Of a stretch of DNA of 64,000 bases, positions 1-64,000 are shown piece after piece. Below the pieces are notes generated by a model, which made no database searches, was not told the origin of the DNA, and saw nothing but the letters and a program-made list of their open reading frames with translations. Position numbers and translations under genes: made by a program. Every line of letters begins with the position of its first letter. Positions within the stretch are counted from its first letter, which is position 1. Source of the stretch: an uncultured Pirellulales bacterium (GTDB lineage: Bacteria > Planctomycetota > Planctomycetia > Pirellulales > Thermoguttaceae); assembly GCA_938015445.1 (NCBI GenBank), contig CALLPE010000007.1, forward strand, positions 1-64,000, in the 5' to 3' direction.

Positions 1-78
1 ACCGCACAGAGCATCTCCGAGCACCTGCCGGTGTGGGCCGAGTTCAGCTCCTACGAGGGCGGGCCGCCGGTGCACTGA
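1..78 (+). CDS. Endonuclease/exonuclease/phosphatase family protein, C-terminal end only
   Basis: The first 25 codons of the window form an open frame that ends in TGA at 76-78. The residues SEHLPVWAEF match the family's last conserved motif, normally S-D-H-(L/Y)-P-V-x-A-x-F, whose His is catalytic; here Asp is replaced by Glu. The start and most of the protein lie left of the window, so substrate (DNA, sugar phosphate or lipid phosphate) cannot be judged. It looks like an ordinary host gene and marks the left side of the phage-like module. Confidence 0.55.
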   Translation, partial: TAQSISEHLPVWAEFSSYEGGPPVH

Positions 79-501
79 GCCGACATCGGCTGCCACATGA
101 CAGCCACGCTCGGTGGCGGTATGCCGACGCGGCCCAAGGCCTCCTACGCCGCCGATCTGTGGGGGCATTCTGTCGCCGGCGAAATCGGCAGACCGGCAAG
201 TCAGCTACCTGCTGCTCGATCGCTTCGGCCCCCGGCGCCCACAACAGGACCGGCCCGGAACTCCTTTTGAAAAGGGGCTTGAAATCGGGCCACATGATGT
301 ACTAAAGTACATCACACGTGCGGTTAATAGGCAGGTAGCCGATGGCCACAAGCTGCCGGCAGCGTATCCCGGCGGTGCATACCGGTGGCCGAAGCTTCCG
401 GCTTGGCTGTGCAATGCCCGGCGGCTTCGGTCGCCACAGCGCCGCCGCTGGAGCACTGCCCGAACGTCGAAGAAAATGCCGTTTCAGCGAGTGTAACGCC
501 C
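79..501. other. Intergenic region with palindromes, left edge of phage-like module
   Basis: No gene is convincing here; frames on both strands overlap each other and lack family features. It holds a short palindromic element around 262-276 (CCTTTT G AAAAGG) and a perfect 20-bp inverted repeat at 295-314. As the only sizeable gap before the plus-strand gene run beginning at 502, it is the natural place for the module's promoter and operator. Confidence 0.5.
295..314. promoter_or_regulatory. Perfect 9+2+9 inverted repeat, candidate operator
   Basis: TGATGTACT, a two-base AA centre, and AGTACATCA form a perfect dyad. Its size suits a homodimeric helix-turn-helix regulator. It lies about 190 bases upstream of an HTH-containing gene that opens the module, so autoregulation is an obvious hypothesis. 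No other copy was noticed, and binding is inference only. Confidence 0.35.
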
Positions 502-1008
502 ATGCTGGCACCGGAAAAGGTCGAGCAGATTCGTCGCTTGCTGGCCGAGGGGAATCACTCCCAGCGGCGCATCGCCCGGATGCTCGGCGTCAGCCGCGGC
601 ACGGTGCTGGCCATCGCCAACAATCGTCGCCCAGACTATGAGGCCCTGCGTCGCGCACGGCAGGAAGAAGAGGAACTGGCCCTGATGCAGTTCAGCGGGC
701 CGCCGCGGCGCTGTCCTGAGTGCGGCGGCAAAGTGTATATGCCTTGTCTGGCATGTCGTGCGCGCCGTTGGGCCGAGAAACACCAGCGCAACAGGCCGCG
801 TCTGTCGAGCGTTGGCCGCGAGGAGCCTTTGGGGCTGAATCTGCGGGAAGAACACCGTCTGCGTTACGAGCGGGTCCGTGCACGCAGGGAAAGGTTGGCG
901 ATGCGCCGCAACCCACCGTCGGACCTTACGCCACCCCGTCAAGCTGCCCCGTATGCACATCATTCCGCCGACACACAAGCCGACACACAAAAGGTGCGTT
1001 CGCTGTGA
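502..1008 (+). CDS. Helix-turn-helix / zinc-ribbon protein
   Basis: This 168-residue protein has a resolvase/Hin-type helix-turn-helix near its N-terminus (residues about 5-35: EKVEQIRRLLAEG, then SQRRIARMLGVSRGTV). A four-cysteine zinc-binding knuckle follows (CPECGGKVYMPCLACRAR), with a basic, Arg-rich tail. The fold says sequence-specific DNA binding, as regulator or recombination accessory factor, but no catalytic domain is visible. The ATG at 502 is preferred because homology-like sequence begins there; an upstream ATG at 385 would add 39 low-complexity residues. The stop overlaps the next start by four bases (GTGA), implying translational coupling to the amidase-like gene. Confidence 0.6.
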   Translation: MLAPEKVEQIRRLLAEGNHSQRRIARMLGVSRGTVLAIANNRRPDYEALRRARQEEEELALMQFSGPPRRCPECGGKVYMPCLACRARRWAEKHQRNRPRLSSVGREEPLGLNLREEHRLRYERVRARRERLAMRRNPPSDLTPPRQAAPYAHHSADTQADTQKVRSL

Positions 1009-1583
1009 AGCTCGACTACCCGTTACGCGTGGTTCACCTGGAGGAGGCAGAAGCGGCGATCCGCGACGCCGACCTGCTGCTGTATCGCCGCCGCGGGCTG
1101 ATCGCCATTGCTGGACGTGGCATCCACAGCCATTCGGCCAAGGCGGCCTGGTGGGACGGTCAGTTGTTCTGCTTGGAGGTACGCGGACTGTGCGGCGGCA
1201 GGGCGGTCACACTGGCCAGCCAAGTGGCCCGTTATCCAGGCCGCATCGACGTGTATCGGGCCAATCCCGGCAACCGGTGGCGGCACTACGACCGCCGGGG
1301 GGCGGTATCCTTCATGCGACAACTGTGCGGATGCGAATACGGCTACGTGGCCTTGCTGAAAGCTGCTCTGCTACACCTGCCGGTGATACGGCTGTTAGTC
1401 AGGCCGGCACTGAACGACCGGGCACCCCCGGTGATGCCGCCTTTTTGCAGCCAGGCGTGCGTGATGGCCGATCGGTTGGGCGGGGGTGTCGACCCGGTGC
1501 CTCACCTGGCCGACCGGCTGACAGAACCGGCCGACCTGGCCCGCAGCCCGTTTTATCAATACCGCTTCACGCTCATCCCATGA
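1005..1583 (+). CDS. Permuted papain-like (YiiX/NlpC-type) amidase
   Basis: The 192-residue protein has the circularly permuted papain arrangement seen in YiiX-type and NlpC/P60-related enzymes. A histidine segment comes first (GIHSHSAKAAWW, His41/His43). A beta-rich core follows, with the conserved V-x-x-Y-R context around residue 85. The nucleophile comes late in FCSQAC (Cys148). Family members hydrolyse amide or ester bonds in peptidoglycan or lipids. The start is the GTG at 1005, overlapping the preceding stop; the ORF's stop overlaps an ATG at 1580. In a phage-derived cluster a role in lysis or entry is plausible but inferred. No signal peptide is visible. Confidence 0.6.
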   Translation: MKLDYPLRVVHLEEAEAAIRDADLLLYRRRGLIAIAGRGIHSHSAKAAWWDGQLFCLEVRGLCGGRAVTLASQVARYPGRIDVYRANPGNRWRHYDRRGAVSFMRQLCGCEYGYVALLKAALLHLPVIRLLVRPALNDRAPPVMPPFCSQACVMADRLGGGVDPVPHLADRLTEPADLARSPFYQYRFTLIP

Positions 1584-1639
1584 AGCGCGGTGCCGCTGCG
1601 CTGTCAAGGCGCGAAAACTCATGTTGCAAGGGGACCAAG

Positions 1640-3040
1640 ATGCGATCGAATCAGATTGGTTTCGTTTATGCCGCGGCAGTGTTCGCTTTGGCGATGATTG
1701 CGCCGACGGGGCTGCGGCACCAGTCGCCTGTATTGTACGCGGCGATGGAAAACTGCCTGGAAGCGGCATGTCGAGTCAGCGCGGCCGATGGCGGCGTCGG
1801 TTCGGGCTGCGTGTTTCAGATTGCCGACCGCTATGTGTATGTGCTCACTGCGGCACACGTCGTAGGCACTGGCGGAACGGTACAGTGCGAGTTTTGGAAG
1901 TCGGGGCATCAGTCTGCGCGGATAACCGGTTGGGTGATTGCCCGCGCAACCCAACCACAGTACGACGTGGCTATCGTCGCTCTGCCCGAAGCGGCTTTCG
2001 GCGGCGTGCTGCCTCAGGTGGTGCCGCTTGCGCCGCCCGGGCAAGCGATGCAAGCGAACCAAGTGGTTTGGTCGGCCGGTTGTGCACACGGCGCCTGGGC
2101 GACCGGATGGCAGGGGCGTCTGCTGCGCAGCGCGGGCGGTGAGCTGTACTTCGTTCCCCCGCCGGCCAACGGACGCAGCGGCTCGGCGCTTTTCGACGGC
2201 CAAGGACGGTCGATCGTGGGAGTGGTAAAAGCGCGCACCGGCGACGGTACAGCCGGGCTGGCTACCTCGGTAGACGCCATCTATCAAGCGTTTGCTAGGC
2301 CGGATGTACAGCGGAGCAGCCTTTCCGACCCGCTCGGAAGGTCCCCAGCGCAAACTTCGGTGCCGTGTCCCGGTAGCTGCCCCGCGCCGATTCCGTATTT
2401 GCTTCCGTATCGCTATCGGGAACAGTTTCGCAATCAACCGCAAACGCCTCAGCCCTCTCCGGCTTGGCCTACGGCGCCTGGGCAGCCTGTCGCGCCGCTG
2501 GACATCGAACCGATCAGGCAAAGGCTTGACCGTTTGCTAGAAGGCCAGCAGCGGATGGCAAATGCGCTGGAGCAGATGAATGCGACGGGAAAAGCTCCGC
2601 AAGCCCTGAAGGGACAAGCCGACCCCTCGGCCGATAGCGGCGGGGGGCCACCTGGCGGGCGAAGTCCGCAGCCGGGCGCGGGGCCGCACTCGCAAGCCGG
2701 TCAAGCGCTGCCATCCGCCCAGCAGCCGGGTCGGTTGGCTCAGTTGCTGGGTGAACTGTTGGGCGAGCCAGAAAAACTGCCCGAACGCTTCCAAGCCCGA
2801 CGCGACAAAGTAAAGTCCCAACTGTCCGAGCAGGCTGGCGATCTGGAAGTGGCCCAGGCCTACCTGCGCGACTTCGCCCGTGAAAAACTCGCCCAAGGCA
2901 CGCTGGGGTTGACAGCAGGTCAACTGCTGGGCGCAGCGCTGGGCCTAAGTGGCCCGCTGTCGTTGGCGCTGGGCGGCGGATTATGGCTGCTGTCGCGGCG
3001 GATCGGCGCCCGGCTCGGACAACCGCCAGAGAAGAACTGA
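1640..3040 (+). CDS. Membrane-associated trypsin-like serine protease
   Basis: This 466-residue protein begins with a hydrophobic signal or anchor segment (residues 6-22). A chymotrypsin/trypsin-like domain follows with the triad His73 (LTAAHVV), Asp109 (YDVAIV) and Ser180 (NGRSGSA). A Pro/Gln/Gly-rich linker (about 220-370) leads to a final hydrophobic stretch (about 420-450) that could be a membrane segment. It probably acts outside or at the cytoplasmic membrane. The ATG at 1640 is chosen for its purine-rich RBS (AAGGGGA, about 8 bases upstream); an in-frame ATG at 1580 overlaps the previous stop and is the alternative. Its gene ends inside a 10-bp tandem repeat that includes the stop codon. 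Confidence 0.65.
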   Translation: MRSNQIGFVYAAAVFALAMIAPTGLRHQSPVLYAAMENCLEAACRVSAADGGVGSGCVFQIADRYVYVLTAAHVVGTGGTVQCEFWKSGHQSARITGWVIARATQPQYDVAIVALPEAAFGGVLPQVVPLAPPGQAMQANQVVWSAGCAHGAWATGWQGRLLRSAGGELYFVPPPANGRSGSALFDGQGRSIVGVVKARTGDGTAGLATSVDAIYQAFARPDVQRSSLSDPLGRSPAQTSVPCPGSCPAPIPYLLPYRYREQFRNQPQTPQPSPAWPTAPGQPVAPLDIEPIRQRLDRLLEGQQRMANALEQMNATGKAPQALKGQADPSADSGGGPPGGRSPQPGAGPHSQAGQALPSAQQPGRLAQLLGELLGEPEKLPERFQARRDKVKSQLSEQAGDLEVAQAYLRDFAREKLAQGTLGLTAGQLLGAALGLSGPLSLALGGGLWLLSRRIGARLGQPPEKN

Positions 3041-3110
3041 AAAGAACCGAAAAGTACTTAAAAGAAACCAAAAGAACTTGGAAAAACTGACAAGAACCGA
3101 GAACAACCGA
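3031..3110 (+). repeat. Eight degenerate 10-bp tandem repeats spanning a stop codon
   Basis: Eight consecutive decamers related to AAAGAACCGA can be read in perfect register. The first (GAAGAACTGA) contains the last two sense codons and the TGA of the serine protease gene. The rest fill most of the gap to the next gene. It looks like serial slipped-strand duplication of the 3' end of the gene. Confidence 0.75.
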
Positions 3111-3139
3111 GCGGGCGACAGCAGCCAGTGCACCCAGCC

Positions 3140-3415
3140 ATGAACATCGAGGAGTGGGCGATAGTCATCAGCGTGTTTACCGCCGCGGCGGCGATACTTG
3201 CCCCGTGGATGCTGGCCGTACAGGCACGTCTGGCCGTGGTGTATGCACAAATGGAACGCATCGAAAAGAAGGTCGATCGGCTGCTGGAAGCCCACGAGCA
3301 ACGCCTGCCGGAGTGCATCCGCCACGCAAGCGCCTTCGAAGAGCTGTTCGCCCGACTAGAACATCAGCAAACGCAACTGGACGAAGTCCGTGCTCGGCTA
3401 CAAGAGGTGGCTTAG
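3140..3415 (+). CDS. Small TM plus coiled-coil protein, holin-like
   Basis: The 91-residue product has one N-terminal hydrophobic helix (about residues 6-28) followed by an amphipathic, charged segment with heptad-like spacing (about 32-90). This is the size and layout of phage holins or holin-associated proteins and of membrane-anchored coiled-coil factors. XhlA-type proteins have the opposite order, so the assignment is by analogy only. It follows an amidase-like and a serine protease gene, which would suit a lysis group. The ATG at 3140 is used; an in-frame GTG at 3128 is an alternative. No clear RBS. Confidence 0.45.
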   Translation: MNIEEWAIVISVFTAAAAILAPWMLAVQARLAVVYAQMERIEKKVDRLLEAHEQRLPECIRHASAFEELFARLEHQQTQLDEVRARLQEVA

Positions 3416-3593
3416 GGCGGTGCGGCAGTCGGGTCAGTTGGGCAGATGGGGTTGCCGCTCAGGGCGACTGCGCGGGACTAGGCCCCACAGCGGTTCCGAC
3501 AGCTAGGCTTGGCACGCGGGCTCGGCTGGTGCTATCGGCAGGTAGTATCGGCAGGTGATTTTCACGGGTATTTTCGGCAGAAGGATTCTCCAC

Positions 3594-4154
3594 ATGCTTA
3601 TTCGCGATCGGATCAAGGAGCTGCGGCGGGTCAAAGCCAGCCTGTTGCGCCCTCATCCGAAGAACTGGCGCACCCATCCTACCGCTCAGCGCGACGCTCT
3701 GCGGGGCGTGCTGGCCGAGATCGGCTACGCCGATGCACTGATCGCCCGCCAACTGCCCGACGGCTCGCTGCAACTGATCGACGGCCACCTGCGGGCCGAG
3801 GTCACGCCGGAGCACGAAGTGCCAGTGCTGGTGGTGGACCTGGACGAGCAGGAAGCAGCCAAGTTGCTGGCGGTACACGATCCGCTGGCCGGCCTGGCCG
3901 CTGCCAACGAACAGATGCTTTCCGAACTGCTGGCAGAAGTGGAAACCGGCAACGAGGCGCTGCAAGCGCTGCTTGACGGGCTGCTGCCCAGCGATGACGG
4001 GGGCGGCGATTCGCCACAGGAGGCTGCGCCTGCCGGGGTGAAAGTGCCAGAGCTGTTCCAAATCGTCATCCAATGCCGCGATGAAGAGCATCAGCAGCAG
4101 TTGTTCGAGCGCTTCACGGCCGAAGGACTGGAGTGCCGGTTGTTGACCCTGTAA
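3594..4154 (+). CDS. ParB/Srx-fold protein
   Basis: The 186-residue protein starts with a ParB-like fold (residues about 10-105): [13 protein letters not shown], then LIDGHLRAE, the counterpart of the ParB D-G-x-x-R nucleotide-binding motif, then [14 protein letters not shown]. It lacks the HTH of chromosomal ParB, as is usual in phage-encoded ParB/sulfiredoxin-fold proteins, some of which bind CTP or act as nucleases. The C-terminal half has an acidic linker and a short alpha/beta tail. The ATG at 3594 has a good RBS (AGAAGGA). It sits 32 bases upstream of the ABC-GNAT gene and is probably co-transcribed with it. Confidence 0.65.
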
Positions 4155-4186
4155 CGCTGGGGCGCAGTACCAGGGGTGACCACACC

Positions 4187-5254
4187 ATGCCCACGATCGG
4201 AGTGAACCTCGACTGTCCGGTGTACGATTCGTTCCGCGTCCGCCAGGTAGCCGGGATGTTCGACGTCCCCCTGCGCCAGCGCGCCGTGGAGCGATTCGCG
4301 GTACAAGTGCCTGAGCTGGACGACCGGTGGCGGATCGGGCTGATCGTCGGCCCTTCAGGCAGCGGCAAAAGCACACTGGCTCGGCAGTTGTTCGGCGCGC
4401 AGTTGTACCGCCCGCGCTGCTGGGCGGAAGATCGAGCGGTCGTCGACGGCTTGGGCGATCGGCCCATCAAACAAATCACCCAGATGTTCACCGCCGTCGG
4501 CTTCAGTTCTCCGCCCAGTTGGATCAAACCCTACCAGGTGCTCAGCACCGGCGAGCAGTTCCGCTGCGACTTAGCCCGAGCGTTACTCGAAGGCCAGTCG
4601 GACGGCACAGTGGCCTTCGACGAGTTTACCAGTGTGGTGGATCGCACGGTGGGGCGAGTGGTGTCGATGGCCGTAGCCAAGGCGATACGCAATGGTGAGG
4701 TGAAGTGCCGTTTCGTGGCCGTCACTTGCCACTACGACGTGGCCGAATGGCTCCAGCCCGACTGGACAATCGACATGGCCACCCGCAGCTTTGTTAGGAG
4801 CTGTCTTCGGCGTCCACCCATCCGCCTGGAAGTTTACCGCTGCGGCCCTGCGACGTGGCGGTTGTTTAAGCGTCATCACTATCTGAGCGGCAGTCTGCCT
4901 GCGGCCGCGGAGTGCTACATCGCCGCTTGGGACGACCGCCCGGTAGCCTTCTGCGCAGTGGCCGCCTTGGCCGGTCGTAAGGGCCGACGGCGGATCAGCC
5001 GGCTAGTGACGCTGCCGGATTATCAAGGCATCGGCATCGGAATGAGCCTGGCTGAGACGGTGGCCGTGCTGTACCGGCGGCGAGGGCACCGGGTGAACAT
5101 CACCGGCAGCCACCCAGCGGTCATCGCCCATTGCCGCCGCTCGCCGCGCTGGCGCAGCGTGTCGGTAAAACCGGTGGGCAGCCGGGACGGAAGGATTCCA
5201 GGCTATCGCGGTTCGTTGGGCCGGGCAGTGGTGTCGTTCGAGTTCGTCGGATGA
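4187..5254 (+). CDS. ABC-type ATPase fused to GNAT (Mom-like) acyltransferase
   Basis: This 355-residue fusion has a soluble ABC ATPase in its first half: Walker A GPSGSGKS (55-62), signature-like LSTGEQ (119-124), Walker B TVAFDE (141-146) and H-loop TCHYDV (His182). It has no membrane segments. The second half is a GNAT fold: HHYLSG (230-235), [14 protein letters not shown] (272-285, acetyl-CoA loop) and a late SHPAVIAHC strand. The HHYLSG motif recalls the HYSG motif of phage Mu Mom, the GNAT-fold enzyme that modifies adenine; this is inference from a short motif. With the upstream ParB-like gene and downstream terminase it may modify, mark or guard phage DNA. ATG at 4187 follows AGGGGTG. 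Confidence 0.65.
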
Positions 5255-5299
5255 GCGATTTCGGGGACAACAGGGGTGGCAGGTCAGCGGTTCATCGGC

Positions 5300-5376
5300 T
5301 GACGGCTTGATTGGCACGCTTTGTACTGTAGCGATTTGGGTGATGGCTTGATTGGCACGCTTTGTGGGATAGCGAT
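5300..5376 (+). repeat. Two 36-37 bp direct repeats
   Basis: Copies at 5300-5336 and 5341-5376 share GGCTTGATTGGCACGCTTTG and the end TAGCGATT, differing at a few bases between. They are separated by four bases. Confidence 0.7.
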
Positions 5377-5437
5377 TAGCCGACGCGAGCGAAGTACAAA
5401 ACGCCGCGCGGCCAGCGTGTCTGCGCGGCACACAGCA

Positions 5438-5500
5438 CCATACCGAGCCGGAAGCGCAAGCGCCCGGCATAATACCGAGCCGCAAGCGCAAGCGCCCGGC
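5438..5500 (+). repeat. Two about 31-bp direct repeats with GCAAGCGCC core
   Basis: Copies at 5438-5468 and 5469-5500 share TACCGAGCC(G)GAAGCGCAAG-type sequence followed by CGCCCGGC. The core resembles short repetitive extragenic sequences common between planctomycete genes. Confidence 0.65.
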
Positions 5501-5520
5501 TTACGCATCGGCCAAACCAG

Positions 5521-5590
5521 CATCAACAGCGATGCCGCAATAGCGATGCCTCAACAGGGATGGCTCAATAGGGATGCCTAAACAGCAATG
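5521..5590 (+). repeat. About five imperfect 13-16 bp repeats
   Basis: The pattern A-A-Y-A-G-S-G-A-T-G-S-C recurs about five times (for example AACAGCGATGCC, AACAGGGATGGC, AATAGGGATGCC, AACAGCAATGC). Spacing is nearly regular. Confidence 0.55.
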
Positions 5591-5704
5591 CACTGGTGAC
5601 AAGCGCCGCCGGGCATTGCAAGGAAACAGCGCTTTAGGATCGTGCTGCGGGCTTGCTCCGCAAGAGTTGATGTAGCAACATCCAGCACAGCTACATGATC
5701 TGAC

Positions 5705-6178
5705 ATGGCACGCCGGGGAAGACCACCCATTTTGGACGCGGTAAAGCAAGGACAGGTGTTGGCCTTGCTATCGGTCGGTTGCAGCAAGGCCGTGGCGGCG
5801 CGGTTTGTCGGCTGCGTGCCGGCGACCATCACGCGTACCGCGCGGCGCGATTCCCAATTCGCCGCCGCGCTGAAACAGGCCCTGTGTAGCCCCGAAATCA
5901 GCTACTTGAAGAGCATTCAACGGGCGTCGCGGAAAGAGCAGTATTGGCGTGCGGCGGCCTGGGCACTGGAGCGGATCATGCCGGAGAAGTATGCCCGACG
6001 CGACCCGGATGTGATTACCATCGACCAGGTCGCCCGGCTGCTGGCACAGATGAGCGAAATCGTGGTCTCCGAGGTGCCAGCGCGCTATCGCAAAGCGGTG
6101 GTCAAACGGCTCGATCAACTTGCCCGGCTGCTGCGAGCAACCAAATCGGCCGACGGCAAGAGCGAGCCGGTGGAGTGA
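5705..6178 (+). CDS. Terminase small subunit-like DNA-binding protein
   Basis: The 157-residue protein has an N-terminal helix-turn-helix (about residues 12-50: VLALLSVGCSKAVAARFVGC, then PATITRTARRDSQF) and a helical C-terminal half that could oligomerise. This is the layout of phage small terminases, which recognise packaging sites and load the large subunit. Assignment rests on this architecture and on position, 86 bases upstream of a clear large terminase and downstream of a repeat-rich gap. No strong RBS precedes the ATG at 5705. Confidence 0.7.
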   Translation: MARRGRPPILDAVKQGQVLALLSVGCSKAVAARFVGCVPATITRTARRDSQFAAALKQALCSPEISYLKSIQRASRKEQYWRAAAWALERIMPEKYARRDPDVITIDQVARLLAQMSEIVVSEVPARYRKAVVKRLDQLARLLRATKSADGKSEPVE

Positions 6179-6264
6179 GGCCAAACAGCGCAGGCTGCCG
6201 ACGAAAAGCGGCGGGGCTGAACGGGTAGCACGCGGAGCGGGCAGCACGCGAAGGGGGAAAGAGT

Positions 6265-7890
6265 ATGGGCAGCAAATGCAGCGTGGCGGATTGCCGGCCG
6301 ATGTCGCGTGTGCGGAAAGCGCAGATCGTGGGCATGTTGGCCGCCGAGCTTGCCCGGCGACACGGCCAAGCCCGCCGCGCCGCCCGACAGGCGCCCCACG
6401 GCATGGACCTGATCCAATGGGGCCGCTTCTACTTGCCGGAGCATTTTTCGCGGCCCCCGTCGGCAATGCACCGCTGGATGGCCGAGCAGTTTGCGGCCAT
6501 GTCGGCTTGTAGGGGTATGAAGCTGAATGTGTTGGGGCCGCGGGGTGGAGCGAAATCGACCATCGCCACACTGGCTTACGCGCTGCGCTCGGCCCTGGAA
6601 GGCCACGAACGATACATCTGGCTGGTATCCGACACGCGCCATCAGGCCTGCGCCCATCTGGAAAACATCAAAACCGAGTTGTTGACCAATCCCCGACTGG
6701 CCGCCGATTATCCATACTCTGCCGGTCGCGGGCCAGTATGGCGCAGCGGCACGATCGTATTGCGCAACGGGGTGATGGTCCAGGCGCTGGGCACCGGGCA
6801 GCGGATTCGCGGTCGGCGGCATGGGGCGCATCGGCCCACGCTGATAATCTGCGACGACCTCCAGAACGACAGCCATATCGTCTCGGCTTGGCAGCGTCAA
6901 CAATCGCGCCACTGGTTCCACGGCGCGCTGATGAAGGCCGGCACCGCGCGAACCAACGTGGTCAATCTGGCCACCGCCTTGCACCGCGACGCGCTGGCGA
7001 TGGAGCTGCACCGCACGCCGGGATGGGTGTCGCGTGTATTTCGGGCGGTCATCCGCTGGCCGCTGCGCATGGATTTGTGGCAGCAGTGGCAAACCATTTA
7101 CTGCGATCGGGCCAATCCACGCCGCCAGCATGCCGCCCGACGCTTCTACGAAGACAACAAAGCCCTCATGGACGCCGGCGCCGTGCTGCTGTGGCCGGAA
7201 GAAGAAGACCTGTACACGCTGATGTGCATGCGTGCCGAGAGCGGGCCGACGGCCTTCGAGCGCGAAAAACAGAACTCGCCCATCAACCCCGAGCAGTGCG
7301 AATGGCCCGAAGAGTACTTCGACGGCCCGATCTGGTTCGACAGTTGGCCCGACTCGCTGGCGGTAAAGACCATGGCGCTTGATCCGAGCAAAGGTGCCCA
7401 GTCGAGGCAGGGTGATTACGCGGCCATGGTAATGCTGGGTGTTGACCGGCAGGGGATGTTGTATGTCGAGGCCGTGCTGGCCCGACGCCCCACCCCGCAG
7501 ATCGTCGCCGATGCGGTGGAGCTTTTCAAGCGTTTCCGTCCGCACGTGTTCGGCGTCGAGGCCAATCAGTTCCAGGAGTTATTGGCCGGACAGTTGGAGT
7601 CGGAGTTTCGCCGCCAGGGAGTGCTCGCCGCAAAGGCATGGCCCATCGACAACCACGTGAACAAGCAGGTGCGGATCCGTCGCATCGGCCCGTATTTGGC
7701 CGCTCGGCGAATCCTGTTCCGCCGCAACAGCCCTGGGACCTCCCTGCTGGTGGAGCAATTGCGGCAATTCCCTTTGGCCGACCACGACGACGGGCCGGAC
7801 GCGCTGGAGATGGCCATCCGGCTGGCAGTGGCGATGTTCCAGGGCCGCCGGGCGGTGGACGGACTAGGAGAACGCTTGCCGGTCGGATAA
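6265..7890 (+). CDS. Phage terminase large subunit
   Basis: The 541-residue protein is the DNA-packaging motor. The ATPase domain has Walker A GPRGGAKST (91-99) and Walker B LIICDD (Asp197/Asp198). The RNase H-like nuclease domain has its acidic residues at ALDPSKG (Asp373), GVEANQF (Glu432) and DHDDGPDALE (about 507-514). Length and order are typical of tailed-phage TerL. The ATG at 6265 has a near-perfect RBS (AGGGGGA). All catalytic residues are intact, so packaging function has not visibly decayed. Confidence 0.93.
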   Translation: MGSKCSVADCRPMSRVRKAQIVGMLAAELARRHGQARRAARQAPHGMDLIQWGRFYLPEHFSRPPSAMHRWMAEQFAAMSACRGMKLNVLGPRGGAKSTIATLAYALRSALEGHERYIWLVSDTRHQACAHLENIKTELLTNPRLAADYPYSAGRGPVWRSGTIVLRNGVMVQALGTGQRIRGRRHGAHRPTLIICDDLQNDSHIVSAWQRQQSRHWFHGALMKAGTARTNVVNLATALHRDALAMELHRTPGWVSRVFRAVIRWPLRMDLWQQWQTIYCDRANPRRQHAARRFYEDNKALMDAGAVLLWPEEEDLYTLMCMRAESGPTAFEREKQNSPINPEQCEWPEEYFDGPIWFDSWPDSLAVKTMALDPSKGAQSRQGDYAAMVMLGVDRQGMLYVEAVLARRPTPQIVADAVELFKRFRPHVFGVEANQFQELLAGQLESEFRRQGVLAAKAWPIDNHVNKQVRIRRIGPYLAARRILFRRNSPGTSLLVEQLRQFPLADHDDGPDALEMAIRLAVAMFQGRRAVDGLGERLPVG

Positions 7891-8028
7891 GCCTTACCTG
7901 CCGAGCCGCCGGTCGACGGTGCGTCAAGCGGGCAACGGTTCGCTGCCAGCACAAAAGGGCACGCTTTTTGAAAGAGTGCTGGGCGGAGGCAACCCTTGTT
8001 GGCATGTTGCATTTGTGGGAGTCAGACG

Positions 8029-9450
8029 ATGCAAGACACGCAACCGACCGATACGGTAGCCGAGGAGTTTGGCGCGGCGTTTCGCCGGCGGATGGCCCAA
8101 TGGCAGCGGCGGCTGTGCGAGGCCTTCGACCAGTTGTGGGACAGTTTCGTCGATCCGGCCGATGCGCTATACGACCGCGACGGCCTGCGCTGGCTGCCCC
8201 TTGGTGGTGAGCACGGCCCTGGCGGCTCGTGCTGCGCAGTGGTCCCGGCCGACGAACAGCAGTTGGCCGCCATCCGCAACGCCTGCCGGGCGCTGGCCGT
8301 GACCAACGAGTTTGCCATCAACGGGCACGAGAATCGGATTAGCTACATCGTCGGCAGCGGGCACGCGTACCGGGTAGTGCCGCGGCGCGGCCGGCAAGGA
8401 CCGCAAATCCCGGAAGAGCTGCGACGCCAAGCACAGGCCGAGCTGGAGGAATTCCTCCGGGCCAACAAATGGCATCTGCGGCAACAGGAGATCGTCCGCC
8501 GCGAAGACCGCGACGGCGAATGCTTTCTGCGCTTTTTCGTCACTCCCGAAGGGCGCACCGCTGTACGATTCGTCGAGCCGGGACAAGTAGCTACACCACC
8601 GCAGCGCCGTAGCGATCCAGCCGCTAGCTTCGGCGTCCAGACCAACCCGCACGACGTGGAGACCGTGCTGGGCTACTGGATCGATGGTCAGTGGGTCGAG
8701 GCCCAGCACATCCAGCACCGCAAAGCGAACGTGGATGCGAACGTGAAGCGTGGGCTGCCGCTGTTCTATCCGGTACTGAAAAACCTCCGCCGGGCCGAGA
8801 AGCTGCTGCGCAACATGAGCGTGGTAGCCGAAATCCAATCGGCCATCGCCATCATCCGCAAACACCGCGAGGCCACCGCCGCCACGTTGGAACAGTTTGT
8901 CCACGCCCAGGCGGACCTGACGATTTGCCAGCCGGGCACGGGCAAGGCGAGCCACTTTCGGCGCTATGGGCCGGGAACGATCCTGGACGCTGCTGCGGGG
9001 ATCGACTACGAGTTCCCCGCCGCCGGGATCGACGCTAGCCGCTTCGTGGCTGTGCTACAGGCCGAATTGCGCGCCATCGCCAGCCGACTAGTGATGCCCG
9101 AGTTCATGCTCACCAGCGACGCCAGCAACGCCAATTACGCCTCGACGATGGTTGCCGAAGGCCCGGCGGTGAAAATGTTCCAACGCCTTCAGTACGACAT
9201 GATCGCCGACGACCTGGACGTAATGCGCCGGGTGCTGGCCGACGCCGTGGCCGCCGGCCGGCTGCCCCCAGATCTGCCCGACGCCGTGGAAATCCGCGCC
9301 ATCCCGCCCTCGCTGGCGGTACGCGACCGGCTCCGCGACGCCCAGGCCGATCAGATACTGCTGCGCTGCGGGGCGATGTCGGCCGCCACAATGGCACTGC
9401 GCCACGGACTGAACCCGGAAGAGGAAACCGCCGCTGATGGAGGAAGCTGA
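8029..9450 (+). CDS. Phage portal protein
   Basis: The 473-residue protein matches the lambda gpB/HK97-type portal class. An N-terminal helical region is followed by ENRISYIVGSGHAYRVVP, a DGECFLRFF segment, a central VEAQHIQHRK strand, and the long-helix region KNLRRAEKLLRNMSVVAEIQ. A PEFMLTSDASNANYASTMVAEGP motif is typical of portals. Portal dodecamers form the DNA entry vertex and dock TerL and the neck. The ATG at 8029 is preferred (GGGAG upstream); an in-frame ATG at 7996 would add 11 Cys-containing residues unlike portal starts. Confidence 0.88.
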   Translation: MQDTQPTDTVAEEFGAAFRRRMAQWQRRLCEAFDQLWDSFVDPADALYDRDGLRWLPLGGEHGPGGSCCAVVPADEQQLAAIRNACRALAVTNEFAINGHENRISYIVGSGHAYRVVPRRGRQGPQIPEELRRQAQAELEEFLRANKWHLRQQEIVRREDRDGECFLRFFVTPEGRTAVRFVEPGQVATPPQRRSDPAASFGVQTNPHDVETVLGYWIDGQWVEAQHIQHRKANVDANVKRGLPLFYPVLKNLRRAEKLLRNMSVVAEIQSAIAIIRKHREATAATLEQFVHAQADLTICQPGTGKASHFRRYGPGTILDAAAGIDYEFPAAGIDASRFVAVLQAELRAIASRLVMPEFMLTSDASNANYASTMVAEGPAVKMFQRLQYDMIADDLDVMRRVLADAVAAGRLPPDLPDAVEIRAIPPSLAVRDRLRDAQADQILLRCGAMSAATMALRHGLNPEEETAADGGS

Positions 9451-9466
9451 GCCAGCAGCGCTAGCC

Positions 9467-9488
9467 ACCGGCCGTGGCACCGGCCGGT
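9467..9488. terminator. GC-rich hairpin between convergent genes
   Basis: ACCGGCC (9467-9473) and GGCCGGT (9482-9488) form a perfect 7-bp stem with an eight-base loop. It lies exactly between the portal stop and the stop of the opposite-strand gene. No T tract follows, so if it terminates it is of the weak or bidirectional kind. Confidence 0.35.
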
Positions 9489-10730
9489 TCAGATGTTCTT
9501 CTTGCGGTAGTAGCGGATTTCCTTGGGCTTGAGCGTCGGATAATAGCCCTTCATGTCTTCCAGAGTGGTAAGCATCCAGGGGCGCGAGGCGATGCTGCCG
9601 TTTTTGGTAAACAGGATGTCTTCGGCGATGTACACAGCCGAATGGATCGCTCGGTTACCCTCGATGAAGAACATCACGATGTCGCCCAATTGCAGGTTGC
9701 CGAAGACGCGGTAGTAATCGTTGTCCAGTGCTTTGACCACTTCGTTTTCGTCGCTGAAACGGTCGTCCGGCTCGGTGTTGAAAAAGTTGAAAGCTGTCCA
9801 ATGGCAATCCTGATTGATAGCCGGCGCGCGCTCGGGCGGCACCGGATAGGTGTACAACCGTTGGCGGGCGAAAGGAGGCAACAGATGAGAAATAGCCAGC
9901 GATACGCCGCCGGGAACGCTGGCCGCCGATTCCAGCAGCGGACGGACGTCCTTCGCTCGGCCGCCACGCCCCCAATAATTGACCAAATCTTCTATATCGC
10001 TGTTCTGATCCACCCTCACGCGAACCAGGAAAGTGGCCTCGCGCGAAAGGGCCTTAAGCAACGCCAGTCTTTCGTCGGGCGAGGCGATCTTTTTCTCTAT
10101 CAACCGCAGGTCGGCAAAGAACAGGTACCCTTCGTGCTGGAACACCAAGGGGCTTACCAAGGCAATTGTTTCCGGGGCAAGCTGCGCTCCGCGAAACCAT
10201 TCGTCCAGCGACTTCCCGCAGTAGCGGAAGGCTTTGACGTGGTAAAAGTTCTCCATGAACTGTGCCAGCAGGACGTACAATTTAGCGCGGTCCTCGGCCG
10301 AAAGGCTGAGCACGAACTCCTCGCTGGGCCGGATGGCATATCCGCTGATGGACGGCTCCATCACGGCCAGCGACGCCAACTTTCGCCGGACCTCCTCGGA
10401 GATGCCGGCTTCGGCCAGCAGCTCGTTCAACCGCGACGCGCTGACGGTAGGGAAGTACCACACCAGTTCGAACTTCTCCAGCGGAGTGTACTCGGGCAGG
10501 AACTCGATAGGCGGGGCTATGGTGATGGGAATCCGCTCGATCTTGCCCCACGGTGGCGCCGGCGGCTTGCTAGGCCGTGGCCCGTCGTTTTCCTGCGGCA
10601 CCGCTGGTGCGCCGTCGACTGGCCCGTCGCCCAGCACACCCCGCTGCCACAATACGATACCGATACCCACCCAGGTGGCCAAAAGCGCACTGGCGACTAC
10701 GGCAAACCACGTTTTCGTGCGAAAAGACAT
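9489..10730 (-). CDS. Membrane-anchored NlpC/P60-like cysteine protease domain protein
   Basis: The 413-residue product has an N-terminal signal/anchor (about residues 8-28), a Pro-rich linker, a helical middle, and a C-terminal domain. That domain has a nucleophile-like Cys in NQDCHWTAFNFF (Cys309), then GDIVMFF, and a His in IHSAVYIAEDILFTKNG (His363), the Cys-then-His order of NlpC/P60 papain-fold hydrolases. It would act in the periplasm or at the envelope. The gene faces against all surrounding phage genes, between portal and head protease, as expected for a cargo (moron) gene or a host gene trapped in the module. The ATG at 10730 is chosen because the hydrophobic N-terminus begins there. 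Confidence 0.6.
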   Translation of the reverse strand: MSFRTKTWFAVVASALLATWVGIGIVLWQRGVLGDGPVDGAPAVPQENDGPRPSKPPAPPWGKIERIPITIAPPIEFLPEYTPLEKFELVWYFPTVSASRLNELLAEAGISEEVRRKLASLAVMEPSISGYAIRPSEEFVLSLSAEDRAKLYVLLAQFMENFYHVKAFRYCGKSLDEWFRGAQLAPETIALVSPLVFQHEGYLFFADLRLIEKKIASPDERLALLKALSREATFLVRVRVDQNSDIEDLVNYWGRGGRAKDVRPLLESAASVPGGVSLAISHLLPPFARQRLYTYPVPPERAPAINQDCHWTAFNFFNTEPDDRFSDENEVVKALDNDYYRVFGNLQLGDIVMFFIEGNRAIHSAVYIAEDILFTKNGSIASRPWMLTTLEDMKGYYPTLKPKEIRYYRKKNI

Positions 10731-11181
10731 ACGGCTAATCTCGACAGACCGCGGCCGGTCGCAGAGTGCCGACACTGGTTGACAGCTCATTGGCGCTCCC
10801 AACAAGCCCGGCCCTGGGCAGGAAAGGCCGGGCAATTGCCTCTGTAGACCCCTGTTCCTGCACCCTGTGATACATGCCAGCCTGCCGCCGGAACCCACCA
10901 GCTGGATAACAGCCTGGCAGCGGGCCGAAGCGAAACGCTTCCCGCAGCGATGCACCAAGGATGCTATTCATATTCTACGTTAACCCCACGAAACATGAAA
11001 GGTTTCGCCTCGAAGAATAATGCCGGGCCTAACCGTCTACAGGATACATCCCCATACTCTGTGAAGGGGGGTATAGACTCCGTTGCAAGCAAAAACTTGC
11101 AAATTTGCAGGCAGTTTGCGCACAACTGGCCCAAGAACCAACATTGTATTGCCAATTCAGCCGGTGTATCGTGGTGCTTTA
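10731..11181. other. Divergent intergenic region of the cargo cassette
   Basis: No gene seen. It separates the minus-strand NlpC-like gene from the small plus-strand DUF2292-like gene, so should carry promoters in both directions. A perfect 8-bp stem (GCCCGGCC at 10806-10813, GGCCGGGC at 10826-10833) would lie in the leader of the minus-strand gene. The part around 10960-11160 is visibly richer in A and T than its neighbours. Confidence 0.5.
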
Positions 11182-11364
11182 ATGGACCAGCCACTTCGCA
11201 GTCCTACCAACTGCCGCATGGTCGATAAGCTCCGCCAAACGGTCGAAGCGCTGCTGGAGCAAGCGCTTCGGCGCGGGTTCTTCGGCACAGCGGCGGTGGA
11301 GATAAGCGTGCAAGACGGAACGATTCAGCACATCCGCTGGCGCATCGAGCAAATGGAACGCTGA
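11182..11364 (+). CDS. Small DUF2292 (YezD)-like protein
   Basis: Sixty residues. The C-terminal half (LLEQALRRGFFGTAAVEISVQDGTIQHIRW) follows the DUF2292 pattern: helix, G-x-V-x-I-x-V-x-D-G, then Q-I. The family's function is unknown; YezD in Bacillus neighbours sulfur-assimilation genes. The gene sits alone between the divergent NlpC-like gene and a strong terminator. Start chosen at the ATG nearest the conserved part; a second Met (codon 13) is possible. Confidence 0.45.
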   Translation: MDQPLRSPTNCRMVDKLRQTVEALLEQALRRGFFGTAAVEISVQDGTIQHIRWRIEQMER

Positions 11365-11450
11365 GGCAGACGCAACAGGGGCGCAAACGTCGGTCGCGCC
11401 CTACTAAAGCCGCCCTGCGAAGTCGGCAGCGATTTCCACGGGGCACGGTG

Positions 11451-11514
11451 CCGCCCCCGGCCAGGTATCGCCGCCCCCGGCCAGGTATCCGATCGAGCAG
11501 GTATCCGATCGAGC
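11451..11514 (+). repeat. Two nested tandem repeats (20 bp x2, 16 bp x2)
   Basis: CCGCCCCCGGCCAGGTATC plus one base occurs at 11451-11470 and 11471-11490 (19 of 20 identical). AGGTATCCGATCGAGC then repeats perfectly at 11483-11498 and 11499-11514. The second repeat starts inside the first, indicating two successive duplication events. Confidence 0.75.
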
Positions 11515-11540
11515 TTGTCCGCCGACGAGTATCGCTACGG

Positions 11541-11579
11541 AGCCTGTTGCAAACCGCTGGGTTTGCAGCAGGCTTTTTT
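11541..11579 (+). terminator. Strong rho-independent terminator
   Basis: AGCCTGTTGCAAACC (11541-11555) pairs with GGTTTGCAGCAGGCT (11560-11574) over 15 positions with one G-U wobble and a four-base loop. Six T residues follow at 11574-11579. It would stop plus-strand transcription coming from the DUF2292-like gene and lies 22 bases before the head protease start, so the capsid genes downstream need their own promoter or antitermination. Confidence 0.85.
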
Positions 11580-11601
11580 CGTTTCACAGGAGAGGAGCTT
11601 G

Positions 11602-12579
11602 ATGACCGAAACGTTGTTGGAATACTGCGACTGGCGCGGTGTGCCGTTGCGGTCCGACCGGGTGGGGGGTGTGATTCGGGGGGTGAAGATTCTCGGGCTG
11701 CGCTCGCGCAACCGACGGTACTATCCGCCGGAAACCCTCCGCCAGGCCGCCCCCTTGTACGAAGAGGCCAAAGTCCACGTCAACCACAGCAAGTCGCCGC
11801 CCGGTCAGCCCCGCGACTACCAAGACCGCATCGGCGTCATCCGCAACGTGCGTCTGGAGCCTGACCAGGGGCTGTTCGCCGACTTCTACTTCAACCCCAA
11901 ACATGCCCTGGCCGAGCAATTGCTGTGGGACGCCGAGCACGCCCCGGAAAACGTGGGTTTTTCGCACAACGTCGAAGCGCTGGTGGTGCGCCGCGACGAT
12001 CAACTGGTGGTCGAGGCCATCACACGCGTACACAGCGTGGACCTGGTGGCCGATCCGGCCACGACGCGCGGCCTATTCGAGTCGCAACACGACACGCCGC
12101 CGGCCGATGCGGCGCAATCCGGCCCAGCAGCGGCGCTGGAAGGCTTGACCCTGGAACTGCTCAAGCAGCATCGCCCCGACCTGTTGGAAGCCACCCTGGC
12201 CGAACAGCTTGCCCAGCACCAAGCCCAACTCCGCCGTCTGGAGGCCGAACTGGCAGACGCGCGCCGCGCAGTTCGTCTGGCCGAGCGGCACAAGCGGATC
12301 GAGCAGTTGTTGGCCCATCACGGGCTGCCGAGTGCCGAGCATCCCGACCCTGCCGCACGGGCGATTATCAGCCAGCAGTTCATGGCCGAGTTGCTGGCCG
12401 CCGCAGACGAATCGCATCTGCGACGGTTGATCGAAGAGCGGGCACGGCTGGTGCGCGCTTTGTCCGACGGGTTGGGGAAACCAACACCGGCCCCACATTG
12501 GCCGCGCTCGCGCGAGCAACAGGCCATCGACGGCCCAAACCAATTTGATGTGGAAAGTTTCGTGCGGACGATCACCTAA
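11602..12579 (+). CDS. Prohead protease with C-terminal scaffold-like coiled coil
   Basis: The 325-residue protein has an N-terminal protease domain (about 1-165) like caudovirus head-maturation serine proteases. His62 lies in VHVNHSK and Ser121 in NVGFSHNV, followed by the strand pair EALVV and HSVDLVADPATT. A long charged coiled coil (about 190-300) resembles the scaffold part of protease-scaffold fusions. It would shape the procapsid and cleave scaffold or capsid. RBS AGGAG precedes ATG 11602. Position between portal and capsid genes supports this. Confidence 0.75.
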   Translation: MTETLLEYCDWRGVPLRSDRVGGVIRGVKILGLRSRNRRYYPPETLRQAAPLYEEAKVHVNHSKSPPGQPRDYQDRIGVIRNVRLEPDQGLFADFYFNPKHALAEQLLWDAEHAPENVGFSHNVEALVVRRDDQLVVEAITRVHSVDLVADPATTRGLFESQHDTPPADAAQSGPAAALEGLTLELLKQHRPDLLEATLAEQLAQHQAQLRRLEAELADARRAVRLAERHKRIEQLLAHHGLPSAEHPDPAARAIISQQFMAELLAAADESHLRRLIEERARLVRALSDGLGKPTPAPHWPRSREQQAIDGPNQFDVESFVRTIT

Positions 12580-12750
12580 GCGCCATCAGTTGCCAGAGGG
12601 ACAAGGCGGACACTGGTGGAAACCGCCGCGACACAGCAGACGATACCAAGCACCGGCAAGCGCTAAAAGGTGCCATCGGGTGCCGACACGCACTGTCAGC
12701 CCCGATTATCAAACCGACCCCCAAACCCTTATTCATCAAGGAACCACACG

Positions 12751-13236
12751 ATGACCGACAAGATGCGTTGGCGTTACGGAGAAACCAATCCCGTGGTCGC
12801 GGCAGTGAATGAGGAAACCGTAATCGCCATCGGCGACCTGTTGTTGCTGGCTGTTGATGATGCTCGGCCTGCTTCCGCCCAGGACGACCAAGGCTCCAAA
12901 GGGGCCAATCAAGAGCAGTTTGCCAAGTATTTTCTGGGCGTGGCGATGCAGCGCAGCGCGGCCGGCGAAAGCACTCCGGTGCGAGTGGCCACCACCGGAG
13001 TTTTCCAGTTCGATTGTCCGGCGGACACTTACGAACTGGGCGAGCTGGTCGGCCCTAGCGAGAACGCCGAGGGCAACCGGCTGCTCAATCAGCAGGTCGA
13101 AAAGGTGGCATCGCCGCAGCGGGCCATCGGGCGAGTCGCCCGCCGTGAACCGCAACCCAGCAACGTTGTGCTGGTGGACATCCGCTCGACGGTGATGACC
13201 GGCGGCGTGGCCGGCAGCGTCGCTCCCCAGTCCTGA
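12751..13236 (+). CDS. Capsid decoration / head-stabilising protein (DUF2190-like)
   Basis: The 161-residue protein is beta-rich. AIGDLLLL near the N-terminus, GVAMQRSAAGESTPVRVATTGVF in the middle and a late GRV segment recall DUF2190 and lambda gpD-like decoration proteins, which have a similar G-V-A-x-x-x-A-x-x-G-x-x-V-x-V-x-x-x-G pattern. Such proteins bind the outside of the expanded capsid. It sits directly before the major capsid gene, the usual place. RBS AAGGAA. Identity is by pattern and position. Confidence 0.6.
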   Translation: MTDKMRWRYGETNPVVAAVNEETVIAIGDLLLLAVDDARPASAQDDQGSKGANQEQFAKYFLGVAMQRSAAGESTPVRVATTGVFQFDCPADTYELGELVGPSENAEGNRLLNQQVEKVASPQRAIGRVARREPQPSNVVLVDIRSTVMTGGVAGSVAPQS

Positions 13237-13384
13237 TGGGCGTGGGCCGGCTGTTGTAAGCGGGTTGAGCGTGGCCGGGTTGCGTCGCCGCGCCACAGCC
13301 GCATCGCGGGCCCGAAAACCGCCCACCCGGTACCCGAAACGTCCATGTCGACTACCCAAAGTTCAATGTGAAGGAAACCCACTG

Positions 13385-14569
13385 ATGAGAGCGATCAAGT
13401 ATCGTGAGTTGAAACGGATGTACGACCTGGCCGGGCCGGCGCAGACCGTAGAGCGCCTGACCGAAGCCCTTCAGCAGGGACATTTGCGCCCGGAGGACTT
13501 CAGCCTGCGCGAGCTGGCCGAAGCCACGTTGGGGCCGCAGGCGGTGCGGATGCTCGATCCGCGCGCCGGTGGGGTCGTGCTGCTGGAGGCCGGCGAAGGC
13601 GTGGACGTAACCGCCTTTTCCAACATCACCGGCCAGGTGGTGCAGGCGAAGATCATGGAAGCTTACAACCAAGAGGCGTTCGTGCTGTCGAAGCTGGTGG
13701 AAACCATCCCCACCCGACTCGACGGCGAACGCCTCGCCGGCGTAGGCCCCCTGGGCGACGAGGCCGCCGAGGTGCATCCGGGAATGCCCTATCCGAGCGT
13801 GGGCTTCAGCGAAGACTACATCGACACGCCGCAGACCACAAAACGCGGCCTGATCGTCCCGGTGACCAAAGAGGCCATCTTCTTCGACCGCACGCACTTG
13901 GTTTTGCAGCGTGCGGCCGAGGTGGGCGAAATCCTCGGCCTGAATAAAGAGAAAAGGCTGCTCGACCTGCTCATCGGCGCCACGAACAACTACACCTGGC
14001 GCGGCACTCGCTACAACACTTATTACAAGGCCGGCGACACCGGTCCTGGCGGCGGCCCTGCCCCCTGGGTGAACGTCATCGACCAGGAGCTGGTCGACTG
14101 GACCGACATCGACGCCGCCGAACAACTGTTCGCCGACATGCTCGACCCCAACACCGGCGAGCCGGTGCTGATCCGTGCCACGACCGTGCTGGTCATGCCC
14201 GCTTATCGCCATGCCGCTCATCGGGTATTCAACGCCGCCGAGATTCACCACGCCGGCAGCGGTACGGGAGTGCATACGGTGACGGCCAATCCGCTGGGCA
14301 ACTACCGGGTGGTGGAGAGCCGGCTGGCCTATCGGCGCATCATCGCCGCCGGACATCAGCCCGAAGGTGCCAAGCGATGGTGGTTCATTGGCGACTTCCG
14401 CCGCGCGTTCGCCTACATGGAGAACTGGCCGATAACCGTCAGCGTTTCGCCGCCGGGCAGCGAGGCCGAGTTCAGCCAAGACATCGTCGTCCGCTTCAAG
14501 GCCAGCGAGCGCGGCGCTGCCGCGGTCATCAATCCCCGCTACGTCGTCAAAAGCACCGGTCAGTCGTAA
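13385..14569 (+). CDS. Major capsid protein
   Basis: The 394-residue protein lies where the HK97-fold capsid protein is expected, after protease and decoration genes. It has an N-terminal helical part (about 1-55), a central long segment with GLIVPVTKEAIFFDRT and LGLNKEKRLLDLLIG (typical of phage capsid proteins whose spine helix follows a V-P-V-x-x-E strand), and a C-terminal domain with WFIGDFRRAFAYMENWPI. A single strong RBS-like AAGGAAA precedes ATG 13385. Direct cleavage sites cannot be seen. Confidence 0.8.
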   Translation: MRAIKYRELKRMYDLAGPAQTVERLTEALQQGHLRPEDFSLRELAEATLGPQAVRMLDPRAGGVVLLEAGEGVDVTAFSNITGQVVQAKIMEAYNQEAFVLSKLVETIPTRLDGERLAGVGPLGDEAAEVHPGMPYPSVGFSEDYIDTPQTTKRGLIVPVTKEAIFFDRTHLVLQRAAEVGEILGLNKEKRLLDLLIGATNNYTWRGTRYNTYYKAGDTGPGGGPAPWVNVIDQELVDWTDIDAAEQLFADMLDPNTGEPVLIRATTVLVMPAYRHAAHRVFNAAEIHHAGSGTGVHTVTANPLGNYRVVESRLAYRRIIAAGHQPEGAKRWWFIGDFRRAFAYMENWPITVSVSPPGSEAEFSQDIVVRFKASERGAAAVINPRYVVKSTGQS

Positions 14570-14654
14570 TCCCAGTGGCAAGCACACGACGGCGGCCACC
14601 CCCGACCGTCAACAGCGATATTGCCATCCGCCTACAAGCGCTCGAGCGTCAGCC

Positions 14655-15122
14655 ATGCCAACGCAAATCCGCAGCAAGTTCCACGACAGCACCCCGCTGG
14701 ACATCACCCTGGCCGGCCTGGCCAGCAGCACCGGCGGAGTGGGCCGGCAGTCGGCCCTGGTCGATAACACCTCGGCCGGCCACAGCGCGGTGCATCTGTT
14801 TGTAAAGGTCAAGCTGGGCGCCAATCCCGCAGCGCACAAAACCGTGCAACTGTATCTGCTGCAAGGCGACGGCACGGGGCTGCGCACAGACGGCGCCGGG
14901 ACAGCCGACGCACCGCTTGCGGTACGCAACGCCCCGCTGCTAGGCGTGCTGACCACAGGCGCGACGCCTGGCGGCGGTTTGGTGTTGCAAAAGCAGTTTT
15001 TCGTTTCGGAGCCGGGGCCGCAGTGGGCGATCGCCATCGTACACGACACCGGTGCGCCGCTGGACAGCGCACCGTCGGCCCACGAAGTCCGCTGGGTCGG
15101 TCAAACCGTGGAGGTCGTCTGA
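14655..15122 (+). CDS. Phage virion protein, beta-rich, unknown role
   Basis: The 155-residue protein has no motif I can name. It is low in charge and rich in Gly, Thr and Val, with alternating hydrophobic strands (HLFVKVKLGA, KTVQLYLLQGDG, QWAIAIVHDTGAP), suggesting a beta-sandwich. It lies between the capsid gene and a lectin-like gene, and its stop overlaps the next start (TGATG), so it is probably a head-surface or neck protein. Confidence 0.5.
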   Translation: MPTQIRSKFHDSTPLDITLAGLASSTGGVGRQSALVDNTSAGHSAVHLFVKVKLGANPAAHKTVQLYLLQGDGTGLRTDGAGTADAPLAVRNAPLLGVLTTGATPGGGLVLQKQFFVSEPGPQWAIAIVHDTGAPLDSAPSAHEVRWVGQTVEVV

Positions 15123-16021
15123 TGCCCTCTTGGTCCGATTTCGCCCGCCACCGGTCAGACTGCCGCAGTGCCGAATTGTGCCGCGGCCTGCGACACCTGT
15201 GGGCGCCGCTGCTGGGGCCAGCAGGCGACCGCTTGCCAGATGTCGCCCCGGGGCGAATCGACGGAACGATCCGCAACGGCGACCTCGGCGCGGCGTGGCA
15301 AGTCGGCCCGCGCGGCTGGACGCTGCTCACCGACGGCACAGACGATTATATCGACTGCGACCAGGCCGGCGATTTCCAGTGGGACGAGCCGTTTACGGTG
15401 TCGGTGTGGGTGTACATCGGCTCGCTGAGCAGCACCTATCGAGCGCTGGTGTCGAAAGCGACAGTCAACTCGCCGTGGAATGGCTGGAGTTTGATCCTGT
15501 TCGGCACGCGGCCCGATTTTTCGCTGACGGCCTATCCGCCGCTAGCCTCGGTCACGCTGGTCGGCAAGTGGCTGGCCGCCGGCGCGTGGTACAACATCGT
15601 GGCCACCAGCGACGGCAGCGGGCAACCGGCCGGCTTGCGTCTGTACGCTAATGGACAAGATTGGGCGTACAGCGCGTCGGGCGGAATCGGCGGCGGCAGC
15701 ATGCGCAATCCGGCACCCTGCCAGCTCTCGGCCCGCGACGGCGCGAACTGGGCACTGGCCTGCCAGCTCTCGGCCGCGGCGATCTGGAATCGTGTGCTTT
15801 CCGAGCGCGAAGCGGCGCTTTTGACCCAGGGGCCGCAACTGCTGCTGGAGCGCACCGCGCGCCATAAACGTTGCCTTCGCCTGTCCACACCCGGTCCATA
15901 TCGGCTGGCCGCCAGCGAGCTGTTTGTAGCCGGCGCTATTGCCGGACAAGCGTATTGTCCCGGTGCTGCCGCAGGTCAGACCAGCGTCGCCGGAGCGATT
16001 GCAGGAGTGGTACATGGGTGA
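15122..16021 (+). CDS. LamG/concanavalin A-like domain virion protein
   Basis: The 299-residue protein contains a laminin-G-like jelly roll (about residues 55-225): DGTDDYIDC, FTVSVWVYIG, ALVSKA, WYNIVATSDG, LRLYANGQ and the closing AAIWNRVLSEREAALL pattern typical of LamG_3 domains. Such domains bind glycans and on virions often serve host attachment or surface decoration. A short Ala/Gly-rich tail ends the protein. Its end overlaps the next gene by eight bases. Confidence 0.75.
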   Translation: MPSWSDFARHRSDCRSAELCRGLRHLWAPLLGPAGDRLPDVAPGRIDGTIRNGDLGAAWQVGPRGWTLLTDGTDDYIDCDQAGDFQWDEPFTVSVWVYIGSLSSTYRALVSKATVNSPWNGWSLILFGTRPDFSLTAYPPLASVTLVGKWLAAGAWYNIVATSDGSGQPAGLRLYANGQDWAYSASGGIGGGSMRNPAPCQLSARDGANWALACQLSAAAIWNRVLSEREAALLTQGPQLLLERTARHKRCLRLSTPGPYRLAASELFVAGAIAGQAYCPGAAAGQTSVAGAIAGVVHG

Positions 16022-16409
16022 AGCCAGGGACATCTACGGGACGGTTTTCAGGAACGGAACGCTGACGGCGCTGGCTCGGGTGCTGGGCGCAAACGCTGCC
16101 CCGATTGTGCCGGCCGACATCGCCGCACTGAGCTACAGCTTGTTTTTGCTCGGCGACGATCCCGACGAACGACACCCCATCGCCGGACACCACGCCGTGG
16201 AACTATCGCCCACGCAAGTGCTGTTCGACGCTCTGCGGACCGATCCGCTGTGGACGGTCGATCCGCTGGGCTACAACTTCCGCCATACGCCCGACGTGAC
16301 GACGCACGATGCATTTGCCATCGGCGGGCGGAATTATCTGTTGGAGTATCGCCTGGCGCCTGTCAGCGGACAGCCAATCATCGTGCGTTTCCGCATCTAC
16401 ACGATTTGA
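16014..16409 (+). CDS. Phage structural protein, unknown role
   Basis: The 131-residue protein begins at ATG 16014 with RBS AGGAG inside the preceding gene. It has a mixed alpha/beta pattern (DIAALSYSLFLL, TQVLFDALRTD, RNYLLEYRLAP, IIVRFRIYTI). The strand-rich end with a terminal R-F-R-I-Y pattern recalls head-tail or tail proteins, but no family is recognised. Its last codons and stop are tandemly duplicated downstream. Confidence 0.5.
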   Translation: MGEARDIYGTVFRNGTLTALARVLGANAAPIVPADIAALSYSLFLLGDDPDERHPIAGHHAVELSPTQVLFDALRTDPLWTVDPLGYNFRHTPDVTTHDAFAIGGRNYLLEYRLAPVSGQPIIVRFRIYTI

Positions 16410-16489
16410 GCACAAGTATCCTCCGGTTCCGCGTCTACACGATTTGACCAGAAGTATCGTCCGGTGCCGCATTAAAGTCATTTGAGCAG
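16389..16489 (+). repeat. 38-bp tandem repeats through a stop codon (2.7 copies)
   Basis: Copies at 16389-16426 and 16427-16464 differ at a few bases, and a diverged third partial copy follows at 16465-16489. Each carries the F-R-(I/V)-Y-T-I coding end and its TGA. Because 38 is not a multiple of three, the downstream copies are out of frame with the gene. Confidence 0.8.
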
Positions 16490-16561
16490 GGGACGATGGC
16501 ACGCAGGGCATAGTCGCCGCCAGTCCCATCGCAGCCACAACGCCACCGAGGAACATGAGCA

Positions 16562-16777
16562 ATGTCGTCCGACTGGAATCAAATCGCGCTGATCCGCTCG
16601 CAAACGCTGGCGCTATTGGCCCAGATCACCGCCGCGCCCAAGCCCAGTTACCAGATCGACGGCCAGCAAGTCGCTTGGAGCGACTACCTGCGCCAACTCC
16701 AGCAGACGATCGATTGGTGCAACCGCAAACTGGCCGAACTGCGCCCGCCAGAAGTCCACTCGCAGGCCTTTACCTGA
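16562..16777 (+). CDS. Small helical phage protein
   Basis: Seventy-one residues, predicted helical, with the pattern Q-x-x-x-x-x-x-S-Y-x-I-D-G-Q-x-V-x-W-x-x-Y-L in the middle. Small proteins with this S-Y-x-I-D-G-x-x-x-x-W-x-x-Y pattern occur next to capsid and neck genes in many prophages; function unknown, possibly assembly-related. A second start two codons upstream in another frame is not used. Confidence 0.5.
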   Translation: MSSDWNQIALIRSQTLALLAQITAAPKPSYQIDGQQVAWSDYLRQLQQTIDWCNRKLAELRPPEVHSQAFT

Positions 16778-16810
16778 AGTAACTGACCGCTACCTGAAGT
16801 AAATGACCGC
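16771..16810 (+). repeat. 20-bp tandem repeat through a stop codon
   Basis: TACCTGAAGTAACTGACCGC at 16771-16790 is followed by a copy with one change at 16791-16810. The first copy contains the final codons and TGA of the small gene ending at 16777. Confidence 0.8.
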
Positions 16811-16958
16811 CGAGCGACGACCAAGAAACGAGCGATAACCAAGAAAACCGTCGGGTGGTGCGCCCGGCTGGTCCAGCCGTGAGTCGGACCAGCGACACTG
16901 CCCACACCCCGGCCGACAAACCTTTACCGAGTATTGATTTTCAAACAGGCAGAAAGCA

Positions 16959-17609
16959 ATGAGCAGCACCTTCGATCTTTCGGCAGACTTGGCCCAGGTG
17001 ACCGATGGCGTGCAACCAGTCACACTGGTGCGTCGCGGCGCGGCAGGCGCAGCCGCCCAGGTGGTAATCGCCCACGCGTTGGCCCGGGCCATTGCACAGC
17101 GCGAGGCTGCCGCGAGCGACGGCCGTTACACCCGCAGCGATGTAGCCTGGCACTTGCCGGTGGCCGAGTTGCCCGACGCTCCGCATCCGGGCGACCTGCT
17201 CTGCGAATCCTCGGGACGGCGGTGGACCATCCTGGAAGTGCAGCTTGTGGCCGTGCGCACCCGCTGGCGCTGCATCGCCCGCAACCTGGCCATCTCTCAC
17301 GGACTGGACCAAGTGGTAACGGTGCTCGAGGCCGTGTACCGCAAACAGCCTTGCGGAGCAGCCGAACCGGTGTGGCAAGCCTATCGCACGGGCGTGCCGG
17401 CGAGGATCCAGCCGTTGCGGGCCGAAGTAGTTCTGAGCGGTCAGGCGCGGCGCACAGTGCGTCGCTTTCGCATTTACCTGGGCGACTTGGTGCCGCTGGA
17501 CCAGCGACATCGCATTCTGGCGCCCGACGGCGCAGTGTACCGCGTGCTGAGTTGGTCGGCCGCCGAGCGGATCGACCAGTTGCCCACGGCCGAGATCGAG
17601 GCCTGCTGA
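16959..17609 (+). CDS. Neck / head-tail connector-like protein
   Basis: The 216-residue protein has an N-terminal domain of about 110 residues, including HPGDLLCESSGRRWTILEVQ. A C-terminal strand-rich part follows (RRFRIYLGDLVPLDQRHRIL, DGAVYRVLSW), the pattern of head-tail joining or tail-completion proteins, which hold an I-x-x-x-D-x-I-x-x-x-D-x-x-x-x-V-x-x-V core. It precedes a tail-terminator-like gene, which supports the role. Substrate-level detail is not visible. Confidence 0.5.
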   Translation: MSSTFDLSADLAQVTDGVQPVTLVRRGAAGAAAQVVIAHALARAIAQREAAASDGRYTRSDVAWHLPVAELPDAPHPGDLLCESSGRRWTILEVQLVAVRTRWRCIARNLAISHGLDQVVTVLEAVYRKQPCGAAEPVWQAYRTGVPARIQPLRAEVVLSGQARRTVRRFRIYLGDLVPLDQRHRILAPDGAVYRVLSWSAAERIDQLPTAEIEAC

Positions 17610-17697
17610 TGATTGCCGTCGCGGCATCGACGGCAGCGCGGCCCGACCAGCCGAGTCGCGCCGCACCGACCACGAACACCCACAGGAGCAACCGCCC

Positions 17698-18102
17698 ATG
17701 ACCCTCAGCCAAGCCATTCACCAGCGCTGGGCGGCCGACGAGCAACTTGCTGCCCTGGTGCCGCCGGAGCGGTTTTTGACTGGGCTGGGTGTGGACGCAC
17801 GCTTGCCATACGCGTTGCTGGTCGGCAGCGATTCGACCGTGGCAATGCGATACAACGACCGCTCGAGCCTCGCAACGGTCAGACTGCGCGTCGATTGCTT
17901 TCACCCGCAATTCGAGAAGGCCGAAGCCACGCTGCGCCGCATCGCCGCAGTATTCGACGGCGCTACGATGCCGCTGGAGGACGGCCGGGCGGTATTGCTG
18001 GTTCGCGTCGTCGGCCACAGCCTGCGGCAGATCGAAGACGGCACGTGGCAAGCGCGGGCGAAACTGCAATGTGCTGTGTACCGGACGACGCAGACCGAGT
18101 GA
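17698..18102 (+). CDS. Tail terminator-like protein
   Basis: The 134-residue protein opens with an amphipathic helix (QAIHQRWAADEQLAALVP). It continues with LPYALLVGSDS, VRLRVDCFHPQFEKAEATLRRIAAVFDG and a final strand (WQARAKLQCAVYRT). This alpha/beta pattern matches small tail terminator or DUF3168-like proteins, which cap the tail and join it to the head. Position between connector- and tube-like genes agrees. Confidence 0.55.
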   Translation: MTLSQAIHQRWAADEQLAALVPPERFLTGLGVDARLPYALLVGSDSTVAMRYNDRSSLATVRLRVDCFHPQFEKAEATLRRIAAVFDGATMPLEDGRAVLLVRVVGHSLRQIEDGTWQARAKLQCAVYRTTQTE

Positions 18103-18231
18103 CGCCTCAACGGCACTGCCTTGCCGCGAGCGGCGCTGGGGTGTCGGGCCGACGACCATCGACCAGCCGATGCCCAAGTAGCAATGAACGCCACAATCGG
18201 TTTTGCTCCGGAGCACGAAGGATTTGCACCC

Positions 18232-18627
18232 ATGACCATTCTTTACGGACACCGCGGCACTGTGCGCATCGGCCAGGTCGAAGTGGTTCCGCTGCTGAAG
18301 TGGACGCTGAGCCTCATCAGCCGCAACGCACAGTTCGCATCGAGTCTGACCGGACAGTGGACGCGCCGCGTACCGGGTGCGCGCGACTGCACCGGAACGC
18401 TGTTGTTGCACGCCTCGATCGAGCATAGCTGCCCGCTCCGCCCCGGCCAGTCGGTGGTGCTCGAGCTGCACGTGGACAACTCGGGCGAGAATTTCTATCG
18501 GGTGCCGGCGATCGTCGATCGACTGTCGGTGCAGACGGACATCGGCGGCGGTCATCCGGTGGGTTACCAGGTCGAATTCTCCGGCGACGGGCCGCTTACA
18601 ACGCACGGCATCCTGGAGGCTGAGTAA
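18232..18627 (+). CDS. Tail tube-like protein
   Basis: The 131-residue protein begins TILYGHRGTVRIGQVEVVPL. It shows the alternating beta pattern and the G-x-x-x-x-x-x-W-T-R-R-V-P-G-x-R-D-x-x-G-T-L-x-L block found in small phage tube proteins, whose beta-sandwich subunits stack as hexamer rings. ATG 18232 has RBS GAAGGA; an in-frame ATG at 18184 would add 16 residues. Assignment is by pattern and gene order. Confidence 0.5.
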   Translation: MTILYGHRGTVRIGQVEVVPLLKWTLSLISRNAQFASSLTGQWTRRVPGARDCTGTLLLHASIEHSCPLRPGQSVVLELHVDNSGENFYRVPAIVDRLSVQTDIGGGHPVGYQVEFSGDGPLTTHGILEAE

Positions 18628-18641
18628 CGCGGGCATCGCTA

Positions 18642-18689
18642 GGAAATGCTAAGCCTGGAGCAACGCGCCCGATGGCTGTGCTTCGCTCC
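18642..18689 (+). pseudogene. Fragment duplicated from the tail gene at 20356-20403
   Basis: This 48-base stretch is about 85 percent identical to 20356-20403 inside the later tail gene. It encodes the same LEQRARW segment in an open but truncated context. It lies in the gap between two tail genes and looks like the remnant of a duplicated C-terminal module. Confidence 0.5.
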
Positions 18690-18776
18690 GGAGGAACAGG
18701 TCGTTAGTTTGGCGGTCTTTTTGCGGCGCTGCTTTTCCAGCGCCGATCTGTCGGCTTTTTCGGCACGGCTAGGAGT

Positions 18777-19637
18777 ATGGCAAACATCCGCTTTGAAGAA
18801 CTGGGCGAATCGCCCCGTGAGCGTTACACCGCCGATGGCATCTTCGCCCGCCGGCGCTTGCTGGTAGCCTGGGAATACCGCCATGCAATGGTAATCGAGC
18901 TGTTGGCCCAGGGCTATCCGCTGGGCATGCCTGCCGGTTACCCCGGCTCACCGGGCGTGGTGGCCATGGAAGTGCAGGTGGAGCCGTTCCCGGCGGCGCC
19001 CGACGCCCAGGGGCCGCTCGACGACGTGACCAGGCAGATCAACAGCTTCACGGGCAAGTACGCGTTGTTGACGGTGGACTACCAGTTGCTGGTCGCTGCG
19101 CCCCAGCGCCCCGATCTGCCCAGCACGCCTGAAGGCACCGTGCTGAGCTACCGCATGGACTTTGGCGGCGAGTACATGGTGTTGGGCGGGCAGACCATGT
19201 ACTGGGAATCGGACCCCACCTTGCCCGTGCCGCCCGAAGCCGTGCCCACGCTGCGCGTGCCTGTGGTGGAACATCACATCACCTGGCATCGGGTGGCTGC
19301 TCCGCCGTGGCAAGCCATCCGGCGATGCGTGGGGGCAGTCAACGCGGAGCCATTCTTGGGAGCAGCCGCCGAGACGTTGCTCCTCGACGGCGCCACTGCC
19401 CAGCGGCAGCTTCTGGGTCTGGACCAGTCGCGGCAGCCACAGCTCGGCTGGCGACTGGGTTACCTGTTCCGCGAGCGCACCATCGCCGTAGGCCAGAACG
19501 TTTATGGCTGGAATCACCGCTATCGCTGCCTGCCCCAGGACTCGCCCGGCTGGGACAAACTGGTTGACGGCGCGGGCAACAAGTTGTATCGGACTGCGGA
19601 CTTCAGCGGGTTGTTTCAGATGGAAACTTTGCCATGA
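18777..19637 (+). CDS. Phage tail/virion protein, unknown
   Basis: The 286-residue protein starts at ATG 18777; a purine-rich AGGAG lies too close upstream to be an ideal RBS. It has mixed beta strands (KYALLTVDYQLLVAA, YMVLGGQTMYW, EHHITWHRV) and a C-terminal NVYGWNHRYRCLPQDSPGW segment. The last part (kept W-D-K-L, D-G-A-G-N-x-L-Y) resembles virion proteins that form a rim or fibre base. No named family. It overlaps the next gene by ATGA. Confidence 0.45.
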   Translation: MANIRFEELGESPRERYTADGIFARRRLLVAWEYRHAMVIELLAQGYPLGMPAGYPGSPGVVAMEVQVEPFPAAPDAQGPLDDVTRQINSFTGKYALLTVDYQLLVAAPQRPDLPSTPEGTVLSYRMDFGGEYMVLGGQTMYWESDPTLPVPPEAVPTLRVPVVEHHITWHRVAAPPWQAIRRCVGAVNAEPFLGAAAETLLLDGATAQRQLLGLDQSRQPQLGWRLGYLFRERTIAVGQNVYGWNHRYRCLPQDSPGWDKLVDGAGNKLYRTADFSGLFQMETLP

Positions 19638-20623
19638 GTATCCAGCGCCTTCGCCGCGGGCCGGCTGCGGCTGGACGAGTGCGCCGGCCGACAGCCGCTG
19701 GTTTTTCTAAAGGCACAACGCGCTTGCGGCGCAGGGGACATCCCGGCGCCGCAGGCGAAGCCCATTATGGCGCGGCTGGGGTGAGCTTTATAGCGCCGGT
19801 GGAAACGCGGGTCGGGCTGTTCGAGCTGCTCTCGACGCTGGCCTATCCCGATCTGAGCCAGCCGCCCGGCGAACATCTATCGCAGGAACCAACTCCTTGG
19901 GCCCTCGCCCGGCCGCTGTGGTGTCACCACTTTCACCAGCAGGATCGAACGCCTTCCGGCGAGCCGATCAAGTCCTACGGCGGCGGCACACTGGGACGCC
20001 AGCAGGTAATCTATCACCCGGCAGCATTGCGCGCTGAGCACGGTTATGCCGTCGGTCATCCGGGCGCGGCAGCCGGCGATCGGGTATTCTGTGTGTGGAA
20101 CCGGCAGAGCGGCCGCTGGGAGATGCTTACTCCGCCCCTGCGGCTGTGGCGATTCGAGCTGAAGGAAGACCTGGCGCCGGGCCAGTCGGCTGCTGCGTAT
20201 CTGCTGCCGTTCGTCGCAGGCCAGTATCAGCCCGAAGTTCACGTGCAGTTCACTGTCCACGACGCCCTGCACGGCCTGCTGCGCGGTCGGGGCCGCAACG
20301 GAGAGCATCGCGGCACGCGCGGCTACGCCCGGTTGATGCCCGACAGCGGCCGTTGGGAAATCCTAGCCCTGGAGCAGCGCGCCCGATGGGTGCGCTTCGC
20401 TCTGAGCGAGGCGTTGACTTTTCAGGCCAGCACCGCCCAGGCCGAGGTACTGTCGTATTGGGATGGCGACCATCCCGACCCGCATCACCAGGGTGTTGTA
20501 GTGCTCAACTGCCCCACCAGCGGCGATCAGTACATGTTCGCCGGCGCGGCCGGGGCGGTGGGCCTGGCCTGTTACGATCCGCAGGAAGACAAATACCGCA
20601 TCGTGCAATTAGAGTGCCCGTGA
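19634..20623 (+). CDS. Phage tail/virion protein with repeated SGRWE module
   Basis: The 329-residue protein has a basic N-terminus (Arg-rich, residues 5-40). Two related segments begin S-G-R-W-E-(M/I)-L, at about residues 158 and 241, suggesting internal duplication. The end part (GVVVLNCPTSGDQYMFAGAAGAVGLACYD) looks beta-rich and surface-exposed. Function unknown; probably tail tip or fibre-like. Coupled to the previous gene by a four-base overlap. The stretch 20356-20403 is duplicated at 18642. Confidence 0.45.
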   Translation: MSIQRLRRGPAAAGRVRRPTAAGFSKGTTRLRRRGHPGAAGEAHYGAAGVSFIAPVETRVGLFELLSTLAYPDLSQPPGEHLSQEPTPWALARPLWCHHFHQQDRTPSGEPIKSYGGGTLGRQQVIYHPAALRAEHGYAVGHPGAAAGDRVFCVWNRQSGRWEMLTPPLRLWRFELKEDLAPGQSAAAYLLPFVAGQYQPEVHVQFTVHDALHGLLRGRGRNGEHRGTRGYARLMPDSGRWEILALEQRARWVRFALSEALTFQASTAQAEVLSYWDGDHPDPHHQGVVVLNCPTSGDQYMFAGAAGAVGLACYDPQEDKYRIVQLECP

Positions 20624-20743
20624 AAACCCCATCTGCCGGCGAAAAACAGTGCCGACGAAAACCACAGTCGCGGCCAAAATGAGTGTGCGGTGACAGACTC
20701 CCTCTAAATCAGTACTGCCCCTTAACAAACGGAGCTTCCGGGC

Positions 20744-21220
20744 GTGCCGTGGTTCCCCTGCTGTTGTTGCCGATACTGTCCGCACTGCGCCGACGGCTTT
20801 GCGCCCCGGCTGTGGCAAGTGGAGATCGACGGCATCTCGCCGGCCTCGCCGCTGGGTTGCAGCCAGTGCCAGCACCTCAACGGCGCATACATCCTGGAAC
20901 CAATTGGCAGCTTGCCGCCGCTGGAGGCGTGCGGCTGGAGCTTGATCTTGCCGGAAGCGATCTGCGGTGTCGTCACGATGCGACTGAGCGTCTGGCCGTT
21001 CGTCGGGCCTGACGGATGGCGCATCTACCTGGACCTGTTCGACCAGTGGCAGCAGACCGTGATGGCCGCCGCGCAGTACTTCGCTCAGCCGCCGCTGTGC
21101 CTGGAAATGAGTGGCCAGAGCCTGGGCCGGTTGCAGCTTGGGCCGGGCTACACCGGCCTGTGCGACCTGTCGCAGTCCCGCGCAAGGCTGACCGCCCTGC
21201 GCCCGTGCCAGCCACAGTAA
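20744..21220 (+). CDS. Cys-rich protein of the module's right end
   Basis: The 158-residue product starts at a GTG (20744) with GGAG upstream. It begins PCCCCRYCPHCADGFAPR, later has GCSQCQH, and ends with a second Cys pair: a likely zinc or metal-binding N-terminus and a beta-rich rest (WRIYLDLFDQW). No family recognised. As a short Cys-rich protein after the tail genes it might be a tail-tip or assembly factor. Confidence 0.5.
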   Translation: MPWFPCCCCRYCPHCADGFAPRLWQVEIDGISPASPLGCSQCQHLNGAYILEPIGSLPPLEACGWSLILPEAICGVVTMRLSVWPFVGPDGWRIYLDLFDQWQQTVMAAAQYFAQPPLCLEMSGQSLGRLQLGPGYTGLCDLSQSRARLTALRPCQPQ

Positions 21221-21242
21221 ATCTTTCAGCCGAGCCAGTAGC

Positions 21243-21683
21243 GTGAGCGATATTCCATACCACCACACGACCGGCGAGCGTTTGCCAGCCAGCCGGCAGC
21301 GCAATATGAGCTTTTGCGACTTTCAGATGGTTCAATCGGGCCGGCACATGTGTCGTCGATGCGGGGCAGTGGTGCGCACCACCAGCCGAAGGATTTATCG
21401 GCGCTGCACTGGCCAGGCGGCTGCCGCCGACCAACTGCCGGCGGCAATCCCCCAGCGACTGTCTGCCTGTCAGGCTTGCGACCAGTTCGACGCCGAGCTG
21501 GGCTGCCGCATATTCGCAATCGGGTGTGGCCAAGCGCGCCTGTGGTATTGGGCTGTCCGAGGCGTCGGCCGGCGCACTTGTCCCCGCGGCCGGTGGCAGT
21601 CGCAATCGCAAGGGCACGCGGCTGCACGGCCGGCCGCATGGTCTGGTACACGGCCGGGTACACGCGCGGCCTCCAAGCAGTGA
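21243..21683 (+). CDS. Zinc-ribbon-like Cys-rich protein
   Basis: The 146-residue frame begins at GTG 21243; an ATG at 21306 giving 125 residues is an equally good start. It contains CRRCGAVV, then CQACDQFDAELGC and FAIGC, so four Cys pairs that could hold one or two zinc ions. After residue about 100 it turns into a basic, low-complexity Arg/Gly/Gln tail that looks degraded or frame-shifted. It is the last plus-strand gene of the module and converges on the symporter gene. Confidence 0.4.
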   Translation: MSDIPYHHTTGERLPASRQRNMSFCDFQMVQSGRHMCRRCGAVVRTTSRRIYRRCTGQAAAADQLPAAIPQRLSACQACDQFDAELGCRIFAIGCGQARLWYWAVRGVGRRTCPRGRWQSQSQGHAAARPAAWSGTRPGTRAASKQ

Positions 21684-21713
21684 CCGACGCCACGGTCTGC
21701 GCTTGCACCACGC

Positions 21714-23501
21714 TTACTTGCCGATCTGCATGATCGCCCAGGCGCAGAGGATCAGCAGTCCCACGGTGGCCCAACTGAGCACAAAGCCCACCAAATCTTC
21801 CCGATAACGGCGGAAGAACCCGCGCCAACGCTCGGCGGTAAACCATCCGGGCAAATCCAACAGCAACAGGTCCTGGCCGCGCTCGGCCGCCAGCGGCTTG
21901 GGCTGTCCGCTGGGCAGCGTTTCCTCGTCGGTGGTACGGATCATGTTGTCGAAAAAGCGTTCAATGCGTTGCGGGTCTTCGGGGCGCGTCAGCAGGCTGA
22001 GTACTATGAACGTGCTGAGCCCGGCCAGCATCGAGACGCCGTATGGCCCCGGCAGCCAGGTGTACACCAGCTTCAGTTGGCCGCTGCTGAGAAACGCCCA
22101 CAACTGGCCCGACTGCCAGGCGTGTTGCAGATTGGCCGCTGCCGCCAGCACGCCGTCGGCAGCTTGCCCTTGCCAGCGGCAGCTCAGCAGATAGTTGCAG
22201 GCATAATACACCACGAACGACACGGCCGCCGCCCAGATGGCGCCGTAGCGGTTGGCCCGCCGCCACAATATACCGCCCAGTACGGCGATGCCCAGGAACG
22301 TGGGCAGCGTCTCCAGGAACAGAAAGGCCTGCAAGACCTCGTGAACCAGCAGGGCGAAGACCACGCCCAGCAGCAGCAGTCCCACGGCCGACAGTCGGCC
22401 CACCAATAGCAGCTCGCGGTCGCTGGCTGCGGTACGGAAATACTGCTTGTAAATATTCTGCGTGAACAGTGCGGCGGCGTTGACCATGAACGTCGAACAG
22501 GTGGACATGTTGGCTGCCAGCAGACAGGCGACCATTAGGCCGGTCAACCCTGGGCTGAGCAGGTGGAGGCAGGCATAGCCGAAGGCATCTTCTTTGTGTG
22601 CCAGTTGTGCCCCCTGCTGGATCACCAAAGCAGCCACGATCAGCCCGGTCAGCGCCCAACCGATGGTGCAAAAGCGTTTGACGAACGAGCCGTAGGTTTG
22701 ACCGATGCGTCCTGCTCGCTCATTACGTCCGGTGGCGTTCATCGTCAGGATGTGGGGCTGGGCGGTAATTCCGATCAGACCGTTGAGGGTAAGCATGGCG
22801 ATCATGAACGCGCCGACGCCGCTGGCCTGGCTGTAGACTTCGAAGAAGCTCTCGTCGAGCACTTCGCGCATGCCGGCGAATCCGCCCACGGTTTGCAGGC
22901 CCACTGGGATCAGTAGGAACGATAGCACGATGATCAACAGCCCTTGGACGAAATCGGTATATGCGCAGGCCACCAAGCCGCCGAAGAAGCTGTACAGCAT
23001 GGTGGCGGCCACCATCGCCACCACCACCTGGTTGGCCGAGAGCAACTCGCCGCCGGTGGCGATGGCAATGGCCTTGCCGGCGCCTTTCATCATCGCCCCC
23101 TGATTGAAGACGAAATAGCACAGGGCGAAGAAGGTGTACAACATGGCCATGCCGCGGCCGTAGCGGTCGTCGAGCATTTCGCCGATGGTCGTCCGCTCGC
23201 AGCGCCGGTACCAGGGGGCCATCAGCCAGTAGAAGGGCGTGATGAGCATGTTCTTCCACTGAAACCAGATGGTGGCGAAGCCCTTTTCGAATACGGCTCC
23301 GGTTTGGGCCACGGGGTTTTCGGCGTGGGTGCCGGTGCTGAAGGCCTGGCCGACCATGATCCACCAGGGCAGCTTGCGTTCGCCGAGAAAATAGCCGCCG
23401 CTGGTGCGGATGCGCCGGGCCATCCACAGGCCGAAGCCGGTAATCAGCACGAAGTACCCGCCCAACACCAACCAGTCTAGCCCAGTGAACGTCGCACCCA
23501 T
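21714..23501 (-). CDS. Sodium:solute symporter family protein
   Basis: The 595-residue protein has about 13-15 hydrophobic helices and the SSS-family N-terminus (LDWLVLGGYFVLITGFGLWMARR, then GGYFLGERKLPWW). Other SSS-like stretches are GGLVACAYTDFVQGLL and ACLLAANMSTCSTFMVNAAALF. It imports a solute (sugar, amino acid or similar, undetermined) with sodium at the cytoplasmic membrane. The ATG at 23501 is chosen because the family sequence begins there; upstream codons are repeat-derived. It lies downstream of alaS on the same strand, separated by a 200-bp repeat-rich gap. Confidence 0.88.
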   Translation of the reverse strand: MGATFTGLDWLVLGGYFVLITGFGLWMARRIRTSGGYFLGERKLPWWIMVGQAFSTGTHAENPVAQTGAVFEKGFATIWFQWKNMLITPFYWLMAPWYRRCERTTIGEMLDDRYGRGMAMLYTFFALCYFVFNQGAMMKGAGKAIAIATGGELLSANQVVVAMVAATMLYSFFGGLVACAYTDFVQGLLIIVLSFLLIPVGLQTVGGFAGMREVLDESFFEVYSQASGVGAFMIAMLTLNGLIGITAQPHILTMNATGRNERAGRIGQTYGSFVKRFCTIGWALTGLIVAALVIQQGAQLAHKEDAFGYACLHLLSPGLTGLMVACLLAANMSTCSTFMVNAAALFTQNIYKQYFRTAASDRELLLVGRLSAVGLLLLGVVFALLVHEVLQAFLFLETLPTFLGIAVLGGILWRRANRYGAIWAAAVSFVVYYACNYLLSCRWQGQAADGVLAAAANLQHAWQSGQLWAFLSSGQLKLVYTWLPGPYGVSMLAGLSTFIVLSLLTRPEDPQRIERFFDNMIRTTDEETLPSGQPKPLAAERGQDLLLLDLPGWFTAERWRGFFRRYREDLVGFVLSWATVGLLILCAWAIMQIGK

Positions 23502-23524
23502 CGGCAAGCGTCCTGTGGTCAGAT

Positions 23525-23618
23525 TGTGTACCGGCGGCGATGGCGTGCCGGTGCCGTCTGTGTACCGGTAAAGTCTCTGTACTGAAGTCTCTCTACTGGC
23601 GGCGTTTGTGTACCGGTG
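23525..23618 (+). repeat. Short irregular repeats with TGTGTACCGG
   Basis: The gap between the symporter and alaS holds three copies of T-G-T-G-T-A-C-C-G-G (around 23526, 23560 and 23607) and two of AGTCTCT. It has no gene. Confidence 0.5.
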
Positions 23619-23704
23619 GCGTTTCCGGAAAGCCGCCCCGGCCAGCCGCTGCTGCGTGCGTTGCGCGTACGCTCGAAGCGCTGCAAGCCGGAGGGCTGAG
23701 CGCG

Positions 23705-26326
23705 CTACGCACAAAGCATTTTTTCGATGGCCGTGCGGGCGACGGTGAAGGCGTCGCTAAGTTTGTCGGGGACTTTTCCGCCAGCCTGGGCCAGGTCGGC
23801 CCGGCCTCCACCGCTGCCTGCGACGGCCGCTGCGGCTTGGCGCACCCAGGCCACTGCGCTAAGGCCCCGATCGACCAAATCCCGGCTCAGCCCGGCAATC
23901 AACGTCACCTTCTTCTCTTCTTCATCGCGGCTGCCCAGCAGCACGGCGATCGGCGATGCCTTGCGTCGCAGCAGGTCGATCATTTCGCGCATCTGCGGTG
24001 GTTCTGCGCCGGGCAATTCGGCGATGACCACCTTGGCGTCGTGTATCTGTGCGGCGTCGCGCAGCAATCCCTCGACGGTCATCGCCCCGGCCCGGCCGCC
24101 GGCGGCAAGCTGCTTTTTCAGTTGCTTGATCTCTTTCAGCAGCGATTCGACGCGCTGGGGAACTTCTTCCGCGGGAACGCGCAGCAATGCGGCGGTTCGG
24201 GCAAGCCTGTCCTGGGCGCGGCTCAGCCATTGCAACGCCGCCCGACCCGTCAACGCAGTTATCCGCCGCACGCCGGCCGCCACGCTTTCCTCGGTGATGA
24301 TCTTCATCAGGCCTACCTGAGAGACGTTGTCCAGGTGCGTGCCGCCGCACAGCTCCTTGCTGAATTGGCCGATGGAGACCATCCGCACCACGTCGGGATA
24401 TTTTTCGCCGAAGAGCATGATGGCCCCTGCCTTGCGGGCTTCGGCCAGCGGCAAGCTATCGGCGCGGACCACAGCCCCGGCGGCAATCTGCTGGTTTACC
24501 TCGTCTTCGATCGCCCGAAGCTGCTCGTCGGTCAGTGCCGCGTCGTGGGCGAAGTCGAAGCGCAACCAGTCTTCGTCTACCTTAGAGCCCTGCTGCAAGG
24601 CGTGTTTGCCCAGGTGCTTGTGCAGCGCGTAATGCAGCAGGTGGGTGGCGGTGTGCGCCCGGCGGATGCCCTGGCGGCGCCGCGCGTCGACCCGGGCGGT
24701 CACCACAGCCCCCAGCGACAACTGGCCCTGGCGCAGATGTCCGCGGTGGAGGATCAACTGCCCGTCCACCTGGGTATCGACGACCTCGAAGCGCAAGTCC
24801 GGGGCCAGCAGTTCTCCGCTGTCGCCCACTTGTCCGCCCATCTCGCCGTAAAACGGGGTGCGGTCCAGCACCACCGTGACAGGCTGCTGGTGTTGGCCGT
24901 CTTGCAGGCGGTCGCACAGATGTTCGCCGACGATGATTCCCACCACGCGCGCGTCGGCCAGTTCGGTGGTTTCATATCCCAGGAATTGGCTGCGGTGGCC
25001 GGCTTTTTTGAGGGCTTCCACCGGGCCGGTTTTGAAGACTTCCACTTTTTGCCCTTCGCCGGAGATTAGGCCGTGCTTCTCCATCTCCTCGCGGAAGCCG
25101 CTCCAGTCGAAGGCGAAGTTGTGTTCGGCGGCCAGCGTCTCGAACAGCTCCGGCGGAAAGCCGTGCGTTTGATACATGTCGGCCGCCTCCGCCCCGGAGA
25201 CTACTCCCCGCTGCTCGGCGCGCATCTGCTGGAAGATCCGCTCGATCCGTTCCAGCCCCGCGTCGATCGTGCCCAGGAAACTCTCCTCCTCGGCGCGGAT
25301 TACCCGCGCTACCTTGGTCACCGTTTCGCCCAGTTCGGGATAGGGGTTTTTCATCAGTTCGGCCACGGTAGGCACTAGTTTGTGCAGAAACGGCTCGCGT
25401 ACGCCCATGCGGTGCCCGTCGAGCACCGCCCGGCGAAGCAAACGACGGACCACGTAGCCTTGCTTCTTGTTGCCCGGCCGCACGTCCTCGTGAATGGCAA
25501 ATGTGCAGGCGCGGATGTGATCGGCGATCCGGCGCAACCGGCGGCCATTGTCGTCGGCCGGATTGTAGCGCACGCGGCACACCTCGGCAGCAGCCTCCAC
25601 TAGCGGTCGCAGGATGTCGATGTGGAAGTTCGACTCCACACCCTGGAGCACCGAAGCCATCCGTTCCAGCCCCATACCGGTATCGATATTCTTGCTGGGC
25701 AATGGACGCAGGTTGTTAGGCGGATCGCCCACCCGGTTGAACTGCGTGAACACCAGGTTCCACACCTCCACGGTGCCCCAAGGGGTGGCCACATAGATTT
25801 CGCTGCACGGGCCGCACACGCCGTCGGGGCCTTGGCTGGGGGCGTTGGCGGGCCAAAAGTTCTCGTCTTCGCCCATCCGTTGCACACGCTCCGGCGGCAG
25901 GCCGATCTGGTCGATCCAAATCTGCGCCGCCTCGTCGTCTTCCAGATACACCGTGGCCGAGATGCGCTGCGGATCGATCCCCAGCCAGCGTTTGTCGGTC
26001 AGAAACTCCCATGCCCAGTGGATCGCCTCGCGCTTGAAGTAGTCGCCAAAGCTGAAGTTGCCCAGCATCTCGAAAAACGTGTGGTGATACGCCGTGCGGC
26101 CCACATTGTCGATGTCGCCGGTACGCAAGCACTTTTGGCACGTGGTGGCCCGGGTAAACTCCAGCTTGCACCGCCCCAGAAAATGGTCTTTGAACTGGTT
26201 CATTCCCGCAGGGGTGAACAGCACCGTGGGGTCCCAGCGGGGAACCAACACGTCGCTAGGGCGGCGGACGCAACCCTTGCCCTCGAAGAAAGTTAAATAC
26301 TTTTCTCGCAGTTCGTCGGTCTTCAT
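23705..26326 (-). CDS. alaS: Alanyl-tRNA synthetase
   Basis: The 873-residue protein charges tRNA-Ala. The class II catalytic part fills the N-terminus (RWDPTVLFTPAGMNQFKDHF, then GRTAYHHTFFEMLGNFSF). The editing domain has the zinc motif HTATH (about 558-562) and CGGTH (Cys660, His664). The C-terminal oligomerisation domain has the DHHA1-like glycine-rich segment AGGRAGAMTV and GGGRADLAQAGG. Length is typical and no frameshift is seen. ATG 26326 starts exactly at the conserved N-terminus. Confidence 0.97.
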   Translation of the reverse strand: MKTDELREKYLTFFEGKGCVRRPSDVLVPRWDPTVLFTPAGMNQFKDHFLGRCKLEFTRATTCQKCLRTGDIDNVGRTAYHHTFFEMLGNFSFGDYFKREAIHWAWEFLTDKRWLGIDPQRISATVYLEDDEAAQIWIDQIGLPPERVQRMGEDENFWPANAPSQGPDGVCGPCSEIYVATPWGTVEVWNLVFTQFNRVGDPPNNLRPLPSKNIDTGMGLERMASVLQGVESNFHIDILRPLVEAAAEVCRVRYNPADDNGRRLRRIADHIRACTFAIHEDVRPGNKKQGYVVRRLLRRAVLDGHRMGVREPFLHKLVPTVAELMKNPYPELGETVTKVARVIRAEEESFLGTIDAGLERIERIFQQMRAEQRGVVSGAEAADMYQTHGFPPELFETLAAEHNFAFDWSGFREEMEKHGLISGEGQKVEVFKTGPVEALKKAGHRSQFLGYETTELADARVVGIIVGEHLCDRLQDGQHQQPVTVVLDRTPFYGEMGGQVGDSGELLAPDLRFEVVDTQVDGQLILHRGHLRQGQLSLGAVVTARVDARRRQGIRRAHTATHLLHYALHKHLGKHALQQGSKVDEDWLRFDFAHDAALTDEQLRAIEDEVNQQIAAGAVVRADSLPLAEARKAGAIMLFGEKYPDVVRMVSIGQFSKELCGGTHLDNVSQVGLMKIITEESVAAGVRRITALTGRAALQWLSRAQDRLARTAALLRVPAEEVPQRVESLLKEIKQLKKQLAAGGRAGAMTVEGLLRDAAQIHDAKVVIAELPGAEPPQMREMIDLLRRKASPIAVLLGSRDEEEKKVTLIAGLSRDLVDRGLSAVAWVRQAAAAVAGSGGGRADLAQAGGKVPDKLSDAFTVARTAIEKMLCA

Positions 26327-26510
26327 GGCTGATCTGCCGTCGCAATCGTATATGAATCTGTCGAAGTCAAAGCACTAATGATACCGGCGCGACGATTGCC
26401 GGGAAAGATTGCCCCGGCTTCGGCGCCAGACACCCACACAGATACTCCGCGCAAGGCAGCGCAACCGACCAAGACCACGATTGACCTGGCCCATTAGAAA
26501 CTCTTGAGCC

Positions 26511-26605
26511 GGCGAAATCAGAATGCGTCGGCCAGTGGAATGCGTCGGCTACAGTCCGTTGGCCAAAAGGAAACGGCTAGAGTGCGTCGGCTAGAATGCG
26601 TCGGC
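26511..26605 (-). repeat. About 14-bp tandem repeats through the end of the DUF1559 gene
   Basis: On the minus strand GCCGACGCATTCTA and variants (GCCGACGCACTCTA, GCCAACGGACTGTA and others) recur about six times. The first copy contains the last codons and TAG of the DUF1559 gene. Several copies keep the TAG in the same relative position. Confidence 0.75.
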
Positions 26606-27679
26606 GGGGATGGGCAGTCCGTCGGCCGAAAGCATCAACCGGTCCCACAGCGAGACCACCGCCGGATTATTGACGCTCACTTCGATCGTATCGTTAATCC
26701 AGCGCACACTGCCGTCGCACATGCAGACGTGTATGCCGCCTTGGTGCTGGCTGCGCGCCCCCTGCTGGATGTTGGGATAATTATCTTTCGAGCATGGCAT
26801 TCCCATGCGCAGCAGCGCCGCTTCGCCGCCGACGTGCCGCTGCACCTCGGTGCAGGAGATGATGTCGTCGCCCCCGGAGGCAGATACCACGTTATTCGGG
26901 CCGTAAACGTCGCCGCAGTATCCGTGGGCCCACAACGAGCTAGACGAACCAGACAATGCCCAAACTCCGCGCGGATCGAACGGGGCCACGCCTGCACGGA
27001 TTTCGGCCAGCATGACGGTGTTGCTCAGCCCGTCGCGGATGTCTTTATCCCGACACGAAATGTTCCCGCCCATTACTCCGCGGATGCGTCTGTCCTTCCA
27101 GTTGTCCGGATTGGCGGCGTTCATCGGCAGGTTGCACTGTTTGGCCGTAGCTTGGTTGTCCTTGGCCATGTAACCCAGCGCGGCGTTGGCCGCGTAGTTG
27201 CCCCGCGCCCAATTGTCGCCCAAATGGGCGGTCATCGAGTTCTGCGAACCCATGAACGGCGAGCGGTTGGCCCCGTCGGAAGGGCATTGCATGATTGCCA
27301 GCGGCTGCGACCGGACGAACATGTTGTCGGCATGAGTCATCGGCTGGGCAAAGTTGATGCGGTCGCGCAGGGTCAACAGCTCCAATTCCGGCAGGATGTG
27401 CACCACCCAATTAGGACCGAGCTGGGCGTTCTTGCGGTCGTCGATGTTGGCCGTAGCAGGCCAAGTGGCCGCCGGAGGAAATGCCCCATAGGCTTGCAGA
27501 TAATTGCTGACCGCCAAACCAAGTTGTTTGAGGTTGTTCTGGCACGCGGTGCGCCGGCTGGCTTCGCGCACCTGTTGGACCGCCGGCATCAACAGTCCGA
27601 TCAATATGCCGATGATGGCGATTACCACCAGCAACTCGACCAGCGTGAACCCACCGCGCCGCGATTGTACTGTACGCAT
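26591..27679 (-). CDS. DUF1559 prepilin-like protein
   Basis: The 362-residue protein has the type IV prepilin-like methylation motif and helix GFTLVELLVVIAIIGILIG (residues 10-28). The DUF1559 core follows (AVQQVREASRRTACQNNLKQ, NYLQAYGAFPP), and the family's C-terminal H-x9-D-G motif is in HQGGIHVCMCDGSVRW. These proteins are strongly expanded in planctomycetes, and are probably secreted pseudopilin-like structural proteins. RBS GGGAAG upstream of ATG 27679. Its 3' end is tandemly duplicated. Confidence 0.93.
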   Translation of the reverse strand: MRTVQSRRGGFTLVELLVVIAIIGILIGLLMPAVQQVREASRRTACQNNLKQLGLAVSNYLQAYGAFPPAATWPATANIDDRKNAQLGPNWVVHILPELELLTLRDRINFAQPMTHADNMFVRSQPLAIMQCPSDGANRSPFMGSQNSMTAHLGDNWARGNYAANAALGYMAKDNQATAKQCNLPMNAANPDNWKDRRIRGVMGGNISCRDKDIRDGLSNTVMLAEIRAGVAPFDPRGVWALSGSSSSLWAHGYCGDVYGPNNVVSASGGDDIISCTEVQRHVGGEAALLRMGMPCSKDNYPNIQQGARSQHQGGIHVCMCDGSVRWINDTIEVSVNNPAVVSLWDRLMLSADGLPIPADAF

Positions 27680-28266
27680 AGCTTCCCGCCGCTAAATGAC
27701 TTGTGACCGGCTTGCCCTGCCCAACGGTTATTATGGCGCGATCGGCCTTTTTCGACAAGCCGTTTGCATTGTCGACTGCGTATGCGTGTGTTGTAGGCGT
27801 GGTGGCCGAGTACTCGGGCAGCCCAAAGCTGGCCGCCCCAGATGCGCCCGCCATCCCATCGCGCCGGCTTTCTTGTCCACAGAAGCACTTTACCGTGCTG
27901 GTGAACTTTAGTATACTACCACGCGGGTGCAGGGGATTGCCAGAAGGCGCTGCGGGCGGCTCTAATGGTTTGTGTAAAATAAGTCCTTCGCGTAACGAAG
28001 GTGCCCGCTGTACGAAGGCACGAAATTGCCCCAATGTCGAGGCAAACCGGCGGCGGAGCTTGTCCGCCTTCACGCTGGTACGTATGCGGATTTGCCGAAG
28101 TTGCTGAAGTGTTGCAAGATGGTTTGTCGCCCAGCGGGCGCTAAGCGTCTTGGCAGCACCTAATGGTGGACGGCGCAGCGACATGGGAATCTGCCCCTTC
28201 GGTTATCTCGACGCACTTGGTCATTTCAAACATCTTCGGTCATCTTGTTAACTATAGGGCACGGCT
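27680..28266. other. Divergent intergenic region, DUF1559 gene and recA
   Basis: Nearly 590 bases without a convincing gene. It must hold promoters for both neighbours; one plausible plus-strand promoter is annotated at 27889-27917. The palindrome TAGTATACTA (27909-27918) overlaps that promoter's -10 element. No classical SOS box of the E. coli or Bacillus type was recognised. Confidence 0.5.
27889..27917 (+). promoter_or_regulatory. Possible sigma-70 promoter for recA
   Basis: TTTACC (27889-27894), a 17-base spacer and TATACT (27912-27917). It would give a leader of about 340 bases before recA. Only sequence resemblance supports it. Confidence 0.3.
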
Positions 28267-29364
28267 ATGGCCAAAAAATCACCCGCACGAGACGGTTCGG
28301 AACCCGCGGCCAGCGCGAAGGAAGCTACCTCGTCGCTGTTGGAATCGCATCCGGCGCTGAAAAGCGCGGTAGCCCAGATCGAAAAACAATTCGGCGAAGG
28401 AGCCATTATGCCCTTGGGCGCCGAGCATACCGGACAGATCGCCGGTATTCCCACCGGCAGTCTCTCGCTGGACATCGCCTTGGGCGGGCAGGGCATTCCC
28501 TGCGGTCGGATCGTGGAAATCTTCGGCCCTGAGTCGAGCGGAAAGACCACCCTGGCGCTGCACGTTATCGCTCAGGCTCAGCGACGCAATGGAATCGCCG
28601 CTTTCATCGACGCCGAACATGCTTTGGACCCCACTTGGGCACGCAAGGTGGGCGTGCAACTGGAGACGCTGCTTGTCAGCCAACCAAGTTGCGGCGAAGA
28701 GGCGATGCACATCGCCGAGATGCTCATCCGCTCCAACGCGGTGGACGTGATCGTCATCGACTCGGTGGCGGCCTTGGTGCCGCGCAAGGAGCTAGAAGGC
28801 GAGATCGGCGATTCGCACGTGGGTTTGCAGGCCCGGTTGATGAGCCAGTCGCTGCGAAAGCTGACCGGAGTGATCAGCAAGGCCAAGACCAGCGTGATCT
28901 TCATCAACCAGGTGCGGGAGAAGATCGGCGTGATGTTCGGCAATCCGGAAGTCACCCCCGGCGGCCGCGCGCTGAAGTTCTACAGCTCCTGCCGGATCGA
29001 AGTGCGGCGAATCGGGCAGATCAAAGAGGGTGAGGAAGTGGTGGGGCAGCGTGTGCGGGCCAAAGTGGTCAAGAATAAGGTGGCTCCCCCCTTTCGCGTC
29101 GCCGAGTTCGACATGATGCACGCCGACGGCATCAGCTACGAAGGCGACGTGCTGGACCTGGCCGTGGCCCATAAGCTGGTCACCCGCACCGGCACTTGGT
29201 TCCGGTACGGCGACTTGCAGATCGGCCAGGGCCGGGAGCGGGCGCGGCAATACCTTAAAGAAAACCCCGCTCTGGCCGAAGAACTGAGGGAGAAAATCCT
29301 GGCCGCCGCCGCTCAGGGTGCGCTGACGTTACCCCACGGCTCCGCGGCAGGCGAGGCCGACTAA
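28267..29364 (+). CDS. recA: Recombinase RecA
   Basis: The 365-residue protein is a complete RecA: Walker A GPESSGKT (87-94), [18 protein letters not shown] (Walker B) and [11 protein letters not shown]. Loop L2 contains [20 protein letters not shown], with the usual KFY and DNA-binding C-terminal part. It forms filaments on single-stranded DNA for homologous recombination and the SOS response. The N-terminus is about 25 residues longer than in E. coli. Start at ATG 28267. Confidence 0.98.
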
Positions 29365-29464
29365 CCGTCACGCAGCGCTACGAACACAGCCGTCGGCGCA
29401 CACACCGCACGGGACGGGGAGAGGTGTGGTTGGCCTTCGGACTCGTTCTGCGAAGGTTAGGGCT

Positions 29465-30970
29465 ATGCTTGCTTGTGCGCAGATGCAATGCCGGCTGGTG
29501 CTAATAGTGGCCATGGTGATCGGTCTGGGAGCTGCTTTGCCCGATGGCGCACGGCAGGGGGCCACTGCTTCCGAAGCCGACCCCACAGGGCTTGCCGCCG
29601 TGGCAGCCATCGAACAAGCGATGGTCGCTGCAATCGCGCGGGCCGAAAAGTCCCTGGCTGCTATTGCGCGAGTGCGCAGGGACGACGGCCGCCGTGTGGT
29701 CGAGTCGCGGCCCGATCCGTTCGGACGACGCACTTGGCCGCTTGCCCAGCCCCAGCCGACCGATCCCGACTTTATCCCTAACGAGTATGCTAGCGGAGTG
29801 GTGGTGGACGCGGGCGGGCTGATACTGACGGCGGCTCACGTGCTCTGGCCGGACAGCGATTATTACGTAACCACTCACGACCGCAAGGTTTATAAGGCTG
29901 CGGTCAAAGCGGCCGATCCCCGCAGCGACTTGGCTGTGCTGGCGATCGAAGCCCGCGGGCTGTCGCCTATCACACTGGGCGACGGGGCCGCGCTGCGCAA
30001 AGGACAGATCGTCATCGCGCTGGGCAATCCGTATGCGATGGCGCGGGACGGTCAGCCCAGCGCAGCCTGGGGGATTGTCGCTAACCTGCACCGCAAAGCG
30101 CCGCCCTGCCCCGACCCGGCCGATCCCACCGGCAAACCCACCTTGCACCACTTCGGCACGTTGATCCAGACCGATGCCCGGCTGAACGTCGGCACAAGCG
30201 GCGGGGCGCTGGTGAACCTGCGCGGGGAGATGGTCGGGCTGATCGTCGCCCCACCGGCCGCGCCTGGATACGAAGGTGCCGCCGGTTACGCCATTCCGGT
30301 AGACGATGTCTTCCGCCGGGCATTGGAAAAGCTCAAGCAGGGACGCGAAGTGGAGTACGGCTTCCTGGGAGTCCAGCCGCTGAACCTCAGCGCACAAGAG
30401 CGATTGGAAGGCACTTTCGGGGTGCGGGTAGAGCGGATCGTCAGCGGCACGCCGGCAGCCCGGGCAGGTTTGCGGCCCGACGACGTCATCACCGCTGTCA
30501 ACGGCAAGCCGATCTACGAGGCCGACGGGTTGGTACTGGAAGTCGGCCGGCTGCCGGTGCAGTCCACCGCCACGCTCACGGTGTTGCGCAGCGGCCGGCA
30601 GCGGCAGTTGACTGCCACACTGGGCAAATATCCGGTTCGGGGAGTGAAAATCGTCACCGCGCCGCCGCCTGCATGGCGCGGATTGCGTGTCGATTACCCT
30701 ACCGTGCTGCTGGACGGAGAGCTTCGCCCACATAGCGGCGCAAGCGGGCTGGAAGAAGGCGCGGCAGTGATCGAGGTCATCCCTGGCAGCCCGGCGTGGC
30801 ACGCAGGCCTCCGCCCCGGCATGGTGATTACCCACGTGGGACGCACAGCCATCGACGGCCCCACCCAGTTCCACGCTGCTGTGGCCTCGGTGCGCGGTCC
30901 GGTACAACTTCGCTTGTCGGGCACGCCGCCTGCGAGCGTGACCGTCGGCGAAGAGCAGTCGAAGCCGTAG
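29465..30970 (+). CDS. HtrA/DegP-like serine protease with two PDZ domains
   Basis: The 501-residue protein has an N-terminal hydrophobic signal (about 8-25), a helical region, then a trypsin-like domain with His125 (LTAAHVL), Asp155 (RSDLAVL) and Ser245 (VGTSGGAL; most HtrA proteins have GNSGG). Two PDZ domains follow (about 300-390, with YGFLGVQP, and about 420-495, with AAVIEVIPGSPAWHAGLRPGMVI). It would degrade or refold envelope proteins in the periplasm. Three starts are in frame (GTG 29426, ATG 29465, ATG 29483); 29465 has the best upstream AGG-rich sequence. Follows recA on the same strand with a gap of about 100 bases. Confidence 0.85.
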   Translation: MLACAQMQCRLVLIVAMVIGLGAALPDGARQGATASEADPTGLAAVAAIEQAMVAAIARAEKSLAAIARVRRDDGRRVVESRPDPFGRRTWPLAQPQPTDPDFIPNEYASGVVVDAGGLILTAAHVLWPDSDYYVTTHDRKVYKAAVKAADPRSDLAVLAIEARGLSPITLGDGAALRKGQIVIALGNPYAMARDGQPSAAWGIVANLHRKAPPCPDPADPTGKPTLHHFGTLIQTDARLNVGTSGGALVNLRGEMVGLIVAPPAAPGYEGAAGYAIPVDDVFRRALEKLKQGREVEYGFLGVQPLNLSAQERLEGTFGVRVERIVSGTPAARAGLRPDDVITAVNGKPIYEADGLVLEVGRLPVQSTATLTVLRSGRQRQLTATLGKYPVRGVKIVTAPPPAWRGLRVDYPTVLLDGELRPHSGASGLEEGAAVIEVIPGSPAWHAGLRPGMVITHVGRTAIDGPTQFHAAVASVRGPVQLRLSGTPPASVTVGEEQSKP

Positions 30971-31381
30971 CGTTCGTAGCGATAGCAACGACTGGGGCGA
31001 CTGGGGCAAATTATCGGCCCGGAATTGCCGATCACACGTCAAGACGCCACCAGGCCAACACGCCTGGCTCACCAGTTTGGGTGGCACTAGAGGATTGTCC
31101 TTTAGTGCCGCTGGGTAGCATTACCGGCCGGTCCGGCACTGTTATCCTGATTTGCCTTACAGCTTACCAGTGACCACTGAGCTACACGGCTGAGTAAGCC
31201 AGCCGTGCTGCCCGGCCGGCAGACTGAGAGGCTTTAGCAAACCGAAACCTGGAAAGTTCTTACTAGCCTCCTACAGAGGATAGGGCACCGGAAAAGGTGG
31301 TTTTGTTCGAGGCTGTAAGCCCCATCGGCCGATTGGCGTCTTTGTGTGTTGGGGGTGGTTGTCAGGCTCCGAGTAACTGCG
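30971..31381. other. Intergenic region, HtrA-like gene to recombinase
   Basis: About 410 bases without a gene. A 7-bp stem (ACGGCTG with CAGCCGT near 31185-31207) lacks a T tract. On the minus strand, 31150-31190 contains a TAGCTCAGTGGT stretch like a tRNA D arm, but the rest of a tRNA is missing. Confidence 0.45.
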
Positions 31382-32320
31382 ATGGGACTATCTCGGCCCA
31401 AGCCGACCCTGCCCAAGCCGCTCGTCGGTCAGCGCCTGACGCAGACGTGGATCGACTCTTTTGCAGCGTATGCGGCCGGGGAATGCCATCTGGCTGAAAA
31501 CACCGTGGCTGCATACCGCCGCGACCTGCGCCGGCTGGCCGAGTGGCTGGGCGAGCGGCCGATTACCGGGCTGACGATCCGCGATTTGGCCGACTACGCC
31601 GCTTGGCTGCACCAGCAGAAGTTGGCACCGGCCAGTATCGCCCGGCATCTGGTGTCGCTGCGCCTGTTCTTCCGCTACCTGCAACTGGAAGGGGTGCTGA
31701 AGGACAATCTGGCCGAACTGCTGGGCAGCCAGAAGCTCTGGGAGCGCGTGCCCAAAGTCCTCAGTCCACAACAGGTCACCGCACTATTGGAAGCCCCCAT
31801 ACCGGCCGATCCGTTCTGGCGGCGCGACCGGGCTCTGCTGGAACTGTTGTACGCCACCGGCTGCCGCGCCGGCGAGATGGCCACTTTGCAAATGCAAGAC
31901 CTGCACTTGCAGGAAGGATACTGTCTTTGCCGAGGCAAAGGCGACAAACAGCGCATAGTACCGCTGGGCGGCCGGGCCGTGGCCGCGCTGCTGGATTACT
32001 TGCACCACGAACGGCCGCTGCTGGCAGGCAAAGACCCGACGGTGCAGTGGGTGTTGCTTTCCGGCCGGGGCCGGCGGTTGCGTCGGGAGCGCATCTGGGA
32101 ACTGGTGAAGCGCTACGCCCGGCGCGTGGGCATTCCGCCAGAGGTCAGTCCCCACACTTTGCGACACAGCTTCGCCACCCACATGCTCGCTGGCGGGGCG
32201 GACCTCCGACAGGTGCAAGAGATGCTCGGACACGCCAGCATCGCCACCACGCAAATCTACACCCACGTGGACCCGTCGCGGCTAAAAGCGGTTCACCGAA
32301 AGTTCCACCCCCGGGCGTAA
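31382..32320 (+). CDS. XerC/XerD-type tyrosine recombinase
   Basis: The 312-residue protein has the SAM-like core-binding N-domain (about 20-105) and the tyrosine recombinase catalytic domain. Residues in order are Arg162 (TGCRAGE), Lys186 (CRGKGDKQR), His258 and Arg261 (SPHTLRHSFATH), His284 (LGHASI) and Tyr293 (IYTHV). This is the XerCD pattern that resolves chromosome dimers at dif. Whether it is XerC or XerD cannot be settled here. It is 10 kb from the phage module and has host-like context (recA side), so it is probably not the phage integrase. Confidence 0.9.
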   Translation: MGLSRPKPTLPKPLVGQRLTQTWIDSFAAYAAGECHLAENTVAAYRRDLRRLAEWLGERPITGLTIRDLADYAAWLHQQKLAPASIARHLVSLRLFFRYLQLEGVLKDNLAELLGSQKLWERVPKVLSPQQVTALLEAPIPADPFWRRDRALLELLYATGCRAGEMATLQMQDLHLQEGYCLCRGKGDKQRIVPLGGRAVAALLDYLHHERPLLAGKDPTVQWVLLSGRGRRLRRERIWELVKRYARRVGIPPEVSPHTLRHSFATHMLAGGADLRQVQEMLGHASIATTQIYTHVDPSRLKAVHRKFHPRA

Positions 32321-32390
32321 GTGGACTCGGCGCTGCCAGGGGCCCTTGTGGCGCGGATACCGCCCAGGGAATTGCGTTTACGGATGGGAT

Positions 32391-32879
32391 TTATTCCTTG
32401 GGCCGGCGGGTGAACTTGATCTTTTCGATCACCTTGACGATGCGGTCCTGCTTGTCCACGTAGCCCGATACGGCCGTCATCGCCTCCACCACGTAACTGT
32501 AGCGCAGGTGATAGTCGCAATCGAAGTCGATTTCGGTCTTGGCGGCCTCAGGCTTCGGCCCGCGCTCGTCGCACACCAGCGCCAGCACCTCGTTGCGCAA
32601 TTGTTCCAGGCTGCGGAGTTGCTTTTCGGCCATCTGGATGCCCCGCAGGTTGCCGTTGCGGTCGGCTGTCAGCCGGACTTTGATGGGCGGCAATTGGGTG
32701 GGGTCGGGCTGTCCTTCGGCCGGGGCAGCCTTGGGCATGCGGATGTGGAAATCGCCCTCGGGCGCCAGCAGCTTCAGCGAGAGCATAAAGAAGATCAGCA
32801 ACTGGAACACGACGTCGATCATCGGCGTCATGTTCAGCTCGATCCGCTGCGTAGTTTCATCCCGACCGGCGCGTTTCAT
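32391..32879 (-). CDS. ExbD/TolR-type biopolymer transport protein, second copy
   Basis: The 162-residue protein has a short cytoplasmic N-terminus, then NMTPMIDVVFQLLIFFML with the conserved Asp of the proton path (residue about 22). A periplasmic ExbD domain follows. It pairs with the ExbB-like protein to form a proton-driven motor energising outer-membrane or envelope processes. It is last in a run of five same-strand genes and begins three bases after the stop of the first ExbD gene, with RBS GAGGGGG overlapping that stop. Confidence 0.9.
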   Translation of the reverse strand: MKRAGRDETTQRIELNMTPMIDVVFQLLIFFMLSLKLLAPEGDFHIRMPKAAPAEGQPDPTQLPPIKVRLTADRNGNLRGIQMAEKQLRSLEQLRNEVLALVCDERGPKPEAAKTEIDFDCDYHLRYSYVVEAMTAVSGYVDKQDRIVKVIEKIKFTRRPKE

Positions 32880-32882
32880 CTG

Positions 32883-33347
32883 CTAAGCCCCCTCTGGCTT
32901 GAGAACCTTCCTCTCTTGCTTGGCACGCAGCACGAAATGCTGGAAGTCCAGCTCCTGACAGATGGCAATGGCGTCTTGCACCTGGCCGATCTGCGCCCGA
33001 CCGTCGGCGCGGATGATGATCGTAGCCTTCGAGGCACTCTTGCCCGGCATGCTCTCCAGCAGTTGCTTCTCGCGCAGCAGTTCGCGCTTCAAATTGGCCA
33101 GAGGCATCTGCTGGCCGCCGAAGATCACGTTGCCTTTGGCGGTGATTTGCAGGGTGATAGGGGTTTCCACCGGCTGGTCGGGCGGCTTGGCGATTTCGCT
33201 GGAGGGCAGGCGGATCAATTCCGTCTGTTCTTCCTGGCTGAAGTTCATTGTCAGCATGAAGAAAATAACCAACTGGAACGTGACGTCGATCATGGGCGTC
33301 ATGTCCGGATTGGTCCGTACACCGCTTCTTCTTGCGCCCCAACGCAT
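32883..33347 (-). CDS. ExbD/TolR-type biopolymer transport protein, first copy
   Basis: The 154-residue protein has the NPDMTPMIDVTFQLVIFFML transmembrane segment with its conserved Asp (about residue 21) and a periplasmic ExbD domain ending in QDAIAICQELDFQHF. It lies 48 bases after the ExbB-like gene. Two different ExbD genes after one ExbB gene are common in planctomycetes and suggest a mixed motor. RBS GGAGA. Confidence 0.9.
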   Translation of the reverse strand: MRWGARRSGVRTNPDMTPMIDVTFQLVIFFMLTMNFSQEEQTELIRLPSSEIAKPPDQPVETPITLQITAKGNVIFGGQQMPLANLKRELLREKQLLESMPGKSASKATIIIRADGRAQIGQVQDAIAICQELDFQHFVLRAKQERKVLKPEGA

Positions 33348-33395
33348 CGCTGATCGTCTCCGGAATTACTCGAGCCGATACGCCGCCAAGTCGGC

Positions 33396-34217
33396 CTACG
33401 CCTTCTTCACCGCGCCTGCGCCGACGGTGGAAAACCGCTTCATCAACTCATCGCTGATTACCCCCGCCTCCAGCACCAAGCGCTGCAACCGGTTGCGCAT
33501 AATCTGGTAGGCTGCCAGTGCCGGAATGGCCAACAGCAGACCGATCATCGTGGTCACCAGCGCCTTGCTGATACCGCCGGCCAGTTCGCCGGGCCGCGGA
33601 GTGACCTGCTTGGCCACGATGACGTTGAAGGCCTGGATCATCCCATGCACCGTGCCCAGCAGCCCGAACATCGGCGACACCTGGGCAATCATCGCCACAT
33701 AGCTGAGCCGCTGTTCGAGTTTGAGGTTCTCTTCTTCGCCCACGGTCTGCATGGCGGTCGTGGCTTCGCTATAGCCGCCAGAAAGTTTGGCCAAGCCGGC
33801 CGAGAGGACCTTGCCCAGGAACGAACCGTCGTTCTTGGCCAGATCGTAGGCCTCCTGGTAGCGCTTTTCGTTCAGATGCGTTTCAAAGTCCTGCACCAGA
33901 GCGGCCGGCACCAAGTTGTCGCGCCACACCGAAATGATGTTCATCACCAGCAAGGCCACAAAGCTGAAGCTGAGGCTCAAGAAGACCAGCGTGTACAACA
34001 GGCCCAATGCATCGTACAGCCAGCCGAGGAAGCTTTGCGTTCTGACCTCCGGGGTCGCCCCGGGGGTTTCTGCGACTTCCCCTTCCGACTCTTCTGCGGC
34101 CGCAGCCGGGGCGGTCATCAAGCCGTCAAGGGCCGAGAAAAAACCCAGCATCGCCGTGAGCAATGTCGCCGAAAGAACACACGCGCCAAACCAACCTGAG
34201 CCTAGCTGCTGCCGCAT
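33396..34217 (-). CDS. MotA/TolQ/ExbB proton channel protein
   Basis: The 273-residue protein has an N-terminal signal-like helix, an acidic Glu/Ala/Pro linker (about 40-58), then the three ExbB/TolQ membrane helices. MFGLLGTVHGMIQAF and a late TTMIGLLLAIPALAAYQIM are diagnostic of this family. It is the stator part of a proton-motive motor with the two ExbD proteins that follow. RBS GGAGA before ATG 34217. Upstream on the same strand are two TPR proteins that may be its clients. Confidence 0.92.
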   Translation of the reverse strand: MRQQLGSGWFGACVLSATLLTAMLGFFSALDGLMTAPAAAAEESEGEVAETPGATPEVRTQSFLGWLYDALGLLYTLVFLSLSFSFVALLVMNIISVWRDNLVPAALVQDFETHLNEKRYQEAYDLAKNDGSFLGKVLSAGLAKLSGGYSEATTAMQTVGEEENLKLEQRLSYVAMIAQVSPMFGLLGTVHGMIQAFNVIVAKQVTPRPGELAGGISKALVTTMIGLLLAIPALAAYQIMRNRLQRLVLEAGVISDELMKRFSTVGAGAVKKA

Positions 34218-34632
34218 AAACGGGTCTCCAAAACTGTCTAACGTCGAAGGACTTCGCTGTTGGGGTTCTATGGCTGCCTCGGTAACAGACCGCTGCTTAA
34301 CCTTACGGTTTCCAAGCTCTGCTACGTTTGTAAAACTTTAGTGTAATCCACAGTACGTGCTATTTTCAATCGAGGGCCGACAAGCGTTGTGTTTTGCCGC
34401 TTGTTTGCGTCATACTTCCGCTTGGCCGCTTGGTTGCTGCTCGAGGGGCGATTGCCGTCATGCCGGCGGTTGGGCCCAAAAAACTACCCGAGGATGTCCA
34501 GGCATTGAAGTGTCATGACTCCTTGTTTTCTTCGGTATAGCGCCCCTCGAATGCACGGTTCCACCGACCTACGCAATCCGACAACAGGTAAAAACCACCG
34601 CAATCTACTTTCCCGGCATCCTCCGCTACTTA
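34218..34632. other. Intergenic region between TPR gene and ExbB gene
   Basis: About 415 bases, no gene and no clear hairpin seen. It could carry a promoter for the ExbB-ExbD-ExbD genes, which would make them independent of the TPR genes. Confidence 0.4.
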
Positions 34633-35676
34633 CTAGCCTGCCTTTTGCGCCCACACACTGTTTTTGTAGCGCGACAGCAGTCGCTGGCGTGCTTCAGCGG
34701 CGCGATCGGCCCGTCGGTCCTGCTCCCAAAGCTGTATCAGGTTGAACAGCGCCTCGGCGTGGACCTCTGGCAAGCTGAAATAGAGGATATCCACGTGGAG
34801 GAAGTCCATCAGGGCCTCCTTGGGCTTGCCAGCCAAGCGGTAGGCGGTGCCCCGAGTCAAATAGGCCTGTGCTAGTAAAGCATTATCTTCGGGATCGGCC
34901 TTGTCGATTATTCCGCTGACGATCTTAATGGCTTCTTCTGGTTTCTTCTCCAGGGCCAAGATTTTGGCGCTACCTAGCATGGCGATGGCCCTTTGGGTGC
35001 GTGCCTGCGGGCTGTCGCCGCCGATGGACAGCGCCTCGTCGAAGGCTTTTTTGGCTTCGGCTGTCTTGTTCTGCGCCAGCAAGGCTCGGCCCATCCCCAC
35101 GGCTGCCCGCATCTTGTAATCCGGCCAAGGCGCTTTGCCCACTTCGGCGTAAAAGGCTTCGGCCCGATCGTGTCGCCCGGCAGCCACCAGCAAGTCGCCG
35201 ATCAATTCGTTGGCGCGGTACCAGTGGTAGCTGTCGGGGTTCTCTTTGATGAACCGGGCCAAGTCGCTGCCCACTTGGGTGACCTCGCCGCTGCCGGCCA
35301 GGGCCAGTTGCGCCCGACAGGACAAACGGAGGAACTCGGCCTCTTGCAACAGCGGCCTGCGGGTATTGTCCGGCAGGTTGAGCTTTTCCAGAATACCCAG
35401 GGCGTCTTCCAGCCGGCCGTTGGCTATCTCAGCCCGGGCCCTGCCGATACCGGTCGGCTCGCCGTCGAACGAAATCCAGGCAATCTCGTTTACCGGTATG
35501 TCGCGTTCCACTCCGCCGGTGGCCTCGATCGTCACCACCGTAGGCGTGATCTTGGTGACCCGACCGCTGACCGAAGTGGGCTTGAGGTTCGGGGTACGCA
35601 CCGTATCGACACCCAACGCCGCAGGGCACAACCATGCGCTTGCCAAAAGCGCCAAAAGCGTTCTGCGATAACTCAT
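34633..35676 (-). CDS. Exported TPR-repeat protein
   Basis: The 347-residue protein has a signal peptide (SYRRTLLALLASAWLCPAALG). A small beta domain follows (about 30-75, VSGRVTKITPTVVTIEATGG), resembling SH3-like or Sm-like sequence at the start of planctomycete TPR proteins. TPR-like helix pairs fill 80-340 (for example RAAVGMGRALLAQNKTAEAKKAFDEAL). It would be a periplasmic scaffold. RBS AGGAGA. The 1064-residue TPR gene is directly upstream. Confidence 0.75.
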   Translation of the reverse strand: MSYRRTLLALLASAWLCPAALGVDTVRTPNLKPTSVSGRVTKITPTVVTIEATGGVERDIPVNEIAWISFDGEPTGIGRARAEIANGRLEDALGILEKLNLPDNTRRPLLQEAEFLRLSCRAQLALAGSGEVTQVGSDLARFIKENPDSYHWYRANELIGDLLVAAGRHDRAEAFYAEVGKAPWPDYKMRAAVGMGRALLAQNKTAEAKKAFDEALSIGGDSPQARTQRAIAMLGSAKILALEKKPEEAIKIVSGIIDKADPEDNALLAQAYLTRGTAYRLAGKPKEALMDFLHVDILYFSLPEVHAEALFNLIQLWEQDRRADRAAEARQRLLSRYKNSVWAQKAG

Positions 35677-35733
35677 CGTGTTCTCCTATGAACGCATCGC
35701 CGTCGCGTGTATCGGTTGGTGATGTTATCCTTC

Positions 35734-35772
35734 TTCTACGAACTCCTACGCATTTCTACGAACTGCTACGCA
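35734..35772 (-). repeat. 19-bp tandem repeat between the two TPR genes
   Basis: TTCTACGAACTCCTACGCA (35734-35752) and the same sequence with one change (35754-35772), one base apart. About 50 bases past the stop of the large TPR gene. Confidence 0.7.
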
Positions 35773-35823
35773 CTGATCATTGCGGGCCGTAGTGGGTGGT
35801 CATGGTACTGCTGCAACTGCGGA

Positions 35824-38800
35824 TCACTGTCCGGCGGCGGTGACTTTTTCGGCGGCCGGCTTCTCTTTTGCCGGCAGCGGCAAACCTGTCACCCGCTCCC
35901 CCAATGCCTTCTGTATCTTCTTATACAGGTCGTTGTATTTGTTGTACCACTCACGACCACCCATTTGGGGGAACAGCCGGGCAATGGCCTGAATGTCGGC
36001 CTTGGTCTGGTTGAGTTTTTTGTCTCGGGCGGCCGCTTCGGTCTCCTTCAACGCCCAAAGGTACAGGCATAAGTTGAGGTTGTAACGAGCCTCGTGGAAT
36101 CTATTAGCGTGCTCTTCGCGGTCTGTGCTACGAATGAGTTTGCGCGATAGCGTGCTCCAGCCCCAGATTTCCTTGTATTGCTGGCTGCCGCTGATGGCGA
36201 TGCCGTAATAGGCCGGCCGCTGTTCGCCCCAGGCCTGATAGGTGTATGCGGCCTCGAACTGGGCTTCGACCATGTTCGGCCTGTCCTTCAACACGCTGTA
36301 CAGCAGCGACAAAGCTTCTTTGTACTGACCCAACCTGCGCAGGGTGCGCGCCAGGCGGATCTTGATGGCGTCGGTGGCGTTGGCCGGGGCTTTGAACTCG
36401 GGCTTGTCGATGTTGTGCAAGATGCGGCGGTAAGTGTCGGCGGCTTTGTCGTAATAGTTACGGGCTTCGGGCGTGAGCGTTGTGCCCCCGGTATCGAAGC
36501 CGGCGGCCAACGAGCTGAACGTCTCGGCCACCCACAGCAGCGAGCTAAAGGTGTTGCCCTTATCGCGCTGCGAGATCTTGGTCAAAAACAGTTCGAACCC
36601 TTTGGAAACTTGCTCGATCTGCTCTTCGCGCTTTTCGCTCCGCAGCCGCTCGAGCTGTTCCTGGAGGTCGCGGCCCAGTTGGATGTAGATGGTCGTCAGC
36701 CGCCGGCCGGCCTCACTGTCACCCAACTCAGCTATGGCCGCTTCCAGCTCCTCGACGATCTGTTCGGCCCGATCGAGGTTCCGCACACCCACGTAACATT
36801 GCAGGGCCGTCTTGTAGGTTTCTACCGTGAAGTTGGGGTTCTGGGTGGCCAGTGGGTCTTTGTTGTGCACCAGGGTAAGCGGGCCGAGTTTGGGGTCTTC
36901 TAACAGTTTGACGGCTTCGGCAGCCCGGCCCTCGGCCACGTCGATCTGCGCCAACGACAACGCCGCCGAGGCTACCGTGTACGTCACCGGGGCGCCAGCC
37001 TCGACAGCCTTGCGCATACGGTTCAGACCTTCCTGGAGGATTTTGTGGGCCTCGGTCACCATCTTCTTTCGTTCCGCTTCGGCAGGGCGCTGCTCTTCCG
37101 GCTCGCGCATCACTTCTAGATAGCTGCGCCACAGGGCCTGACCGGCCAACAGTTCGGCCTCGCCGCGGCGGGCGGAATCGACAGGAATCTTGGCCAAGTA
37201 GGCCAGCGTCTGCTCTACGTCGCGGTTAATCACCGCTACCCGCAGCAAGGTCATCCACCCCTCGTCGGCATCCGGCTCGCCACTCCAACGGTTAGCCATG
37301 TAATCGGCGATGGACACCATGCGGTCGCTAGCGAACTGGCGCTGGGCAGTCCAGTGCTCTTTTTCGGCGCTCAGTCGGTCGGCTTCCTCCTTGGGAGTAT
37401 CGGGATTGTTAAGCGCGGCGTTCAGGTCCGCATCGTTGGCCGCGGCCATCGCCGCGTTGAACAGCCGCCCGTAGCCGCTCAGCGCCAACCGCGCGGCGGA
37501 CCGGGCCTTGGCATGTTGCGGGTAGCGTCGGGCGATGAACTCCGCCACTACGCACGCCTCGTGATAACGCTCTTCGGTCCAGTACAAATACGCCAAAAAA
37601 TAGCGGAGATCGTTCAGCTCGTCGCTCTTCAAGTCCTCCGGCCGCCATTGCAACGCCAGTTGATAGTAGCGCAGTGCGTCTTGGCGCGCCTTGATCAGTT
37701 GCTTTTCCAGCTCTTTTTTCTTGGCGGCGTCCTGCTCGTCGCGCAAGTCGGAATCTATGCGTGCCATCTCTTCCAGGGCATCGCGAGCGCGCTGGTTGGC
37801 CTCCTGGAAGTTGGTCGGCTCGCCCACTTCGGCCTGCTCGCCCACAAAGTCCTTGGAGGCCAGCAGCGATTTGGCCTTGCTTTGGTGCTCTCCGGGGAAG
37901 CGCCCCACGTACTCCAATAGCTTCTTGGCGGCCACCAGCAAGCGGTTCCGCTCGCGGTCGCCCTCGGCCAGCGATTTGGCTTTGCCCAGGTACGCCTCGG
38001 CCGCCAGATACTTGATGGCCAGCCCCTCACGGCTGTTTTCGTCCACGGGTCGGGCCGTGGAAGACCATTTCTGAAAAGTCTCCAGGGCCAGATCGTAGTT
38101 GTTCAGCTTGGGCAGAAGGGCAGTTTCCATCTGCACCACGATGGCATCGTTCTTCAGGTCGCGCAACTCGCCATCGTCGGGCAGCAGCAATATCTCTTCC
38201 AGGGCTTCCAAAGCCTTCTTGTGTTCGCCGAGTTCTTTGTAGCAACGCGCCTCTTGCACTTTGGCCACCAGGCCGGCCATCCGACCGCCGTACTTCTCGT
38301 ACAGCGATTTGTACTGCTTGGCCGCCTGTTGAATTTGCTCGTTTCGCTCGGCACTGCCCGGCGGATACGTATCGGCCAGCAACAGGGGTATACGGGCCAG
38401 ATCGAGGCGCGTTTCCAGCAGTTCGCCGCGGGCCTGTTCCACGGCTTCTTTTTGGGCCTCGGTCATGTCGTCCAGTTTAGTAGGAAACTTTTTGAGCGTC
38501 TGGATGGCTGCCTGTTCCAGGGCAGCCAGTTGCTTGGCGGCCTCTTTGTATAGTTCCCGGGCTTCGGAAGTGAGAGTGGCCCTCTCGGCGTCGCGGCGCG
38601 TAGGCTGGGCGGCCATTTCCACCTTCACCCGTCCGCGTCCCACCAATACCCGCGCCAAGTACCGCCGCGCTGCCGGCGCCAGCGGATGATCGCCGTGGCC
38701 GCTGAGAAACTTGTCGAATCGCTCCTTTGCTTCGCCGAGTTGTTTTTCGCGTTGCGGCAAGCTGCGGTTGATGCCCGCCGCTTCCCATAGCGTCACTCCC

Positions 38801-39018
38801 GCCTCGTAATCGATCACCTCTTTGAACTGTTTGTCGATGGCGGGGTTCTGCCGCGCCAGTTCCAAGTAGTCGAGGGCCACGTCGTAATACTGCCGATCGC
38901 GCAGCCCTTCGAGGAACTTGCGCGGCTGCTCGCCGGCCGGCAGGAGCGGAGCGGCCGTCAACAATACCGCAGCAGCCAGTAGGGTAGTCCTACAGCGTTT
39001 GGAGCTTAGACTGTGCAT
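35824..39018 (-). CDS. Large exported TPR-repeat protein
   Basis: The 1064-residue protein has a signal peptide (about 10-28, TLLAAAVLLTAAPLLPAG) and then a long series of helix-turn-helix repeats typical of TPR proteins (for example CYKELGEHKKALEALEEILL, LGQYKEALSLLYSVLKDRPN, EAQFEAAYTYQAWGE). No enzyme motif is seen. It probably acts as a periplasmic platform. It heads the TPR-TPR-ExbB-ExbD-ExbD run. RBS AAGGAA before ATG 39018. Confidence 0.8.
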   Translation of the reverse strand: MHSLSSKRCRTTLLAAAVLLTAAPLLPAGEQPRKFLEGLRDRQYYDVALDYLELARQNPAIDKQFKEVIDYEAGVTLWEAAGINRSLPQREKQLGEAKERFDKFLSGHGDHPLAPAARRYLARVLVGRGRVKVEMAAQPTRRDAERATLTSEARELYKEAAKQLAALEQAAIQTLKKFPTKLDDMTEAQKEAVEQARGELLETRLDLARIPLLLADTYPPGSAERNEQIQQAAKQYKSLYEKYGGRMAGLVAKVQEARCYKELGEHKKALEALEEILLLPDDGELRDLKNDAIVVQMETALLPKLNNYDLALETFQKWSSTARPVDENSREGLAIKYLAAEAYLGKAKSLAEGDRERNRLLVAAKKLLEYVGRFPGEHQSKAKSLLASKDFVGEQAEVGEPTNFQEANQRARDALEEMARIDSDLRDEQDAAKKKELEKQLIKARQDALRYYQLALQWRPEDLKSDELNDLRYFLAYLYWTEERYHEACVVAEFIARRYPQHAKARSAARLALSGYGRLFNAAMAAANDADLNAALNNPDTPKEEADRLSAEKEHWTAQRQFASDRMVSIADYMANRWSGEPDADEGWMTLLRVAVINRDVEQTLAYLAKIPVDSARRGEAELLAGQALWRSYLEVMREPEEQRPAEAERKKMVTEAHKILQEGLNRMRKAVEAGAPVTYTVASAALSLAQIDVAEGRAAEAVKLLEDPKLGPLTLVHNKDPLATQNPNFTVETYKTALQCYVGVRNLDRAEQIVEELEAAIAELGDSEAGRRLTTIYIQLGRDLQEQLERLRSEKREEQIEQVSKGFELFLTKISQRDKGNTFSSLLWVAETFSSLAAGFDTGGTTLTPEARNYYDKAADTYRRILHNIDKPEFKAPANATDAIKIRLARTLRRLGQYKEALSLLYSVLKDRPNMVEAQFEAAYTYQAWGEQRPAYYGIAISGSQQYKEIWGWSTLSRKLIRSTDREEHANRFHEARYNLNLCLYLWALKETEAAARDKKLNQTKADIQAIARLFPQMGGREWYNKYNDLYKKIQKALGERVTGLPLPAKEKPAAEKVTAAGQ

Positions 39019-39507
39019 GTGACTATTCCTTCGCGGGGTTTCGCTCGGCTTGGGCCGAGACGGCTTTCGCGGCGGCAGCAGCCAAAGCGGGCCTGCCGTC
39101 GGGGTTCCGGACCCGCCGGCCAGACGTCCCCCCGCCCCATCGAGCCCATGGACTCTTGGAACCGATTTGCGGACAAGTACGTTGCAGCTTCGGCGCGACC
39201 GGCGGCAGGTAGCGTGGTGAGGGCCGTGGGACGGTTAGCCCGCTACGCCGCAGCAGGGTTGTCCGGCTGCCCTGTAGCACCGTTCCACCGATGCCCGGTT
39301 GCCCGCATGCGCCAGTCGCATCCGACCGATATCAACGCTTTTTGCCTATCTGAAAATACCCCTTATTTTCTCCAACGGCAAGCAGTGCGACTTAATACCT
39401 CATTTTCCCCACCGGCAACGACCGCGAGTTATCGTTCCACTGCTTACCGTCCCACTGCCCGACAACTTCCCAGCACACAACGCCACTGCAAATTATTGTT
39501 ACGCCAC
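39019..39507. other. Intergenic region upstream of the TPR/ExbBD run
   Basis: About 490 bases, no gene accepted. It follows the stop of the VWA gene and precedes the start of the large TPR gene on the same strand, so probably holds that operon's promoter. The part 39330-39500 is relatively AT-rich. Confidence 0.4.
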
Positions 39508-41985
39508 TTATCGTGCCGCCCCACTTCGCTGTGGCTTCTTTCCCTCCAGTTGCCTCAGCGCGCCCATAAATTCCGCGAAATCTGGTGTGTTCCGCAGTTC
39601 GCTGTCGATTTGATCGGCCAAGGCCGCCACGTCGGCGAAGTTGATGGAGGTCCGCAGGATGGGCGTGCGACGGAGTATTTCGGCAGTTTGCGCGGCCATG
39701 GCTGCCGCCTTGAGCGAGGCGGGCGCCTGCTGTAGTTTCGGGGCGAACTCGCGCCGGTTCACCACCCGCCGGATACGCTGCCGCTCTCCCCCTTCGCAAG
39801 GCTGCCACGACAACTCTACTATGGCGATGCGCTGCCCGCCCGTAGGATTCAGTCGCAACTCGTACAGCGCCGTGGCCGATTGTCCGGCGAAGAAATCGCA
39901 CTCGGTTGGGCTGTCCAACAGCACTACCGCCTCGTGCCCGAACAGTCGGTATTGCAGCACGTTGACCGGGTCGAATGTTACCTGTAGCCGCACGTCGGCG
40001 GCGATCTGCTGCGATTGCCCGGTGATAATCTCCAACAGCGCGCGGTTTACCTGGGCGGTGCTGCCAGCACGAAACACCCTACCTCCGCCAGAGCGGGCCA
40101 AAGCGGCAAGCTGAGGCTCGGCCTGGGCCGACTGCCCCAAGTCGATCACATCCAAACGGAATTGGCGCGAGTACTCTGTCACGGCGTGCATCAGGGCCAG
40201 GGCCACGTCGGGGTCCATGGCCGATGCACCATCGGTAAGCAGGACGACGCGGGTGGGGACCGACGATAGCTCGGCTGCTTTTTCTGCTTCGCCGAAGGCC
40301 GCGTGCAGCCCGGCTGCGATGTTCGTCGAGTCCTCCGGTTTCAGTGCCGACAGCACCGCGCTGATTGCCTCCCGGTCGGACGCGCTGGCGCCGGCCAGCA
40401 GAACTTCGGCCTGATGGCTGAACTTGACCAGCCACAATCTGTCTTGCGGGCCGAGCTGCTCTACCAGCCTCCCCAACGCCTTGCGAACCATGTCCAGTCT
40501 GCCGCCCCAGCGCATGCTGCCCGAGCTGTCCACGGCCAGCACCAGTTGCACTGCTTGGCGGCTATCGCGCTGGAAGTGCTTGCCCTGTACTCCGATTTGA
40601 AGCAGGGTCAGCCCCTCGCCTCCAAAAGGAGACGGTCCGGCGGCGACGTGCAGGGCCAACGGCTCGCGCCGGGGCGCGGGAAAGGCGTAGTCGATAGCCG
40701 CCAGAAAGTGCTCGGTGTGGATGTGGCGCGGCGCAGGCAGTTCGCCGTCTTCTAGATAGCGGCGCATCAGATCATAGCTGGCCGTATCCACCTCCAGCGG
40801 GACGACGCTGGTTTGCAAGCGCGGATGCGCTCCCGGCGACACGAACGGAAACACGCCGTAGCGGTTGTACCAATCTAGCGGGAACTGGGGAACCAGCGGC
40901 GGACATACTCCGCGCGGCGCCGGCCCGGAAACCTTCTTCAATTCCGGCAGCCGATCCAACTCGCTGCTAGGACTGCCCAATACGCCGGTCCACTGCACCC
41001 AGGGACGCTGGAGCAGCCGCCCTGCGCCGCCGGCTCGTGCCCAATTCGGCAAAAAGTCGCGCTCTAACGGGCCAGGCTGCCAGGGCTGGGCGGGCAAGTC
41101 GAGGCTGACCGAAGGCAACAAATCGCTGGACCACCCGACGGGCAACTTATCCGATCCGCCCCGGCCCAGGCCGTCGGCGAAGACCAGCGGCTGGTCCGGA
41201 GCGGACACATAGAGGGGTGGAACGTTAATGTCGGCCAACCGAGCAGCAGCCGCATCGAGCTTGCGACCGATCACTGCCGCGGCCAGTACCGCCACCCCCA
41301 CCAGCGCCCAAAGGGCCGCCGCAGTCGCCCAGACCGATGGGTGAACCCTCCGGGCGGCCCGTACAACCACCCCGACGCCCCGCACCAACCGACTGCCAAA
41401 CCAATCACCTCCCCAAAACGACACCCCATCTGAGCCGGGTATTGACCCAGACCCATCTAAGGCGGGTATTGACCTAGCCCCATCTAATGCGGGCATCAGC
41501 CCAAACCCATCTAAGGACGGTATTGGGCCAACCCCGTCTAAGGCGGGTATTGGCCTAGAATCATCTTTCTGATGTAAATGTCGGCGGTTCTGGCTTGCCG
41601 CTACCACAGCAGGAGTGTGGTCTATTTCGTCGCCGAAGTGTTGCTCGACGACCGATTGCAATCGCTCGATAAAATCTTGTGGCACAACGACTTGCTGCAA
41701 TAGTGCGTCCAGCGCAGCGTCGTCGCTCAACACGGCGCAGCGCAGTCGCAGCAGGAACCCTTCCGGCACACTTACGTATCGCAGCAATGCGTCCAGGGCG
41801 TCGTCGTCGGCCAGTATTGCCGCGCGCAGCCGGGCAGTCAGACCATCCGGAAGCGGCACGTCGCGCAGCCGTATGTCTATAGAAAGGTCAGGTTTCCGCT
41901 CGGACGACGCCATGACGGCTTCAGCAAATTCAGCAAGATCGGCACACCTCTGCGCCTGAATTGGCACACGCATCCGCCCGAACAT
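39508..41985 (-). CDS. Transmembrane VWA-domain protein paired with ECF sigma factor
   Basis: The 825-residue protein has an N-terminal cytoplasmic part with three related segments (LPDGLTARLRAAILADDDAL, then VPEGFLLRLRCAVLSDDAAL, then VPQDFIERLQSVV). Five copies of a 9-residue repeat like IPALDGSGS follow (about 143-187), then one membrane helix (about 220-242, VWATAAALWALVGVAVLAAAVI). The extracytoplasmic part contains a VWA domain with an intact MIDAS (AVDSSGSM, EDSTN, LLTDGAS). The layout resembles a sigma regulator sensing a ligand outside. ECF sigma gene lies 75 bases upstream on the same strand. ATG 41985 is tentative; codons 5 and 25 are other Met starts. Confidence 0.75.
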   Translation of the reverse strand: MFGRMRVPIQAQRCADLAEFAEAVMASSERKPDLSIDIRLRDVPLPDGLTARLRAAILADDDALDALLRYVSVPEGFLLRLRCAVLSDDAALDALLQQVVVPQDFIERLQSVVEQHFGDEIDHTPAVVAASQNRRHLHQKDDSRPIPALDGVGPIPSLDGFGLMPALDGARSIPALDGSGSIPGSDGVSFWGGDWFGSRLVRGVGVVVRAARRVHPSVWATAAALWALVGVAVLAAAVIGRKLDAAAARLADINVPPLYVSAPDQPLVFADGLGRGGSDKLPVGWSSDLLPSVSLDLPAQPWQPGPLERDFLPNWARAGGAGRLLQRPWVQWTGVLGSPSSELDRLPELKKVSGPAPRGVCPPLVPQFPLDWYNRYGVFPFVSPGAHPRLQTSVVPLEVDTASYDLMRRYLEDGELPAPRHIHTEHFLAAIDYAFPAPRREPLALHVAAGPSPFGGEGLTLLQIGVQGKHFQRDSRQAVQLVLAVDSSGSMRWGGRLDMVRKALGRLVEQLGPQDRLWLVKFSHQAEVLLAGASASDREAISAVLSALKPEDSTNIAAGLHAAFGEAEKAAELSSVPTRVVLLTDGASAMDPDVALALMHAVTEYSRQFRLDVIDLGQSAQAEPQLAALARSGGGRVFRAGSTAQVNRALLEIITGQSQQIAADVRLQVTFDPVNVLQYRLFGHEAVVLLDSPTECDFFAGQSATALYELRLNPTGGQRIAIVELSWQPCEGGERQRIRRVVNRREFAPKLQQAPASLKAAAMAAQTAEILRRTPILRTSINFADVAALADQIDSELRNTPDFAEFMGALRQLEGKKPQRSGAAR
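41425..41560 (-). repeat. Five in-frame 27-bp coding repeats
   Basis: CATCTAAGGCGGGTATTG-type units recur at exact 27-base spacing (starting near 41427, 41454, 41481, 41508, 41535). They encode P-(A/S)-L-D-G-x-x-x-(I/M) nonapeptides in the VWA protein's linker next to the membrane. Confidence 0.8.
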
Positions 41986-42060
41986 GCGTAGCGGGCCGCC
42001 GTGCCACTTTTTGGGCTAATCCGGCACGGCCTTACAAAGGCAGCAGAGACGAAGTAACGC

Positions 42061-42576
42061 TTACACTTTCTTATTGGCGAAAATGGCCAGCAAATATTCC
42101 CGCAACCGCCTGCGCGCCCGGCTTACCCGCGACAATACCGTCCCTAGCGGCACACCGAGTGCATCGGCCGCCTCCTGATGGGTAAGTTCGCCTACCACTA
42201 CCAGCAAGAGGGTTTCGCGCAGTTCATCGGGCAATTGTGCCAGGGCCTGTTGGACTTCGTCGGCAAGTTCGTTTCTGGTCGGGTCGGTGGGGTCGGACGC
42301 AGTTTCGATCTGGCTGTCGGAGGCCAGCGCCAGCGGAGGTCTGCCGCGGCGCCAATAGTCGGCAACCCTGCGGCGGAGAATCGCTACTAGCCACGCCCGT
42401 TCGCTGTCGCCGCTTTGAAAGGTTTGCCGGCTTTTCCAGGCCGAACGAAATGTTTCTTGCACGATGTCTTCTGCCTCCTGCCGGTCGCCGACCAGCCGGT
42501 AAGCCAGACGGAACAAGCTGGGACCGTGCTCGGTCGCCAGGCGGTCGAAATCGGCCAGCGACAGACTCACCGGCAA
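42061..42576 (-). CDS. ECF-type RNA polymerase sigma factor
   Basis: The 171-residue protein has sigma region 2 (about 10-75, LFRLAYRLVGDRQEAEDIVQ, the -10 binding helix with W-K-S-R-Q) and region 4 (about 110-160, LPDELRETLLLVVVGELTHQEAADALGVPLGTVLSRV). Group ECF sigma factors respond to envelope or external signals, usually under an anti-sigma factor. The next gene, a membrane VWA protein with a repeat-rich cytoplasmic part, is the obvious candidate partner. GTG/ATG choice: ATG 42576 fits the conserved start. Confidence 0.92.
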   Translation of the reverse strand: MPVSLSLADFDRLATEHGPSLFRLAYRLVGDRQEAEDIVQETFRSAWKSRQTFQSGDSERAWLVAILRRRVADYWRRGRPPLALASDSQIETASDPTDPTRNELADEVQQALAQLPDELRETLLLVVVGELTHQEAADALGVPLGTVLSRVSRARRRLREYLLAIFANKKV

Positions 42577-42829
42577 CTCCTCACACGACCGTTGGCGCCG
42601 AAGAAGACCATCCGAGTAAGCAGGTAAACACTATCCCCTCAGGTCATTCGCCGCCGACGGCCAAAACTATTTCTCACTTCGTCGATCTGTGCAGACTTGC
42701 GTCAAACGCAGGTTCGCCCTTGTATATTGTAGCCGCTGCAAGTGGGTCGAAAGGTGCTCCGCAGTTGCTTTGTCGAGAAACAGCAGCTACGGCCGACCGG
42801 TTAGGATCACAGGCCTCAGCCCTGGTGAC

Positions 42830-45799
42830 TCATGGGGCACAGCTTTCCCGGGCGTGATATTCCAGCACGGCACGGACGATACGCTGGTTGTCCATGTCGT
42901 GCACGTAAACGGCCTCGTCAGTGACGGCGATGAAGCGCGGATGAGCAAAGGCCGGCTCGGGATGATCTAGTGGGCTTCTCAGCGTGGGGGGATCGTCGGG
43001 CCTGCGTGGGCGAAGTTGGGCGCTTTTCGGATCGAGCACTGGGCTTTCCGGCCCGCGGCTGTCGGCGTTGCCGAAGCGACCAATACGCACCATCAGGTTA
43101 CCGTTGCAGTCGAGCACGTTGACCGTAGCCGTCTGAAGCGCCGGCACGAAGGCGCGCTCGAAGCCGTCCACGTCGAAATGCGAGTTCAGGCACGTGCAGC
43201 CCGACAAACTGATGGGCGACACACCACCGTATTGCCACCGGACACCGCTGATGACCACTGGCGTACCGCGCTGGGTGTCGAAACTTCCGCCGGGAGTGCC
43301 GTAGAAATGGGTAGGTTTTTCGGGTGCTTGTCCGTTCCATCGGCCCGCAATCTCCCCGATAGGAAAGACCTCCATCGGGCTGGGAAACCGTAGCAGGGTT
43401 CCCCATTGGCAGGCGGTGAATTTGCCGTGCGGCGCGATGCCGTCGGGCAGGGGCTGACTGGCTGGCTGACAGGCCAACACCACGTACACTGCCCCGGAGC
43501 GTCCCACCCGCACCCCCGCGCTATGCCCCAGGCCAGGCAAAATGCTCAGCCACTTCGGCTGCCCGTCGGCACTATACACCTGAAGCAGGCAGTAATTGTT
43601 GTGTTGGGGTTGTTTCGGATGCTTAAGCCCTGCCTTCTGTAGCGCGGCGATGTGCTCCTCGATGACTCCCACGGGAATATAAATATCGCCGTTGGGGGCC
43701 ACGCAAAACGGGTCCTGCCAGGTGCGAGCGCCTGGGTTGGCGGGCACGTACACGCCGATGACCGTTTCGCCGCGAAATACCACCGGTTCCCGACCGGCAA
43801 AGTCGTATTTCTTTCTCCCATAGCCGCCGCGCAGCGCTGGTCGGGCTTCGGGCGCGGTCATGGGGATGAACTTTCGCTGGTCGGGATCGTAGCGCACTAG
43901 CCATTCGCCGCCGTCTTCGATCCGCATGTATGCCAGCCCGTCCGGCCCGACGTAGACTTGTTCCACGCGGGCGTCGATCAGTTCGATCGGTTTGCCGGTG
44001 CGGCCGTCCACGCGGATCACCGCATCGGGAAAGCAGTTCTGCTCTCCCACGCGGACGTATAGTTCTTCGCGCAGCGGATCGGCGGCGATGTAAGCCCGGT
44101 TGCCCAGTGGATTCCAGCGCTGCCAAGGTTCCGTCGGCTCGGCGGCAGGTCCGATCTGCACCACCGCCTGGAAGGCATCGCCACGGTCTTCCACCCGCCA
44201 TAGCGTCCGGCTGACGCCGTAGTGACCCTCGACCGCCCCGAACCACAGGGCCGGCGTCTGCGCCGAAGCGTCTAAGGCCATCAATACTTGAATGCGGTGG
44301 GCATTGCGCGGCAACGACATGCTGGCCACAGGATTCGGCTGGTCAACGCTGGAAAGTTTGACCAACTCGATATCGAAGTGGTGTTGGTTCGGCGTGGCAC
44401 GCAACAGGTAAATTTCGCCGGTCCGCGGGTGGACGGCTATCTGGTCTGGATGCTTGACCGCCATGGACTTCAACAGCCTGCCCTGCGGACTGACGACCAC
44501 CACGCGGTGATTGCCGTAGTCGCAAACGTACAGATTGCCTTGCGCGTCGCAGGCCAAGCCGCGCGGCTGATCCAGTCGCGTCGGGGTATTGTCGGCTGCG
44601 GTCGGATCGCCGAAAAACGGCTCTGCCAGGCCTGGCCGATCCAGCTTAACGACAAATACGGCGTGGATCGGTTCGCGCTGGCCGCCGATAAGCTGGGCCA
44701 TCAATCCACTCAAATACAGCCGTCCTCCGTCTGGAGAAATGGCCACAAACGGCCGGCCGTCGTTACCCAGTAGCCCCGGTTTGAAGCGACTCTCGGCTTG
44801 ATCGAGCTGCACGATGCTTCCCGGCGGCGTCGCGCCGTCGGTGGCACTGAGCATCACCAATCGGCGGCCGCGCTCGGCGGCAGCCAAACCCCAATCCAGC
44901 AGGTTCGTGACCAGTGCCAAGCGTCCGTCTGGAGTGACGCCCATCGCTTGTTTGGGCAAGCGGAACCCGGCAAAGCGGTAAAGGTCGAAAGTACTCGAAC
45001 CGCCGGAACGAGGCCGATAAACGGCCGGCCGACCCAGCGTGCTGCCGGTCCACTCGATCAAAGTCATGTCTTCCGGTCGCACGTTGGCCGCCGGCGGCAA
45101 CAGGGTGCGTATGTACTTGCCTTGGCGGTCGAACACACGGATGTGCGGGCCGTCGCACAGCACGTAAAGCTGACCGTGCCGATCGACGGCGATTCCATCG
45201 ATGTTGGTGTGAACGCGCTGAGGGTCCCAACCCAAGGCTTTGTCGAATCGCCCGTGAAGCCCCAAGCCTACTTCAACCTTCCAGCCGGGTGGCGCTGGCC
45301 GACCGCGGTCGTCCCTGCCATCCCAGAAAATGCTTTGGCTGAGCGCGCCGGTCTGCAACGGCGGCGGGGCGTTCTCACCCAGCACGCCGCTGGCCAGATG
45401 TCGGATGATCTTGCCGTCTGGCCCGCGAACCAGCACCGTGGCGTCGCAGGCAGAGCGTACAGCGAAACTGATTACCCAGCCATCGCCCTGGCGAACCAGC
45501 CTCGGTTTTTGCTCGAACTGCGGTTTTTGCTCAAGCTGCGGTCTTTGCTCGAGCTGCGGTCTTTGCTCGAGCTGCGGTAGTTCCGTCGGCCGCTGCATCG
45601 CCGGCTGCTGCACCGCTGCTTGAGCGGTTGTGGCGAAGCCACGCTGCGGTGCGGTGGCAGTCACGGCGTCGGACCACCACCAGATGCACAACCATGCAGC
45701 CGCCGAGGTAGCGGCCACCAAAATACTCGACGCAACCAACCAACGGCCATACGGCGCTCTGATTTCGCCGAACAACGGGCTATTCCGCGGCTTTCTCAT
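42830..45799 (-). CDS. NHL-type beta-propeller protein with membrane anchor
   Basis: The 989-residue protein has one N-terminal membrane helix (about 19-40), a QLEQRP hexapeptide repeat (about 75-100), and a FlgD-like Ig segment (SIFWDGRDDRGRPAPPGW). A large region of NHL/propeller blades follows (for example LDQPRGLACDAQGNLYVCDYGNHRVVVVSPQGR, PDGLAYMRIEDG, PNGDIYIPVG). It ends in a Cys-containing C-terminus (SGCTCLNSHFD). It would face the periplasm and bind a ligand or protein; function unknown. Confidence 0.75.
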   Translation of the reverse strand: MRKPRNSPLFGEIRAPYGRWLVASSILVAATSAAAWLCIWWWSDAVTATAPQRGFATTAQAAVQQPAMQRPTELPQLEQRPQLEQRPQLEQKPQFEQKPRLVRQGDGWVISFAVRSACDATVLVRGPDGKIIRHLASGVLGENAPPPLQTGALSQSIFWDGRDDRGRPAPPGWKVEVGLGLHGRFDKALGWDPQRVHTNIDGIAVDRHGQLYVLCDGPHIRVFDRQGKYIRTLLPPAANVRPEDMTLIEWTGSTLGRPAVYRPRSGGSSTFDLYRFAGFRLPKQAMGVTPDGRLALVTNLLDWGLAAAERGRRLVMLSATDGATPPGSIVQLDQAESRFKPGLLGNDGRPFVAISPDGGRLYLSGLMAQLIGGQREPIHAVFVVKLDRPGLAEPFFGDPTAADNTPTRLDQPRGLACDAQGNLYVCDYGNHRVVVVSPQGRLLKSMAVKHPDQIAVHPRTGEIYLLRATPNQHHFDIELVKLSSVDQPNPVASMSLPRNAHRIQVLMALDASAQTPALWFGAVEGHYGVSRTLWRVEDRGDAFQAVVQIGPAAEPTEPWQRWNPLGNRAYIAADPLREELYVRVGEQNCFPDAVIRVDGRTGKPIELIDARVEQVYVGPDGLAYMRIEDGGEWLVRYDPDQRKFIPMTAPEARPALRGGYGRKKYDFAGREPVVFRGETVIGVYVPANPGARTWQDPFCVAPNGDIYIPVGVIEEHIAALQKAGLKHPKQPQHNNYCLLQVYSADGQPKWLSILPGLGHSAGVRVGRSGAVYVVLACQPASQPLPDGIAPHGKFTACQWGTLLRFPSPMEVFPIGEIAGRWNGQAPEKPTHFYGTPGGSFDTQRGTPVVISGVRWQYGGVSPISLSGCTCLNSHFDVDGFERAFVPALQTATVNVLDCNGNLMVRIGRFGNADSRGPESPVLDPKSAQLRPRRPDDPPTLRSPLDHPEPAFAHPRFIAVTDEAVYVHDMDNQRIVRAVLEYHARESCAP
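45502..45577 (-). repeat. 18-bp coding repeats (QLEQRP)
   Basis: About four copies of an 18-base unit encode the hexapeptide Q-(L/F)-E-Q-(R/K)-P in the propeller protein's linker. Two adjacent copies are identical, indicating recent duplication. Confidence 0.8.
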
Positions 45800-46295
45800 G
45801 GCTGCGGCCCTTTCGCGCCCTACAGATTCTTTATTCGTTTACGAGAAACGCTGCGCGCTACGAATCGTCGAACTTCGGAAGGGGTTACGATGCCGGAAAG
45901 ACAATCGCAGGCCGAGGGAAAGTTCTGAGCGCATCTTAATCTTGTAGACTTGGTCGTCAAGTTAAATTCGCGCCAACCAGGTCAGCCGCTGGAACCGGAA
46001 GGCGAATATCGCGTATTGCAAACTATTTGTGCTGGGTCCTGAAGTCTTCAAATGCCCGCTCAGCGGCGGACCTTTTGCCGAACGAATCTGCCTAGCGAAG
46101 TGGAACATCGGTTGCCTTGCCTAGCGAAGTGGAACATCGGTTGCCTTGCGCTGGCGGAATTGCACCGTCGTGGTAACATTCTTGACAGTTGGGCAGCGAT
46201 TGCCGCATTGCCGAATACATCGGCCGGCCGAACTGCCACTGGCGGAGGATGCCAACTTTGCCGCCCAGTGCCCGCCGCCCGAGGTAGCGACACAG
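45800..46295. other. Divergent intergenic region before tsaB
   Basis: Nearly 500 bases between the minus-strand propeller gene and plus-strand tsaB. It carries a perfect 29-bp tandem repeat (annotated separately). An in-frame upstream extension of tsaB to 46146 exists but is unlike the family. Confidence 0.5.
46092..46149 (+). repeat. Perfect 29-bp tandem duplication
   Basis: The unit from CTAGCGAAGTGGAAC to GTTGCCTTGC occurs at 46092-46120 and again without any change at 46121-46149. Complete identity implies a recent event. It lies about 150 bases upstream of tsaB. Confidence 0.85.
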
Positions 46296-46991
46296 ATGAA
46301 CATACTGGCCTTAGAGACGACCGAACCGATCGGCAGCGTGGCCGCCGCCAACGGGCCGACGCTGCTTGCGCAGTTGGATTTCGATCCTCAACAACGCTCG
46401 GCACAGTCCTTCGCACCGGCTATCAAACAGATACTGGCCGACGTCGGCTGGCGCCCGGCGGACGTGCGACTGGTGGCGGTGAGCATCGGGCCGGGTTCGT
46501 TCACGGGACTGCGTGTCGGGGTGACCGCAGCCAAAACGTTCGCTTACGCAGTGGGGGCGGAGGTGCTGGGCGTAGGCACGCTATGGGCGATCGCCGCTGC
46601 GGTTCCGCCAACCATCGCCAACGTTTCTGTAGCGGTCGATGCACAGCGCGGCGATGTAGTGGCCGCCGACTTCCGTTTCGCCGCCGACGGCTGGCCGGAC
46701 ATCGTACGGCCCGATAGACTTCTGCCGGCCGCCGAATGGCTGGGCGGGTTGCAGCCGGGCACAGCGGTTACCGGCCCGGCGCTGCGGAAGCTTCGGTGCG
46801 CCATCCCCGCCGGACTGACGGTTCTGGAACCACAATACTGGCGTCCCACCGCCGCTGCTGTGGCGCGGCTGGCGTACAGGCATTACAGCCTCGGGCAGCG
46901 CGACGACCTGTGGACGCTACAGCCTTATTACTGCCGTCTGGCCGCCGCCGAGGAAAAGTGGCAGGCCCGTTTCGGGCCGCCAAATCCCTGA
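46296..46991 (+). CDS. tsaB: tRNA N6-threonylcarbamoyladenosine biosynthesis protein TsaB
   Basis: The 231-residue protein has the TsaB/YeaZ start MNILALETTEPIGSVA. The family's core follows: VSIGPGSFTGLRVGVTAAKTFAYA, close to the standard G-P-G-S-F-T-G-(L/I)-R-(I/V)-G. A Y-x-x-P-T-A-A-A-V-A-x-L-A segment leads to the C-terminus. It forms the TsaD-TsaB dimer needed for t6A in ANN-decoding tRNAs. ATG 46296 with GAGGT upstream is preferred over an extension of 50 residues. Confidence 0.92.
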   Translation: MNILALETTEPIGSVAAANGPTLLAQLDFDPQQRSAQSFAPAIKQILADVGWRPADVRLVAVSIGPGSFTGLRVGVTAAKTFAYAVGAEVLGVGTLWAIAAAVPPTIANVSVAVDAQRGDVVAADFRFAADGWPDIVRPDRLLPAAEWLGGLQPGTAVTGPALRKLRCAIPAGLTVLEPQYWRPTAAAVARLAYRHYSLGQRDDLWTLQPYYCRLAAAEEKWQARFGPPNP

Positions 46992-47134
46992 AAGTACGGT
47001 TGCCCAAGGGCAGTCACGTGCGATGGTGGATATGGGAGGCGAACAACAGCGGACACGAACCCCGGTAGCCGGGGATCAGCATTTTCGGAAAGCAATTTCG
47101 GCGACATAGATTGTTGGCATATCAGCGCAGCACA

Positions 47135-48418
47135 ATGGAACACATCATCGAAGAACTTCGCTGGCGAGGATTGATACATCAGACGACCGACGAGGAAGGT
47201 CTGACCCGCTTGCTAAGCGAGAAGATGTGCACGGTCTATATCGGGTTCGATCCCACCTCAGACAGTCTGCACGTGGGCAACTTGGTGGCCCTGATGGTAC
47301 TGCGGCGGTTTCAGCGGGCCGGGCACCGTCCGATTGCCGTTGTTGGCGGGGCTACCGGGATGATTGGCGACCCCAGCGGGAAGAGCGAGGAACGCAATCT
47401 GCTTTCGCCGGAAACGATTGCCGACAACATCGCCGGGATCGAACCGCAATTGCGACGCTTTTTGGATTTTCGGTGCGGCGGCAACTCGGCGCTGCTGCTG
47501 AACAACTACGATTGGATGGGCAAGTTTGGCTATTTGGAGTTTCTGCGCGACGTGGGAAAACATTTCCCCGTCAACGTAATGCTCGCCAAAGAATCTGTTC
47601 GCAACCGCCTGGAGCGCGCCGACGGAGGAATGAGCTACACCGAGTTCAGCTACATGTTGTTGCAGGCTTATGACTTCGTGTATCTGCACGACCACTACGA
47701 CTGCCAGATTCAAGCCGGCGGAAGCGACCAATGGGGGAACATCACGGCGGGCATAGACCTGGCGCGGCGTTTACGGGGGGTGCAGCTTTACGGCATCACC
47801 TGCCCGCTGCTTACCCGGGCCGACGGCAGCAAGATGGGCAAAACCGAGTCGGGCGCTGTATGGCTCAGCCCCCACAAAACAAGCCCCTACCAATTCTATC
47901 AGTACTGGATCAACGTCGACGACGCCGACGTGGGCAAGTGTTTGAAGTACTTGACCGACTTGGACCGCGCACAGATCGAACAACTGCTCCAGGAGCACGG
48001 CAGCAATCCCCAGCAGCGCATCGCGCAGCGTCGCTTGGCGACCGAGTTGACGCGCCTGGTTCACGGGGAGGCCGGATTGCAGATCGCCCAGCAGGCCACG
48101 CAGATTTTCTTCGGTGGCGAGATCGGCCAGTTGACCGGCGAGCAGATCGAAGCCATCTTCGCCGACGTTCCCAGCACCCAGTTGCCGCGCTCACTCCTCG
48201 ACCCGCCGGGTCTGCCGGTAGTCGACGCTTTGTTGGCCGTGGGATTGGTCAAAAGCAAGAGCGAGGCCCGCCGCTTGATCAGTCAGGGAGGGGCTTATGT
48301 GAACAACCGCATGGTCGCCAGTCAAGACGCCACTTTGGGCCAGGAAGACCTCCTGGCAGGTGCCGCAGTGGTGCTGCGGGCAGGTAAGAAGAATTACGCC
48401 CTATTGCGGTTGGCATAA
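47135..48418 (+). CDS. tyrS: Tyrosyl-tRNA synthetase
   Basis: The 427-residue protein is a complete class I TyrRS. HIGH counterpart HVGN (46-49) lies in DPTSDSLHVGNLVALM. Tyr-binding region is around SYMLLQAYDFVYLHDHYDCQ and GGSDQWGNI. KMSKS counterpart KMGKT is at 233-237. The C-terminal S4 RNA-binding domain is SEARRLISQGGAYVNNRMV. It charges tRNA-Tyr. Same strand as tsaB, about 140 bases downstream. Confidence 0.97.
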   Translation: MEHIIEELRWRGLIHQTTDEEGLTRLLSEKMCTVYIGFDPTSDSLHVGNLVALMVLRRFQRAGHRPIAVVGGATGMIGDPSGKSEERNLLSPETIADNIAGIEPQLRRFLDFRCGGNSALLLNNYDWMGKFGYLEFLRDVGKHFPVNVMLAKESVRNRLERADGGMSYTEFSYMLLQAYDFVYLHDHYDCQIQAGGSDQWGNITAGIDLARRLRGVQLYGITCPLLTRADGSKMGKTESGAVWLSPHKTSPYQFYQYWINVDDADVGKCLKYLTDLDRAQIEQLLQEHGSNPQQRIAQRRLATELTRLVHGEAGLQIAQQATQIFFGGEIGQLTGEQIEAIFADVPSTQLPRSLLDPPGLPVVDALLAVGLVKSKSEARRLISQGGAYVNNRMVASQDATLGQEDLLAGAAVVLRAGKKNYALLRLA

Positions 48419-48436
48419 AAAGGGACATCGCAGCGC

Positions 48437-49120
48437 ATGAGCCGGCCAGTACGCCTGATTCTGTGGACTGCTACGGGAGTGCTGGCCGCTTTGCTGGTCG
48501 GCGCAGTGATGGTCTATCGGGCGGCCCGATACACCCCGGAGTTCTACAGCAACGCCCTGGCCACCGAACCGGCCGCTTTGGCAGCAGGTCGCGACCGAAT
48601 GCTTGACCGCGCGGCGACCTTGGCCAGCGACGTACAGAAAGGCGGGCGCTGGGAGGCCGTATTCACCGCCGAGGAAATCAACGGCTGGCTAGCATTGGAA
48701 CTGGGCAGTTCGGAGGCGAACTGTTTGCCGGCCGAGTTTCGGGACGTGCGCGTGGCGATCCAGCCGGAGGGCATCATGCTCGCCTGCCGTTATAGTCACG
48801 CCAGCGCACAGAGCGTGCTATGGGCAGCCCTGGAACCGTACATCGCCGAGCCTAACGTGTTGGCCCTGCGAATCCGCAAGGTGCGCGCAGGTAGATTACC
48901 GCTGCCTATGAAGGGGGTGCTGCGGGCGCTGTCGCAGGCCGCCGAGCGTTCCTCCTTGCCGCTCGAGTGGCGCCAAGCCGACGGCGATCCGGTGGCGCTG
49001 GTCAGTCTGCCGGTGCACAGCGGCGACCGGGCCTGGCTGGTACACATCGACACCCTGACACTGCGGCAGGGGGAGCTGTACCTGGCCGGCAGCTCGCGCC
49101 GTCGGCAAGCTGACCGCTGA
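48437..49120 (+). CDS. Membrane-anchored protein of unknown function
   Basis: The 227-residue protein has one N-terminal membrane helix (about 7-26) and a soluble domain outside. TAEEINGWLALEL and VRVAIQPEGIMLACRY are the most distinct stretches, suggesting a lipid-binding-like alpha/beta domain of the kind seen in small planctomycete membrane proteins. No motif recognised. It begins 18 bases after tyrS and is probably co-transcribed with it. Confidence 0.65.
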   Translation: MSRPVRLILWTATGVLAALLVGAVMVYRAARYTPEFYSNALATEPAALAAGRDRMLDRAATLASDVQKGGRWEAVFTAEEINGWLALELGSSEANCLPAEFRDVRVAIQPEGIMLACRYSHASAQSVLWAALEPYIAEPNVLALRIRKVRAGRLPLPMKGVLRALSQAAERSSLPLEWRQADGDPVALVSLPVHSGDRAWLVHIDTLTLRQGELYLAGSSRRRQADR

Positions 49121-49291
49121 ATCTTAATGGCCGCACAAGTGATTTTCCCGGCCACCCAAATGAGAGCTTCGTCGCCGCACAAATCATCTTCCCAGCCGCA
49201 CAAGGGTTCTTCGCGGCTGCATGGATACGACGCCATTGGCCGCACCGGCCTGTTGCTGTTCACTTGGTTCGGGTCATGGGTCGGGCGAGGG

Positions 49292-50695
49292 TCAACCTGG
49301 CGACTTGAAGGGGTCTTGGGCGTCTTCGTCGGGCGGTGTTTTGGCGGGAGGTTTCTGGACAGCGGGCTGTTTGGCATCGGCCGGCTGCTCGTCGCCGCCA
49401 GGTCTTTGGGCCTGATTGTGAACCACCGGCTCGGCCAGCCCCACCTCGTGCAGAGCTTGCACCAATCCAGCGTCGCTTACCACATAGATCCGGTCAGTCT
49501 CAGCATTGACCACTTTCAGCGCCTGCTTTCCCAACGGCATCCTGGCTATGAGCCCGCCAGATTGGGCATCGAGGATCAGCAACCGATCCAGATTATCGGC
49601 GGCGTAAACGCGAGTGTGGCTGGCCGAAAGGAATTGCACCACATCGGAGGCCCACCACAACCGTCGCCCCGACTTAGCATCCAAACAGTGCATTCCTTCC
49701 CTGACGGTGGCCACGTAAAGCCGACCGTCCACCAGCACTGGCGCTTGCTGGCAATCGGTGCCGGTGGAGAATCGCCATAGGGTGTTGCCCGATCGCTCGT
49801 CGATGGCGTGCACGAAGCCGTCGCTGGTAACCAGGTAAACAACTCCATAAGCGGCCACGCCGGGGACCTTGGGTGGAGCGTAAACCGGCTGCGTAGGCAA
49901 CCGGCCGGAAAGTGTTATCCGGTGCAACACCGCCAAAGCGTCTTCCGAGCGGCGATCCACCTGCGCGATGTACAAATGCCCCACGTCGGTCACCCAGCCC
50001 ACGTACTCGTCATACGGCGTTTGCCGCAGCACCACCGGCGCTACATACGGACGACCGACCGAGTAGGTACGCAATGGTCGCAGGCCATCCTGGCGCAGAC
50101 GCATGTCTTCGCGTCGTTGTTGAGCTTGCTGGGCTTTGTTGGCTTCGGCCATTTCGGCCTCCGCCCTGGTGCGGACGAACTCGCCGGGAGATTCGGTGAG
50201 CGGTTCCAGCCGATGGGCGACTATCAAGCCGTCGAGCATGGGCACGTAGGCGCGTCGGTCGCTGACGGCCGGCCCTGCCGCTGGCACGCCTGCGGCCGGT
50301 ACGTCCAGCAATACTTCGCCGTTAACCCGATTGAGCACAAACAGTCGCGAGCCGTTAAGCAGCACCACAAAATCGCGGCTGACCCCAACAGGCATGGTGG
50401 GGTGATTAGGTTTGCCCACCTGTTGCACCCACAGCATTTTGCCCGTGACTGCATCGACTGCCTGCACTGCCGCCCGATCGCTCTGCACAAACAGCGTTCC
50501 CTCGTGCAGCGTCGCGTAACTGGCCCGGGAGGTGGCGGCGTCGAACTTCGCTTGGGTGAACCAAGCTCGCGTAAGGCCGAACTGGGCAGCACGTTCTTCG
50601 GGTATCAGTTGACTGCGCGACTGCGCGCTGGACTGTGCCGCAAAACCGATTGCCACACCGCTAATCAACACCAAATGCATCACAGATCGCAACAT
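49292..50695 (-). CDS. Exported PQQ-type beta-propeller protein
   Basis: The 467-residue protein has a signal peptide (about 5-23) and PQQ-like repeats with the diagnostic A-x-D-x-x-(S/T)-G-x-x-x-W pattern. Examples are VQAVDAVTGKMLWVQQVG, VHAIDERSGNTLWRF and MHCLDAKSGRRLWWA. There is no catalytic dehydrogenase motif, so it is probably a structural or scaffold propeller like BamB. The C-terminal tail is Pro/Lys/Ala-rich. ATG 50695 has a GGGGA RBS and begins the signal peptide. Confidence 0.8.
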   Translation of the reverse strand: MLRSVMHLVLISGVAIGFAAQSSAQSRSQLIPEERAAQFGLTRAWFTQAKFDAATSRASYATLHEGTLFVQSDRAAVQAVDAVTGKMLWVQQVGKPNHPTMPVGVSRDFVVLLNGSRLFVLNRVNGEVLLDVPAAGVPAAGPAVSDRRAYVPMLDGLIVAHRLEPLTESPGEFVRTRAEAEMAEANKAQQAQQRREDMRLRQDGLRPLRTYSVGRPYVAPVVLRQTPYDEYVGWVTDVGHLYIAQVDRRSEDALAVLHRITLSGRLPTQPVYAPPKVPGVAAYGVVYLVTSDGFVHAIDERSGNTLWRFSTGTDCQQAPVLVDGRLYVATVREGMHCLDAKSGRRLWWASDVVQFLSASHTRVYAADNLDRLLILDAQSGGLIARMPLGKQALKVVNAETDRIYVVSDAGLVQALHEVGLAEPVVHNQAQRPGGDEQPADAKQPAVQKPPAKTPPDEDAQDPFKSPG

Positions 50696-51061
50696 GCTGG
50701 TCCCCTGCCATGATGTACCGACGAGATCGCTCGGGCCGCAATTCCTATGAACTCTAATACCTATCATAGTCAGCCGGCTGCAAAAACGCACGCAGTTTAT
50801 GCGGCCGGGGGAGGTGGCAGCCCGGCCCTCCCAATACGGGTGGGCTGGTCGGTGCGCTGTTTGCAGCTCGGCGACACTATTGCAGCTATCGCCTTGCAGG
50901 CGCGATAATCTGCAAGTGCGGGAGGTTTGGCACGAGAATCCGGCGCATCACAGCGCTGACGACACTGGGCGGTACCGGGCCAAAGTGTTTCGCACGACCT
51001 TCAGGTCAGGTGCCAAGTACTGGGTTTCGTTCCCGGCAGTTGCAAGGCAAGGAGCGAGCGC
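50696..51061. other. Divergent intergenic region
   Basis: About 366 bases between divergent genes, no gene seen. Holds promoters for the propeller protein and the 1323-residue gene; no consensus -10/-35 pair with good spacing was found. Confidence 0.4.
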
Positions 51062-54000
51062 GTGTCAGCAAAGCGGCTAAATCGGAACGACCAGCAAGCG
51101 CTGGACGAAATGCTGGGCTATATCAATTTCTCGTCCGGCGCAACCGACGCCAATTTTCTGCGCAGTTTGAATTATGTGTTTGGCCGGATCGAATCGTCGC
51201 CCCAGTCGACCGAACCCGCCTGGCGCACACTGGCACGCCAATTGCGCCAGCGATTGGAAGTCCTGCGTCAAAAGGCCGAGCCATTTCGTCGCAGCGAGCA
51301 AGCTGAAGCCGTGCTGACCGTGGTGTTCGATCACCTCCTGCCCGCCTATCGCCAGCACCATCGCGACCTGCTGTTCCATCAAACCGAAGAGAGCCTGTTT
51401 GGCCCGCTGTTCATCGGTAGGGCAATCGAAGCCACCCTGAGGCAGGGCCGCTGGGACCAGCCGGCCGAGACGGCTGCCGCGGCGTTGCGGGAGCTGAACG
51501 ACTATGTGGGTTATCGGCCCGTTCCGGTGCTGGAAACCGAGCAAAAAATCCAGCCTTACGATCACGAATGGGTGAGGCCGATTCCGCTGTACATTCGGGG
51601 GGTTGGTGTGGGCGCCGGGCGATATGCCGCTCTGGTCAGCCAGGCGTTGGCAGTCCTCCAGCAGACCGATCCCGACATACTTCAACAAGCATTCTTCGAC
51701 CTGGAGCTTCTCGACGAACTGGCCCTCGACCCGCGCGCTTACGACTTCGATCATCCTGTTGCCAAACGCCCCAACGACATTTACGGCGAGTGGGACCTGC
51801 GCCAGTTGGATATTTCCGGGCAGAGCCGCCGATACGTGGTGCGGCAGGTGATATTGGATGCGATATTGGAGTGGGTGGAAGGCCACGCCCCACGCGCCCG
51901 GCGAGAAGCGCTGTTCGCCGGCGGAGCAGTGCTGGCCGGCACCATCTTGATGGGCTCCGGCGTAAGCGGAAACCGACCCGACTGTCACGACTCCACCGTC
52001 ACGCTGGCCGCGTTGGTTCAAAAGGTGGCTGCATATCGCGACGCCTTTTACGAGAGACTGCTGGAGCAACAGCAGGGTCGTCGTCGCGACCGGCTGAAGT
52101 CCGAGGCCGCCCGCTACAAGCAGCCCTTTGGCAGCGCACGGCAGCACGTCAATCAGTACGCGGCGCGGTTGCGGGCCGAGCAATTGCAGCACTTCCATCT
52201 GGCCGAGGTATACGCCCGGCTCGGCGCCAGCGAAGCAGCCCTTCAGGAGGCCGCGAAAGTTCGTACCGCTTCGGCGCGCATGTTCTGCCAGATACTGTGC
52301 CGGTTCTCGGCCGCATACAAATCCCTGGATCGCGGAGAACTGCACCAGGCGGCTGACATGTTGCCCGAAGTGGAACAACTGCTTTATCGCGCCATCCACT
52401 GCGGGGCCATGGCCGATCCGTGGTGCATTTTGGGGTTTGCTGGGCAATATCCCTTGTCGCAATCGGCGCTGGAGAGCGTCCACGACGATCGGGTGGACAA
52501 GTTGATCCTGGTAGTTAACGAAATCTTCAACCTGTACACACATTTGCAGAAGGAAGCAGCCGTTAACGGCGAGGACGCCCTGCGACACCGGTTGGCAGAG
52601 CGGATGCATCATTTCGCTCAATGGTGGGATAAATATGCCACTACCGAAGTTAGCGAGATCGAGAGCATCTCGGGCCAGGAGCGCCAACAATCGGCCGAGC
52701 AGGCCGTTGCCGCCATCGGCGCATGGCGCCAGGCCGGTGCCGCCGCCGGCGACATAGCTTTTTGGCGGCAACATGCCGAGCGTTTCGACTCGCGTACCAG
52801 CTTCGCCCTGGTGGTGGAAACCCTGTTGGAACACGGCGATCTGGTGGCCGCCATGGCCCTGCTGGTCTATTGGCTCAACCAGGCGGCGACGGTAGGTTTG
52901 GGAAAAGAAAGGAACTCGTTCTTCAACCTGTGCCAGCGATGGATGACCGAGCTGTGGAGGCCCTCCGAACACAGCAAGCAGCGCCTTGGGGAGATGTCTG
53001 CCAGCCAGCGCTGGGCCTTGGCCCGAAAGTTCATCGACTACCTGGAGGCCAACGCCGACGAGCTGGCCAAGGTACCTCGCTTCGGCTTGGCCGGCGATTC
53101 CAGCGGCGCGGAGGACCCTGCCGGGCAACTTCCCCCGGCCGACGACGCCGAGGACCTGCTGGGCGCTGCATACGAGGGAGTCACATACCGCGACAGCGCC
53201 GACGACGGGCCGGACGAAGCGATATTCGAGACAGCCGGGGACGCCCTGGGGCTGGAACTGGTGCACGAAGCCGAACGAATCGTCGCTGGCTTGCAACTGT
53301 TGGTCATGCTGGCCGAGTTGCGCCACGCAGCCGCCATGGCCTCCTTACGCGCCGAAATACCCCAGGCCGAGCGCGAGGAGGTCATTGCCGACTGGCTGCG
53401 GCAGACCCAGCAGCAGCACCGCCAGTTGCTGGAATTGGCCGAGACTATCAACGGTTTCCGCATTCCTCGGCCGGGCGCCACTTTCGAATCGCTGGTAGAA
53501 TACGACCGGCGCCGACTTATCAAAGAGTCGCTGCTGGAACACGTGGTCGATAGCTGCGTGGACTTGGCCGATACGGTACGGATGCTTCGAGCCAGCATGT
53601 TGCAGCCGACGGAGTCGTCATCCGCCAGTCGTTGGGAGGAGCCACTGGACCGGGTCCTTCGGGCGACCATCAGAGGAGACGCAGACACTGTTCAGCGGTC
53701 GTGGGGCGCGCTGCTGGCGAGCCTGCGCAAACAGCCCTTGCAGTACATCTCCTTGTGGCGGGGCGGAAACCCGCGCCGTGTGGCCTCCACCCAAGAACTG
53801 ATTCGTGCGTTGGAGCGCTTGCTGGTCTATCTGCCCCGGTTGGGACTGATACGGCAAACGCTCAGTTTGCTGGAGACCATCCACGAGGTAGAACTCAATC
53901 ATTCCACAGCCCCTGGATCAGTCAGCGAGTTCGACCAGGTTTTCGAGGAAGCCAGTAGAGCTTTGGTGCGGTGCTTGGTTGCTTCGTCGCAGACATGGAC

Positions 54001-55033
54001 CGGTTTGCGGGGCCGACGTCAGGAAGAGCAGTTGGTTAGCGTGTTGGACAGTCTGATCGAGCTGCTCCACCGCCGTTGGGTAGCACACAGCACTACTATC
54101 CGGCTGTCGGTACTGGAACCGGTGCTTGATGATGCCCGGTGGCGAGCCCTGAAACGGTTCATAAAAAGCTACGGCGGCGATCTGTTCACCCAACAGTTCA
54201 TGCACTTTGGACACCTGCGCGCCATTCTGCACCAAGGTGTGGATGCTTGGTTGCAAGCGATGTCGCAGAAGGCTGAAGTGGCGGAAAATATCCGTCTGTT
54301 CCGGGACCTGGAGCAGGGGCGCATCTCGCGCCGCAAAGCCGCCAAGTGGTTGGCCCTGATCCTGGAAGCGGTGGCGGAAAACTATCCCCAGTACGCCGAG
54401 TACAACAGCACGACCACGCAGTCCGACCGTGGGGAAATGCTGTACACGTTGCTGGACTTTCTTCGTCTGCTGGTCGGGTACCGACGTCTGGTGTGGCACT
54501 TGCGCCCGGTGCTGGTGGCCCACGAAATGCTCATCCGTTGCGGTCGGGACGGGGCAGCCGAAATCTGGCACCAAGCCCTGGCCGAGCGAACGGATGAGTT
54601 GGCCGAAGTTCTGGTCCGACAGTATGCCATCCTGCGCGAAGAACATGGGATGCACTTGCGCAGCGTTGCCGAGCAGGTCGAACAGCGCCTCGCGCAGCCG
54701 CTGGAGATCAACCATCTGCGGGTGTTAATGAGGGAGGCGGCCCAGGAATTGCGCAGCGACCGGCCAGGCGAAAAGTTCGCCCAGCTCCAAGCCCGTATCG
54801 CCCCGTTGGTGCTAGCGGGCTCGGGCAGCGGATATCAATTACCTGCGTGGGTGCAAGCCCTGCGCGAGGAAGTACGTCGCTGGGAGCAAGAGCCTCCCGA
54901 CAGCCCCCCGGACGAACCAGACGTGCTTGACCCACTTTTCGAACTGCCCCAGGCACGGCTAAGTCTATCGCACGTGCGAAAGGAACTTCGGGCGGCCCTG
55001 CGGGAGTATCACGGCGGCGGTAGCAAGGCGTAA
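51062..55033 (+). CDS. Very large helical protein of unknown function
   Basis: The 1323-residue protein starts at a GTG with AAGGAG upstream. It has no signal peptide or membrane helix. Composition is Leu, Ala, Arg and Glu rich with many amphipathic helices (for example EALFAGGAVLAGTILMGSG is the only hydrophobic stretch, about 285-303). No catalytic motif recognised. Similar large, cytoplasmic, alpha-helical proteins recur in planctomycetes. Length, absence of stop codons, and codon-position GC bias support coding. It may form a helical scaffold. Confidence 0.75.
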   Translation: MSAKRLNRNDQQALDEMLGYINFSSGATDANFLRSLNYVFGRIESSPQSTEPAWRTLARQLRQRLEVLRQKAEPFRRSEQAEAVLTVVFDHLLPAYRQHHRDLLFHQTEESLFGPLFIGRAIEATLRQGRWDQPAETAAAALRELNDYVGYRPVPVLETEQKIQPYDHEWVRPIPLYIRGVGVGAGRYAALVSQALAVLQQTDPDILQQAFFDLELLDELALDPRAYDFDHPVAKRPNDIYGEWDLRQLDISGQSRRYVVRQVILDAILEWVEGHAPRARREALFAGGAVLAGTILMGSGVSGNRPDCHDSTVTLAALVQKVAAYRDAFYERLLEQQQGRRRDRLKSEAARYKQPFGSARQHVNQYAARLRAEQLQHFHLAEVYARLGASEAALQEAAKVRTASARMFCQILCRFSAAYKSLDRGELHQAADMLPEVEQLLYRAIHCGAMADPWCILGFAGQYPLSQSALESVHDDRVDKLILVVNEIFNLYTHLQKEAAVNGEDALRHRLAERMHHFAQWWDKYATTEVSEIESISGQERQQSAEQAVAAIGAWRQAGAAAGDIAFWRQHAERFDSRTSFALVVETLLEHGDLVAAMALLVYWLNQAATVGLGKERNSFFNLCQRWMTELWRPSEHSKQRLGEMSASQRWALARKFIDYLEANADELAKVPRFGLAGDSSGAEDPAGQLPPADDAEDLLGAAYEGVTYRDSADDGPDEAIFETAGDALGLELVHEAERIVAGLQLLVMLAELRHAAAMASLRAEIPQAEREEVIADWLRQTQQQHRQLLELAETINGFRIPRPGATFESLVEYDRRRLIKESLLEHVVDSCVDLADTVRMLRASMLQPTESSSASRWEEPLDRVLRATIRGDADTVQRSWGALLASLRKQPLQYISLWRGGNPRRVASTQELIRALERLLVYLPRLGLIRQTLSLLETIHEVELNHSTAPGSVSEFDQVFEEASRALVRCLVASSQTWTGLRGRRQEEQLVSVLDSLIELLHRRWVAHSTTIRLSVLEPVLDDARWRALKRFIKSYGGDLFTQQFMHFGHLRAILHQGVDAWLQAMSQKAEVAENIRLFRDLEQGRISRRKAAKWLALILEAVAENYPQYAEYNSTTTQSDRGEMLYTLLDFLRLLVGYRRLVWHLRPVLVAHEMLIRCGRDGAAEIWHQALAERTDELAEVLVRQYAILREEHGMHLRSVAEQVEQRLAQPLEINHLRVLMREAAQELRSDRPGEKFAQLQARIAPLVLAGSGSGYQLPAWVQALREEVRRWEQEPPDSPPDEPDVLDPLFELPQARLSLSHVRKELRAALREYHGGGSKA

Positions 55034-55131
55034 ACCGGCCCCCGGCGACCGCAAGCGCCGCGACGCGGCCGCCTGTATACCTCCGGTGCTCCCTTTAACA
55101 GCCAGAACCCTCTTGGCTGACTAGCGCCAGT

Positions 55132-55187
55132 TTTTGTTCCGGCAGCGCCCTAAACCGCCTTTTGTTCCGGCAGCAGCCTAAACCGAG
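55132..55187 (+). repeat. 28-bp tandem repeat between convergent genes
   Basis: Copies at 55132-55159 and 55160-55187 share TTTTGTTCCGGCAGC and CCTAAACCG with three or four differences. It lies in the gap between the 1323-residue gene and the HEAT gene. Confidence 0.75.
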
Positions 55188-55199
55188 CAGCGCGTTTCT

Positions 55200-56036
55200 T
55201 CAACTGGCCAAGGCCTTCTCGGCCAGCTCGCGGATATACTTTTCGGTCGGATCGGTGCGCGTCTTTTGCAAGTGTTGATAAATGCGGGCAGCTTCCGCCT
55301 TACGTCCCGCTGCGGCCAGCTTCTCCGCCAAAACGACGCAATGCTTGGTCTGCTGGATGCGCTCCCAGCCGGAGGACCTATCGGCCGCCCCCAACAGCAG
55401 GTAAACCGCTGATGGGTCTGCCAGCTTGGCCAGTCCTGCGCCGCCGGCGATCCGCACTTCGCGGTCCGGGCCGTTCAAGGCTTCCTTCAATGCCGCCGCC
55501 GCAGCCGGTTCAGCCAGTTCCGCCAGGCCGTGGATTACATCCAGTCGGCAACGTCCTTTGGAGGTCGGCCACGCCTTGAGGAACTGGTCGGTGGCGCCTT
55601 TGCGGATGGCCACCAGAGCCATCGAAGCCCAGTCGCTCAGCCCTTCCTCGCTGAGCAACTTTCCAAGCGCCGGCACCGCCTCCTCGCGCCCGGCCCATTG
55701 CAGGCACTGGCACAAGAAGCTGCGAATGTACTGGGAACGGTTGCTGCTCAACTCTTGGGCGAGCACCTCGCAAAATTCCTTGCGCATCGTTTCGTTCTTG
55801 GTGACCAGCGTGTAGTTGATCACGCAATGCAGGGCATAATGGGGCTTCACGTCTTCGCGGCTGCCCGGGGCGCCCAGCATGTCGATCAACCCCAAAATGT
55901 ACTGTTTGCCCCCCTTGGCGATCTGGGCAATGGCCGCTTCGATCTTCTCCTTATCGATGTTGGTGCAATACATTCGTCTTTCGTCGGGGTCGGGCATCTG
56001 GTCGACAAGTTGCTTGAGTCTTTCGGGAACTGCCAT
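55200..56036 (-). CDS. HEAT-repeat protein
   Basis: The 278-residue protein shows paired helices with the HEAT pattern. EEAVPALGKLLSEEGLSDWASMALVAI, AAAALKEALNGPDREVRIAGGAGLAKLADP, and a last TPR-like pair (AEKLAAAGRKAEAARIYQHL) are clearest. No enzyme motif. Such proteins mediate protein-protein contacts; partner unknown. RBS AGGAGA before ATG 56036. The Gfo/Idh/MocA gene ends about 200 bases further along in the same orientation. Confidence 0.78.
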   Translation of the reverse strand: MAVPERLKQLVDQMPDPDERRMYCTNIDKEKIEAAIAQIAKGGKQYILGLIDMLGAPGSREDVKPHYALHCVINYTLVTKNETMRKEFCEVLAQELSSNRSQYIRSFLCQCLQWAGREEAVPALGKLLSEEGLSDWASMALVAIRKGATDQFLKAWPTSKGRCRLDVIHGLAELAEPAAAAALKEALNGPDREVRIAGGAGLAKLADPSAVYLLLGAADRSSGWERIQQTKHCVVLAEKLAAAGRKAEAARIYQHLQKTRTDPTEKYIRELAEKALAS

Positions 56037-56246
56037 CGGTTATTCTCCTGAAGCGGTGAATTGTTGGGGTGGGTAAGAAAGCAACTGTACAACTGACCGG
56101 GTTGTTGCTGGTGGTCTTCATGCTGTATGCAAAGCGAATAATCTCCACGACGGTTGCTCGCCCCGTATCGGAACCAACCTGGCAAAGCTGCTGGACCATT
56201 GACGGCCAGCGGGGCATCGGGGCGGCGTCCGAGCGGCGTGTTGCGG

Positions 56247-57473
56247 CTACAGCCGCCACGGGGCGCGCATCGGCTGGTACACCAAGCGGTTGGCTTCTTC
56301 GTCGCCGATGATTTCTTCCTTGACCGGATCGAACTTGATCGGCCGCCCGCAACGCATGGCGATGTTGGCCAGGTGATAGCAAGTGGCCACCCGGTGCGAA
56401 ACTTCGGCGTTGCCGCCGGCCGGTTGGCGGGTTTTCACCGCCTCCAGGAAACTAAGCAGCTTTGGCGGATCGGGCATTTGATCCAGCTTTTTGCGATCCT
56501 CGGCGCTGAGCATATTGAGCAAATCGCTCTCGCTGGTGTTCTTCTCATTAAGCCGATCGTAAGGCGGACCCCATTCGTTGCTGGCAAAGACCAGGGTGAA
56601 GCCGTCGGCATATTTCAGTTCTACCCAACCCCACACCATACAAGCCTCCGGGTGCATTGGCGGGGCGTAAGGGATGACTTCCACCGGGGCGGTTTTGTCG
56701 CGGGCGTAGGTGTAGGCCGGGCCGTCGAGTTGGTGGTGCTTCATGTCGGCCAGCCCGCCTCCCTCGTAATCCCAATAACCGCGATGCGTACCCCCTACCC
56801 GGTGCCGGTTGAACGGACGCAGCGGCGCCGGGCCGCAATACATGTCCCAGTCGAGACTGTCGGGCACGGGCGTGACGTTGTACTCCACCATGCCGCTCCA
56901 CTCTTTGACTTTCACGCCGCCGCGCTGGATGAGCACGGTGTCGCACTGCTTCAGCAATCCGCTGTCGAAGATTTTGCGTATCTTCCGATTCCCTCCGAAG
57001 CGGCCATAAGTGCCGATCTGGAATATCCGGCCGAAGCGCTTCTCCGCGTCGGCCATCGCCCGGCCCTCGGCGATGAACCGGCACAAGGGCTTCTCGCACA
57101 GTACGTCTTTGCCGGCCTCCATGGCGGCGATAGAGATCAATGCGTGCCAGCCCGGATGCGTGGCCACTACCACAATGTCGATATCCTTGCGTTCCAGCAC
57201 CTTGCGGTAGTCGGTGTAGATTTTTTTGTCGTCGGCGATGCTCTTGAACTTCACATCGCAGTCGGCCAGTCGGCGGGCGCCTTTGCCCAGGGCGGAAAAA
57301 GTCCCCCCGCCCCGCCCGCCGCAGCCGATAAGCGCTGCGCCGACCGTCTCGCTGGGTGGCTCTTCGCCCATCCCCAGCACGTTGCGCGGCACGATCGTCG
57401 CCATAAACGCTGCGCCGACCGTCGTACCTTGCAGAAACTTGCGTCGCGTGGTGTGAAAGGCAGGTCGTTCCAT
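56247..57473 (-). CDS. TAT-exported Gfo/Idh/MocA family oxidoreductase
   Basis: The 408-residue protein has a twin-arginine signal (TTRRKFLQGTTVGAAFMATI, residues 8-27). A Rossmann fold follows (VGAALIGCGGRGGGTFSAL, the G-x-G-x-x-G site), with the family motif CEKPL and a C-terminal beta domain. It would use NAD(P) to oxidise or reduce a sugar-like compound in the periplasm or paryphoplasm, as is typical of the many such planctomycete proteins. The substrate is unknown. ATG 57473. Confidence 0.88.
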   Translation of the reverse strand: MERPAFHTTRRKFLQGTTVGAAFMATIVPRNVLGMGEEPPSETVGAALIGCGGRGGGTFSALGKGARRLADCDVKFKSIADDKKIYTDYRKVLERKDIDIVVVATHPGWHALISIAAMEAGKDVLCEKPLCRFIAEGRAMADAEKRFGRIFQIGTYGRFGGNRKIRKIFDSGLLKQCDTVLIQRGGVKVKEWSGMVEYNVTPVPDSLDWDMYCGPAPLRPFNRHRVGGTHRGYWDYEGGGLADMKHHQLDGPAYTYARDKTAPVEVIPYAPPMHPEACMVWGWVELKYADGFTLVFASNEWGPPYDRLNEKNTSESDLLNMLSAEDRKKLDQMPDPPKLLSFLEAVKTRQPAGGNAEVSHRVATCYHLANIAMRCGRPIKFDPVKEEIIGDEEANRLVYQPMRAPWRL

Positions 57474-58728
57474 AGCGTACCTCCAGGAAAGGGTGTAGCC
57501 GACAATCAGAGCCGGCCGGACGGTGTGTGATTTCTAAGGTGGGTCTGAGCGCACCTGTTATTTAGCGCTACGAAATTGGGAATGTCAATCATTATGCGAA
57601 CTTGAGATTGCCGAGTTTACCCAGTACCGGGCTGCCACAATTATGACGCTCTAGCAAAGCTGCCACGAATAAGAGTCTTTAACAAACACGAATAATAGGC
57701 TCCAACAAAACAGAACCCTCGACAGATTTTAACTAGCCCATCTATTAGCGATACAGCGCCAGGAAGGAGGGTTTTGCCAAAGGCTCTAACTGTTATTGCT
57801 GACGGTGCTTCGACTGCATGTACTTCGGTGGGCACTGCTAGTGTTGAGGACGCCGGTTAGTGTTGAGGACGCCGCTCGGTTTTGGCTAAAGACCCAAATA
57901 CCAAGACCAGTCGCTCGGCGCACCGTAAATTGGCAAATTGCCGCAAATTTAAAGCCATTAACAAATCCCGCCCAAATCGACACTGGATAAACTCCAGCAA
58001 CATCAACACCGGGAAGGCTGCGGATTAAACCTCCTAGCAAGGTCAACATTGGGTAAACTCCAGCCGGTATCGGTTGCACAAACTGGGGATACTGGGTAGC
58101 ATTGGTAGATTGTTTAGCCTTTGGCGAGGTTGCTAGCCGATGCAGGTACTCTAGCCAACCGGCTACTGGTTGTCCGAAGCGCAACAAAGAGGCTTATAGT
58201 AGCCTTTTTGGCGCACGACCAATAGCGGCTATCTGGAGGACGGCGCCTCGATAGTGTCGGCTTGCGCTAGCGGCCGGCCAGAGTCGCGGTATAGACTAAG
58301 TGCGCAATAGACCAAGTGCGCACATCCATCCGCAGTACGCCCTGCCAGCGGCCGCGACGGTCCGCCACTGGCAAATAGATGGGAACGTTTGCAGCGGCGG
58401 GCGCCGCGTGGTAGATTGGTTGGCGCTTTGCGGGTACGGGTGGGAAACGCTTCCGCATTGCGGTAGCGGCCGCAAGCTGGCCGCCCGAGCACTTCGCCGC
58501 GCCGGCTGCAACTGTCTCGAAATGACCATGCCACGACGTTTGGGCGGCCACCGAGCTGAAACCGATCGCGGCTTCGCCGATCACATTTCCGGTTTCGAAG
58601 TTGCCGGGTTCCACCTGGCCGACAGCCGGTATACCCGTTGCGAAAAGTTAGGCTTCCGCCGATAGACGGCAGGGCGAAGTTGTTTGTTGGGGCGCCGCTG
58701 GAAGAAGCAAAGGGCATTTTTCTCGGCG
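57474..58728. other. 1.25-kb gene-poor, partly AT-rich region
   Basis: No gene accepted. The part 57540-58200 is markedly lower in GC than the rest and holds short direct repeats, for example TAGTGTTGAGGACGCCGG at 57839 and again at 57858. The part 58230-58680 is GC-rich and open in several frames on both strands, including a 115-codon minus-strand frame starting GTG at 58614, but none shows a family feature. It precedes the acyl-AMP ligase fusion gene, whose promoter it must contain. Confidence 0.45.
57839..57876 (+). repeat. 19-bp tandem repeat
   Basis: TAGTGTTGAGGACGCCGGT (57839-57857) is followed by the same with one or two changes (57858-57876), inside the low-GC gap. Confidence 0.7.
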
Positions 58729-61700
58729 ATGAGTAGCGAAGCAGTGCATTTGGATCATCTGCCCGGAACGTTTTTCGGACCGTCCACCTTGGTGGAATTG
58801 CTGCGGCATCGAGCGCGCCGCCAGCCCAACGATGTAGCCTTCACCATCCTAGTGGATGGCGAAGACGAGATGTTCCACATCACTTACGAAGAGCTTGACC
58901 GGCAGGCCCGCGCCATCGCCGCTTGGCTCCAATCGCAAGGCGCTGAAGGCGAGCGGGCTTTGCTGCTATATCCGCCGGGAGCAGAGTTCATCGCGGCGTT
59001 CTTTGGCTGTGTGTACGCAGGCGTGGTGGCGGTGCCGGTCTATCCTCCGCGGCGAAATCGCTCGCTGTTGCGCATCCAGAGCATCGCCGACGACGCCGAA
59101 GCCCGCCTGGCCCTGACCACCGAGACGGTGCTGGCCCGCGTCGATTCGCTAATCGACGAAACGCCCCATCTGAAAAACCTCACCTGGATGGCCACCTCGC
59201 GCATCCCCGAAGGCATCGAGCGCGATTGGAGCGTGCCCGACGTACACGGCGACACCCTGGCCTTCCTTCAGTACACCTCCGGCTCGACCGGTGCGCCCAA
59301 GGGCGTAATGCTCACCCATGCCAACCTGGTGCACAACTCGGCGGTGATCGCTTATGCGTTCGAGCACACGCGCTCCGGTTCGGGGGTGTTCTGGCTGCCC
59401 AGCTATCACGACATGGGCCTGATCGGCGGCATTTTGCAGCCGATGTACGTCGGGCGGCCCAATGTGCTGATGTCGCCCATGGCGTTTTTGCAAAAGCCCT
59501 ATCGCTGGTTGCGAGCGATAACGAAGTTTCGCGGCACCACCAGCGGCGGACCGAACTTCGCCTACGAACTGTGCGTGGAGCGCATCACGCCGGAACAACG
59601 AAAGACGCTGGATTTGAGCAGTTGGCGGGTGGCGTTCAACGGGGCCGAGCCGGTGCGGGCCGAAACGTTGGAGAAGTTCATCGAAGCCTTCGCCCCCTGC
59701 GGTTTCAAGCCCGAAGCCTTCTATCCCTGCTACGGCTTGGCCGAAGCCACGCTGATGGTCTCCGGCGGATACGTTTACGAGCTGCCGGTAGTGCGCACCT
59801 TCGATTCGCGCAGCCTGGCCGACGGATTAGTGGTCGATTGCCCGCCCGAAGACCAATACGCCCGCGCCCTGGTCAGTTGCGGTCAGTGCGTCCCGGATCA
59901 AAAGATCGTCATCGCAGACCCGGAAAAAATGGTCCGCTGCCCGGAAGACCGCATAGGCGAGATTTGGGTGTCCGGCCCCAGCGTAGCTTTGGGTTATTGG
60001 CGCAAGCCGGAAGCCACCGAAGCTACCTTTCGCGCGTACCTGAAAGACACCGGCGAAGGGCCATTTTTGCGCACCGGTGATTTGGGGTTTATCAAGGATG
60101 GAGAGCTGTTCGTCACCGGGCGGATCAAAGACCTGATTATCCTGCGCGGCGTCAACTACTATCCCCAGGACATCGAATACACGGTGCAGGAAAGCCACCC
60201 CCGGCTGCGCCGCGACTGCGGGGCGGCAATCACCGTGGAAGTCGACGGCCGCGAGGAACTGGTCATCATCCACGAGGTGGAACGTCACCGCCATGTGAAC
60301 TTCGACGAGATCTTCCAGGCGATTCGCCGGGCGGTGGCCGCCGAGCACGAACTGTATCCCCATGCCATTCTCCTGCTAAAGGCCGGCAGCATCCCCAAGA
60401 CATCCAGCAACAAGATTCAGCGGCACGCCTGCCGTCAAGGCTACTTAGAGGGCACCTTGGAGGTCGTGGCCCGCTGGTGCGCTGCCGACGTCCGCGATTC
60501 AGCCCAACCCCCCGCCGAAGACGCAGAAGCCGATGCCGAAGTGCTAGCAGAATCGCGGCGTGTCAGTCCGGCCTCGAAGAACGGCCAACGAATTCTTGCT
60601 GCCAGCCGAACGCTGGAGATCGTGCTAGAGGAGATTCGGCGCGTGGCGCGCGAAAGGGCCGATGGCCTGACCCTAGACATGCCCATCGTGGAGACCGGCC
60701 TGGACTCGCTGGAACGCATGGAGATACTTGCGTCGCTGGAAGAGCGTTTCGGCGGGCGCTTTCCAGAGGAAATCTTCCCCGAACTGGAAACCGTTCGCCA
60801 GCTTGCCGCCGCGGTAGAGAAATACCTGGGCCACCAGCCGCGTCCACGGCCTGAACGCTCGCCGGAACTGGAGATTCCACGGGCCTGTTATTGCTTCGAA
60901 GAGTTTCCGGAGTACCAGCAGCTCAAGCGCAATTTGGAACTGCTTAATAGCATCGGCCTGAGCAACCCCTACTTCACCGTCCACGAATCGGTCACCCGCG
61001 ATACCACCGTCATCGGCGGCCGCACGCTGATCAACTTCTGCAATTACAACTACGTGGGGATGTCGGGCGATCCGCGTGTTTCCGAAGCCGCCAAAAAGGC
61101 CATCGACCTGTACGGCACCAGCGTTTCGGCCAGCCGCTTGGTCTCCGGCCAGAAACCGGTCCACGTCGAGCTGGAACGCGCACTGGCCGAGTTCATCGGC
61201 ACCGAAGACTGCGTTGTGATGGTCGGCGGACACGCCACCAACGAGACGGTCATCGGTCATCTATTGGGGCCGGGCGATTTGGTGCTGCACGATGCGCTGG
61301 CACACAACAGCATTGTCCAAGGGGCGATACTTTCCGGCGCCCGCCGCCGCCCCTTCCCACACAACGATTATCAGGCCGCCGACCGTTTGCTGGAACAGTT
61401 CCGCCACGAGTATCGCCGCGTTCTGCTGGTGATCGAGGGCGTATACAGCATGGACGGCGACATCCCAAATCTGCCCAAGTTCGTGGAAGTCAAAAAACGC
61501 CACAAAGCGCTGTTGATGATCGACGAAGCGCATTCGATGGGCGTTCTGGGGGCTACCGGGCGAGGGATCGGAGAACACTTCGGGGTCGATCGCCGCGACG
61601 TGGACATCTGGATGGGTACGCTCAGCAAAAGCTTCGGAAGCTGCGGCGGCTACATCGCCGGCAGTCGCGCGCTGGTGGAGTATCTGCGCTACACCGCGCC

Positions 61701-62127
61701 GGGATTCGTGTTCGCCGCCGGAATGCCGCCTTCGGCAGCCGCCGCGGCCCTGGCCTCGGTGCGCCTGTTGGCGGCCGAGCCGCAGCGGGTAGCCCGATTG
61801 CAGGAAAACTCCCGCCTGTTCCTGGAACTTGCCCGCAGCCGCGGCCTGAACACCGGTATGAGCAAAGACTCGCCGGTGGTGCCGGTCATCTTGGGCAACT
61901 CGGTGCATTGCCTGCGGCTGTCGCAGGCGCTGTTCGAGCGGGGGATAAACGTGCAACCGATCCTCCATCCGGCGGTGGAAGAAAGCGCCGCCCGCTTGCG
62001 CTTCTTCATCACCTCGATGCACACCGCCGAGCAAATCCGCTACACCGTGGACGCCACGGCCGAGGAACTCCAGCAGATCGACCCGGCCTATTTGCGCCAG
62101 CCGGCCGAAGCCGCCCAGGCCACTTGA
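58729..62127 (+). CDS. Fusion: fatty acyl-AMP ligase - ACP - alpha-oxoamine synthase
   Basis: The 1132-residue protein has three parts. The first (about 1-590) is an adenylating ligase of the FAAL type with YTSGSTGAPKG (182-192), YGLAEATLMVSGG and a C-terminal GRIKDLIILRGVNYYPQDIE segment. The second (about 620-705) is an acyl carrier protein with the phosphopantetheine site GLDSLERM (Ser660). The third (about 740-1120) is a PLP-dependent alpha-oxoamine synthase of the AONS/serine palmitoyltransferase/KBL family with the internal Schiff-base Lys in TLSKSFGSCGG (Lys967). It would activate a fatty acid, load it on ACP and condense it with an amino acid to an aminoketone. Product unknown. Confidence 0.9.
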   Translation: MSSEAVHLDHLPGTFFGPSTLVELLRHRARRQPNDVAFTILVDGEDEMFHITYEELDRQARAIAAWLQSQGAEGERALLLYPPGAEFIAAFFGCVYAGVVAVPVYPPRRNRSLLRIQSIADDAEARLALTTETVLARVDSLIDETPHLKNLTWMATSRIPEGIERDWSVPDVHGDTLAFLQYTSGSTGAPKGVMLTHANLVHNSAVIAYAFEHTRSGSGVFWLPSYHDMGLIGGILQPMYVGRPNVLMSPMAFLQKPYRWLRAITKFRGTTSGGPNFAYELCVERITPEQRKTLDLSSWRVAFNGAEPVRAETLEKFIEAFAPCGFKPEAFYPCYGLAEATLMVSGGYVYELPVVRTFDSRSLADGLVVDCPPEDQYARALVSCGQCVPDQKIVIADPEKMVRCPEDRIGEIWVSGPSVALGYWRKPEATEATFRAYLKDTGEGPFLRTGDLGFIKDGELFVTGRIKDLIILRGVNYYPQDIEYTVQESHPRLRRDCGAAITVEVDGREELVIIHEVERHRHVNFDEIFQAIRRAVAAEHELYPHAILLLKAGSIPKTSSNKIQRHACRQGYLEGTLEVVARWCAADVRDSAQPPAEDAEADAEVLAESRRVSPASKNGQRILAASRTLEIVLEEIRRVARERADGLTLDMPIVETGLDSLERMEILASLEERFGGRFPEEIFPELETVRQLAAAVEKYLGHQPRPRPERSPELEIPRACYCFEEFPEYQQLKRNLELLNSIGLSNPYFTVHESVTRDTTVIGGRTLINFCNYNYVGMSGDPRVSEAAKKAIDLYGTSVSASRLVSGQKPVHVELERALAEFIGTEDCVVMVGGHATNETVIGHLLGPGDLVLHDALAHNSIVQGAILSGARRRPFPHNDYQAADRLLEQFRHEYRRVLLVIEGVYSMDGDIPNLPKFVEVKKRHKALLMIDEAHSMGVLGATGRGIGEHFGVDRRDVDIWMGTLSKSFGSCGGYIAGSRALVEYLRYTAPGFVFAAGMPPSAAAAALASVRLLAAEPQRVARLQENSRLFLELARSRGLNTGMSKDSPVVPVILGNSVHCLRLSQALFERGINVQPILHPAVEESAARLRFFITSMHTAEQIRYTVDATAEELQQIDPAYLRQPAEAAQAT

Positions 62128-62159
62128 CGCAACAGCGGCCGCTGGGAGCTTATGCCAAC

Positions 62160-62221
62160 ACCCAGCGCCTGCCGCTGCCAAGGCTACCCAGCGCCTGTCG
62201 CTGCCAAGGCTACCCAGCGCT
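62160..62221 (+). repeat. 26-bp tandem repeat (2.4 copies)
   Basis: ACCCAGCGCCTGCCGCTGCC plus AAGGCT at 62160-62185, a one-change copy at 62186-62211 and a partial third copy to 62221. It lies 33 bases after the stop of the fusion gene, in the convergent gap before the DAHP synthase stop. Confidence 0.8.
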
Positions 62222-62248
62222 TTTCGCCATAACCAGCCTCGCCGGTGG

Positions 62249-63409
62249 CTACTGCACCGCCGCCGAAGCGTTCTGCGGCTTGCGCACGGTCAACAGCGCG
62301 GGTCGGCCTTGAGCGTCCTGATGCCGCTGAACCGTACCGGCCGATGAACCGTCCCGTTCCCCCTGCGTCTGGTCACCGGCGTCGTCGGCGATGCTGCGTC
62401 CCACAGCGGCGGCCACGCCCCGGCACAAGTGCATCATCTGGCGGAACTGGTCGAAATCCAGCGACTGATTGCCGTCGCACAGGGCCGCATCGGGGTGGGG
62501 ATGCACTTCCACCATCAGCCCATCGGCACCGGCCGCAACCGCCGCTGCCGCCATCGGCGCTACCAGGCTTCTTTCGCCCGTTCCATGGCTCGGGTCCACA
62601 ATCACCGGCAGATGAGTCCGCTCGTGCAGCCAGGGAACAGAGGCCAGGGCGAGCGTGAACCGCGTATGGGACTCGAAAGTGCGAATGCCCCGCTCGCACA
62701 ATATCACCTGCTCGTTACCGGTCCTCAGCACGTACTCGGCCGCCAGCAACAGTTCGTCCAACGTGGCCGATGGCCCGCGCTTCAGCAACAGCGGCTTGCC
62801 CGACGCTCCGGCTTCTTCCAGCAAGCGGTAGTTCTGCATGTTGCGGGCGCCGATTTGGAGCACGTCGGCATATCGGATCACCAGCGGCAGGTCTTCGATG
62901 GCCAGCACTTCGGTGACCACGGCCAGGCCGGTTTGCTTTCGCGCAGCCGCCAGGACGCGCAGTCCTTCTTCCTTCAGCCCTTGAAAGCAATACGGACTGG
63001 TGCGCGGCTTGAACGCGCCGCCCCGCAATCCTGTTGCCCCCGCCGCCCTGACCGCTTCGGCAGTGGCCAGCGTTTGCCGCTGGTTCTCCACGGCGCACGG
63101 GCCGGCGATGACCGCGAGCCGGTCGCCGCCCACTGCCAGACTACCGGCGCGGACCACCGTCGTTTGCCCCTTGATGTGCCGGCTGGCCAGCTTGTACGGC
63201 GTGGATACCTGTACCGTGCGAGCGACGTAAGGTTGGCCGGCCAATTGCTGCTGGTGTTCTGGTGCAACGTTGCCCACCACCACCACGACCGCCTGTCGCC
63301 ACAGGCGAACTGACGCCGTCCTGTAACCAAACGACTCCGCAAGCTCCACAAGCCGATCAATCACTTCGGTCTTCCCCTTCGGTTCCATGATCACAACTAG
63401 GTCAGCCAT
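62249..63409 (-). CDS. aroF: DAHP synthase, type I-beta with N-terminal regulatory domain
   Basis: The 386-residue enzyme condenses PEP and erythrose-4-phosphate, the first step of aromatic amino acid synthesis. An N-terminal ferredoxin/ACT-like regulatory domain (about 1-75) precedes the barrel, as in the Thermotoga maritima enzyme, where it mediates Tyr/Phe inhibition. Metal ligands are visible: Cys105 (IAGPCAVE), His275 (VDPSHGTG), Glu301 (VEVHPHP) and Asp312 ([10 protein letters not shown]). PEP-binding [12 protein letters not shown] and [10 protein letters not shown] are intact. There is a 45-residue C-terminal extension of low complexity. ATG 63409 fits the family start. A leader peptide attenuator lies upstream. 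Confidence 0.95.
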
Positions 63410-63752
63410 GGCAGGTCTCCGATGGATTAGGAAGGTCAGTAAGGCGGGCCAGAACCGGGCGCACTGCCCCCATTGCGGCGAGCTTGGTTCGAAACTGTTT
63501 ACCAACGGTCAACTGTCTACCAGCAGTCGACGAATACCGCCTTCCAAAGGCTGGCAAATACCGCGGCGGCCAGCCCAACGCGGCGTTGTGTTTCTGGTGG
63601 GGCCGAAACGAAGTGGGCGAAATCTTAGCTGGTTTCTTCATTGTCCTACTATCCGATGTGTAAAGCAATCTTTCCGAGCTTGATCGAGCGGCCATGTGCA
63701 TGGTCGAGTTCCGATCGCTAGTGCGCATGCAAGTCGCCAAGTGAACAAGAAC
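63410..63752. other. Long untranslated leader between attenuator and aroF
   Basis: About 340 bases on the minus-strand transcript between the attenuator terminator and the aroF start. A 112-codon frame overlaps it but shows no family sequence. Its length leaves room for further control, a second promoter, or a second structure; none was recognised. Confidence 0.4.
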
Positions 63753-63790
63753 AAAAAAAGCCCCGAGAACCTTCAGAGGCCTCGGGGCTT
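63753..63790 (-). terminator. Intrinsic terminator of the aroF attenuator
   Basis: On the minus strand AAGCCCCGAG (63790-63781) reads through CCACAAGCCCCGAGG and pairs perfectly over ten bases with CTCGGGGCTT (63767-63758) across a 13-base loop. Seven T residues (63759-63753) follow. It lies between the leader peptide stop and the aroF start, so would stop aroF transcription when formed. Confidence 0.88.
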
Positions 63791-63823
63791 GTGGATTTCT
63801 CCAAGACGGCTGTCAGCGGTGGA

Positions 63824-63901
63824 CTACGGACCGCCTCCTGCCCCGCGACCTCGGGGGCTAAAGTAAAACCAGTAATAATAGGCGGTCCGCAGAATGTTCA
63901 T
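63824..63901 (-). CDS. Aromatic leader peptide of the aroF attenuator
   Basis: Twenty-five codons, ATG at 63901-63899 and TAG at 63826-63824. The peptide begins MNILRTA, continues with seven aromatic residues YYYWFYF (codons TAT TAT TAC TGG TTT TAC TTT) and ends SPRGRGAGGGP. A run of Tyr, Trp and Phe codons just before a terminator and the DAHP synthase gene is the hallmark of an attenuator leader and senses all three charged aromatic tRNAs. No strong RBS is visible, as for many genes here. Promoter-to-start distance is about 37 bases. Confidence 0.88.
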   Translation of the reverse strand: MNILRTAYYYWFYFSPRGRGAGGGP

Positions 63902-63944
63902 CTGGATACCGTTTGCACTCTGCTGTGCTGCCAACTACACCACT

Positions 63945-63973
63945 ATTATCTCATAATTTCGACCTTTTGGCAA
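63945..63973 (-). promoter_or_regulatory. Sigma-70 type promoter of the aroF leader
   Basis: On the minus strand TTGCCA (-35; 63973-63968) and GATAAT (-10; 63950-63945) are 17 bases apart, close to consensus in sequence and spacing. The predicted transcript would start near 63938 and meet the leader peptide ATG about 37 bases later. Confidence 0.7.
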
Positions 63974-64000
63974 CAGAAACCACAGGAAAAAAACATCTCG

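Follow-up and report, generated by a model that had tools for sequence, protein, structure and literature searches.

A probable ribosome-mediated attenuator with mixed aromatic codons upstream of a type I-beta DAHP synthase gene in Planctomycetota

Does the short open reading frame upstream of the DAHP synthase gene in an uncultured Pirellulales bacterium, with its unbroken series of aromatic codons, belong to an element that senses the products of the pathway? In the present study, this question was considered for a stretch of 64,000 nucleotides (the window; positions 1 to 64,000 of contig CALLPE010000007.1, assembly GCA_938015445.1) and for related genomes. The element is very probably a ribosome-mediated transcription attenuator of the trp/phe type, predicted from its sequence to control the DAHP synthase gene (aroF). 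Its observed parts comprise clustered codons for the amino acids that the pathway produces, a terminator, an antiterminator, a 1:2 hairpin, and a gene of the sensed pathway (Table 1).

Several of these parts had been described in an earlier note on the same DNA, and most of the description was confirmed. The promoter TTGCCA-17-GATAAT was located on the minus strand and is the only promoter-like site on that strand within 63300-64000, where shuffled sequences yield 0.3 sites on both strands together. The 25-codon leader ORF with seven consecutive aromatic codons is also present, with the codons reading MNILRTA-YYYWFYF-SPRGRGAGGGP. Its ATG has no obvious Shine-Dalgarno sequence upstream, and an in-frame TTG at 63934 is also possible as the start. 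Apart from YYYWFYF, the six frames of the 64 kb window contain no run of at least five aromatic codons, and runs of at least seven occur 0.005 times per shuffled window. A perfect 10-bp terminator stem followed by seven T residues had also been described; the seven T residues stand, but the stem reaches 10 bp only when two A-T pairs formed with the first two residues of the T7 tract are counted, and otherwise comprises 8 bp followed by T7. The stem obtained using RNAfold has 14 bp with one bulge, and the segment from the stop codon to the T run, including the terminator, folds with -28.8 kcal/mol. The assignment of the next gene on the same strand to DAHP synthase was borne out by matches to PF00793 and to the NCBIfam model for 3-deoxy-7-phosphoheptulonate synthase above its cut-off, and the nearest solved structures include 1rzm and 1vr6. 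The N-terminal domain of this enzyme would add feedback on its activity. The genome containing the window (88% complete) encodes one DAHP synthase of this type; a second PF00793 match shares 34% identity with aroF and probably represents a KDO8P synthase, and no type II DAHP synthase was found in this 88% of the genome.

Table 1. Positions of the features of the putative aroF attenuator in the window and of a putative second attenuator elsewhere in the same genome.
Feature	Position	Strand	Remarks
Sigma-70-like promoter TTGCCA-17-GATAAT	63945..63973	-	-35 TTGCCA 63973-63968, spacer 17, -10 GATAAT 63950-63945
Leader peptide ORF MNILRTAYYYWFYFSPRGRGAGGGP	63824..63901	-	ATG 63901, stop TAG 63826-63824, 25 codons; ORF homologs in 31 further loci of alignment A1
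Regulatory codons TAT TAT TAC TGG TTT TAC TTT (YYYWFYF)	63860..63880	-	F, W and Y here in 26/32 aligned leaders
Region 1 (shielding arm) CTGCGGACCGCCT	63880..63892	-	Pairs with region 2b, 13 bp
Region 2a (antiterminator 5' arm) AGGTCGCGGGGC	63840..63851	-	Pairs with region 3; covariation
Region 2b AGGCGGTCCGTAG	63824..63836	-	Pairs with region 1
Region 3 GCCCCGAGGCCT	63777..63788	-	Terminator 5' arm and antiterminator 3' arm; covariation
Intrinsic terminator hairpin (regions 3:4) and T7	63753..63790	-	Arms AAGCCCCGAG/CTCGGGGCTT 63790-63758, T7 63759-63753
aroF, type I-beta DAHP synthase with N-terminal ferredoxin-like regulatory domain	62249..63409	-	ATG 63409; PF00793 and PF18152
Ile leader, L206 (G000:C37)	From locus position 1313; terminator about 1435-1470		Strong 1:2 stem

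The arrangement is conserved among relatives. Genomes from the family and order of the bacterium carry a matching arrangement upstream of aroF, and under a rule requiring an ORF with at least five aromatic codons in eight and a strong hairpin with a T run at most 130 nt away, leader and terminator were detected in 22 of 27 order relatives. The same rule gave no match in 742 controls (0/27 on the other strand, 0/310 elsewhere in the same loci, and 0/405 in dinucleotide shuffles), and because of this difference, chance is excluded as the origin of the arrangement as judged from the compared sequences. The 32 aligned leaders contain a mean of 6.6 aromatic codons per 12-codon stretch, and Phe, Tyr, and Trp codons occur together in 26 of these leaders. 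A comparison of aroF upstream regions across related planctomycetes had been suggested as a check, and in this comparison the aromatic codons, the terminator, and the antiterminator, a part absent from the earlier note, are all kept, with compensatory changes. No leader was detectable in four loci of the same family or order (L009, L012, L022, and L025); a hairpin kept while the aromatic codons are lost, named beforehand as speaking against attenuation, did not emerge as a pattern, and the few relatives with no detectable leader mostly show no terminator either.

These observations bear on an alternative explanation, in which the hairpin serves only to end transcription or to stabilise RNA, the short ORF is decoration, and the aroF promoter lies further down. 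The gap between the terminator and aroF, at approximately 345 nt, exceeds that of most relatives and is large enough to harbor a second, hidden promoter; however, no minus-strand promoter-like site was seen in this gap. The ORFs beyond the promoter, recognised by eye as P-II-like and GlnD-like, point away from the leader, and therefore no other transcript needs this terminator. As the short ORF, aromatic codons, and antiterminator are moreover conserved jointly, a plain terminator is extremely improbable.

Further evidence for attenuation concerns the alternative RNA arms. The terminator 5' arm GCCCCGAGACC is complementary to the leader codons GGU CGC GGG GC(C), and 90.9% of the antiterminator cells in the 32 aligned leaders of A1 contain standard pairs. 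The covariation of the antiterminator was 0.233, compared with a mean of 0.169 in shuffles (0/500 reach the native score), and that of the terminator was 0.282, compared with 0.153 (0/500); the antiterminator pairing collapses in every slid register. RNAalifold recovered the terminator alone from the whole alignment because a single structure cannot show both alternatives, and the two sets of pairs were therefore counted separately, each as a named structure. When the partners of the 2:3 arms were swapped between species, the energy changed from -20.6 (native) to -18.4 kcal/mol in A1, and from -13.6 to -11.4 kcal/mol in 36 further leaders outside A1, which had no part in the discovery of this pairing; the 1:2 arms changed from -20.0 to -16.5 kcal/mol (0/10000 permutations in each comparison). 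Examples of the antiterminator in relatives include GGUUGCGGGGC with GCCCUGCAACC in L010, GGAUCAC with GUGAUCC in L038, and GUCGCGGGGC with GCCCCGCGAC in L026. Region 1 sits at or just before the aromatic codons, and its partner is the second half of region 2, as in the pairing of CUGCGGACCGCCU with AGGCGGUCCGUAG in the window; the distance from stop codon to hairpin is 16-44 nt in the further leaders. The antiterminator is predicted to exclude the terminator, and this prediction is backed by compensatory change across genomes.

Within the order, the leader tail SPxGRGAGGG shows striking conservation, and ribosomes can be slowed by tails rich in Pro and Gly; both points would fit a nascent peptide that arrests the ribosome making it, as TnaC and SecM do, with an aromatic metabolite as the cue. 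However, the third positions of the tail codons, GRGAG included, are about as fixed as the first and second positions, and beyond the order the tail has a very different sequence (PSRAEDSV, GPGPGQTV, or QPGRRGAA), whereas the complementarity to the terminator arm persists. For these two reasons, the conserved GRGAG codons are, on the evidence of the alignments, selected as RNA in the antiterminator arm and not as peptide. Leaders of like design before leuA and cimA hold Leu or Ile runs, which is expected for codon sensing and also argues against peptide arrest, an explanation that we consider very unlikely.

The expected effect of translation was modelled by folding RNA that ends just after region 3 with the ribosome footprint masked. 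In the window, the free RNA formed 0.1 antiterminator pairs, 8.9-11.0 pairs were obtained whichever of the seven aromatic codons the ribosome stalled at, and a ribosome at the stop codon gave 4.8 pairs, about half of the full number. Region 2a follows the last aromatic codon at a distance of three codons, which is about the reach of a stalled ribosome. Thus, in this model the window shows trp-type behaviour. More antiterminator pairs were formed with a stalled ribosome than with a ribosome at the stop codon in 29 of the 32 leaders, and more than in the free RNA ending after region 3 in only 15, so that the clarity of the shielding hairpin varies among the leaders; the 1:2 hairpin has 13 bp in the window and is weaker in some relatives.

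We infer that the leader is translated, responds to charged tRNA, and acts as a three-way (OR) sensor, the last because a stall at any aromatic codon gives an equal outcome in the model. In the proposed mechanism, transcription would start from TTGCCA/GATAAT, and a ribosome would trail RNA polymerase through the leader ORF. When Phe-, Tyr-, or Trp-tRNA is short, the ribosome would stall in YYYWFYF and block the pairing of region 1, leaving region 2a (codons GRGA) free to pair with region 3 ahead of the synthesis of region 4; the terminator would then not form, and aroF would be transcribed. When all three amino acids are plentiful, the ribosome would reach the stop codon and partly cover region 2, such that regions 3 and 4 pair and transcription ends. 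If translation does not occur, the 1:2 hairpin would hide region 2a, and the terminator would form. A role in translational reinitiation was ruled out, as the leader stop and the aroF start are approximately 415 nt apart.

Aromatic amino acids might also be sensed without translation of the ORF, through a metabolite riboswitch, a T-box, or a protein-bound leader. Such controls act on aromatic genes in other phyla, where T-boxes and TRAP/TyrR-type controls are known. The comparison with Rfam leaders, another check suggested earlier, revealed no known leader family, with no match at the gathering threshold in nine relative loci and only sub-threshold chance sRNA hits in the window. Moreover, the codons and mutually exclusive arms explain the conserved parts, and sensing of this kind has hardly any probability beside ribosome-mediated attenuation.

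The start of the leader mRNA might differ among relatives. In most order relatives outside the family of the window's bacterium, only 6-7 nt separate a promoter-like TTGNNN-16/17-(-10 hexamer) box from the leader ATG, and a promoter score of at least 7 was obtained for 34 of 69 leaders compared with 17 of 1950 control start codons, an excess that stands although several starts were tried per leader and the control thus understates chance several-fold. This result suggests that transcription begins at or beside the leader ATG in those relatives, yielding a leaderless mRNA. The spacing of 6-7 nt can be seen, for example, in the A1 loci L026, L029, L034, and L038 and also in L104. The -10 box in the window ends approximately 43 nt upstream of the ATG, and approximately 36 nt at the 5' end of this leader appear to be untranslated. 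The trpL leader mRNA of Sinorhizobium meliloti also starts at the AUG (PMC7298713), as would those of many relatives with the -10 box 6-7 nt before the ATG; unlike the present leaders, trpL has Trp codons only and belongs to an alphaproteobacterium, and the window's leader seems to be untranslated over its first 36 nt or so.

A covariance model of the leaders was run over 392 genomes of the phylum, and its full-length matches elsewhere in the phylum were inspected. Aromatic leaders are present within the class of the bacterium and, outside it, in several families, though not in all; in many other planctomycete families, the regions upstream of aroF showed no leader on inspection. Most partial matches, covering only model positions of about 90-141, resemble plain terminators and were left uncounted. 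An aromatic leader precedes a type I-alpha DAHP synthase in L067 and L190 (TIGR00034 above cut-off), and the downstream DAHP synthases in L066, L189, and L191 are similar to type I-alpha by eye. In L072, an FFFF leader precedes a chorismate mutase/prephenate dehydratase fused to DAHP synthase, with an open reading frame 684 aa long. Among 84,980 species scanned for the pattern, two convincing cases lay outside the phylum: MQKPNFSFFWFYFNPQGSD with a terminator before a DAHP synthase in Candidatus Caenarcanales (L087/L182), and MTFSKNYFWFYFTPPGGGSLVE with a terminator upstream of pheS in a Levyibacteriota genome (L098). Other global matches, in membrane proteins or long ORFs (L083, L085, L092, L101, L102, and others), were attributed to chance.

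The mechanism is of a known kind. The E. coli pheL-pheA, pheM-pheST, and trpL-trpE systems show the same order of promoter, leader ORF containing regulatory codons, regions 1-4, terminator, and structural gene, with mutually exclusive 2:3 and 3:4 hairpins; in contrast to what is proposed here, each of them responds to a single aromatic amino acid, and the controlled gene serves a terminal branch or encodes a synthetase rather than the enzyme of the commitment step. Codons for several end products occur in the enterobacterial ilvGMEDA (Ile, Leu, and Val) and thr (Thr and Ile) leaders, which resemble the present leader in this respect but serve another pathway. The earlier note was aware of no such element for a type I-beta DAHP synthase or in planctomycetes; no earlier report of either was found, but attenuation of a DAHP synthase gene as such is known from Corynebacterium glutamicum aroR/aroF, for which experimental evidence is summarised in PMC11802643, citing Neshat et al. 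2014. As described there, aroR resembles the present element in its aromatic-codon leader peptide and ribosome-mediated attenuation before DAHP synthase; it differs in belonging to an actinobacterium and in its Phe-Tyr-Phe codons, the description in PMC11802643 mentioning no Trp, whereas the planctomycete leader has about seven codons of three kinds and precedes a type I-beta enzyme with a regulatory domain in another phylum. According to the same description, aroR, with Phe and Tyr codons, responds to the limitation of Phe and not of Tyr (PMC11802643); for this reason, the sensing of all three aromatic amino acids is put forward here conditionally. The E. coli DAHP synthase genes aroF and aroH are under the TyrR and TrpR repressors (PMC11802643). 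An actinobacterial survey reported no element for phenylalanine or tyrosine operons (PMC1262725), a survey of premature terminators mentions neither planctomycetes nor DAHP synthase (PMC2965389), and a survey of leader genes including planctomycetes concerns reinitiation and not attenuation of this kind (PMC4833913). An aromatic leader with all three amino acids had no counterpart in the searched literature. As far as the openly readable literature and the families were searched, and with priority not certain, what appears to be new is a mixed Phe/Tyr/Trp run placed at the commitment step, its association with a type I-beta enzyme, and its occurrence in this phylum.

The element would extend the best-known RNA-based control to a phylum for which no earlier report was found, and would show a single leader monitoring all three aromatic amino acids at the first step of the pathway, for which E. 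coli relies on three isozymes together with two repressors. The element also offers a test of transcription-translation coupling in planctomycetes, because attenuation requires a ribosome close behind RNA polymerase and the internal membranes of planctomycete cells are unusual.

Similar leaders were observed for other amino acids. The genome containing the window has an Ile-rich leader MKSLAVNPFARALNAAIGIAGIIIIAD with a terminator before citramalate synthase (L206), by its sequence a second attenuator in this genome; the leuA gene of the same genome has no such leader element. We consider it fairly probable that attenuation is general for amino-acid biosynthesis in Planctomycetota (Phe/Tyr/Trp for aroF, Leu for leuA, and Ile for citramalate synthase) and that the aroF leader is a three-input OR sensor, often on a leaderless mRNA. 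In other planctomycetes, Leu-rich leaders (e.g. MNQNLLLLQLLLITPGC) with a terminator precede leuA in L183, L185, L186, and L199, and an Ile/Val-rich leader MPNTLINVGSQIGPITIVRIVVPGRCGLG with a terminator precedes citramalate synthase in L197 and L198; the genes downstream of the leaders in L186, L197, and L199 are named by NCBIfam.
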